From an uncultured bacterium (GTDB lineage: Bacteria > Cyanobacteriota > Vampirovibrionia > Gastranaerophilales > Gastranaerophilaceae), in NCBI GenBank assembly GCA_949291445.1, contig CASEVT010000100.1:1-34792 (forward strand): a stretch of DNA of 34,792 nt. Direction: 5' to 3'. A program made the position numbers and the translations under genes. Positions 1 through 34,792 of this stretch are shown one piece after another. Under the pieces are notes generated by a model. The model saw nothing but the letters and a program-made list of their open reading frames with translations, was not told where the DNA came from and did not search any database. Numbering within the stretch: position 1 is the stretch's first letter; every line of letters begins with the position of its first letter.

Positions 1-312
1 GACCCGTTGAACGCAATCCAACTTGCCCCCGGCATCAAGATAATAGGCAATACAAAAGGCGGCTGGCAGCCATATATAGCAGTATCGATGATCTGGAACT
101 TACTTGATGAAAGTAAGGTGACTGCAGATAGCGTAAGACTGCCTGAGATGAGCATAGATCCTTACGTACAGTATGGAGTAGGCTTGCAAAGAAGCGTAAA
201 AGGCAAATTCGTAGCCTATGGACAAGCAATGATCCAAAACGGCGGCCGCAACGGCGTCTCTCTCTCCGCCGGCTTAAGATGGGCTATCGGCAAGGAGCCC
301 GAGTTAGACTAG
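1..312 (+). CDS. Autotransporter beta-barrel, C-terminal end (5' partial)
   Basis: The reading frame is open from the first base to a TAG stop, so this is the 3' end of a longer gene. The roughly 100 visible residues alternate polar and hydrophobic positions. They finish with a pattern typical of the last strands of autotransporter (type V secretion) barrels: GQAMIQNGGRNGVSLSAGLR followed by WAIGK. Such domains sit in the outer membrane and carry a passenger domain to the cell surface; the passenger lies outside the window. The GC content is visibly higher than in the neighbouring genes (for example 241-275), which may mean a different history or strong codon selection. A TTG at base 7 could be read as a start but is almost certainly internal. 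Confidence 0.7.
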   Translation, partial: DPLNAIQLAPGIKIIGNTKGGWQPYIAVSMIWNLLDESKVTADSVRLPEMSIDPYVQYGVGLQRSVKGKFVAYGQAMIQNGGRNGVSLSAGLRWAIGKEPELD

Positions 313-341
313 TTCTTTTTAAATATAAAATTCTTTTCAAC

Positions 342-369
342 TTGATTACGAAAAATTTGTCATTAATAT
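342..369 (+). promoter_or_regulatory. Possible sigma-70 promoter for the secreted HExxH gene
   Basis: TTGATT (342-347) and TAATAT (364-369) are separated by 16 bases. The promoter would give a leader of about 80 bases that contains the 391-426 hairpin. The match is only moderate in very AT-rich DNA. Confidence 0.3.
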
Positions 370-390
370 AAAAGTGATGTAATAATATTT

Positions 391-426
391 GTAGGCGGCT
401 TCCTTTCTGGTAAGGTGGTTGCCTAC
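391..426 (+). other. Nested hairpin in the 5' leader
   Basis: GTAGGC (391-396) pairs perfectly with GCCTAC (421-426). Inside it, CCTT (402-405) can pair with AAGG (412-415). No T-run follows, so it is not a classical terminator. It lies just upstream of the TTG start at 455 and is noticeably more GC-rich than its surroundings. Confidence 0.4.
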
Positions 427-454
427 GGTGTGTAGACGAGTTGTGGAGATTATC

Positions 455-1162
455 TTGAAAAAGAAACAGTTTTTTATTGCATTTATTGTGTTAATGTTTT
501 TACATACGGCTGTGTTTGCGGGTGAACCGCCTAAAACTATGAAGTTTAAGCCTTCATTATTTTGGGGATCTAAATTGAAAAAGTCTGATGATCCTGCTGA
601 AGCTGAACTTCAAAATTTGAGCAAGATTTATAAGGATGTTACTGACGATGAGAAAATTATGCGCTCTTTAGAGTTGATGAAGGGAACTTTGGGTGAGTAT
701 TCCAGGAGTGCTATTTTGGGTAATAATTTGAGTGACCGTCCTATCAAAATTGAGTTTAAAGATTTGTCTCTGTTAAACCCTGCTTATGCTAATTTCGATG
801 CTGTAGGGTGGAAGAAAAAGAAGGATTTATATATTTATATAAATCAAAAACATTCTGATGCTCCTGAACAGGCTTTGGCTGCTTTACTTTCTCATGAGGC
901 TTTGCATCAGGATGATTTTAATTCTCTTAATGAGGAAACCTATGCTTGGACCATGGAGGCTGCTGTTTGGACTCAACTCTCCGATCGCTTCCCTGATGAG
1001 TGCAATAATATTCATCCGCTTGCTGTTCGTGAAAATACTTTGAAAAAATTGTTTATTAAGGGTAATTATTCCAGTAAATATATCCGCAAAACTGTGTTCT
1101 CTAACCCTGGTTATAAAAATCTTCCTTCACGCTCTCCGGGGTTTGAGGATGACAATTTATAA
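455..1162 (+). CDS. Secreted protein with HExxH (putative zinc peptidase-like)
   Basis: I place the start at TTG 455 because GGAG (444-447) lies 7 bases upstream and the protein then begins with a classic signal peptide: KKK, a hydrophobic stretch, and a predicted cut after TAVFA. An in-frame TTG at 419 and GTGs at 428 and 443 are less likely. The protein is 235 aa. The one recognisable motif is HEALH (residues 147-151), followed by paired glutamates (160-161), in the context LLSHEALHQDD. This is compatible with a zinc metallopeptidase of the HExxH type with a downstream Glu ligand. I cannot name the family, and catalytic activity is inference. It is probably periplasmic or exported and monocistronic. 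Confidence 0.6.
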   Translation: MKKKQFFIAFIVLMFLHTAVFAGEPPKTMKFKPSLFWGSKLKKSDDPAEAELQNLSKIYKDVTDDEKIMRSLELMKGTLGEYSRSAILGNNLSDRPIKIEFKDLSLLNPAYANFDAVGWKKKKDLYIYINQKHSDAPEQALAALLSHEALHQDDFNSLNEETYAWTMEAAVWTQLSDRFPDECNNIHPLAVRENTLKKLFIKGNYSSKYIRKTVFSNPGYKNLPSRSPGFEDDNL

Positions 1163-1222
1163 CTCCTATTTCCTATGGTTTTGCCATAATTAAAATTATT
1201 CTTTAAAATACTCTTTGAAAGT

Positions 1223-1250
1223 TTGAAAAATTCTAAAATTACATTAAAAT
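1223..1250 (+). promoter_or_regulatory. Possible promoter for the dnaJ-like/queE pair
   Basis: TTGAAA (1223-1228) and TAAAAT (1245-1250) are 16 bases apart, in the 163-base gap after the secreted HExxH gene. The start would be about 70 bases before the TTG codon at 1326. The surrounding DNA is very AT-rich, so chance is a real alternative. Confidence 0.35.
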
Positions 1251-1325
1251 AACTTTGAGCCTTAAATTATTTTATTAGGTATCGATCATAAAGTTTAAGT
1301 AAATCATTTTGTAAAGAAGGTTTTT

Positions 1326-2390
1326 TTGAACGAGTATTTGAACAAAAATTTATATGAAATATTAGGCATCGACTTTGATGCGGATGTTGTCGCAATCAAA
1401 GCCGCTTATCGCAAAAAGGCTCGCATTTACCACCCTGATGTCAACAATAATACTAAAGAAAGTATTGAAAAGTTTAAGGAGATTACTGAGGCTTACGAAT
1501 TTTTACTCAATGTGGATAAAAGAAAACGTTACGATGAGCTCCACGGTTATTCCAAACGTAAAGCTCAAAATTCTCAAGCTCAACGTGCACGTGCTCAAAA
1601 AGCCTATTCTTCATCTGCTTCTGATGTGAAACCTGCTTCTTCATCGAAGAAAAAAGTTGAGAATGACGATAAAACCTCGTTTTCTAACGTTTTTAATACT
1701 ATTTTGGATGGTTTATTTCCGCATGAAGATGTTAATACTCAAAAAAATAATTCGCAGTGCAAGCCTCAAAATGGTAGGGATATTAATCTTTCTGTTTCAA
1801 TAAAAATATCTGAAGCTATTCAAGGTACTCATCGGACTGTTAATGTATTGCACTCTGAACCTTGTCCAAAATGTCAGGGTCGAAAGTTTATTAATGGTAC
1901 AAAATGCCCTATGTGTAAGGGAACAGGCGAAATATCCATTCATAAAAAACTTAATGTCAAAATTCCTCCCAATATTAAAAACGGTTCTAAAATCAGAATT
2001 GCCAACGAAGGCAATAAGGGCTGCCATGGCGGTATTGATGGCGATTTGTACCTCAATATTGAAATTAAAGAGGATAAGTTTTTTAAATATGACGGATTGA
2101 ATGTGATATGTGAATTGCCGATTACACCATACGAAGCAGCTTTGGGTGCTAATATTGAGGTTCCGACTTTGAATTCTTCCGTTAATATGAAGATTCCTTC
2201 CGGAACTTCTTCCGGTCAAAAATTTAGACTATCCGGTCAGGGACTTTCTGAGGATGGTAAAAAAGGCGATCAAATTGTTATCATAAAAATTGAAATGCCT
2301 CGTAACCTCTCTTCTGAAGAAATTAAGCTGTATGAAAAACTCAAAAATATTTCACATCACAATGTTAGGGAGAATTTAGTTAATGGTTAG
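1326..2390 (+). CDS. dnaJ: DnaJ-type co-chaperone with a single zinc centre
   Basis: The 354-aa protein is a J-domain co-chaperone that would stimulate DnaK ATP hydrolysis. The N-terminal J domain covers about residues 7-75 and holds the HPD motif at 36-38. A linker rich in Lys, Gln, Ala and Ser replaces the usual Gly/Phe-rich region. The cysteine region has only two CxxC pairs (C180/C183 and C194/C197) where type I DnaJ has four, so at most one zinc can bind. The C-terminal substrate-binding domains follow to the end. The TTG start is supported by AAGAAGG 5 bases upstream. The gene overlaps queE by 8 bases. It could be a secondary DnaJ, with a full-length DnaJ elsewhere; the symbol denotes the family rather than proven orthology. 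Confidence 0.85.
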   Translation: MNEYLNKNLYEILGIDFDADVVAIKAAYRKKARIYHPDVNNNTKESIEKFKEITEAYEFLLNVDKRKRYDELHGYSKRKAQNSQAQRARAQKAYSSSASDVKPASSSKKKVENDDKTSFSNVFNTILDGLFPHEDVNTQKNNSQCKPQNGRDINLSVSIKISEAIQGTHRTVNVLHSEPCPKCQGRKFINGTKCPMCKGTGEISIHKKLNVKIPPNIKNGSKIRIANEGNKGCHGGIDGDLYLNIEIKEDKFFKYDGLNVICELPITPYEAALGANIEVPTLNSSVNMKIPSGTSSGQKFRLSGQGLSEDGKKGDQIVIIKIEMPRNLSSEEIKLYEKLKNISHHNVRENLVNG

Positions 2391-3054
2391 CGCTAAAATA
2401 AATGAAATTTTTGATTCCATCCAAGGTGAGGGTCCTTATGTCGGTTATCGACAACTTTTTATTAGGTTTTGCGGTTGTAATCTCGTTTGTGATTATTGCG
2501 ATACAAAATTTAACTCCGGCGAAATTTATAACGTTGAGCAGTTGTTGGATATTGTTAATCAATTTGATTTGCCTTCTATCCACAGCATTAGTCTGACCGG
2601 TGGTGAACCGCTTTTGCATTATGAGTTTTTGAAAGAATTTTTACCCGCGGTTAGAAAAAAAATTTACCTTGAAACTAACGGGATTTTAATAAAACCTTTG
2701 ACTGATATTATTGACCTTGTTGATATTGTGTCTATGGATATAAAACTCAATTCCTCCGCTAAAATTGGCGATGTTTTTAATCAGCACAAAATCTTTATTG
2801 AACTTGCTCAAAAACATAATAAGGAAGTTTTTGCTAAAATTGTTTTTGACGAAAATATTGAAACATTTGAAGTTAATGAGTGTATAAAACTTGGCAAAAC
2901 TTACAACATACCGCTTATACTCCAGCCTAAAATGAATAAAAATAAAATTGCCGTCTCTAAAGAAAAGATGATTGATCTGTTTGAAAAATTTACTTCAAAA
3001 TATCCAAACACTCGTCTGATAGGGCAAGTCCATAAGTTTTATGATTTTCGCTAA
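2383..3054 (+). CDS. queE: 7-carboxy-7-deazaguanine synthase (radical SAM)
   Basis: QueE converts 6-carboxy-tetrahydropterin to 7-carboxy-7-deazaguanine in the route to preQ0 and queuosine tRNA modification. The 223-aa product has the QueE N-terminal signature SIQGEGPYVGYRQLFIRF. The radical SAM cluster motif CxxxCxxC is at C32, C36 and C39, followed by DTKF and the SAM-binding LTGGEPLL segment. Its length is normal for the family. The ATG lies inside the end of the dnaJ-like gene, with AGGGAG upstream, so translation is probably coupled. No other queuosine genes are visible nearby, so the pairing with a co-chaperone may be incidental. Confidence 0.9.
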   Translation: MVSAKINEIFDSIQGEGPYVGYRQLFIRFCGCNLVCDYCDTKFNSGEIYNVEQLLDIVNQFDLPSIHSISLTGGEPLLHYEFLKEFLPAVRKKIYLETNGILIKPLTDIIDLVDIVSMDIKLNSSAKIGDVFNQHKIFIELAQKHNKEVFAKIVFDENIETFEVNECIKLGKTYNIPLILQPKMNKNKIAVSKEKMIDLFEKFTSKYPNTRLIGQVHKFYDFR

Positions 3055-3082
3055 ATTATGTTCGACCTAAACTAAAATCATA

Positions 3083-3091
3083 TGATATAAT
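3083..3091 (+). promoter_or_regulatory. Extended -10 promoter for the secreted paralog pair
   Basis: TGATATAAT is an exact extended -10 element (TGn followed by TATAAT at 3086-3091). The best -35 candidate is the weak TTCGAC at 3061-3066, spacer 19, which fits an extended -10 promoter that depends little on -35. The start codon at 3117 has GAGGGG just upstream. Confidence 0.6.
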
Positions 3092-3116
3092 ACTCCTATA
3101 AATTAAATGAGGGGAC

Positions 3117-3794
3117 ATGAAGAAGTATATTTGTTTGATGATTTTAGTTTTGAGCGTGAGTGGCATTGTCTTTGCACAGGAGCCTATTCCGTCGTTGCAA
3201 GATGCCGTACTAAAAAGTGTTCCGGCTTCAAAACTCAATCCTGATGCACCTAACTCTACATCTGCCGGTGGGACGAATTCTGCTTCTGTTGAAAAATTGT
3301 TAAAAGATTTTAAGATGACTCCATTGATGGTTGAAACTCCGGTTATGGAAGCTAAAGTTCGGGCTGTTGCCGGTGAGTTTCCGGTCAAGGTTCGACCCGC
3401 AAAAAAAATATCTACCTCGGATCCTTTGTTGAAAGAAGGAGATTATGTTGAGTTTCAAGTCGTTGAAGATGCCATGATCACTGCAGATTTCGGTCTAAAA
3501 AAAGGTGAGATTGTTAAGGGGTTGATTACGAAACTTGTTGATAACGGTTTTAATGGTTCTCAGGCTTCTATCGTTATTGAACAATTTGAAATAATCCGTG
3601 ATTCCGGCGAAAAATTATATCTTATCGGTGAAATCAAAAAAACAGGCGCTAACCACGACAAAGCTATAGAATCTTCAAATTATATTTTGGGTCCTGCCGC
3701 TTTTTGGATAAGAGGCGGAGAGGTTCATTTTGACCCTGAAAAGGATGTTTTTACTATATATTTGAACAATATCGGGCAGGCTGAAAAATTATGA
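3117..3794 (+). CDS. Secreted protein of unknown function, paralog 1
   Basis: The 225-aa product has a clear signal peptide (MKKY, hydrophobic core, predicted cut after GIVFA), so it is exported. I do not recognise the family. Residues from about 90 to 175 form a beta-rich module that begins with VRPAKKISTSD and continues through a GDYVEF segment and a KKGEIVKGLIT segment to an EQFEI segment. The next gene carries a clearly related module. The N-terminal third (about 20-85) is rich in Ser, Pro and Ala and looks like a linker. It has its own extended -10 promoter and a strong GAGGGG ribosome site, and its stop overlaps the next start (ATGA), so the two proteins are made together. Confidence 0.75.
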   Translation: MKKYICLMILVLSVSGIVFAQEPIPSLQDAVLKSVPASKLNPDAPNSTSAGGTNSASVEKLLKDFKMTPLMVETPVMEAKVRAVAGEFPVKVRPAKKISTSDPLLKEGDYVEFQVVEDAMITADFGLKKGEIVKGLITKLVDNGFNGSQASIVIEQFEIIRDSGEKLYLIGEIKKTGANHDKAIESSNYILGPAAFWIRGGEVHFDPEKDVFTIYLNNIGQAEKL

Positions 3795-4270
3795 AAAAAA
3801 TATTTGTATTTATTTGTGTGGTTATATCCTTTGTTATGTTTGCGCAGATGCCGTCTGAAGCTCGAAAGTATGTGCTGAATATTACTCCGGCACAAGAAAT
3901 TAGTACGAAGGATGAATCCTTACAAAAAGGTTCCGTTGTTAATTTTACCGCGGTAAATGATGTTTATGTGGGGTCGACTTTATATATAAAAAAGGGTACT
4001 CCTGTTACCGCTCTGGTTAATTATGTTGAAAAAGATGCCTGGATAGGCGAGACTCCTTTGTTAATACTTTCGTACTTTGAGACCAAAGATGTTACCGGTG
4101 ATCCGGTGGTTATTGATTATACCTTGAAAATTAAGGCTAAATACGGTATGTCTAAATTTTCTGAGTATGCCAAATATTACGCTAAAAGTATTATCTTTTG
4201 CGCCAATCTGGATTTAAAACCTAACGATCTTGTGTTTAACGTTATTTTTGACAAGTCTGATGATGACTAG
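3791..4270 (+). CDS. Secreted protein of unknown function, paralog 2
   Basis: The 159-aa product also begins with a signal peptide (MKKIFVF, hydrophobic core, predicted cut near MFA). It is essentially one copy of the module seen in the preceding protein. ITPAQEISTKD aligns with VRPAKKISTSD, KKGTPVTALV aligns with KKGEIVKGLI, and ILSYFET aligns with VIEQFEI. The ATGA overlap with the upstream gene implies translational coupling and a shared job at the cell envelope. The pattern of a pore- or barrel-like lysine-glycine turn followed by V-x-A/G-L/V resembles beta modules of some secretion-apparatus proteins, but I claim no homology. No terminator is obvious before the convergent gene. Confidence 0.75.
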   Translation: MKKIFVFICVVISFVMFAQMPSEARKYVLNITPAQEISTKDESLQKGSVVNFTAVNDVYVGSTLYIKKGTPVTALVNYVEKDAWIGETPLLILSYFETKDVTGDPVVIDYTLKIKAKYGMSKFSEYAKYYAKSIIFCANLDLKPNDLVFNVIFDKSDDD

Positions 4271-4310
4271 TTTCTGTTTGTAATTCGGGTTGATTTAGTT
4301 TTGTTAATAA

Positions 4311-5300
4311 CTATATTGAGCGGTTCATGTAAAATTCAAAACAGTCGCTGTTTACAATTTTCTGGTAGTTTGAAAAATTTTTGAGCTGTTTGCATACGTT
4401 GAAATCTAACGTTGAATCTTTTGCCAGCAGTAATATATTTTTCATTTTTTGGTAGAACTGCGGTTTGACTATAAATCTTGATTCTATGAATCTTAGAGTT
4501 AATTCTTCATATTTATATTGAAAAAGCGCATATTTGTACTCATCGTAGAGGTTTTGGACTCTTATGCAATCGTCTACAATTTCTATCACTTTGAAAATGT
4601 CAAAGATGTTATTTTTCAAATTTTGCATTAAAGAAGTGTTGTGTATTCTGTATTTGTAAAAGTTATTTTCGCTAACCAGAATGCTTTCGGAATTAAAAAA
4701 CGCCAGCAGATCAAAAATTTGTCCTTCAAAAACATTGTTTTCTACAAATTTAATATCCTTTTCTTCAAGAAAACTTTTGCGGTAAATCTTGTTGCAGACA
4801 GAATAATTTCCGCTAAATGGATTGCGGCAATCGTGAAAATTATGTATTGTTTCATCCGAGGTATGATTGTTCCAGCTGTTTATGTCAAAAAATCCACGCG
4901 GGTATAAGTCTTCACAAGTTTCATTATATACATCGGCGTTGAAAATGAATATGTCGACATTCTTGTTCTCAACAAGTTGAGCAAAAGTTTTGTATAAAGT
5001 CAGAGAAATCCAGTCGTCTGCGTCTACAAATGAGATGTAATCTCCTGTTGCATTTTGTAGACCGCAATTTCTTGCTGCGGCAGGACCTTTATTTTCCTGG
5101 TTAAAAATTTTTATTCTCGAATCTTTTTGTGCATATTCTTGGAGTATTTTTAGGGAATTGTCGGTTGACCCGTCGTTTATGCACAAAATTTCATAAACCT
5201 CGTATGTCTGCAATATGACTGAGTCCAAACATTTTCTTATGTATTTTTCACTGTTGTATACAGGTATTATGACCGAAATTTTAGGCTGTAGGTTATTCAT
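4311..5300 (-). CDS. Family 2 glycosyltransferase (catalytic motifs intact)
   Basis: This 329-aa protein has the GT-A fold of family 2 glycosyltransferases, which transfer sugars from nucleotide-sugar donors to surface glycans. The motifs seen are VIIPVYNSEKYI (10-21), the nucleotide-binding IND (D43) and the metal-binding DAD at 93-95 with D96. The following FSGNYSVCNKIYRKSFL segment is common in this subfamily. The C-terminal half is variable, as expected for acceptor recognition. No transmembrane segment is seen. Its ATG overlaps the TGA of the upstream glycosyltransferase gene (ATGA), so the pair is co-translated. The polymer made cannot be told from sequence. Confidence 0.85.
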   Translation of the reverse strand: MNNLQPKISVIIPVYNSEKYIRKCLDSVILQTYEVYEILCINDGSTDNSLKILQEYAQKDSRIKIFNQENKGPAAARNCGLQNATGDYISFVDADDWISLTLYKTFAQLVENKNVDIFIFNADVYNETCEDLYPRGFFDINSWNNHTSDETIHNFHDCRNPFSGNYSVCNKIYRKSFLEEKDIKFVENNVFEGQIFDLLAFFNSESILVSENNFYKYRIHNTSLMQNLKNNIFDIFKVIEIVDDCIRVQNLYDEYKYALFQYKYEELTLRFIESRFIVKPQFYQKMKNILLLAKDSTLDFNVCKQLKNFSNYQKIVNSDCFEFYMNRSI

Positions 5301-6295
5301 TGTGTTTCATCCAATTTTTCAAGAATAGGCTTGAATCCTTCGTAATCCAGTTTCAAAAGCTCTTCTATGTATGAGTATAATGTTATTTTTTTCAAAAACT
5401 CGACGTCATATTCATTAAAATCTTTTTCCTCAAAATGTCTCTTTATTTTATTATAATATTCTTCTTTGAGTGAATCATCCATATCTTTTAGTTGAACAAG
5501 CAGTGTTTTTGCTTCGTATAAAAGCCAGAGAGTCTTATATTTGTTCCATTTGTTGTTTTCAAGAAAAATATTTTTAGTTGCGTTTAACATGAAAAATATA
5601 TCGTCGTAATCCTTTTCACTGTATTGGATTAGTGAAGGTTTTTTGTTTGTTCTGTAGATGTAATATTTGTTCTTATCAAAAGAAATTCTTTGTGCTTTAA
5701 GAAAAACTTGAGCAAAAAACGGTATATCTTCCATTACGTGATCTTCAATAAATTTAATATTTTTTGATTTTATGAACTCGCAAAGATATATCTTATTCCA
5801 ACAAGGGCAAGGTATTTCAAAAAATATTGCTGGTTCAACTTCATTTTCGCAAAAACCGGTGTTTTTATATCTTTGCTCCAAAAAGTCAGAAAAACCGTTG
5901 TTATATGCAAAATACTTGTGCGAGATTGTGTTGTACCAGATTAAATTGCAATAAACAACGTCACTTTTTCTGTTTTTCGCATTGTGATAAAGTCGTTCGT
6001 ACATCAACGGGGAAATTCGATCCGTTGTGTCAACAAAAGTTATAAATTCGCCCTGCGCAAGTTCAATGCCCTTGTTTTTTGCACAGGCAATTCCTTTGTG
6101 TTCTTGATTCACGATTTTTATTCTCGGATCAAAGATTGCATATTGTTCGAGTATTTTTAACGAGTCGTCCGTGGAACCGTAGTTTATACAGAGGATTTCT
6201 ATGTTTGAAAATGATTGCGAAATGATACTGTCAAGGCAAAATGACAATTCAGATTCGGCATTATAAACAGGAACGATTACAGAAATTTTAACCAT
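5297..6295 (-). CDS. Family 2 glycosyltransferase-like protein with altered active site
   Basis: The protein (332 aa) is clearly a paralog of the downstream glycosyltransferase, sharing VIVPVYNAE, CLDSIISQSF and the STDDSLKILEQYA stretch. Two key positions differ. The nucleotide-binding Asp of the IND motif is Tyr39 (INYGSTDDS), and the DxD motif reads DTTD (89-92), so the second metal-binding acid is Thr91. The frame is intact and the rest is well conserved, so this is not simple decay. It may use another donor, have lost catalysis, or act as a partner of the intact enzyme made from the same mRNA. It is first in its operon, with a promoter so close that the mRNA may be leaderless. Confidence 0.8.
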   Translation of the reverse strand: MVKISVIVPVYNAESELSFCLDSIISQSFSNIEILCINYGSTDDSLKILEQYAIFDPRIKIVNQEHKGIACAKNKGIELAQGEFITFVDTTDRISPLMYERLYHNAKNRKSDVVYCNLIWYNTISHKYFAYNNGFSDFLEQRYKNTGFCENEVEPAIFFEIPCPCWNKIYLCEFIKSKNIKFIEDHVMEDIPFFAQVFLKAQRISFDKNKYYIYRTNKKPSLIQYSEKDYDDIFFMLNATKNIFLENNKWNKYKTLWLLYEAKTLLVQLKDMDDSLKEEYYNKIKRHFEEKDFNEYDVEFLKKITLYSYIEELLKLDYEGFKPILEKLDETQ

Positions 6296-6300
6296 AATTT

Positions 6301-6330
6301 ATTATGTGGGTATTTACATAAAAAGGTCAA
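6301..6330 (-). promoter_or_regulatory. Promoter of the glycosyltransferase operon, predicted leaderless
   Basis: On the - strand, TTGACC (6325-6330) and CATAAT (6301-6306) are 18 bases apart. Only 5 bases separate the -10 from the ATG at 6293-6295, so transcription should start at or next to the A of the ATG. No Shine-Dalgarno sequence is present. Confidence 0.6.
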
Positions 6331-6431
6331 GTCTGAATAAATAAAAATAAACTAAACTGGATGTATAAAAATAAATTGCAATGAATAGCGCTACATTTGG
6401 TATGAATCAGGGTGCAACGGGTAAAGGATTT

Positions 6432-6461
6432 TTGTTGATTTTTGTATGTATTTTATGTAAT
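6432..6461 (+). promoter_or_regulatory. Candidate promoter of the hydrogenase operon
   Basis: TTGTTG (6432-6437) or the overlapping TTGATT (6435-6440) could be the -35, with TGTAAT (6456-6461) as the -10 (spacer 18 or 15). The expected start falls at about 6468-6470, at the left edge of the 6470-6487 palindrome. The match is moderate; position relative to the operator is the main support. Confidence 0.4.
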
Positions 6462-6469
6462 CTATTTAA

Positions 6470-6487
6470 TAGTGAGAATAATCACTA
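6470..6487 (+). promoter_or_regulatory. Palindromic operator TAGTGA-N6-TCACTA upstream of hydCBA
   Basis: TAGTGA (6470-6475) and TCACTA (6482-6487) form a perfect inverted repeat around GAATAA. The GTGA-N6-TCAC core has the spacing of both Rex sites (TTGTGA-N6-TCACAA) and CRP-type sites (TGTGA-N6-TCACA). It lies just downstream of the candidate -10, where a bound protein would block transcription. Rex, the NADH-sensing repressor of fermentation genes, is the more attractive reading for an NAD-linked hydrogenase, but the flanking bases do not decide. Confidence 0.6.
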
Positions 6488-6553
6488 ATGGTCATGCATT
6501 TAGTGAAGCATACAAATTATGGTAAGAATAAGAAATGTGGTAAAGGAGAGATA

Positions 6554-7066
6554 ATGAGTGCAATTGCTCAAAACGGTATTGACTACCAAAAAGTCGATGA
6601 AATAATGCAATCATACGACTACAAAAAGTCAAATTTAATTGCAATATTGCAAAAGGTACAAGAAGTGTTTCGCTACTTGCCTGAAGACGTAATGACATAT
6701 ATAGGTACAAAGATGGAAGGTTTGTCACCTGCGACAGTGTACGGAGTGGCAACATTTTATGCTCAATTTAGTCTGGAACCTAAAGGTAAGTATGAAATAA
6801 AAGTGTGTGACGGAACAGCATGTCACGTTCGCGGTTCAATGCCGGTTTTAAACGCTATAAAAGCAGCACTTGCACTGGATGAGGGTCAAACTACGTCGGA
6901 TGACGGTTTGTTCTCATTGGAAACTGTGAGCTGTCTGGGTGCTTGCGGGCTTGCTCCTGTTGTTGTTATTAATGACAAGGTTTATCCTCAGATGACATCT
7001 GATGCGATAAAAATTGTTATTGATACTATCATTCACGAGGATAAAAAAGAAAGTGCAGGGGCATAA
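6554..7066 (+). CDS. hydC: NAD-linked [FeFe] hydrogenase, gamma subunit (NuoE-like)
   Basis: The 170-aa protein is the small thioredoxin-fold [2Fe-2S] subunit of the trimeric hydrogenase, related to NuoE of complex I. It passes electrons within the HydB module. The four cluster ligands are C85, C90, C127 and C131 (Cx4C and Cx3C), in DGTACHVRG and SCLGACGLAP contexts. I chose ATG 6554 because AAGGAG lies 5 bases upstream; the in-frame ATG at 6488 would add 22 unrelated residues and lies directly after the operator. The stop overlaps the start of hydB by one base (TAATG). The order hydC-hydB-hydA matches that known for bifurcating hydrogenases such as that of Thermotoga. Confidence 0.93.
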   Translation: MSAIAQNGIDYQKVDEIMQSYDYKKSNLIAILQKVQEVFRYLPEDVMTYIGTKMEGLSPATVYGVATFYAQFSLEPKGKYEIKVCDGTACHVRGSMPVLNAIKAALALDEGQTTSDDGLFSLETVSCLGACGLAPVVVINDKVYPQMTSDAIKIVIDTIIHEDKKESAGA

Positions 7067-8922
7067 TGGTTCAAACATTGATTAATATTGATAAAGAACG
7101 AGAAAAAGCTAATGAACATATAAAAGCACAGGGCTTAAGAGTTCTTGTGTGTGCCGGTACAGGTTGTGTTGCGAATGGTTCTTTGGAAGTTATAGAACGT
7201 TTTAAAAAACTTGGCGCAAATGTTAGTACTCTTACACATCACGATAAAGTTACGATAGTTCCTACCGGTTGTCACGGTTTTTGTGAAAAAGGTGTTTTGG
7301 TTGTTATACCTGATTTGGATGTTACTTATGTTAAAGTAAAACCCGATGATGTGGAAGAGATTGTTGAAAGCCATATAAAAGAAGGTAAACCGGTTGACAG
7401 ATTATTGTATGTTGATCCTAAAACGCAAAAGCATATATCAAAAAATGAGGAAATAGGCTTTTATGCAAAACAAACCAGAACATCGCTTGCCAATTGTGGT
7501 CATATAAATGCGGAATCATTGGAAGAAGCGGTTGCTGTCGGTGGATATTCTGCGTTGCATAAGGTATTAGAGCAAAATGATCCTGAGGCTGTAATAAAGG
7601 AAATTGAAGATTCAGGACTCAGAGGCAGAGGCGGCGGTGGATTTCCTACCGGTAGAAAATGGCGTTTTACGGCTGCTAATAAGGGCGGCAAAAGTTATGT
7701 AGTATGCAACGGTGACGAGGGTGACCCCGGTGCATTCATGGACAGAAGCGTTATGGAAGGTGATCCTCATAAGCTCCTTGAAGGTATGGCGATTGCCGGT
7801 TTTGCTATTGGCGCCGATGAGGCTTATATATACGTAAGAGCTGAGTATCCTCTGGCTATTAAGCGTTTGAGAAGAGCAATTGCCGATGCTGAGGCTGCTG
7901 GATATCTCGGTAAAAATATTATGGGTTCCGATTTTAATTTTACTATCCATATTAAAGAAGGTGCCGGCGCATTCGTTTGCGGTGAAGAAACTGCATTGAT
8001 TGCTTCTATAGAAGGCGAAAGAGGTATGCCGCGTCCGAAACCGCCATTTCCAGCTAACAAGGGTTTGTTTGGACGACCTACTTTGATTAATAACGTTGAG
8101 ACTTTGGCTAATGTTCCTGTGATTATTGCAAAGGGCGCTAAGTGGTTCAGTTCTTTCGGTACTGAGAAATCTAAGGGTACAAAGACTTTCGCTTTGACGG
8201 GTGAGGTTAATAATACTGGACTTATAGAAGTACCTATGGGAACTACTTTAAGAGAGATCGTATTTGATATCGGTGGTGGTATCAGAAACGGCAAGAAGTT
8301 TAAGGCTGTTCAAATCGGCGGCCCTTCAGGTGGTTGCTTAACCGAAGAACATTTGGATTTGCCTATGGATTATGACAACCTTATTGCTGCAGGTGCGATG
8401 GTCGGTTCCGGCGGTCTGGTTGTTATGAACGAAGATACTTGTATCGTTGAAGTTGCAAGATTCTTTATGAACTTTACTCAGCACGAGTCTTGCGGTAAGT
8501 GTGTTCCTTGCCGTGAGGGTACTAAGAACATGCTTAAAATTCTTGAAAAGATTGTTAAGGGTAAAGGTGAGATGAAAGATCTTGAAACCCTTGAAGAGTT
8601 GGCACAAGCCGTGAAAGACGGTTCTTTGTGCGGGCTTGGTAAGACTGCACCAAATCCCGTGCTTTCAACTTTGAAATATTTCAGAGATGAATATATTGCC
8701 CACATTAAGGATAAACGTTGTCCTGCAGGTGTATGTTCTGCAATGAAAACTATTACTATTCAGGAAGATTTGTGTAAAGGCTGTTCAAAATGTGCCCGCA
8801 ATTGCCCTGTTGGCGCGATTGAGGGTGAGTTGCGTTCGCCTTTCAAAATTAATCAGGAAAAATGTATTAAGTGCGGTGCCTGCTTGAATGCTTGTCCGTT
8901 TAAGGCTATTAAGCAGTCATAG
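7066..8922 (+). CDS. hydB: NAD-linked [FeFe] hydrogenase, beta subunit (NuoF-like flavoprotein)
   Basis: HydB carries the FMN and NAD(H) site, where electrons are exchanged with NAD and, in bifurcating enzymes, with ferredoxin. The 618 residues show the full HydB layout. An N-terminal [2Fe-2S] thioredoxin-like domain has C29, C34, C69 and C73. The NuoF core has GRGGGGFPTGRKW near 187-200 and a GEETALIASIEGERG stretch. A [4Fe-4S] site ESCGKCVPCREGT lies near 474-486. The C-terminal 2x[4Fe-4S] ferredoxin (about 569-615) has CxxCxxCxxxCP repeats. This layout is longer than NuoF alone and is typical of electron-bifurcating hydrogenases. It is co-transcribed with hydC and followed 53 bases later by hydA. 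Confidence 0.95.
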   Translation: MVQTLINIDKEREKANEHIKAQGLRVLVCAGTGCVANGSLEVIERFKKLGANVSTLTHHDKVTIVPTGCHGFCEKGVLVVIPDLDVTYVKVKPDDVEEIVESHIKEGKPVDRLLYVDPKTQKHISKNEEIGFYAKQTRTSLANCGHINAESLEEAVAVGGYSALHKVLEQNDPEAVIKEIEDSGLRGRGGGGFPTGRKWRFTAANKGGKSYVVCNGDEGDPGAFMDRSVMEGDPHKLLEGMAIAGFAIGADEAYIYVRAEYPLAIKRLRRAIADAEAAGYLGKNIMGSDFNFTIHIKEGAGAFVCGEETALIASIEGERGMPRPKPPFPANKGLFGRPTLINNVETLANVPVIIAKGAKWFSSFGTEKSKGTKTFALTGEVNNTGLIEVPMGTTLREIVFDIGGGIRNGKKFKAVQIGGPSGGCLTEEHLDLPMDYDNLIAAGAMVGSGGLVVMNEDTCIVEVARFFMNFTQHESCGKCVPCREGTKNMLKILEKIVKGKGEMKDLETLEELAQAVKDGSLCGLGKTAPNPVLSTLKYFRDEYIAHIKDKRCPAGVCSAMKTITIQEDLCKGCSKCARNCPVGAIEGELRSPFKINQEKCIKCGACLNACPFKAIKQS

Positions 8923-8975
8923 CCGCATTTTTGCATAGTATAGTTTAAATAGTATTAACAATAAGGATAAAAATA

Positions 8976-10736
8976 ATGAGTGATATAAAAACATTGACAG
9001 TAAATGGAAAGGTAGTAGAGTTTACTGACGAGCCTAACCTTCTTGAAGTAATAAGAAAAGCAGGTTTTTCGGTACCTACGTTTTGTTACAGACCAGATTT
9101 AACGCAATTTGGTGCTTGCAGGATGTGTGTTGTAGAGATAGACGGGCGTGGTATTCAGTCATCTTGTACAATGCCGCCTGAAGCCGGATTGGTTGTGCAT
9201 ACAAATACTGCAAGAACAAGAAGAATCAGAAAAACTGTTCTTGAACTCCTTTTGGCTAATCACGACAGAGAATGTACTACTTGCGAAAAGTCCGGTAATT
9301 GTGAATTGCAACAATATGCTGAAGAATACGGCATTAAGGATGTTTCTAAATATGTCCAGAAGAAAAAAGAAGATTACCTGCCTATTGATGATACAAACCC
9401 TTCTATTGTTCGTGATCCGAATAAGTGTATTTTGTGTGGGGCTTGTGTGAGAGCTTGTGCGGAATTTCAGGGTCATGCGGTTTTGGGATTCGCTAATCGT
9501 GGTTCTAATACTGTTGTTCAACCAATGGCCGGTAAGCATCTTGCAAATGTCGATTGCGTATTTTGCGGTCAATGTCAGGCTGTTTGTCCTACCGGTGCAT
9601 TGACTATTAAGTCAGAAGTAAATAACGTTTGGGCTATGGTTACTGATCCTCAAAAGAAAGTTGTCGCTCAAATTGCTCCTTCTGTTAGGGTTGCACTTGG
9701 TGAGATGTTCGGATTAGAACCGGGTGAAAATTCTATATCAAAAATTGATACCGCTCTTAGAGAGATTGGTTTTGATCTGGTGTTCGATACTAATTTCTCT
9801 GCCGATTTGACAATAATGGAAGAGGCGTATGAGTTTGTTCAACGGTTGAAAGCCGGTGAAAATCTACCGCTGTTTACCTCATGCTGTCCTGCTTGGGTAA
9901 GGTATTTGGAAACTCAGCATCCTGATATGTTGAACCATCTTTCAAGCTGTAAGTCACCTCAGGGTATGCTTTCTCCAGTTCTTAAAGAGCTTGTTCCAAA
10001 GTATTTTGACGGTTATACCAAAGAAAATATGGTCGTTGTGTCAATAATGCCTTGTACTGCTAAAAAAGTTGAGGCAAAACGTTATCAACTCTTTGGCGAA
10101 ACCGATGTTGTTATGACTACCCAAGAATTGGGCAAGATGATAAAATCTGCCGGTATTGATTTCAACGCTCTGGAACCGTCTAAGCCTGATTCTCCGTTCG
10201 GTGAATATTCAGGTGCCGGTACAATCTTTGGGGCATCAGGCGGTGTTGCTGAGGCTGCTGTCAGAACTGCTTATGAATTTGTTACCGGTGAAGAACTTAA
10301 AGATATCGATATCAAGGGTATGAGAGGTGTTGATAAAGATTCTCGTACTAAGGATGTTGAACTTGATATTAAGGGTACAAAAGTTAAGGTTCGGGTCGTT
10401 TCTACTTTGAAAGAGGCTGAAAAGTCTTTGCAACTAATTAAAAATGGTACGGCTGATTTTCAAATGCTTGAGGTTATGGCTTGCCCCGGCGGTTGCATAA
10501 ATGGCGGCGGACAACCGAGAAGCTGTGATGATAGCAAGATTAAGGAAAAACGTGCCGCCGGCTTATACAAAGAAGATGCTGAGTTGCCAGTAAGGCGTTC
10601 TCATCAAAATAGTGAAATTAAAAAATTGTATGCGGAATTCTTGCAAGCTCCCGGCTCTCACAAGGCTCATGAACTTTTGCATACTACTTATGCCGATATG
10701 TTCGCTAATTCTTACAGAGATCTTGTTAAAAAATAA
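8976..10736 (+). CDS. hydA: [FeFe] hydrogenase catalytic subunit
   Basis: HydA makes or uses H2 at the H-cluster. In the 586-aa protein I see an N-terminal [2Fe-2S] domain (C37, C48, C51, C64), the His-ligated [4Fe-4S] site (H96, C100, C103, C109), and two [4Fe-4S] sites (C151/154/157/161 and C194/197/200/204). The three H-cluster signatures are TSCCPAW (C303 proton relay, C304 ligand), MPCTAKK (C360) and MACPGGCINGGGQP (C503, C507). All are intact, so an active enzyme is expected. With HydB and HydC it should form the cytoplasmic trimeric (group A3-type) enzyme that couples NADH plus reduced ferredoxin to H2. It lacks a further C-terminal [2Fe-2S] domain. AAGGAT precedes the ATG, and a strong terminator follows the stop. 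Confidence 0.96.
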   Translation: MSDIKTLTVNGKVVEFTDEPNLLEVIRKAGFSVPTFCYRPDLTQFGACRMCVVEIDGRGIQSSCTMPPEAGLVVHTNTARTRRIRKTVLELLLANHDRECTTCEKSGNCELQQYAEEYGIKDVSKYVQKKKEDYLPIDDTNPSIVRDPNKCILCGACVRACAEFQGHAVLGFANRGSNTVVQPMAGKHLANVDCVFCGQCQAVCPTGALTIKSEVNNVWAMVTDPQKKVVAQIAPSVRVALGEMFGLEPGENSISKIDTALREIGFDLVFDTNFSADLTIMEEAYEFVQRLKAGENLPLFTSCCPAWVRYLETQHPDMLNHLSSCKSPQGMLSPVLKELVPKYFDGYTKENMVVVSIMPCTAKKVEAKRYQLFGETDVVMTTQELGKMIKSAGIDFNALEPSKPDSPFGEYSGAGTIFGASGGVAEAAVRTAYEFVTGEELKDIDIKGMRGVDKDSRTKDVELDIKGTKVKVRVVSTLKEAEKSLQLIKNGTADFQMLEVMACPGGCINGGGQPRSCDDSKIKEKRAAGLYKEDAELPVRRSHQNSEIKKLYAEFLQAPGSHKAHELLHTTYADMFANSYRDLVKK

Positions 10737-10760
10737 CCTGTGTCTCAAAATATAGGTTAA

Positions 10761-10786
10761 AAAAAGCACCGGTAACGGTGCTTTTT
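10761..10786. terminator. Bidirectional intrinsic terminator between hydA and the DJ-1-type gene
   Basis: AGCACCG (10765-10771), loop GTAA and CGGTGCT (10776-10782) form a perfect 7-bp stem. It is preceded by A5 and followed by T5, so the structure reads as an intrinsic terminator on both strands. It separates two convergent genes. Confidence 0.9.
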
Positions 10787-10811
10787 CGTTTAAAAATTTT
10801 TTCGGGTCCTG

Positions 10812-11474
10812 TTATTGTAATTTTTTTACGACCTCTTCTGCAACGGCAATTGCTGAGGCTGGATTTTGACCTGTTATCAAATTGTCGGATACTTCTGCGT
10901 GTTCTGTCCAGGGTTTTGATTCGATAAATTCTGCACCAAGTTCTTTTAGTTTGTCTTCCAGTGAAAACGGGATTAATTCCGCTTTTTTTACGATTCTTTC
11001 TTCTTCGTTTGTGAATGAGGTTAGTCTTTTATTTTCTACTATGGGTTTGCCGTTTGAATCCGTTGCAAGAATTAGTCCTGCAGCGCCGTGACAGACTGCG
11101 CTTACTATTTTTTTGTCATTGTACAGTTTTGATACAATTTCACCAATTTTTTCGTTTTGTGCAATGTCGAACATTGGGCCGTGACCGCCCGGGAAAAATA
11201 CTGCGTCAAATTCATTTGGATTTATTTCATCTATTTTTTGTGTGTTTTTGAGCCTTTTTGCTGCATCATCCCACTCCATTGGGTTCGAGCAGGACAGACT
11301 TTCTGTATCAATCGGGCTTTCTCCGCCAAGCGGGCTTGAGATTGTCATTGTGTAGCCTGTTTTTTCAAAGATTATATAAGGTACGGCAAATTCTTCAAGC
11401 CATACGCCTGTCGGGCTGCCGTCAGCTAATTCGGAAATATTTGTTGTTATGATTAATATTTTCTTTTTGTCCAT
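10812..11474 (-). CDS. DJ-1/PfpI superfamily protein (Hsp31/glyoxalase III-like)
   Basis: The 220-aa protein belongs to the type 1 glutamine amidotransferase-like (DJ-1/PfpI) superfamily, close to the Hsp31 branch. Members act as glutathione-independent glyoxalases, deglycases or stress chaperones. The motifs seen are FFPGGHGPMFD (glycine-rich turn with His) and AVCHGAAG, which carries the nucleophilic Cys; an Hsp31-type SPLGGESPID segment lies near residue 50. AGGGAG precedes the ATG. A palindrome lies 20-35 bases upstream of the start, which suggests induction by a stress signal. The gene converges on hydA and shares its terminator. The exact enzymatic role cannot be told from sequence. Confidence 0.8.
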   Translation of the reverse strand: MDKKKILIITTNISELADGSPTGVWLEEFAVPYIIFEKTGYTMTISSPLGGESPIDTESLSCSNPMEWDDAAKRLKNTQKIDEINPNEFDAVFFPGGHGPMFDIAQNEKIGEIVSKLYNDKKIVSAVCHGAAGLILATDSNGKPIVENKRLTSFTNEEERIVKKAELIPFSLEDKLKELGAEFIESKPWTEHAEVSDNLITGQNPASAIAVAEEVVKKLQ

Positions 11475-11494
11475 TTTTATATCTCCCTAATTTT

Positions 11495-11525
11495 TATAGT
11501 TATACTATAACTTTTGATAGTTATA
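11495..11525 (-). promoter_or_regulatory. Palindrome plus direct repeat upstream of the DJ-1-type gene
   Basis: TATAGT (11495-11500), TAT, ACTATA (11504-11509) is a perfect inverted repeat. ATAGTTATA also occurs twice (11496-11504 and 11517-11525) with a 21-base period, two helical turns. The palindrome contains a -10-like TATAGT on the - strand, so a bound repressor would cover the promoter. No regulator gene lies next to it. Confidence 0.5.
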
Positions 11526-11623
11526 TTCATTACCCGATTTGTCGTTGGGTATGCTAATTTGAAATTTTTATAATTATTCTGAGCTTTGTTTCATTCTTCC
11601 TGTTTACCCTTGTTGTCATGGTA

Positions 11624-11652
11624 TTGATATTGGTTGGGGGTTGTATTATAGT
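11624..11652 (+). promoter_or_regulatory. Sigma-70 promoter of the omega-like gene
   Basis: TTGATA (11624-11629) and TATAGT (11647-11652) are separated by exactly 17 bases, the best-formed promoter in the window. The start is expected near 11659, giving a leader of about 23 bases with GGAG 6 bases before the ATG. Confidence 0.75.
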
Positions 11653-11681
11653 ATATTTATAGTTTAATTTTGGAGATAAAA

Positions 11682-11924
11682 ATGACTCAAATTATAAAAG
11701 TTGCATGGGAACTTAATGAAAATTGCGAAAACCGTTATCAGCTCGTCTATGAAATAGCAGAGCTTGCTAAAAAACTCGTTGATGAATATCAGATGAAAAA
11801 ACCAAAGGAAGAGTTGGGGTATGAGGAATTTGGTTTTGACAGTACTATAAAAAAAGAAAATCCGATTGAGCATGCCATTATGGTCAAGGCTTCTGAGGCT
11901 GACGAAAGCAGATTGGTCGGATAG
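11682..11924 (+). CDS. rpoZ: Probable RNA polymerase omega subunit
   Basis: The 80-aa protein has the two landmarks of the omega subunit, which assists RNA polymerase assembly. The first is a NRYQLVYEIAELAKKL helix, matching the NRFELV-type start of omega. The second is a downstream NPIEHAIMVKASEADE helix, matching the KP-x-x-x-A-I-x-E-I segment. The middle part, rich in Lys and Glu, is not conserved. I start at ATG 11682, preceded by GGAG; an upstream TTG at 11670 is unlikely. It is monocistronic, with its own promoter and terminator, as expected for a housekeeping gene. The match is by eye and the protein is short, so the name is provisional. Confidence 0.6.
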   Translation: MTQIIKVAWELNENCENRYQLVYEIAELAKKLVDEYQMKKPKEELGYEEFGFDSTIKKENPIEHAIMVKASEADESRLVG

Positions 11925-11959
11925 CCGGTTTTTTCAGGTTTTTAATTTATAATTTTATG

Positions 11960-11987
11960 AAAAAGAGTCGTTAACCGGCTCTTTTTT
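11960..11987 (+). terminator. Intrinsic terminator after the omega-like gene
   Basis: GAGTCG pairs with CGGCTC (one G-T wobble) around the loop TTAAC. An A-run precedes the stem and T6 follows it. Confidence 0.85.
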
Positions 11988-12047
11988 CTTTAGGAATTAG
12001 GGTTTTGTACGTTTGATAGATTTGCATTTTTATTCTCATAAATCAAA

Positions 12048-12074
12048 CAGAGCCCGATAAAATATCGGACTCTG
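12048..12074 (-). terminator. Terminator downstream of rpsT
   Basis: Arms 12048-12059 and 12063-12074 form a 12-bp stem with one wobble and a 3-base loop, 21 bases beyond the rpsT stop. On the - strand it is followed by TTTGATTTAT, a modest T-rich tail. Confidence 0.75.
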
Positions 12075-12095
12075 CTTTGTAAAAAATCTATTTAA

Positions 12096-12365
12096 CTATT
12101 TTGCAATTAATTTATTAACTGCAATAGTTACTCTTGATTTTTTTCTGGAAGCTGTGTTCTTGTGCAAAACACCTTTAGAAACTGCTTTGTCACACAATTT
12201 ATATACGTGGCTTAGGGCAGGTTTCAATGCTTCTTCGTTTTTGGCTTGGGCTAATTCAAGAGTTTTTCTGATAGCTGTTTTTATTTCAGATTTTACTGCA
12301 ACGTTTTTCAATCTGTTTCTTTCAGCGATAAGAACTCTTTTTTTAGCGGATTTAATATTTGCCAT
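12096..12365 (-). CDS. rpsT: Ribosomal protein S20
   Basis: S20 binds 16S rRNA early in 30S assembly. The 89-aa protein opens with MANIKSAKKRVLIAERNRLK, the S20 signature in a form close to cyanobacterial S20, and ends with the conserved HKNTASRKKSR segment. I start at 12365 rather than at the in-frame ATG 15 bases upstream, because AAAGGA lies 7 bases before the 12365 ATG and all S20 proteins begin there. A TTGTAT-16-TATAAT promoter and a hairpin-rich leader lie upstream, and a stem terminator follows, so it is a single-gene unit. The structured leader hints at autoregulation, as known for S20 in Escherichia coli. Confidence 0.96.
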   Translation of the reverse strand: MANIKSAKKRVLIAERNRLKNVAVKSEIKTAIRKTLELAQAKNEEALKPALSHVYKLCDKAVSKGVLHKNTASRKKSRVTIAVNKLIAK

Positions 12366-12380
12366 TGTTTTTCCTTTCAT

Positions 12381-12419
12381 AATGCATTATTATTCGAGAC
12401 TTTTGTCTCAATCTGCATT
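12381..12419 (-). other. Structured 5' leader of rpsT
   Basis: GAGAC (12396-12400), TTTT, GTCTC (12405-12409) forms an inner hairpin. AATGCA (12381-12386) pairs with TGCATT (12414-12419) as an outer stem. The structure lies in the predicted rpsT mRNA leader and ends about 5 bases before the ribosome site. Confidence 0.55.
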
Positions 12420-12438
12420 GAGGATGGTGAGTAAACTC

Positions 12439-12466
12439 ATTATATCGTTTAAAATTTGAAATACAA
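12439..12466 (-). promoter_or_regulatory. Promoter of rpsT
   Basis: On the - strand, TTGTAT (12461-12466) and a perfect TATAAT (12439-12444) are 16 bases apart. The start is expected near 12432, giving a leader of about 67 bases. Confidence 0.65.
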
Positions 12467-12534
12467 GATGTTTCTGTCAAAATTTAATAATTTATTTATC
12501 TGTACGTTAAATTCCTATATTTTTGTCTGAAAGA

Positions 12535-12909
12535 TCAGAGGGTTAGTTCTGTTTGAATAAGTTTATCAATTATATCAAATATTTCATTAAGTCTATTTTT
12601 GTCGTACAGATGCAGATAACCGATAAGTGCTTCAAAACCTGTTGCGAGTCGATGAAGTGATTGATTTATTCTTCTGGAGGAGGAGGAGGGGATATTTCTG
12701 CCTCGCCTTATGATTTCTTTCTCCTTATCTGTCAGGGTGGGTTCTAAGTACTCCAGAAGTTTACATTGGTATGTCGCGCAGACGAAATTTGTGTTAATTT
12801 TGTGCAATTTTGCGAGGTTGGTTGTCAGATAGATTATTTTCTCTCTGATAAAAACCTCATATACGGCATCACCAAGATGGGCGCAGCATTTTAGATTCAT
12901 TTCTTCCAT
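12535..12909 (-). CDS. mrnC: Mini-ribonuclease III
   Basis: The 124-aa protein is a stand-alone RNase III catalytic domain without the dsRNA-binding domain, which is the Mini-III layout. Mini-III trims 23S rRNA ends in Bacillus and is common in Firmicutes and Cyanobacteria. The motifs seen are HLGDAVYEVF near residue 11-20 (with the catalytic Asp), RRGRN in the middle, and ATGFEALIGYLHLY near the C-terminus with the second acidic pair. The length is typical. Translation could start at Met1 or Met4. Met1 is 6 bases after a perfect TATAAT and no Shine-Dalgarno is present, so a leaderless mRNA is likely. It lies 53 bases downstream of hydE on the same strand. Confidence 0.9.
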   Translation of the reverse strand: MEEMNLKCCAHLGDAVYEVFIREKIIYLTTNLAKLHKINTNFVCATYQCKLLEYLEPTLTDKEKEIIRRGRNIPSSSSRRINQSLHRLATGFEALIGYLHLYDKNRLNEIFDIIDKLIQTELTL

Positions 12910-12915
12910 TGGTTA

Positions 12916-12921
12916 ATTATA
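12916..12921 (-). promoter_or_regulatory. -10 element of mrnC, predicted leaderless
   Basis: A perfect TATAAT on the - strand ends 6 bases before the mrnC ATG (12907-12909). The -35 region (TTCCAA at spacer 17) is poor. Transcription would begin at the start codon. Confidence 0.55.
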
Positions 12922-12962
12922 GCGCAGGTGGTTTTTTATTGGAATATGTGATTTAGGATTCT

Positions 12963-13991
12963 TTATTTTTCACTTGTTTTTATCCGAAATCCTTTTGATG
13001 AAGAAATTGTGCGTCCGATTTGTGCGAGTTTTTCGTTTATGTCATCTTTTGCTTTTGAAAATGAGCTGCTTGCTGTTGATTTTCCGGGGTAGAGTGCATA
13101 TTGCTCTTTGTATTGAGATTCGGTTATGTTGGGCATTATGACGTTGGCTCCGCTTTGCAGGGCAATTATCTGTCCGTTGGGGTGTAGTGCTTCCATGGCT
13201 GTTGTTGCCGGAATATTTATGTCGGGTAGGAGTAATCTTGTTATTGCCATAACTTTTAGTGCCAATTCCAGCGTTCCGCCTTTTTCATTTTTTAACGGGG
13301 TATTGCTGCTCGGAATAAAGGGTCCTATGCCTATCATATCTGCATTTATTTCTTTGAAAAATAATATGTCATCTGCAAGTGAATCTATGCTTTGGTTCGG
13401 CAGACCTATTAAACTCCCCGTGCCTGTTTCGTAGCCCAGTTTTTTTAAGTTTAGAATACATTCTTTGCGGTTTTCTTGGTTCATGTTGGGGTGCATTGTT
13501 TTATATAAATCTTTGTCAGTTGTTTCGATTCTAATTAGATACCTGTCTGCGCCGGCTTCTTTATAGGCTTTGTATTCTTCGTATGTTTTTTCACCAAGGC
13601 TGAGGGTTAGTGCAAGGTTTAGGGATTTTATTTGCGATATTATTTTGCACATTTTATCTGTTGAAAAGTGTGCATCTTCTCCTGATTGCAGTACTATCGT
13701 TTTAAGCCCTTGTGTGGCTCCGGATTTGGCTATTTCTACAATTTCGTCTTCCGTTAAGCTATATCTTTTGACGGTGGCGTTATCTTTTCTTATTCCGCAA
13801 TAGAGGCAATTCTGTTTACATATATTTGAAAATTCGATTAGTCCGCGAAGATGTACTTCGTCGCCGACATGTTTTTTTCTTACTTCATCTGCTGCTTTTA
13901 GTGTCGCTTGTGCGGGCTCTTTCAGTAGATATTTTATTTCTTCTCTGCTTAGCGTGTGGGTCTGTTCTGCTTTTTTCAGTATTTTTTCCAT
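12963..13991 (-). CDS. hydE: [FeFe] hydrogenase maturase HydE (radical SAM)
   Basis: HydE is one of three maturases (HydE, HydF, HydG) that build the 2Fe subcluster of the H-cluster. The 342-aa product has the radical SAM CxxxCxxC motif at C58, C62 and C65 in the HydE context LIEFSNICKQNCLYCGIRK. IVLQSGEDAHF, LSLGEKTYEEY and RIETTDKDLYK follow at the usual places. It lacks the C-terminal extension expected of ThiH/HydG. I start at 13991; the in-frame ATG 24 bases upstream overlaps the -10 element and is unlikely. It has an extended -10 promoter of its own, so it is not in the hydCBA operon. HydF and HydG are not seen here. Confidence 0.9.
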   Translation of the reverse strand: MEKILKKAEQTHTLSREEIKYLLKEPAQATLKAADEVRKKHVGDEVHLRGLIEFSNICKQNCLYCGIRKDNATVKRYSLTEDEIVEIAKSGATQGLKTIVLQSGEDAHFSTDKMCKIISQIKSLNLALTLSLGEKTYEEYKAYKEAGADRYLIRIETTDKDLYKTMHPNMNQENRKECILNLKKLGYETGTGSLIGLPNQSIDSLADDILFFKEINADMIGIGPFIPSSNTPLKNEKGGTLELALKVMAITRLLLPDINIPATTAMEALHPNGQIIALQSGANVIMPNITESQYKEQYALYPGKSTASSSFSKAKDDINEKLAQIGRTISSSKGFRIKTSEK

Positions 13992-13997
13992 GTTTTT

Positions 13998-14006
13998 AAT
14001 ATAGCA
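13998..14006 (-). promoter_or_regulatory. Extended -10 of hydE, predicted leaderless
   Basis: TGCTATATT on the - strand (TGn then TATATT at 13998-14003) ends 6 bases before the ATG at 13989-13991. No Shine-Dalgarno sequence precedes the ATG. Confidence 0.6.
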
Positions 14007-14072
14007 CAGCTGCATTTTTTTTTGTTATGTTTCTCTTTTAATTATTTGCTGTTCGCAGGTTGCATCTGGTTG

Positions 14073-14102
14073 GTGACATGTGTATGTGAATTGTTGTATC
14101 AT
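14073..14102 (+). promoter_or_regulatory. Promoter of the GtrA gene, predicted leaderless
   Basis: GTGACA (14073-14078) and TATCAT (14097-14102) are 18 bases apart, and the -10 ends 7 bases before ATG 14110. It is divergent from the hydE promoter, with 118 bases between the two start codons. Confidence 0.5.
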
Positions 14103-14109
14103 ATTTATC

Positions 14110-14514
14110 ATGAATATGGTACGTAAGTTTTGCGAGAGATTTAATTTAGATTATCGGTTTATAAAGTTTCTTTTTGTCGGAGCTTTGAATACGCTTTTTT
14201 CTTATTGTGTGTATTCTCTGCTTCTTTTTATAGGCGGTCATTATGCTATTGCTGTCATTGTTTCTACTGTTTTGGGGGTGCTTTTTAACTTTAAAACTAC
14301 AGGTGTTATTGTTTTTAAAAATAATGATAACGCTTTGATTTTTAAATTTGTTGGTGTTTATTCCGTAACTTGTTCTTTAAATATAATCTTTTTGAAAATT
14401 TTTGATATGTTAGGTTTTAACCTTTATTTTGCCGGGGCGATACTGATTTTGCCCATGGCTTTGATTTCTTTTATTTTGATGAAAAAATTAGTCTTTGTTA
14501 GAAAGAGCGTATAG
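14110..14514 (+). CDS. GtrA family membrane protein
   Basis: The 134-aa protein has four predicted membrane helices and the GtrA N-terminal pattern RFIKFLFVGALNTLFSYCVY followed by GVLFNFKTTGVIVF. GtrA-like proteins are thought to move or present polyprenyl-phosphate-linked sugars across the inner membrane for glycosylation of surface polymers. The next gene, one base downstream, is a GtrB-like polyprenyl-phosphate glycosyltransferase, the usual partner. I start at ATG 14110; an upstream in-frame GTG (14080) would add ten unlikely residues and lies within the promoter. Met3 is an alternative. No third gene (a GtrC-like acceptor-specific transferase) is adjacent. Confidence 0.85.
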   Translation: MNMVRKFCERFNLDYRFIKFLFVGALNTLFSYCVYSLLLFIGGHYAIAVIVSTVLGVLFNFKTTGVIVFKNNDNALIFKFVGVYSVTCSLNIIFLKIFDMLGFNLYFAGAILILPMALISFILMKKLVFVRKSV

Positions 14515-14515
14515 G

Positions 14516-15454
14516 ATGAAGAAGATTAGTATTGTGTCCGGTTGTTACAACGAAAAAGATAATGTCGATGATTTGTGCAATCGCATTCATAAGGTTATGG
14601 AGGCGTTTGTTGATAGGTATGAGTATGAAATTATTATTGTTGACAATTGTTCTGTCGACGGGACTCAGGACAGATTAAGAGAGCTTGCGCGTGATGATAA
14701 ACGGTTAAAATTGATTTTTAATGCTCGTAATTTTGGGCATATTCGTTCTCCTTATTATGGGATTGTTAATGCTTATGGCGATGCGGTTATTTATTTGGCT
14801 TCGGATTTGCAGGACCCGCCGGAGTTGATTTCGGAATTTATTCAAAAATGGGAGTTGGGTTTTAAGATTGTGCTCGCTCAAAAAAATCAGTCTGAAGAGT
14901 CTTTATTTATGTCTGCGATTAGAAAGTCGTTTTATTCTGTTTTGCGATTTATTTCTGATGACGAGACTGAGTTGGTACAAAATTATACCGGATTTGGGTT
15001 GTATGATAAAAAGGTCATTGATATTGCAAGAATGATTGATGATCCTTATCCGTATTTTCGAGGGTTGATTTCTGAGATCGGTTTTGAACGTGCTATTGTC
15101 AAGTTTAAGCAACCATTGAGAAAAAAAGGTAAGACTAAAAATAATTTTTATACGCTTTATGATAATGCGATGATCGGGATTGTTAAGCATTCGAAGGTAC
15201 CTTTGCGGTTGATGACTTTTGTCGGGTTCGTTTTGGCTACAGTCAGTATGGCTGTTGCTGTAGGGTATTTTGCTTATAAGTTGCTTTTCTGGGATAGGTT
15301 TAATCTCGGTATTGCGCCTGTCGTCATTGGACTTTTCTTTTTCGCTTCTGTTCAATTATTTTCTCTCGGGATTATCGGTGAGTATGTCGGTGCTATTTAT
15401 ACACGTGTTAATAAAAAACCTCTCGTTGTTGAAAAAGAACGTATAAATTTTTAG
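14516..15454 (+). CDS. Polyprenyl-phosphate glycosyltransferase (GtrB/DPM1-like, GT2)
   Basis: The 312-aa protein has a GT-A domain (about 1-225) and two C-terminal membrane helices (about 228-250 and 262-290), as in GtrB/ArnC-type enzymes that load a sugar onto undecaprenyl phosphate. The motifs seen are SIVSGCYNEKDNVDDL, IIIVDNCSVDGT, RNFGHIRSPYYG and the metal site SDLQDPPEL. The PRLK-like juxtamembrane region is replaced by a Lys-rich KGKTKNNFYTLYD stretch typical of this family. I start at ATG 14516, one base after the GtrA stop; the in-frame TTG at 14495 lies inside GtrA. The pair would form one lipid-linked sugar supply and flipping unit; the sugar is not predictable. Confidence 0.88.
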   Translation: MKKISIVSGCYNEKDNVDDLCNRIHKVMEAFVDRYEYEIIIVDNCSVDGTQDRLRELARDDKRLKLIFNARNFGHIRSPYYGIVNAYGDAVIYLASDLQDPPELISEFIQKWELGFKIVLAQKNQSEESLFMSAIRKSFYSVLRFISDDETELVQNYTGFGLYDKKVIDIARMIDDPYPYFRGLISEIGFERAIVKFKQPLRKKGKTKNNFYTLYDNAMIGIVKHSKVPLRLMTFVGFVLATVSMAVAVGYFAYKLLFWDRFNLGIAPVVIGLFFFASVQLFSLGIIGEYVGAIYTRVNKKPLVVEKERINF

Positions 15455-15572
15455 TAAGATGTTATATTGAATAGTTTTCGGAAAAATAACTACCCGATTA
15501 GATATTGGCGTGGCGGATAAATTATTATTTAAAAACCTTAATAATTACTTTGGACATATAAAGGAGGTAATT

Positions 15573-15794
15573 ATGCATAGATTTTTACGTAATGCGTCAT
15601 ATATTCTCGTTTTGATTGGTGCTCTTAACTGGGGATTGGTCGGAATGTTCGGATTTGACCTCGTTGCTTATTTATTCGGTATTATGACACCGGTTACACG
15701 TATCATTTACGGTTTGGTTGGTCTGAGTGCCATCGTTTCAGTTATTACCATGTTTACTGAACACTCAGAGGACTGCTGCGGCTGTGAATTCTAA
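15573..15794 (+). CDS. DUF378 family small membrane protein
   Basis: The 73-aa protein has two hydrophobic helices separated by a short loop. The first, ILVLIGALNWGLVGMFGFDL, is the hallmark of the DUF378 family, whose function is unknown. The second helix is followed by a cysteine-rich tail (CCGC) that could bind metal or form disulfides. I start at ATG 15573, which has a near-perfect AAAGGAGG upstream; the frame is open further up to 15510, but nothing supports that. The fasciclin gene begins 4 bases after the stop and lacks its own ribosome site, so the two are probably co-translated. Confidence 0.75.
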   Translation: MHRFLRNASYILVLIGALNWGLVGMFGFDLVAYLFGIMTPVTRIIYGLVGLSAIVSVITMFTEHSEDCCGCEF

Positions 15795-15798
15795 ATAT

Positions 15799-16227
15799 AT
15801 GCCTAAGATGTCTTTGGTCGATATCTCTAAAAAAACTACCGATTTTAAAACGTATCTTTCGGCTTTAATTCTTTCGGGTATTGCCGATGTTTTGACTGAA
15901 AATAACGGCTATACCCTATTTGTCCCTTCCGATGACGCGTTTGCTAATCTCGATAAGGATTTTGTTAGTGATATTTTCTCAAAGAACAAGTTGCATCAGT
16001 TAAAATTATTGCTCAAAAATCATATTGTTAAAGGCAAATACGATGCGCTGGATCTGGAAGAGATAAAGGCGCTTAAGACTTTGAACGGTGATTTGCTTCA
16101 TCTTGGTGAGTATAATGGTGTGATTTATGTGCAAAATGCAAAAATTGTTACTGAAGATATTGAAACGAAAGATGGGATGATTCAAATTATTGATGAGGTG
16201 CTTATACCTGATTCCATTCTGCGGTGA
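15799..16227 (+). CDS. Fasciclin (FAS1) domain protein without signal peptide
   Basis: The 142-aa protein is a single FAS1 domain, recognised by YTLFVPSDDAFANLDKDF (H1 box), LLLKNHIVKGKY (H2 region) and the terminal QIIDEVLIP strand. FAS1 domains usually act outside the cell in adhesion, yet this one has no signal peptide or anchor from ATG 15799. A longer reading from 15727 overlaps the DUF378 gene and would not supply a convincing signal either. It follows the DUF378 gene by 4 bases with no Shine-Dalgarno of its own. A strong terminator lies 15 bases after the stop. Location and ligand are unknown. Confidence 0.8.
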   Translation: MPKMSLVDISKKTTDFKTYLSALILSGIADVLTENNGYTLFVPSDDAFANLDKDFVSDIFSKNKLHQLKLLLKNHIVKGKYDALDLEEIKALKTLNGDLLHLGEYNGVIYVQNAKIVTEDIETKDGMIQIIDEVLIPDSILR

Positions 16228-16241
16228 AGACTTCTATCGAG

Positions 16242-16271
16242 AGAGGAACATTTAATTTGTTCCTCTTTTTT
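16242..16271 (+). terminator. Intrinsic terminator after the fasciclin gene
   Basis: AGAGGAACA (16242-16250), a 7-base loop and TGTTCCTCT (16258-16266) form a perfect 9-bp stem that runs into a T6 tract. Confidence 0.92.
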
Positions 16272-16356
16272 CATTAAACCGCTGGATTCTCATTCGGGTG
16301 TGGTCTTTTTTTTTATTACCGTTAATAATGGGCTGTAGTTATCATTTGGAGTTCTT

Positions 16357-17382
16357 ATGGAGAAAATAATTTTTTTTGATGTAGAAGATTATGAGCGTGA
16401 ATTTTTATTGAATAATTGTCAGGGCAGCTATGACTATGTCTTTGTTGAAGAGCCTTTGAATAATCTAAAACCTCTACCGGATGAGTATCTGGATGCTGGA
16501 ATAATTTCTTGTTTTACCAATTCTCGTTTAAGTGAGGATGTTTTGTCTCAATTTAGAGAATTAAAGCTTATTGCTCTTCGCTCGGTCGGGTTCAACCATG
16601 TTGATATCGAATTTTGTAAAAAACATGGGATTGCTGTTGAGACTACTCCTAATTATGGTAATAATAGTGTGGCGGAGTTTGCTATAGGGCTTTTACTTGA
16701 TGTGGCAAGAAAAATTTCTCGCTCTTATATTAATCTGAAAAATCAAAAAGTGAACCCGCTTGAGTGTGTCGGATTTGAGCTTGCTAAAAAAACTATCGGT
16801 ATCGTCGGACTCGGTAAAATCGGAGCTGAAATGGCAAGGCTTGCCAAGGGTTTTGATATGAGAATACTCGGTTACGATATTAAACAGAACCCTTTACTTG
16901 TCGAAAAATATGATGTTCAATATACTACTTTCGACAAATTATTAACTGAATCTGATGTTATATCGTTGCATTCTCCGCTTACGCCTGATAATTTACATCT
17001 GTTTGACAGTGATGCGTTTAAAAAAATGAAAAATTCTGCAATCTTGATTAACACTGCTCGCGGTGAACTTGTCGAAACTCAGGCTCTTTATAATGCGCTT
17101 GTTAACAATGAGATTGCGGGTGCAGGTTTGGATGTGCTCGAGTGCGAAGAGACCCTTTCTAATTCGGATTATTTGGACGATATTGACAGGCTAAATAATT
17201 CCTATCTTAAAAAAACTCTACTCAATAACCGTATTTTGAATCTTGAAAATGCCGTTGTAACCCCGCATATAGCTTATGACACAAAAGAAGCCATACATAG
17301 GATCCTCAATACTACAATGGACAATATCGCTGCTTTTGTTGACGGCAAAATTCAAAATAACGTTATAGATGAACTAAACTAA
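16357..17382 (+). CDS. D-isomer-specific 2-hydroxyacid dehydrogenase (D-lactate dehydrogenase type)
   Basis: The 341-aa enzyme belongs to the D-2-hydroxyacid dehydrogenases, most like D-lactate dehydrogenase. It would reduce pyruvate or another 2-oxoacid with NADH and regenerate NAD in fermentation. The motifs seen are the substrate-side RSVGFNHVDI and TPNYGNNSVAEFAIGLLLD, the NAD-binding GIVGLGKIG (about 148-156), NTARGELV with the catalytic Arg (about 235) and TPHIAYDT with the catalytic His (about 302). A DYLDDIDRLNN insertion near 270 fits the D-LDH subgroup. GGAG precedes the ATG. Its 3' end overlaps the convergent Fic-like gene by 9 bases. Substrate choice between pyruvate and larger oxoacids is uncertain. 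Confidence 0.85.
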   Translation: MEKIIFFDVEDYEREFLLNNCQGSYDYVFVEEPLNNLKPLPDEYLDAGIISCFTNSRLSEDVLSQFRELKLIALRSVGFNHVDIEFCKKHGIAVETTPNYGNNSVAEFAIGLLLDVARKISRSYINLKNQKVNPLECVGFELAKKTIGIVGLGKIGAEMARLAKGFDMRILGYDIKQNPLLVEKYDVQYTTFDKLLTESDVISLHSPLTPDNLHLFDSDAFKKMKNSAILINTARGELVETQALYNALVNNEIAGAGLDVLECEETLSNSDYLDDIDRLNNSYLKKTLLNNRILNLENAVVTPHIAYDTKEAIHRILNTTMDNIAAFVDGKIQNNVIDELN

Positions 17383-18417
17383 CGAGTACCAGGCTCCTCT
17401 GGTTTTTCCGTGCTTTTTGATAATTTTGTTTTCCGTCATTGTTGCAAGATGCTTCTTTACTGTGTTAATGTTGGTTTTTGTAGACTTTGCAACTTCGGAG
17501 ATGGTTATTCTGTCAGATTTTTCAAACATTTTGACAATTTTTACCTGCAATTCCGGTAAATCTTTGTATTCTTTTTGCGGCGGAGTTTGTTTTTTTACGG
17601 ACGCTGTTTTTTTGAGCTTTGCAGGCTCCAGATTATCTATTTCTTCAAGCAAATTCGTTGCATGTTTTTGTAATATCTTTAAATATACCGTATTCCAAAA
17701 CTCAAATTCCAGTTCTTCTCCATCATCCATTGCATTTTCATATGCTGTTTCATAGAGGCTATATTCTTCTTTTATTGTTTTATCTAAGGAGTAATTAGGT
17801 AAGTATGTGTAACCTGATTTTAGCATGATTAACATTGTCAAAAGTCTGGATAATCTTGAATTGGCTCTTGGATAAACCTTTAGCTTCAACATCTCTGCCG
17901 CTACTATACAGGTTACAAAAAGCGGATGCAGCTTTTTGCTGAAAAGTTCCTGTCCTGCCCATTCAAGAATGTCTTCGATTGTATATCCTGACAGGCTGTA
18001 TTTCTCTTCGGTTTCTGTGTTGTCTTCGTATAGGTCTATTCCGCCAAAAATTGTACAGCTATATTCATTATCTTTGGGTTTCGGTATGGCATAATTCTTT
18101 TCAATTTCGGCATCAGGGGGCAGGTTCTCTATCATTCTGTATATTTTGTCGACGGTTTTTTCTGAAAGTATTATTGCTTCATAATCCGCAAATATCCAGT
18201 TTAGTGCCATCAAATATCCGGTCATATCCGTTTCTTCTTCGTATTTCAATACGTCTGAAACGGCTGATACACTCGTCTTTATCGTGGTTTGTAACGGTAA
18301 TACTTTGTCTGTATCAATATTCTTTTTAAAACAGTTCCAATATCCTTTTACTTCATCTATTTTGGATATCAATAATAAAATCTCTTTTGTAATTTCAAAT
18401 TTTGGTGCTTTAAACAT
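17374..18417 (-). CDS. Fic-fold protein with degenerate active site and winged helix
   Basis: The 347-aa protein aligns with Fic enzymes over about residues 15-250. HPLFVTCIVAAEM (from 164) and SRLSRLLTMLIMLKSGY (from 187) frame the position of the HPFxDGNGR motif. Here it reads K180-V-Y-P-R-A-N-S-R188: the catalytic His is Lys, Phe is Tyr, Asp is Arg and both Gly are changed. Asn186, Arg188 and Arg191 are kept. The 16-residue spacing from HPL to the motif equals that of active Fic proteins. The usual N-terminal inhibitory S-x-x-x-E-G is SAVSD, lacking Glu. A C-terminal winged helix (about 290-347) follows. It is probably a regulator or binding protein rather than an AMPylase. A GGAG site precedes the ATG. 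Confidence 0.75.
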   Translation of the reverse strand: MFKAPKFEITKEILLLISKIDEVKGYWNCFKKNIDTDKVLPLQTTIKTSVSAVSDVLKYEEETDMTGYLMALNWIFADYEAIILSEKTVDKIYRMIENLPPDAEIEKNYAIPKPKDNEYSCTIFGGIDLYEDNTETEEKYSLSGYTIEDILEWAGQELFSKKLHPLFVTCIVAAEMLKLKVYPRANSRLSRLLTMLIMLKSGYTYLPNYSLDKTIKEEYSLYETAYENAMDDGEELEFEFWNTVYLKILQKHATNLLEEIDNLEPAKLKKTASVKKQTPPQKEYKDLPELQVKIVKMFEKSDRITISEVAKSTKTNINTVKKHLATMTENKIIKKHGKTRGAWYSLV

Positions 18418-18480
18418 CTCTACTCCGACCCGATAATACTTAATTATATTTTTGCTGATATTTATAAAAAATGCAAACTC

Positions 18481-20442
18481 TTAACTTTGGATAATCTTTT
18501 TTATTTTATATTCTTGTGTTGTTTTTTTGTAATTTATTTTTGATGAAATTATCGGCTGTGTATATTCGGATTTATTGATGGAACGTGCGTCAACTATCGG
18601 TGACGGTGGCATAATTGACCATTTATATAGCGCTGTAGACATCCTTTTGAAAAATTTTTCCAGCCACTCCATTTTTTGTTCCGGAGTAATATTTTCTTTG
18701 GTTTCGTATAAAAATTTTGCTTCCATCATTTGCGTAATACTTTGTTGCAAATTTTCTACACGCCAGATTATTTCATCTAAAAATTCATAGGGCATTAGTG
18801 CTTCTTCTGCCAGCAGCGGTTTTTGAGTTTTGGGGTTGATTGCAAGTTCTGCGCCGGGGCGTTTGGCTATTATTTCTTCCGGGATTGCATTTTTTTTCGT
18901 ACGGTTCTTGTTTAGCCACTTTGCCAGTGCAAATAGTTTCGTCTTGGTTACATCTGCTATTGGCGCAAATCCGCCTGACATATCTCCGTTTATTGTTGCG
19001 TATCCCATATATAATTCGGATTTGTCCGAGGTCGCTATCGGTAATGTGCTCCCAAACTCGTTCGCTATTCCCCACAATATCAACGCTCTTGAGCGTGCTT
19101 GTATATTGTCATTTGTGAAAGATTCTTTGTATCGGCAATCCCATTTTTTTTCAACTTCAGAAAATATATTATCAAATTTGTTTCTTGTAGTTTCATACAT
19201 GTCTTTTATTGAAATTTCGCAAAAATTTATTCCAAGATTGTGCGCTAATCTTTGTGCGTCACTTTTGCTCTCTTCGCTTGTTATTTTTGACGGCATACTT
19301 ATTCCCAAAACATTTTCGGCACCCAGTGCATCTGTTAATAATGTTGCACATACGGTCGAATCCAAACCGCCTGAAAGTCCCAGTACTGCCCTTTTAAAAC
19401 CTGTCTTTCTAAAATAGTCCCTGATTGATTGTATTATTGTCAGATATGTCCGCTCTAAATCAGGTTCGTGATCCAGTGTAAACGCTTTTTGTGAGGTTAG
19501 GGTTTTTTCAAGACCGTTTACTAGCGGGTATATTTTATTTTGTTCGGTATTAAACGGATTTGCTATGAAAAACTGTTCTTCGTATGACTTTGCCATTGCT
19601 ATAAGTTTACCTTGGCTGTCATATACTCTGCTTGCGCCTTCAAACGAAATATTGTCGTTTGAACCTACCTGATTTACGTATACAATGGGGGTTCTGTATT
19701 TCTGTGCAGCAAAGGAAAGCATGTTGTGTTTGAGCTGTTCCTTTTTTGCCCTTGTAATTGATGATGAGCAATTTATCAAATAATCCGGCTGCTGCTCTTT
19801 TACTACCGTTTCTACGGGATCATCTTTGTATAAATTCTTTTCAAAAAAATCTTTATCATTCCATCCGTCTTCACAGATTATTATTCCGGCTTTCTTTTTG
19901 TTGATATCTATTATTCTTGACCCACTATCTATCTGTGCCGGTTCAAAATGTCTGTAATCATTAAATTCTGCGTATGTCGGCAATAATGACTTTTTTATTA
20001 TATTTGTTATTTCTCCGTTTTGCATTACGGCTATTGCATTATAGAATTTTTTTCCGTATTTTTCTTCATTCCTTTTTGCGTAACCTATTATAACTTTTAC
20101 TTTTTTGGTGATTTTTGCTAACGCATTCAACCACTCTTCGTTTTCTTCGACTATTATCGGAAATCGGTCTATGAAATCACCTATCGGATAGCCGATTAGA
20201 TATAACTCAGGAAAAATTATTGCTTCCACGTTTAGCATATTTGCCCATTTTATCCATTTTGCGGCTTTGGTTGCGTTGCCTGCCACGTCTCCGGAAATTG
20301 GGTTCGTTTGTGCAAGTATTATTGAACCTGCCGTTAGTTTTTCGTTTAGTTCTTTTGCTACGGCATCTCTCTTGCTTTCGGTTAAGTGTGTTTCTGCTAT
20401 ATCTTTTTCTATTATCGACGTTAATTCACATATTGTACTCAT
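18481..20442 (-). CDS. nadE: Glutamine-dependent NAD+ synthetase
   Basis: The 653-aa enzyme makes NAD+ from nicotinate adenine dinucleotide with glutamine as nitrogen source. The N-terminal nitrilase-type glutaminase domain has the catalytic Glu in IIFPELYLIGYP (E79), a Lys in KKSLLPTYAEFNDYRHF and the Cys in AGIIICEDGW (near 187). The C-terminal synthetase domain has the ATP-binding LGLSGGLDSTV loop (near 355) and ATSDKSELYMGY. The length is typical of two-domain NadE. I start at ATG 20442; an in-frame TTG 18 bases upstream overlaps the -10 element. The gene stands alone between the Fic-like gene and the HD-GYP operon, all on the same strand, and has its own leaderless-type promoter. Confidence 0.93.
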   Translation of the reverse strand: MSTICELTSIIEKDIAETHLTESKRDAVAKELNEKLTAGSIILAQTNPISGDVAGNATKAAKWIKWANMLNVEAIIFPELYLIGYPIGDFIDRFPIIVEENEEWLNALAKITKKVKVIIGYAKRNEEKYGKKFYNAIAVMQNGEITNIIKKSLLPTYAEFNDYRHFEPAQIDSGSRIIDINKKKAGIIICEDGWNDKDFFEKNLYKDDPVETVVKEQQPDYLINCSSSITRAKKEQLKHNMLSFAAQKYRTPIVYVNQVGSNDNISFEGASRVYDSQGKLIAMAKSYEEQFFIANPFNTEQNKIYPLVNGLEKTLTSQKAFTLDHEPDLERTYLTIIQSIRDYFRKTGFKRAVLGLSGGLDSTVCATLLTDALGAENVLGISMPSKITSEESKSDAQRLAHNLGINFCEISIKDMYETTRNKFDNIFSEVEKKWDCRYKESFTNDNIQARSRALILWGIANEFGSTLPIATSDKSELYMGYATINGDMSGGFAPIADVTKTKLFALAKWLNKNRTKKNAIPEEIIAKRPGAELAINPKTQKPLLAEEALMPYEFLDEIIWRVENLQQSITQMMEAKFLYETKENITPEQKMEWLEKFFKRMSTALYKWSIMPPSPIVDARSINKSEYTQPIISSKINYKKTTQEYKIKKIIQS

Positions 20443-20448
20443 AGTTGA

Positions 20449-20454
20449 ATTGTA
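20449..20454 (-). promoter_or_regulatory. -10 element of nadE, predicted leaderless
   Basis: TACAAT on the - strand ends 6 bases before the nadE ATG (20440-20442). The -35 is not clear, and there is no Shine-Dalgarno sequence. Confidence 0.5.
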
Positions 20455-20478
20455 CAACAAAAAAAATGTCGACTAAAA

Positions 20479-21474
20479 CTATTGTTGTTCGCCTTCTGAC
20501 AGTGCCGTTACTATCTCGCTGAAACATTCTTCAAATGCTTTTACTACTATCGGGTCAAATTGTGTACCTGCATTTTTAACTATTTCTTTCAGTGCATCTT
20601 CGTAATTTGTTTTTCTACGGTAGATCCGGTCTGAAACTATGCTGTCAAAAGAATCGGCAACCGAGATTATTCTCGCTCCGATCGGTATATTTTCTCCGCT
20701 TATTCCTTCGGGATACCCTGTGCCGTCATAATTTTCGTGGTGGCATTTTATTATTTCAACTACATCTTTAAGTTGTTTTATATCTTCTAATATCTTTACG
20801 CTGTATGCGATGTGACTTTTTATTTCGTCATATTCTTCTTGTGAAAGTTCATCAATTTTGTATAGTATTTCGTCCGAAACTCCTATCATACCAATATCAT
20901 GGAGCATTCCGGCTAATTCTACCTTGCCTACATCTACTGCCGAAAGTCCAAGTTGTTGTGCTATTTTTATTGAGTAAAATGTTATACGTTTACTTCTGCC
21001 CGAGGTGTAGGAATCTTTTGCATCCAATGCTTCCATTATTGCTTTTATTGTTCCAGAAAATAATTCCTTTAGGTCTTCTATTAGCTTGTCGTTATCGTGT
21101 TTGAGCTGGTAAAACTCAAGTGCAGCGGATACAATTAATTGTAATTCCTCTGGATTGTACGGTTTTTTTACGTATCTGTATATTTTTGCGTAGTTAATTG
21201 CATCTATTAATATGTTTGCGTCTGAATATGCGGTCAATAAGATTCGCATTGTGTCAGGGCGCATTTCTTGTACTCGTTTCAAAAATTCTACGCCGTCCAT
21301 CTCCGGCATTTTGTGGTCTGATATCACCAGCTCAAATGACTTTTCTTTCAGTATTTCTAATGCGTGCAGCGGAGAGGTTGTCCTCTCCAAGTTGTACGTA
21401 CCTCTGAGGGTTCTGTATAATAACGCTAAATTGTCTTCTTCATCATCTACCAGTAATATACTATATTTATCCAT
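20479..21474 (-). CDS. HD-GYP response regulator (cyclic-di-GMP phosphodiesterase, RpfG-like)
   Basis: The 331-aa protein joins a receiver domain (1-125, phospho-acceptor D53 in ISDHKMPEMDG, conserved Lys at 103/104) to an HD-GYP domain (about 140-325). The catalytic signatures are LHDIG (H192, D193) and HHENYDGTGYP (245-255), both intact, so it should hydrolyse cyclic-di-GMP. AGGAAC precedes the ATG. The gene overlaps the end of the histidine kinase gene by 8 bases, so the kinase is the evident partner. Together with the PilZ gene and flhA in the same operon it points to phosphorylation-controlled lowering of cyclic-di-GMP and release of motility. Confidence 0.92.
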   Translation of the reverse strand: MDKYSILLVDDEEDNLALLYRTLRGTYNLERTTSPLHALEILKEKSFELVISDHKMPEMDGVEFLKRVQEMRPDTMRILLTAYSDANILIDAINYAKIYRYVKKPYNPEELQLIVSAALEFYQLKHDNDKLIEDLKELFSGTIKAIMEALDAKDSYTSGRSKRITFYSIKIAQQLGLSAVDVGKVELAGMLHDIGMIGVSDEILYKIDELSQEEYDEIKSHIAYSVKILEDIKQLKDVVEIIKCHHENYDGTGYPEGISGENIPIGARIISVADSFDSIVSDRIYRRKTNYEDALKEIVKNAGTQFDPIVVKAFEECFSEIVTALSEGEQQ

Positions 21475-23089
21475 TATTTGTTCCTGTTTCGTTCATTTTT
21501 AACGGCAGTGTGATTGTGAATTTTGTTCCTTTGCCTTCTTCTGATTCTATCGTAATATTTCCTTTGTGATTTTTTATAACCTTGTAGCTTATTGCCATAC
21601 CGAGCCCTGTACCTTGTCCTACGGGTTTTGTTGTGAAGAATGGATCAAATACTCTTTCTTGGTTCTTTGCATCTATTCCGCAGCCGTTATCCTCAAATTC
21701 TATTATCATGTTGTTATTTTCCGGTTTTATTCTGATCCATACATCACCTTTTTCTTTTATTGCAAAGGCTGCGTTATCAAGTATATTCATAAACACTTGA
21801 TTTAACTGCCCGCCATAACCTTCTATTGTCGGTAAGTCTTGTGCATATTCTTTGTGCACCGTAATTTTGTTTTTAAATTTGTTGTGAAGTATGTTCAGGG
21901 TTGTATCTATTTCTTTGGGAAGGTCTACGTTGTTTATTACTGCTTCTTCCAGCCTTGAGAAGTTCTTCAGGTCTAATATAATGTTCTTTGTTCTTTCTGT
22001 ACCTTCCTGACAGCTTCTTATCAGATCCGGCAAATCATCTTTTAGAAAATCCAGATCTATTTCTTCTTTTAATTCTTTTATTGCCTGCTTATGTTCCTCT
22101 GTCAAGTCATCGTTGTATTCCGTGTATTTTTCAATGACTGAGAGCAGTTCTTTTGTATAATTATTCAAGTGTATAAGGTTTCCGTATATAAAGTTAACCG
22201 GATTGTTAATTTCATGGGTTATGCCTGCAACTAATTCACCTAATGATTTCATTTTTTCACTGTGAACCATCATTGCCTGCGTATTTTTAAGCTCTGTGTA
22301 TGCATCTTCCAGTTCGTGTGTTCGGTCTTTTACCTGTTGTTCCATTGATTGGTATAGCTCTTCCAATGATGCCGCCATGTTGTTGTATGAAATTATGAGT
22401 CTGTTTATTTCCAGGTAATTAGTTGGCTCTAACCTGTGTGAAAAATCACCTTTCGCTTCGACCAGACTTCTTACCAGCATGTTAATCGGTTTTATTAGCA
22501 CTTTGGCTACAAGATTGGACATCAAAAATCCCAGAAATATAAATATGATTACCATTGCGGTCATATTTTCTATCAGGATGTCCAGTCCTTCTTTTACTAT
22601 CGGCTCTGAATAAAATCCTACAATTATCGTTTTTTCATTCTTTGTTCCTACTTCATAGCTGATGTTTTTCTGGGGTTTTGTTTTTTCTTTGGATTTGAAA
22701 AATTTCTTCGGTGTTTCTTTTACTCCAAAATCATCTTTTACTTCTATTTGTGGAGAATTATACAAAACTTTGCCTGTTTTTGTGTCTTTTATTGTCAGGC
22801 TCGCTATTAGTTGGTTGTAGATCAAGTTTTTAACCGATTTATCTATCATCTGATAGTTGTTTTTTTCTATGTAATCATCTACCAGCTGTCTGACTGTTGT
22901 ATTTATCGATTTATTAAGGTTGTTACTTTGCAGGGTAACTTGTTTCGTCAGTATATCTACGAATAAAATTGAGTATCCGGCTATGCACAGTACCATAATT
23001 GCTATTAGCAGACTGGTTAGCAGTCCGAATTGTGTACTTAGCTTAGTTTTAAAATTTTTCATTAATCCCAACATTGCTTTATTGCTCAT
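21467..23089 (-). CDS. Membrane sensor histidine kinase
   Basis: The protein of about 540 aa is an inner-membrane sensor kinase. From the chosen start it has a first membrane helix (about 20-45), a periplasmic sensor region of about 130 residues with a Lys/Pro-rich loop, a second helix (about 177-200) and a HAMP domain. A coiled coil then leads to the dimerisation helix with the phospho-His at 292 in AGITHEINNPVNF. The ATP-binding domain has N (NILDNAAFAI), D-box (FEDNGCGID) and G-box (GQGTGLGMAI) motifs. I start at ATG 23089, though an in-frame TTG at 23095 and ATG at 23074 are possible. It sits between a small membrane protein and its HD-GYP partner. Confidence 0.9.
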   Translation of the reverse strand: MSNKAMLGLMKNFKTKLSTQFGLLTSLLIAIMVLCIAGYSILFVDILTKQVTLQSNNLNKSINTTVRQLVDDYIEKNNYQMIDKSVKNLIYNQLIASLTIKDTKTGKVLYNSPQIEVKDDFGVKETPKKFFKSKEKTKPQKNISYEVGTKNEKTIIVGFYSEPIVKEGLDILIENMTAMVIIFIFLGFLMSNLVAKVLIKPINMLVRSLVEAKGDFSHRLEPTNYLEINRLIISYNNMAASLEELYQSMEQQVKDRTHELEDAYTELKNTQAMMVHSEKMKSLGELVAGITHEINNPVNFIYGNLIHLNNYTKELLSVIEKYTEYNDDLTEEHKQAIKELKEEIDLDFLKDDLPDLIRSCQEGTERTKNIILDLKNFSRLEEAVINNVDLPKEIDTTLNILHNKFKNKITVHKEYAQDLPTIEGYGGQLNQVFMNILDNAAFAIKEKGDVWIRIKPENNNMIIEFEDNGCGIDAKNQERVFDPFFTTKPVGQGTGLGMAISYKVIKNHKGNITIESEEGKGTKFTITLPLKMNETGTNNG

Positions 23090-23098
23090 TCTCAAGTT

Positions 23099-23335
23099 CT
23101 ATTTAAACATTTGGTTTGATGATTCTTTTTTTTCTTCATTGTCAAAAATTTTCCCGATTAAAAAGCCTAATGTTCCGATGCAGAGGCTCGCCGGTATTAT
23201 AATTGACAACGAGTAAACAAGTGTCTGTGCATCCAATCCCTTGGCAAAGATGAATATTCCGCACAAAATCCCAGTGACAAGTCCAAATATCACGCCTAAT
23301 TTAACTGCATACTTTTGATTCTCTATATCAAACAT
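23099..23335 (-). CDS. Small two-helix membrane protein
   Basis: The 78-aa protein has two membrane helices (about 13-32 and 40-62) and charged ends; the C-terminal tail is rich in Lys, Glu and Ser. I do not recognise a family. Its place in the operon between a PilZ protein and a sensor kinase, with 5 and about 9 bases between genes, suggests it works with one of them, perhaps at the flagellar base or as a kinase accessory protein. Gene reality rests on the intact frame, its tight fit and its membrane pattern. Confidence 0.65.
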   Translation of the reverse strand: MFDIENQKYAVKLGVIFGLVTGILCGIFIFAKGLDAQTLVYSLSIIIPASLCIGTLGFLIGKIFDNEEKKESSNQMFK

Positions 23336-23340
23336 CGTGT

Positions 23341-23931
23341 TTACTTATTTTTATTCTCCGCTTCTTTTTTGAAACAGTATTGTACTACAGCAATTTTATC
23401 AATATTTTTCAATAAAACAAATCGTCCGGATACTATATATTTTCCGTTTTCTTTGTTTTTTGTTATTCTGATTGGTCTCAAGTAGCAATTTATCGTTGCA
23501 CTGCCCTCAAGTGTAAAGCTTATTGTGTAATCTTTTTCGGTATCCAGCTTTTTTTCGGTTTCTATTTTCATGCCGCCTGCGCTTATGTCAATGCAGTGGC
23601 AGTTGATGTCTTCATCTTTAAGTTTTATATTTCTGTCTAACGGAATCCTCGTATATTCACGCCTTTGAAGTATTTCATAATTGTCGGATGACTTTATTTT
23701 CAGAATATTGTCCTGTATATTTTCAACAACTGATTCAAAATACAACATTCCCTCTTGTGCCGGTGAAAATAGTTCTACGCTGCAACCCTCTTTGTAGCAA
23801 GAGATTTCGGGTTCTGATATTTCTATTTCCAAGTAGTCCTTCAATGATTTTATTACTTTTCCGGTCGTTGCTCCTTGTACGTCCTCCGGCAATATGCTTA
23901 CTGCCTGGTTCTTTTTTAGTAGTGTTTTCAT
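23341..23931 (-). CDS. PilZ-domain cyclic-di-GMP receptor (YcgR-like)
   Basis: The 196-aa protein has an N-terminal YcgR-like domain (about 1-85) and a PilZ domain (about 88-190). Both cyclic-di-GMP-binding motifs are present: RxxxR in RREYTRIPL (R91, R95) and DxSxxG in IDISAGGMKI (D115, S117, G120). YcgR proteins bind the flagellar motor and slow it when cyclic-di-GMP is high. The gene follows flhA by 26 bases, with AAAGGCAAG before the ATG, and is in the same operon as an HD-GYP phosphodiesterase. That setting makes a flagellar brake the most likely role. Confidence 0.88.
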   Translation of the reverse strand: MKTLLKKNQAVSILPEDVQGATTGKVIKSLKDYLEIEISEPEISCYKEGCSVELFSPAQEGMLYFESVVENIQDNILKIKSSDNYEILQRREYTRIPLDRNIKLKDEDINCHCIDISAGGMKIETEKKLDTEKDYTISFTLEGSATINCYLRPIRITKNKENGKYIVSGRFVLLKNIDKIAVVQYCFKKEAENKNK

Positions 23932-23957
23932 GTTATCTTGCCTTTATTTTTTACTTT

Positions 23958-26063
23958 TTAAACTTTCATTGCATCGGTTCTGACAATTCCTACCGATTTT
24001 GCTTTTGTGCTGTTGCTGATTTCATTATACGACATAACCGCTATTTGAGGATATGTTCGCTCTATAAGCCGTCTAAATGGCAATCTTATTGGTGATGAAC
24101 ACAATATTACCGGTTGATTTCCGAAAGATGTTATTGCCTTTTCAAGCTCCTGATTTAAGCTGTCCAGCAATCTTCTTGTGAACGCCGGATCTAATGTCAG
24201 GCTTGTTCCGTCTGCGCTTAGACCTTGCGCTATTGTGTTTTCTACGTCCGGTGACAGTGTAATCGCTAAGAGCTCGCCTGTGTCTGAAAGGTTCTGTTTG
24301 CAAATTCCTCTTGCTAATCCTTGTCTTACCTGTTCGGTTAAAAAGTCTGTATTCCTGCTTACTTTAGATTGCAAGCTTACCACTTCCATTATTGATTTTA
24401 GATCTCTTACGGAAACCCGCTCTCTTAAAAGATTTTGCATTACCTGTTGAACTTCTCCCACTGTTGTATCTTTCATCAGGTCGGTTACGTAATCTTCCGA
24501 GACTTCTTTTTTGAGATTGTCTATAAGTTGTTGTACGTCTGCTCTTGTTATTATTTCTGCGGCATTCTTTTTTATTACTTCGGTTAAATGTGTTGATATT
24601 ACTGCCGATGGGCTTACAACTGTATATCCGTACGCTTCTGCTATTTCTTTGTCTTTCTCTTCTATCCATAATGCAGGAAGTCCGAATGCAGGCTCTATCG
24701 CTCTGATTCCGTTAATGCCAAGATCGTTCTCAGTGCCTTGTGCATTCATCGCAAGGTGTCTGTCCGGATATACTTCTCCGTTTTCTATAGCTATACCTTT
24801 CAATTTTATTTGATAAGTATTTGGCGGCAGCTGTAAATTATCCCTCACTCTTATCGAGGGCAAGACTATACCTAAATCCAACGCTGTTTGCCTTCTTATT
24901 TGTGCGATTCGCTCCAGTAAATCTCCGCCTTGTTCTATATCAAGCAGGGGTACCAGTCTGTAGCCTATTTCCATCTCGATCGTTTCAACATTCAACAATT
25001 CCATAACGCTTTCTCGTGTTGCTTTTTTCTTTTTCTTTCCGACACGATTCGTCATAGAATTCTTTTCTGCTTCTGCTTTTTGCGCTTCTAATTCTTTTTG
25101 TTTTATAGCCTTACTTTTCGTAAATGCTACCCAGCCGATTCCTATTGCCACAAGTGTAAACGGTATCGTCGGCATTCCGGGGACTAGTCCGAGTAATAAC
25201 AACAAACCTGATACTATTCCCAGTACTACCGGATTTGCAAACATTTCATTCTTTATGTCACTGCTTAATGAGCTGTCTTGTCCGCTTGCTCGGCTTACTA
25301 TCAAACCGGTTGAAAAGGATATTAATAACGCTGGAAGCTGGGTTACCAGTCCGTCACCAACCGTTAATATCGTGAATGTGCTAAGCGCTGTCATTATGTC
25401 CATTTTCAGCTGCCACATACCTATTATGAATCCGCCAAAAATGTTTATTACCGTTATTATTATACCTGCGGTTGCATCTCCTTTTACGAACTTTGAGGCA
25501 CCATCCATTGTTCCGTAAAAATCTGCTTCTCGTTCCAGTTTTCTTCTTCGTTGCTTTGCTTGATCTTCGTTTATTAATCCCGAGTTTAAGTCGGCGTCTA
25601 TACTCAGTTGTTTTCCGGGCATGCTGTCTAATGTGAATCTTGCCGATACTTCCGCTACCCTTGTTGCTCCGCCTGTGATTACCATAAAGTTAATTATTAC
25701 AAGGATTATGAATATAATGAAACCGACTACATAATTGCCGCCTACTACGAATTGTCCGAATGAATTGATAACTTCTCCTGCTGCGCCGTCTAACAATATT
25801 AATCTGGTTGAGCTTACGTTTAATCCAAGTCGAAATATTGTTGCTACAAGCAGGATTATCGGAAATGATGAGTATTCCAACGGCTCTTTTATGAACAAGC
25901 AGACCAGCAAAATAATAACCGACAGTGATATGTTTAATGTTAACAAGATGTCTAGCATCATTGGCGGCAAGGGAATTACCATCATTGCAACAATGATTAC
26001 CAATCCCACTGCCATGATTATGTCGTTGTTTTTCAGTAAACTTACCAGATTATTTAAATTCAT
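23958..26063 (-). CDS. flhA: Flagellar export apparatus protein FlhA
   Basis: FlhA forms the nonameric export gate of the flagellar type III secretion system. The 701-aa protein has an N-terminal half with about eight membrane helices, and the family signatures FPIILLVATIFRLGLNVSSTR and FVVGGNYVVGFIIF are easily read. A charged FHIPEP loop with DADLNSGLINEDQAK sits between helices. A Lys-rich linker (about 330-350) leads to the cytoplasmic domain. The length matches flagellar FlhA. It is the first gene of the operon leading into the PilZ and cyclic-di-GMP genes. No flhB, flhF or other flagellar gene is adjacent, so flagellar genes are dispersed. The -10-like CATAAT just 2 bases before the ATG is too close to trust. 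Confidence 0.95.
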   Translation of the reverse strand: MNLNNLVSLLKNNDIIMAVGLVIIVAMMVIPLPPMMLDILLTLNISLSVIILLVCLFIKEPLEYSSFPIILLVATIFRLGLNVSSTRLILLDGAAGEVINSFGQFVVGGNYVVGFIIFIILVIINFMVITGGATRVAEVSARFTLDSMPGKQLSIDADLNSGLINEDQAKQRRRKLEREADFYGTMDGASKFVKGDATAGIIITVINIFGGFIIGMWQLKMDIMTALSTFTILTVGDGLVTQLPALLISFSTGLIVSRASGQDSSLSSDIKNEMFANPVVLGIVSGLLLLLGLVPGMPTIPFTLVAIGIGWVAFTKSKAIKQKELEAQKAEAEKNSMTNRVGKKKKKATRESVMELLNVETIEMEIGYRLVPLLDIEQGGDLLERIAQIRRQTALDLGIVLPSIRVRDNLQLPPNTYQIKLKGIAIENGEVYPDRHLAMNAQGTENDLGINGIRAIEPAFGLPALWIEEKDKEIAEAYGYTVVSPSAVISTHLTEVIKKNAAEIITRADVQQLIDNLKKEVSEDYVTDLMKDTTVGEVQQVMQNLLRERVSVRDLKSIMEVVSLQSKVSRNTDFLTEQVRQGLARGICKQNLSDTGELLAITLSPDVENTIAQGLSADGTSLTLDPAFTRRLLDSLNQELEKAITSFGNQPVILCSSPIRLPFRRLIERTYPQIAVMSYNEISNSTKAKSVGIVRTDAMKV

Positions 26064-26140
26064 AGATTATGTTTTAGGTTGTTTTTGATTACACTTTCTC
26101 AATATAAATGATACCCTATATTTCAGTGTATTTCTATTTC

Positions 26141-26156
26141 TTAACCTTTTTTAACC
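26141..26156 (-). promoter_or_regulatory. Direct repeat upstream of flhA
   Basis: GGTTAA occurs twice on the - strand (26141-26146 and 26151-26156) with a 10-base period, one helical turn. It lies 78-93 bases before the flhA ATG. Such in-phase direct repeats are typical of response-regulator sites; which protein would bind is unknown. Confidence 0.35.
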
Positions 26157-26200
26157 ATATAAATTTCAATCTTGTATTTTATTTTGCTCCTTTTATTCTT

Positions 26201-26223
26201 AAATCCTTTATATAACAGGATTT
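26201..26223. repeat. Inverted repeat between the decarboxylase gene and flhA
   Basis: AAATCCT (26201-26207) and AGGATTT (26217-26223) are perfect 7-base arms around a 9-base loop, 43-65 bases beyond the decarboxylase stop. No T-run follows on the - strand, so it is a weak terminator candidate at best. The rest of the 202-base gap (26064-26265) is AT-rich, with no gene. Confidence 0.35.
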
Positions 26224-26265
26224 TGAATGTCTTTTTTATTATCTTTTTTTGTTGTTTTTTGCAAT

Positions 26266-27921
26266 CTATTTTATATTTTTGATAATTTTGTTTGTAATTT
26301 CAGGTACATCCATTGCATCGGTGAACAGTTCAATGTAGTGAAGTTTTTGGGGGGTGGTTGATTCGTTTATGTTTTTGGAAGAAAGTTTGCATAGTATTTC
26401 ATCGAGTTCTTTTTCTGTTTTCACCTGATAAGTTGCTGCTTGTCCGCTAAAAAGTTCGGGGATTTTAGTGTAGTTTATTTTAATTATGTTATTAAATTCG
26501 TCTTGCGGGTCGTGTGATAGCAGACGCTCTATTGTGTAACCGGAGTTGTTTAAAACGAAAATCACAGGTGTAAGTTTATGTTTGAGCATGTTGCCTACTT
26601 CTAATGCGCTAAGCTGGTGTGAACCTTCACCTGTGATCAAGATTGCCCTTCTTGACTTATCGGCCATTGAACCTCCAAACATTGCCGGTGTTGCCCAGCC
26701 GATTGAGCCCCATAGTACTTGGTTCTGGAGGGTTACGTTTTTGGGCAGCTTCATTTCTGCCATTGCGTAGGTTATTATACCTGTTTCTGCAAATATCATG
26801 TCGTTTTCTTCGAAAAATTCTTGCAGTCTTGAAAAAAGATATTCTGTTGTTAATTCTTTTTCTGTGGACTCTTTGGCCTTTGGGTAATACCATTGCCAGT
26901 CCGGTTTCTCTCCTTTCTTTTCTGTCAGTGTATTTGTTAGTTCTCGTAAAAATTCACACATCAATATTTCGTCGTAACAAACATTTTCTATTATGCAGTA
27001 GTTACCTTGAATATTGATGTGATTATCGGGGGTAAACGGAAGGCTAAATCGTGCTGTGTTTAGATCGCTGAATACTGCTCCTACGCTTATTACGCAATCT
27101 GAATTTTTAAATCTTTCATATGCCTTTTTGTTTCCGTATTCACCAAGAAATGTGCCCATGTAGTATTCATTGTCTTCTTCTACTATACTCTTACCCATTA
27201 ACAAGGTTGCTGTGGGGCAGGACATTTTTTTCATAAAATCTTTGAATGCTTCTTTTGATTGATATCTGTCTATTAATACATCTGCAAGTATTGTTGGGGC
27301 TTTGGATTTATTTATTAGTTTGGCTGCATGTTCTACTGCTGCTTCAAGTTTTTTGCGGTTGGCTTTTGGGGCAGTTTTTGGGGCGGGTGTGTCTGTAATT
27401 TCTACTGTGCAGACATCTGTTGGGATTGATATGTAGACGGGCTTTTTTTCTTTTACAAAAATTTTTAGGAGTCTATCTATTTCTTCTTTTGCATTTTCTG
27501 CCGTTAGTGTTGTTGTTGCTGTCGTTACGTTAGAGTATGATCTCTCAAATGCTTTGTAGTCGGGCTCTTGAAAGTTGTGATGTAACATTGTTTTATTTTT
27601 TATAAATTTTGTTGCAGGTATTCCGGTAATTTTTATTACGGCTACGGATTCTGCGTAGCTTCCTGCAATTGCATTTATTGCGCTCAATTCTCCGACTCCG
27701 TATGTTGTGATTAGTGCTCCGTATCCGTTTATTCTCGCATAACCGTCTGCTGCATAGCCCGCGTTTAATTCATTTATACAGCCTATCCAATTTGTTTGTG
27801 GGTTTTTTATTACTGCATCCAAAATTTCAAAATTGTAATCTCCGGGTAAACCGTAAAAATTGCTTATTCCCAATTTATTCAATTCTTGTATCAGGTAGTC
27901 TGCGATTGTTATTTTTTTCAT
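26266..27921 (-). CDS. Thiamine-diphosphate 2-oxoacid decarboxylase (pyruvate/indolepyruvate type)
   Basis: The 551-aa enzyme has the three-domain layout of the pyruvate/indolepyruvate decarboxylases, which cleave 2-oxoacids to aldehydes and CO2. The motifs seen are YGLPGDYNFEILD at the N-terminus, the catalytic Glu in CINELNAGYAADGYAR, the His pair in TMLHHNFQ, and the thiamine-binding ITGEGSHQLS with VLNNSGYTIE. The metal-binding Asp of the family's GDGS is Glu here (GEGS). AAGGAAACG precedes the ATG, so it is translated from a normal leader. It lies 275 bases downstream of pheA on the same strand. Substrates could be pyruvate, phenylpyruvate or indolepyruvate; sequence alone does not decide. 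Confidence 0.85.
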   Translation of the reverse strand: MKKITIADYLIQELNKLGISNFYGLPGDYNFEILDAVIKNPQTNWIGCINELNAGYAADGYARINGYGALITTYGVGELSAINAIAGSYAESVAVIKITGIPATKFIKNKTMLHHNFQEPDYKAFERSYSNVTTATTTLTAENAKEEIDRLLKIFVKEKKPVYISIPTDVCTVEITDTPAPKTAPKANRKKLEAAVEHAAKLINKSKAPTILADVLIDRYQSKEAFKDFMKKMSCPTATLLMGKSIVEEDNEYYMGTFLGEYGNKKAYERFKNSDCVISVGAVFSDLNTARFSLPFTPDNHINIQGNYCIIENVCYDEILMCEFLRELTNTLTEKKGEKPDWQWYYPKAKESTEKELTTEYLFSRLQEFFEENDMIFAETGIITYAMAEMKLPKNVTLQNQVLWGSIGWATPAMFGGSMADKSRRAILITGEGSHQLSALEVGNMLKHKLTPVIFVLNNSGYTIERLLSHDPQDEFNNIIKINYTKIPELFSGQAATYQVKTEKELDEILCKLSSKNINESTTPQKLHYIELFTDAMDVPEITNKIIKNIK

Positions 27922-28079
27922 GTTTCGTTTCCTTATCTGTTATTATCGGCTTTTATATTCTTTTTTTTATCGGTTAGCACGACTAATTATTGCACCCGTT
28001 TTTTTTTATTGCAACTAAAAACCTTGTGGTGACACTGTTTTCGCTCTAATGCCACTTGGGGTTTTGAGGTTGGCTTTTT

Positions 28080-28096
28080 ATTGTTTAATAAACAAT
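28080..28096. promoter_or_regulatory. 17-base palindrome upstream of the decarboxylase gene
   Basis: ATTGTTTA-A-TAAACAAT is a perfect inverted repeat with a 1-base centre, 159 bases before the decarboxylase start and 101 bases after the pheA stop. It looks like an operator; the length does not fit the 18-base Rex site. The remainder of this 275-base gap (27922-28196) holds A/T runs but no gene. Confidence 0.4.
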
Positions 28097-28196
28097 CATC
28101 TATGTTGCTTGAGTAAATTTTGTTATATTTGAAAAATTTTCATAAATTCTTCAATTTATTCAAAAAAAATTAAAAAAAAATTTATTTTTACAATAC

Positions 28197-29060
28197 TTAA
28201 TATTCAGGCTTGTATTTGGGGTAAGCACCAAGAATTTTTAAGAAATTTGTATAAGGTTCTATCCTTTTGAGTGCTTCTGTACCGGATGGTTCCAGAGGGT
28301 GTCCTTCAAAATCCACGAAAAATACGTATTCGCCGAGAAACTTTTTTGAGGGTCTTGAATCTATATAACATAGATTAATCTTTAGCTCTTCAAAGACTCT
28401 CAGTACTTTGACCAGTGCACCCGCTTCGTTGTTTGTTGCAAATACTATGCTTGTTTTATCGCTGCCTGTTATTTTCGAGGGGGTTCTTGATATCAGTATA
28501 AATCTTGTTTTGTTGTCTTTTTCGTCATTTATGTTTTTTCTAAGTATGTTTAGTCCGAGTTTTTCGGCTCCTGATTCACTTCCGATTGCTGCATAGGTTT
28601 CATCTCTGTTCATCAAGTCGTGTATAGCTTTGCTTGTTGAGGAAGTTTCTATAAATTCAAATTCTGAGTTGAACAATTTATGTATCGTATTTTGGCACTG
28701 GCTCAGGGCTTGAGGGTGTGAGATGATTTTTTTGATTCTTTTTAGATCCGGATGTTTGCTCACAAGACAGTGATTAATTGGCAGGACAGTTTCTGCCGTT
28801 ATTTTTAAGTTTGTATCTTCTATTTTCACAAGGTTGTCGATGGATTCTCTCACTATGCCTTCAATGGAATTTTCAACCGGTATTATGCCTATTGCGTTTT
28901 TGTTTAAGTCGGCGTAATCTATAACATTTTTTATTGTATAGAAAAATTTTTGCTCGCATTCTTCTAAACTTAATGCTCTGCAAAATACCTCTTTTGCTGC
29001 TTCACAGTAAGAGCCTTCAGGTCCCAGATATGCTATTTCATTTTTTACATTTAATGACAT
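28197..29060 (-). CDS. pheA: Prephenate dehydratase
   Basis: The 287-aa enzyme turns prephenate into phenylpyruvate, the last special step to phenylalanine. The catalytic part (1-190) opens with AYLGPEGSYCEAA, has IIPVENSIEGIV, ISHPQALSQC and the NKTRFILIS motif whose Thr-Arg-Phe is needed for catalysis. A C-terminal ACT domain (about 200-280) follows, with DSRPSKKFLGEYVFFVD in place of the usual ESRP, and would bind phenylalanine as feedback inhibitor. There is no chorismate mutase part, so it is the monofunctional type. TATCTT ends 6 bases before the ATG and no Shine-Dalgarno is seen, a weaker version of the leaderless pattern. It is divergent from the phosphohexomutase gene. Confidence 0.93.
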   Translation of the reverse strand: MSLNVKNEIAYLGPEGSYCEAAKEVFCRALSLEECEQKFFYTIKNVIDYADLNKNAIGIIPVENSIEGIVRESIDNLVKIEDTNLKITAETVLPINHCLVSKHPDLKRIKKIISHPQALSQCQNTIHKLFNSEFEFIETSSTSKAIHDLMNRDETYAAIGSESGAEKLGLNILRKNINDEKDNKTRFILISRTPSKITGSDKTSIVFATNNEAGALVKVLRVFEELKINLCYIDSRPSKKFLGEYVFFVDFEGHPLEPSGTEALKRIEPYTNFLKILGAYPKYKPEY

Positions 29061-29133
29061 AATTTGAAGATATCTATTGAATCTGCTAAAATAAGTTTAT
29101 GTTAATTTTACAAAAATTCGGGATAAATGACAA

Positions 29134-30552
29134 ATGAGTAATGATAGTGATGGTGCGGCGCCTGCAATAAAGTTTGGGACTGATGGCTGGCGTGCTGTTG
29201 TGGGGCAGGATTTTAATTCTGAAAATGTACAGATTGTTACAAAGGCTATTGCAAAGTACGTTTATGATAAAGATGGTATTCAAAAACCTTTCATTATAGG
29301 TTATGACCCTAGAAATAAAGCGAAGGAGTTTGCTGAACTTTGTGCGGATACGCTCTGTAATTTGGGGTTTTCGGTTACTCTCTCTGATGAGGTCGTGCCT
29401 ACACCGGTGATTGCTTATTGCGCAAAGTTGTACGACTCTAATGCAATCATGTTTACTGCTTCTCATAATCCGCCTGAGTATTTGGGTATAAAATTTATAC
29501 CTGATTATGCCGGTCCTGCTACTAACGAAATTACTAACGAAATTGTTGATAATATTAGAAATATTTCGCTTCTCGATTTTGATAATTTTTCAAAAGGGCA
29601 GCTAAAATTAAAGTCTTTTAAAAATAGATATTTTGAACATATTGAGTCTATTATCGATTTCAAGAAAATTAAAGATGCCGGTATTCAGATCATTTATGAT
29701 GGTTTATACGGGGCCAGTATAGGGTATTTTGATAAGTTACTTGAGCGTAATGACATAAATTTTGAGTCTATGCACATGTATCACGACGTTTCTTTTGGTG
29801 GTGGCATGCCCGAACCTAAAGCGAAATATCTTTCCGAGTTAATTGATGAAATTTGTCAGCGTACTAATGCTGTCGGGTTTAGTAACGATGGGGACGGGGA
29901 CAGATTTGGGGTTATTAATGAAAAGGCCGAGTATGTCAGTCCTAATGAAATAATTGCTCTTTTGCTTAGGCATCTGATTTTTAACAAAAAGCTTAGCGGA
30001 AAACTCGTTAAAACTGTTGGGGCAAGCCAGATGCTCGATATTCTTGCTCAAAAATATGATCTGGATGTGATTGAAACTCCTGTCGGATTTAAGTGGGTCG
30101 GAAAGGCTATGCGCGAAAACGATGTATTAATCGGCGGCGAAGAATCCGGCGGGTTAAGTATTAAAGGACATATCCCCGAAAAAGACGGTATTTTGGCTAA
30201 TTTGCTTGTCCTCGAAATGCTGGCGTACGAAAATAAACGACTTTGGGAGTTGCAGGAAGATTTGAAACAGGATATCGGGTGTGAGTTTTTCAATAAACGA
30301 CTCGATGTTGAATTGGATAATCAGCAACAGCTTAAGCAATTAATGATAGATTTTTCTGATTTAAAATCAATTGCCTCTTATCAGGTTGATGAAAAAGATG
30401 CAAAAGACGGGGTAAGATACTTTTTAAATGATTCCAAATCCCGTGTGCTTATTCGCCCGAGCGGTACTGAGCCGCTTTTAAGAATTTATTTTGAGTCTGA
30501 TTCTAAGGATAAAATTGACGAATTAAGGAAGTGGTTTGATGAAAAAATTTAG
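29134..30552 (+). CDS. Alpha-D-phosphohexomutase (phosphoglucomutase/phosphomannomutase family)
   Basis: The 472-aa enzyme interconverts hexose 1- and 6-phosphates. All four family signatures are present: TASHNPP with the phospho-Ser at 110, the metal loop DGDGDR (252-257), the sugar-binding GEESGG (about 335-340) and the phosphate-binding RPSGTEP near 440. The start, IKFGTDGWRAVVG, resembles the phosphoglucomutase/phosphomannomutase proteins of Cyanobacteria. It could serve glucose 1-phosphate, mannose 1-phosphate or glucosamine 1-phosphate supply for surface glycans, such as those built by the glycosyltransferases in this window. It is divergent from pheA and ends 5 bases before the convergent dnaA stop with no clear terminator between. 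Confidence 0.9.
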   Translation: MSNDSDGAAPAIKFGTDGWRAVVGQDFNSENVQIVTKAIAKYVYDKDGIQKPFIIGYDPRNKAKEFAELCADTLCNLGFSVTLSDEVVPTPVIAYCAKLYDSNAIMFTASHNPPEYLGIKFIPDYAGPATNEITNEIVDNIRNISLLDFDNFSKGQLKLKSFKNRYFEHIESIIDFKKIKDAGIQIIYDGLYGASIGYFDKLLERNDINFESMHMYHDVSFGGGMPEPKAKYLSELIDEICQRTNAVGFSNDGDGDRFGVINEKAEYVSPNEIIALLLRHLIFNKKLSGKLVKTVGASQMLDILAQKYDLDVIETPVGFKWVGKAMRENDVLIGGEESGGLSIKGHIPEKDGILANLLVLEMLAYENKRLWELQEDLKQDIGCEFFNKRLDVELDNQQQLKQLMIDFSDLKSIASYQVDEKDAKDGVRYFLNDSKSRVLIRPSGTEPLLRIYFESDSKDKIDELRKWFDEKI

Positions 30553-30557
30553 GCGTT

Positions 30558-31934
30558 TTATTCGTTAATTTTTTTCGTTATTGCCGATATAATCGTTGCA
30601 AGTCCGTTGTTGTATCCAAGTTCTTCTTTGACTTTTTCGTAGGAGTATAGGACTGTTGTGTGTTTTTTATCAAAAAAATCGCCAATCTGCGGAAAACTTT
30701 GTTTTGTAAGATCTCGACAGATGTATATTGCTACTTGTCTGGCTTCTGCTATTTTTTGTGAACGTCCTGTACCTTTTATGTCGGCGGGTGAGATATTATA
30801 GTAACGTGCAACTTCATCTACTATTGTATCTGGCGTTATATTCTTCGTTTTTTCCGAGTAGTTGATAATTTTTTTTACATTTTCAAGTGTCAACTCTACT
30901 TCATTAATGCTTGAGTATGCTGTAATTCGGTTAAACGCTCCCTCCAGCTCTCTTATGTTGTGTGCATATATTGTTGCTAAAAATTCTATTATGTTATTGG
31001 GGACGGCTATTTCTGAACTCAGTGCAAGATTATTGAGTATTGCCATACGGGTCTCAATATCCGGAACTTGTATATCTGCCATCAGCCCCCATTCAAAACG
31101 GCTAATCAAACGATCTGAAATAGACGGTATTTCTTTTGGAGTACGGTCGCTTGTGAGTACTATTTGTTTACCGGCACTGTGCAGGGTGTTAAATGTGTTG
31201 AATACTTCTTCTTCCGTCCTTGTTTTACCCGCAATCAGTTGGATATCGTCTATTAACAACACGTCTGCTTTTCTGTATTTATTACGGAATTTGTTCATCT
31301 TGTCGATAGTGTCATATCCTTTTGCCAGTGCGTTTACAACATCATTTACAAATTCTTCTGCTTGTACAAATTTTACTTTTAAGTTCGGTTTGTTTTTTAT
31401 TATGTAATGACCGATTGCTTGCATAAGATGGGTTTTGCCAAGTCCGGGACCTCCGTATATGTACAGCGGATTGTACTTTTCTCCGGGGGCTTTTGCTACT
31501 GCTTGTGCGGCAACAAATGCCAGTTTGTTATTTGTACCTACCACAAAGTTCTCAAATTTATATTTTAAGTTCAAATTCGAAGATTGCATCTGGGTCAGGC
31601 TGTCATACTGGTATTTTCTTTGTGTCCCTTCATCTTCTTTCTTTGGTTTCGAGCTGCGTTTTGCAAATTTCTTCGCTAATTCGTCGTCATAAATTATTTT
31701 TATCTCTAGCTCTTTACCCAAAACTTGTTTTATTGCTCCGGTCATTTCCTGATGATGGTTTTTTCTGAGCATGCCCGGTGCAAATGCTTGTCCGGTATGG
31801 ACTACAAAACTGTTCTCGTCATAGTATTGCGGCTCTAACGGCAGAATCCATGTCGAAAATGTTGAATCGGAGATCTCTTTCTCCAGTATTTTTAATATTG
31901 AATTCCAAACTTCAATTATATTTTCCTGACTCAT
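30558..31934 (-). CDS. dnaA: Chromosomal replication initiator DnaA
   Basis: DnaA binds DnaA boxes at the origin and opens the duplex. The 458-aa protein is complete. It has domain I (1-80), a short linker rich in Lys and Gln, the AAA+ domain with Walker A GGPGLGKTH (161-169) and Walker B VLLIDDIQL (225-233), and domain IV with the DNA-binding signature DKKHTTVLYSYEKV near the C-terminus. dnaN is not adjacent, and I find no TTATCCACA-like boxes in the 229 bases upstream, so the origin is probably elsewhere. TAAAAT ends 6 bases before the ATG with no Shine-Dalgarno, so its mRNA may be leaderless. Confidence 0.97.
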   Translation of the reverse strand: MSQENIIEVWNSILKILEKEISDSTFSTWILPLEPQYYDENSFVVHTGQAFAPGMLRKNHHQEMTGAIKQVLGKELEIKIIYDDELAKKFAKRSSKPKKEDEGTQRKYQYDSLTQMQSSNLNLKYKFENFVVGTNNKLAFVAAQAVAKAPGEKYNPLYIYGGPGLGKTHLMQAIGHYIIKNKPNLKVKFVQAEEFVNDVVNALAKGYDTIDKMNKFRNKYRKADVLLIDDIQLIAGKTRTEEEVFNTFNTLHSAGKQIVLTSDRTPKEIPSISDRLISRFEWGLMADIQVPDIETRMAILNNLALSSEIAVPNNIIEFLATIYAHNIRELEGAFNRITAYSSINEVELTLENVKKIINYSEKTKNITPDTIVDEVARYYNISPADIKGTGRSQKIAEARQVAIYICRDLTKQSFPQIGDFFDKKHTTVLYSYEKVKEELGYNNGLATIISAITKKINE

Positions 31935-31940
31935 AGGTCT

Positions 31941-31948
31941 ATTTTATA
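31941..31948 (-). promoter_or_regulatory. -10 region of dnaA, predicted leaderless
   Basis: TATAAAAT on the - strand places TAAAAT (31941-31946) 6 bases before the dnaA ATG. The -35 region is weak. A TTGAG/CTCAA inverted repeat (31977-31994) lies further upstream. Confidence 0.5.
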
Positions 31949-32115
31949 TCAAAATGCTTCTATTTTGTAGTTTATGTTGAGACTTTGGGCTCAAATTTTT
32001 TCTAATTTGTTACCTAATTTAATTTACTCGATTTTATTGCTTACAAATCTAGTGCCTGTTTTTCCTATTTTTGTATTTTTATATTATGCTTTGGGATAAA
32101 TTTTTCTTAAGATTC

Positions 32116-32143
32116 TTGAAAACATATTTTAGCATGTTATAAT
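32116..32143 (+). promoter_or_regulatory. Promoter of the small coiled-coil gene
   Basis: TTGAAA (32116-32121) and a perfect TATAAT (32138-32143) are 16 bases apart, and TGT before the hexamer makes it an extended -10. This is a strong promoter match, giving a leader of about 35 bases before ATG 32183. Confidence 0.75.
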
Positions 32144-32163
32144 GAAGATACGGGGAATAAATA

Positions 32164-32205
32164 ATGGGAAAGGATCGAAGAAATGCGAGTTGGTATTGTA
32201 AATAA
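32164..32205 (+). other. Short upstream reading frame overlapping the next start
   Basis: ATG 32164, with GGGGA 7 bases upstream, opens a 13-codon frame that ends 20 bases inside the following gene in another frame. It could couple or dampen translation of the small protein. It may equally be chance; the main ATG has its own AAGGA. Confidence 0.3.
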
Positions 32206-32374
32206 TGCTGCGATGTCTTGTCAGCCTCTTAGGTTTGGTAAATCTGAGTCTTCAAAGACGGTTGATGAGTTGAAACAAGAAAATGCTGCTCTTCGATTGA
32301 AATTTAAAAAAGCATGTGAAATTGCAGCTCTTCAAGCCGACCAGTTTGAGAGCGCTGTTAAATCTAAAAAATAA
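32183..32374 (+). CDS. Small coiled-coil protein of unknown function
   Basis: The 63-aa protein has a short N-terminal segment, MRVGIVNNAAMSCQPLRFGK, and then a helix (about 27-60) with heptad-like Leu and Ala spacing (VDELKQENAALRLKFKKA) that predicts a short coiled coil. The RFGK-type motif near residue 18 resembles N-terminal tags I associate with many small proteins of gut Vampirovibrionia; that is recollection, not a search. A strong extended -10 promoter and a good AAGGA site support expression. The promoter lies between dnaA and this gene on the opposite strand. Function unknown. Confidence 0.6.
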   Translation: MRVGIVNNAAMSCQPLRFGKSESSKTVDELKQENAALRLKFKKACEIAALQADQFESAVKSKK

Positions 32375-32396
32375 TTATGGATTATTTTAGACAGGT

Positions 32397-32762
32397 TTAA
32401 TACGTACTTACGTTTTTGACATGTTCCATTTCGTACTTATCTGCACCCAGAATTGATATTACATCAATTCTGTACTTTTTATGTTTTTCATTTGTGTTCT
32501 GTAAATAGAACATTGCCGCTTTGTATATGTTTTCAAGTTTCTTTTGTGTTATTGCTTCCAGTGGGTGACCGAAGTTTTTTGTTTTTCTTGTTTTTACTTC
32601 TACAAATACAATTGTGTCTTTTTCTTTTGCTATTATGTCGATTTCAGCGTATTTTGAGTAATGAAAATTTTTATCAAGAATTTTATATCCTTGATTTTCT
32701 AAATATTTTGCGGCAATTTCTTCTCCGAGTGCGCCTGTTAATTTATTGTTTGTCTTATTCAT
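32397..32762 (-). CDS. yraN: YraN/UPF0102 family nuclease-like protein
   Basis: The 121-aa protein has the UPF0102 pattern: GALGEEIAAKYLENQGYKIL at the N-terminus, then the PD-(D/E)xK-type core AEIDIIAKEKDTIVFVEVKTRK with Asp, Glu and Lys in the order of restriction-endonuclease folds. The family is widespread but its job is not settled; a role in handling DNA ends or branched DNA is often proposed. Its ATG overlaps the end of the upstream WYL-domain gene by 8 bases, so it is translated with two regulators. The usual Gly before Glu in the GEIDLI motif is Ala here. Confidence 0.88.
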   Translation of the reverse strand: MNKTNNKLTGALGEEIAAKYLENQGYKILDKNFHYSKYAEIDIIAKEKDTIVFVEVKTRKTKNFGHPLEAITQKKLENIYKAAMFYLQNTNEKHKKYRIDVISILGADKYEMEHVKNVSTY

Positions 32763-33663
32763 AGTTCGCTATCATTCTGTCCAGCAGATTTTTAAAGTCT
32801 GCTCTAAATTCTCTTGGAAATTTAATTTCACAATTCTCTCTGTATCTCAACAATCGCTTCATCAAAACTTCTCTGTCTTGACCGTGATTTGTGACGGTCA
32901 GCGTTGACGGCTCGTTAACATCTATCTTTTCTTCGTCTCTTGATACATAAACCTTTGCCAGATGTCCTTTTAACGTGAATGTGACATCATTTATTATACT
33001 TTTGTCGGGAAATCTGTTTGGCAGTTGCTTAACTTCTGTTATTTTATCGAGCAAAAATTCTTTGAAATCCCCCTCCGGTGGATAGTAAGCTACAAGATAG
33101 GCATTGTTGTTTTTTATCATTACTTTTTGGGGATGAACTTTGTATGTTTTTTCTTGATAGCTTATGACTAATAGCTGTTTGTCCGTACAAAATAGTGTGT
33201 ATTCCTTAATCAATTTTTTTAATTGTTCATCGTAAAGGTTTTTTAAATGTATCCCTCTTGCTTCTTGGGATTTTAGCAATTCATATGTGTTTTTGTCCAG
33301 TGCGTTTTCTATTTTTTCAAATTGTTCATATAGTGAACTTTGTATTTCGGGTTGTACAAGATTTTTTGTATAACTCTTCAAAAAATTAAATGCGCGAATT
33401 TCATTTATATTAAGGTTTATCGAATCAATATTATTTTTCAAATAGAATTTTCCGCCACTTTTTTCTATATTGAAACCCACTACTTTCAATGTATTCAAGT
33501 ATTTTGAAATGGTTTCTTTTGCATAAATGTTTCCGACATTTTCATTTTCTTCAATTAGTCGGATTATCTCTTGTTGCGTACAAGTGTGGTTTGACATGTA
33601 TTTGTATAACTCTAATACCCGCAAGCCGGCTGCGGCTACTTTTTGTTTAGATGCTTTCTTCAT
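32755..33663 (-). CDS. WYL-domain transcriptional regulator 2
   Basis: The 302-aa protein has an N-terminal helix-turn-helix (about 10-75, with TCTQQEIIRLIEE and a KETISKYLNTLKVVGF recognition segment). A WYL domain (about 160-225) has VISYQEKTYKVHPQKVMI and NAYLVAYYPPEGDFKEFLLDKI, followed by a WCX-like C-terminal part. WYL domains sense ligands, often nucleic acids, and pairs such as PafB-PafC respond to DNA damage. The W of the motif is replaced (AYL). It overlaps the preceding WYL gene by 17 bases, with AGGG before its ATG, and overlaps yraN by 8 bases. The two regulators probably form a heterodimer. Confidence 0.85.
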   Translation of the reverse strand: MKKASKQKVAAAGLRVLELYKYMSNHTCTQQEIIRLIEENENVGNIYAKETISKYLNTLKVVGFNIEKSGGKFYLKNNIDSINLNINEIRAFNFLKSYTKNLVQPEIQSSLYEQFEKIENALDKNTYELLKSQEARGIHLKNLYDEQLKKLIKEYTLFCTDKQLLVISYQEKTYKVHPQKVMIKNNNAYLVAYYPPEGDFKEFLLDKITEVKQLPNRFPDKSIINDVTFTLKGHLAKVYVSRDEEKIDVNEPSTLTVTNHGQDREVLMKRLLRYRENCEIKFPREFRADFKNLLDRMIANYE

Positions 33664-34615
33664 ATTTTGCCCTGATATTTTTTAGTATTTCTACAAATTT
33701 ACTTTTATATTCTTCCGGTTCGATTATTTTGCAATCCGGTCCGTATGAAAGCAGTTTTTGTATAAAATTAAATTCACTGTATACTTCTGCTTCAACTATA
33801 ATTGTGGATTCTGTCTTTGATATTATACGTTCAAATCTGTTTTCGCTAAATGTGTGTGATGCAAGCCCTTTTAGTTCATATCTGACTCTTTTTACCATTT
33901 TGAGATATTTTTCGTAAACTTCTTTGTTACTCCGATAAGTATTTTGGGTCACTGCTTTAATTTTGTCTATTCTCAAATAACTTATTTCGTTGTATTTATA
34001 GGAATAGCCCCACACGTACAATTTTTCGTTTTCAAATTCGATAAAATCAGGAATGAACGATAATTCTTCCCATCCGTTTTTTGCCGAGTAATATCGGATT
34101 TCTACCGTGGATTTTTGTTTTGTTGCTAATATTAGATCTTGTAATACTTTTTTGTCCACGTCACGAAGCGGATGTTTTGTTTTTATCAATTCTTTTGTGT
34201 ATTTGTCCGGAATAAATTCCGCAAGCTTATTATAAAGATTGTTAACCGCATCGATAAGCTGCCAATCGCCTGTCGATATTACTCCTTTTCTTAGCTCGTG
34301 CAAGTATAGTGCGTTTGTTTCACTAATTTTTAATGAAAACGGATGCAGGGTAATTGAATATTTAAAATTATTTTTTTTGTTTGGCTTGGGAATAATACAA
34401 CCGACTTGTCTTAAGGCGTTTATTGTATTGGTTATTGTATCTTCGGATAAATCTTTGCCTATTAGAGGATCTTGCGCAAATATTTCTGTCAGTTCTTCTC
34501 TTGTATAGCTATCCGTTAACAAAAGTCGCAACAAAAATAAGGCTCTGTACCCTGTTTTACTTATAACATTTTCTTTTATTTCCCTAATCGGGTATTTTTG
34601 TATATTCTTGTCCAT
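33647..34615 (-). CDS. WYL-domain transcriptional regulator 1
   Basis: The 322-aa protein is laid out like its downstream partner. A helix-turn-helix (about 20-85) has a SYTREELTEIFAQ segment and a SEDTITNTINALRQVGCIIP recognition stretch. A WYL domain (about 165-225) has VEIRYYSAKNGWEELSFIP and LYVWGYSYKYNEISYLRID, and a C-terminal domain ends in RAKYEESI. It is the first gene of the WYL-WYL-yraN operon. I see neither a strong promoter nor a Shine-Dalgarno before its ATG, so its expression signals are unclear. Targets are unknown; self-regulation and DNA-repair or defence genes elsewhere are the usual possibilities. Confidence 0.85.
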   Translation of the reverse strand: MDKNIQKYPIREIKENVISKTGYRALFLLRLLLTDSYTREELTEIFAQDPLIGKDLSEDTITNTINALRQVGCIIPKPNKKNNFKYSITLHPFSLKISETNALYLHELRKGVISTGDWQLIDAVNNLYNKLAEFIPDKYTKELIKTKHPLRDVDKKVLQDLILATKQKSTVEIRYYSAKNGWEELSFIPDFIEFENEKLYVWGYSYKYNEISYLRIDKIKAVTQNTYRSNKEVYEKYLKMVKRVRYELKGLASHTFSENRFERIISKTESTIIVEAEVYSEFNFIQKLLSYGPDCKIIEPEEYKSKFVEILKNIRAKYEESI

Positions 34616-34692
34616 ATTGCAGTTACTTTTGTTGGCTTAAGAATATTTTAGTTTAAAAATTTTTAAAATTTATGTATATATTTGCTGTTTGA

Positions 34693-34791
34693 CTAAGCTT
34701 TCGGTATTTCTTCTTTGTGCTTTTGTGTGAAGGTTTCAGTTTCTCGGATATGAATTTTGTTGATTATTTTTGCACGTTTTTTGCGGAAGAG
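34693..34791 (-). CDS. C-terminal end of a further gene (partial)
   Basis: The - strand frame is open from the right edge to a TAG at 34693-34695, giving 32 residues that begin LFRKKRAKIINK and end HKEEIPKA. The composition is strongly basic, then mixed, as in many protein tails. The other two - strand frames close quickly, which supports this one. Too little is present to name it. The 77 bases between it and the WYL gene hold no clear terminator. Confidence 0.45.
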   Translation of the reverse strand, partial: LFRKKRAKIINKIHIRETETFTQKHKEEIPKA

Positions 34792-34792
34792 C

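Follow-up and report, generated by a model that had tools for sequence, protein, structure and literature searches.

What remains of a protein that pairs a toxin-like enzyme with a repressor, as Fic-HTH proteins do, when the residues of the enzyme are exchanged? This question is raised by a gene in a stretch of 34,792 nucleotides (the window) from a genome of the family Gastranaerophilaceae (contig CASEVT010000100.1 of assembly GCA_949291445.1; genome G000 in this study). The encoded protein, P0001, had been described in an earlier note, made from the DNA letters only, as a Fic domain without catalytic His that might serve as a sensor or binding module in a transcription factor. Kinch et al. 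(2009) suggested a possible role of Fic-fused HTH domains in the regulation of fic expression (PMC2686095), and CccR of Yersinia pseudotuberculosis, a class II Fic protein with a C-terminal HTH, is an autorepressor with separable repressor and AMPylation activities (PMC9755527). CbFic2 of Coxiella binds DNA of random sequence and has no known operator (PMC10628234). Autorepression by Fic-wHTH proteins is already known from CccR, and what is new here is the catalytically dead version; a search of the open-access literature found no paper on such a regulator. The genus of G000 appears to separate the two functions naturally, with the enzyme gone and the repressor and its predicted operator under selection, and the question of what the HTH does in Fic-HTH proteins becomes directly testable.

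The degenerate fic gene and its neighbors

The open reading frame of P0001 starts with ATG and is free of stop codons, in agreement with the uninterrupted frame claimed previously. It lies on the minus strand, which had not been given; the plus strand across the same interval is rich in stop codons. The features of the locus are listed in Table 1. The convergent dehydrogenase gene adjoins the degenerate fic gene in all three members of the genus (G000, G001, and G002). The nadE gene is present in G002 as well but is not adjacent in G001, and for this reason a functional link between nadE and the fic gene was dropped.

Table 1. Positions in the window of the degenerate fic gene, its parts, and its neighbors
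Feature	Positions	Strand	Remarks
2-Hydroxyacid (D-lactate type) dehydrogenase gene	16357..17382	+	Convergent; 9-bp overlap with the degenerate fic gene; context only
CDS of the Fic-wHTH protein P0001 (347 aa), most likely catalytically dead	17374..18417	-	Open frame; orthologues in G002 (79% identity) and G001 (47%); dN/dS 0.10-0.17
C-terminal winged helix, residues 289-347	17377..17553	-	HTH_24, E = 6.9e-5, above cut-off
Degenerate Fic loop with the residues after it (180-191), KVYPRANSRLSR, Lys replacing the catalytic His	17845..17880	-	Alignment with 22 active relatives
Region of the target-binding flap of active relatives, residues ~100-145	17983..18120	-	Unaligned, low-confidence, and partly disordered in P0001
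Two tandem 10-bp predicted operator units, AATTAAGTAT TATCGGGTCG	18426..18445	-	Best site of the window, 16.0 bits; next 13.1 bits
nadE (NAD+ synthase)	18481..20460	-	Same strand, upstream of the degenerate fic gene, 63-bp gap; context only

P0001 is related to Fic proteins in profile and model

The Pfam Fic model (PF02661) gave no match in P0001 at an E value of ≤10 and none across the whole 1.78-Mb G000 genome at ≤0.001, so that the reading of the bare sequence had caught what a standard scan misses. The same model matched 23 of the 25 members of our alignment and gave the G001 orthologue a score of 22.3 at a cut-off of 24. A profile built from the three degenerate proteins matched Fic-wHTH relatives in the same family with E values down to 5.6e-52 and scores of up to 176 bits, and the PDB entry 8uqu at 2.7e-8, which places homology to Fic-wHTH proteins beyond chance.

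A structure model was calculated from the 25-row alignment, which includes active homologues, and reached a mean pLDDT of 78.6 and a pTM of 0.70. In line with the Fic fold claimed in the earlier note, its best matches were Fic structures: 8uqu_C came first (Z 23.7, 2.7 Å over 226 residues), followed by SoFic, CbFic2, and FICD. A model from the three degenerate sequences alone was poor (pLDDT 41) and unusable, because three sequences are too few. With regard to the Fic/Fido superfamily, P0001 thus has the Fic fold in the model and does not reach the Pfam cut-off, and the profile and model identify it as a Fic protein by descent and fold. SoFic (3eqx/3zcn/3zec), CbFic2 (8cil), and the Bordetella protein 8uqu share its domain order and fold; unlike P0001, they are canonical Fic enzymes by motif.

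Catalytic and inhibitory motifs are lost

The Fic landmarks were found exactly as described before: H164-P165-L166, 16 residues to K180, and then K180-V-Y-P-R-A-N186-S-R188-L-S-R191-L-L, which comprises the KVYPRANSR core and the N-x-R-x-x-R-L-L motif. In the 25-row alignment, K180 is placed under the catalytic His of HPFxDGNGR. Residues 180 to 188 read KVYPRANSR in G000 and G002 and KVYPEANSR in G001. The Lys is hence present in all three orthologues, and none of them carries the sequence HPFx[D/E]GN[G/K]R with the catalytic His by which Fic AMPylases are recognized. Both loop glycines are lost and N186 and R188 are kept; between residues 180 and 191, 11 of 12 residues are identical in the G001 orthologue in spite of an overall identity of 47%.

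The class II helix [S/T]xxxE[G/N] is absent as well. According to the alignment, a deletion of about 22 residues has removed the SxxxEG inhibitory helix together with the residues around it, so that the E of SNRIEG has no counterpart in P0001; in active relatives with complete N-termini this helix is intact. Within the flap region, the model has a pLDDT of about 40 over residues 112 to 142. The exchange of His for Lys and the loss of flap and inhibitory helix make it most likely that the protein does not transfer AMP. The joint loss of catalysis and auto-inhibition, which the earlier note had read from a single copy, appears to be conserved across the genus (n = 3).

Fic proteins with noncanonical motifs can have other activities (PMC8401265, PMC5651007), and a residual group transfer, as reported for some degenerate Fic proteins such as C. 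fetus Fic2 (PMC5651007), would leave P0001 an enzyme. However, the toxicity of C. fetus Fic2 requires its His; in the three species studied here this residue is always Lys, an Arg replaces the acidic Mg ligand in two of them, and the flap is missing. We therefore regard residual transfer as highly improbable. Use of a Fic fold without shown catalysis has a precedent in Bartonella BepC, which has a noncanonical FIC motif, for which no activity was found, and which acts by binding GEF-H1 (PMC8401265). In contrast to P0001, BepC is secreted as an effector, contains a BID domain, and has neither a wHTH nor an operator.

The degenerate form arose once and is maintained

Among 383 genomes of the family and 382 of the class, the three members of the genus scored 616 to 695 bits with the profile of the degenerate proteins, and the next match scored 176 bits. 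Matches of any strength occurred in 149 of the 383 family genomes, active relatives being patchily distributed; every other relative inspected, whether from the family, the order, or the class, keeps the His in a canonical motif or in a motif close to it. The note had named retention of HPFxDGNGR in close homologues as a sign of an isolated decayed copy. The reading withstood this test: the two closest orthologues of P0001 are degenerate in the same manner, and active copies are only 19 to 36% identical to it. No second Fic protein above the cut-off was detected in any of the three genomes of the genus, and the idea that P0001 works together with an active Fic encoded in the same genome was accordingly rejected. 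ParB_N (PF02195) had no match in G000, G001, G002, and G009, a genome of the same family, and one match in the class relative G088.

In the phylogenetic tree, the degenerate form had a single origin (support 100/100) and was nested within the active Fic-wHTH proteins of the order (98/99); its stem branch was long, with 3.1 changes per column. Between G000 and G002, dN/dS was about 0.10 overall, 0.03 in the N-terminal part, 0.07 in the Fic core, and 0.05 in the wHTH, with relaxed selection confined to the linker; these ratios are rough because dS is near saturation.

The lost catalytic and regulatory motifs and the long stem branch could be taken as marks of a decaying gene on its way to a pseudogene. 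We consider this extremely improbable, since the three frames are intact despite near-saturated synonymous divergence, dN/dS is about 0.1 with Fic core and wHTH equally constrained, and the locus with the convergent dehydrogenase gene has been kept. Isolated decay is ruled out by the three orthologues, the low dN/dS, and the synteny. Judged by these comparisons of sequences, the protein is a maintained pseudo-enzyme and not a wreck.

Conservation of the core also bears on the proposal that the Fic pocket senses a ligand, in which the K/N/S/R loop would bind a nucleotide or another anion and switch the wHTH. The altered loop is conserved, with N186 and R188 retained, and purifying selection acts on the Fic core, which agrees with this proposal. 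However, active Fic proteins contact nucleotide and target through the loop glycines, the acidic residue, and the flap; here the flap and both glycines are lost, and so is the acidic residue in two of the three species. Conservation of the core may reflect only folding or dimerization. A sensor function is in our opinion unlikely.

The winged helix and a predicted operator are retained

HTH_24 was the sole Pfam match in P0001 in a scan at an E value of ≤10, and residues 284 to 347 of the model independently matched wHTH structures with 1.0 to 1.7 Å over about 60 residues, which bears out the winged helix proposed before. The active Fic-wHTH proteins of the family (loci L004-L012 and L024-L050) are homologous to P0001 from end to end and have a nearly identical recognition helix (TNINTVKKHL) and wing (HGKTRGAWY), but they differ from it in having intact HPFQDGNGR and SNRIEG motifs. 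Stand-alone open reading frames of 88 amino acids matching only the winged helix of the profile were observed at G321:C25:34208-34402, G327:C4:1959-2153, and G174:C1:175646-175840; these possibly encode free-standing regulators whose recognition helix is related.

In most active relatives, the start codon is preceded by a TTGACA box, a spacer, a TATAAT-like box, and 10-bp direct repeats, in this order. The repeats consist of three to five head-to-tail units of the AATTGGGTAT type, for example TATTAGGTCA TATTAGGTCT AATTAGGTAT, or AATTGGGTAA, and together with the sigma-70-like promoter they are shared by the active genes at L004-L012 and L024-L050. We predict that they are the operator for this clade of active Fic-wHTH genes, for which none was described in the literature searched.

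A weight matrix trained on active genes only, which scores 20-bp tandem pairs on both strands, was used to scan the window. Its best site (18445-18426) directly precedes the degenerate fic gene, overlaps a TATAAT sequence (18448-18443), and abuts the GGAG ribosome-binding site. This predicted operator has just two units, of which AATTAAGTAT is degenerate; active loci mostly have three or more repeats, in one site cluster per locus. Sites of the same type upstream of the two orthologues scored 21.2 and 20.2 bits, and at none of the three genes did any of 2,000 shuffles reach the score of the operator. The predicted operator is specific: background sequence, 368 kb from G001 and 214 kb from G000, contained no site of ≥14 bits. 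Across 10 active loci with a total of 181 kb, some of which had also trained the matrix, all sites of this strength except one were located at the fic promoter. We infer the promoter geometry of the degenerate gene, because a sigma-70 promoter search of its own strand found no good one; its leader contains no Rfam RNA element.

The gene is thus conserved under purifying selection, and both the wHTH and a matching tandem 10-bp site have been kept. Given that a matrix trained on active relatives picks out the site before the degenerate gene and that the orthologues keep this site, a catalytically inactive, autoregulating DNA-binding protein is the most likely interpretation, and the shared upstream predicted operator also favors the transcription-factor role suggested in the note. 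Since catalysis is gone and the wHTH and predicted operator stayed, an autorepressor is the parsimonious reading. We therefore think it probable that P0001 is a pseudo-enzyme that arose once, at the base of the genus, out of a class II Fic-wHTH AMPylase that regulated its own gene, and that it now acts as a DNA-binding autoregulator. A dimer would bind the pair of direct repeats, whose spacing equals one helical turn, cover the -10/ribosome-binding region, and repress its own transcription, as CccR does; the Fic core may have been retained as a dimerization or binding body. The comparison shows the reusable part to be the DNA-binding domain with its predicted operator.

P0001 resembles CccR, which represses its own promoter, in its N-terminal Fic fold, its C-terminal HTH/wHTH, and, at all three degenerate genes, a predicted operator of repeated units in the own promoter region. 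CccR differs in being an active AMPylase with an intact HPFx motif and a SARIEG inhibitory helix, and it binds a pair of 10-bp inverted repeats separated by 26 bp, whereas those of the degenerate proteins are direct tandem 10-bp repeats.

Because incoming active fic genes carry the same operator type, their promoters could also be repressed by P0001. In its strong form, this idea makes P0001 a resident anti-addiction or dominant-negative repressor that silences entering active Fic-wHTH modules or forms mixed dimers with their products. In agreement with it, active relatives occur patchily in the family, the profile having any match in only 149 of its 383 genomes, and the operator type is shared. 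On the other hand, the lack of a detected active Fic in the three genomes fits exclusion and simple absence equally, and the recognition helices have slightly diverged. We regard such a defensive role as quite unlikely.

Further sites and a cluster in G001

In the G000 window, the predicted operator of the fic gene was the only site of ≥14 bits. The next-best sites of the G000 genome, in a CheA-type operon on contig C95 and in a giant autotransporter-like gene on contig C134, lie inside coding sequences at about control frequency, and trans targets in G000 were rejected.

A different picture was obtained for G001, where eight sites of ≥14 bits surround the degenerate fic gene between positions 610 and 8035 of the 8.1-kb contig C21 (L063). 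Besides the gene's own predicted operator, seven sites are located no farther than about 6 kb from the gene, on both strands and in genic as well as intergenic positions. Enrichment was seen only at a spacing of 10, and column-permuted matrices gave 0.1 sites on average, compared to the 8 observed. The seven additional sites were reproduced in none of 300 Markov simulations and none of 500 synonymous shuffles, so that neither composition nor protein coding accounts for them, and they are not duplications, because their flanks are unrelated.

These sites could mean that the protein, freed from catalysis, now binds DNA throughout the region around its own gene, occupying many two-unit sites and bridging or looping several kilobases or more. 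We rate this as very unlikely. The sister species do not clearly repeat the clustering, and a genus-wide dispersed array was weakened on testing, so that the G001 cluster alone stands. A hydA site common to G001 and G002 is present also in G007, a genome of another genus in which the initial search found no relative of the degenerate fic gene, and the site therefore follows the protein sequence. The site in the G002 dehydrogenase gene encodes the GLGKIGS glycine motif of the enzyme, and three G000 sites fall in the giant autotransporter-like gene.

At positions 9109-9090 of the window (minus strand), a weak operator-like site is located in an [FeFe] hydrogenase gene; other genera share the site at the same codons, and it is a binding-site look-alike fixed by the protein sequence. 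The left edge of the window (positions 1 to 288; see also loci L062 and L082) encodes the C-terminus of a repeat protein that is very large and autotransporter-like, the body of which is found on contig C134 in G000 and on contig C38 in G001.
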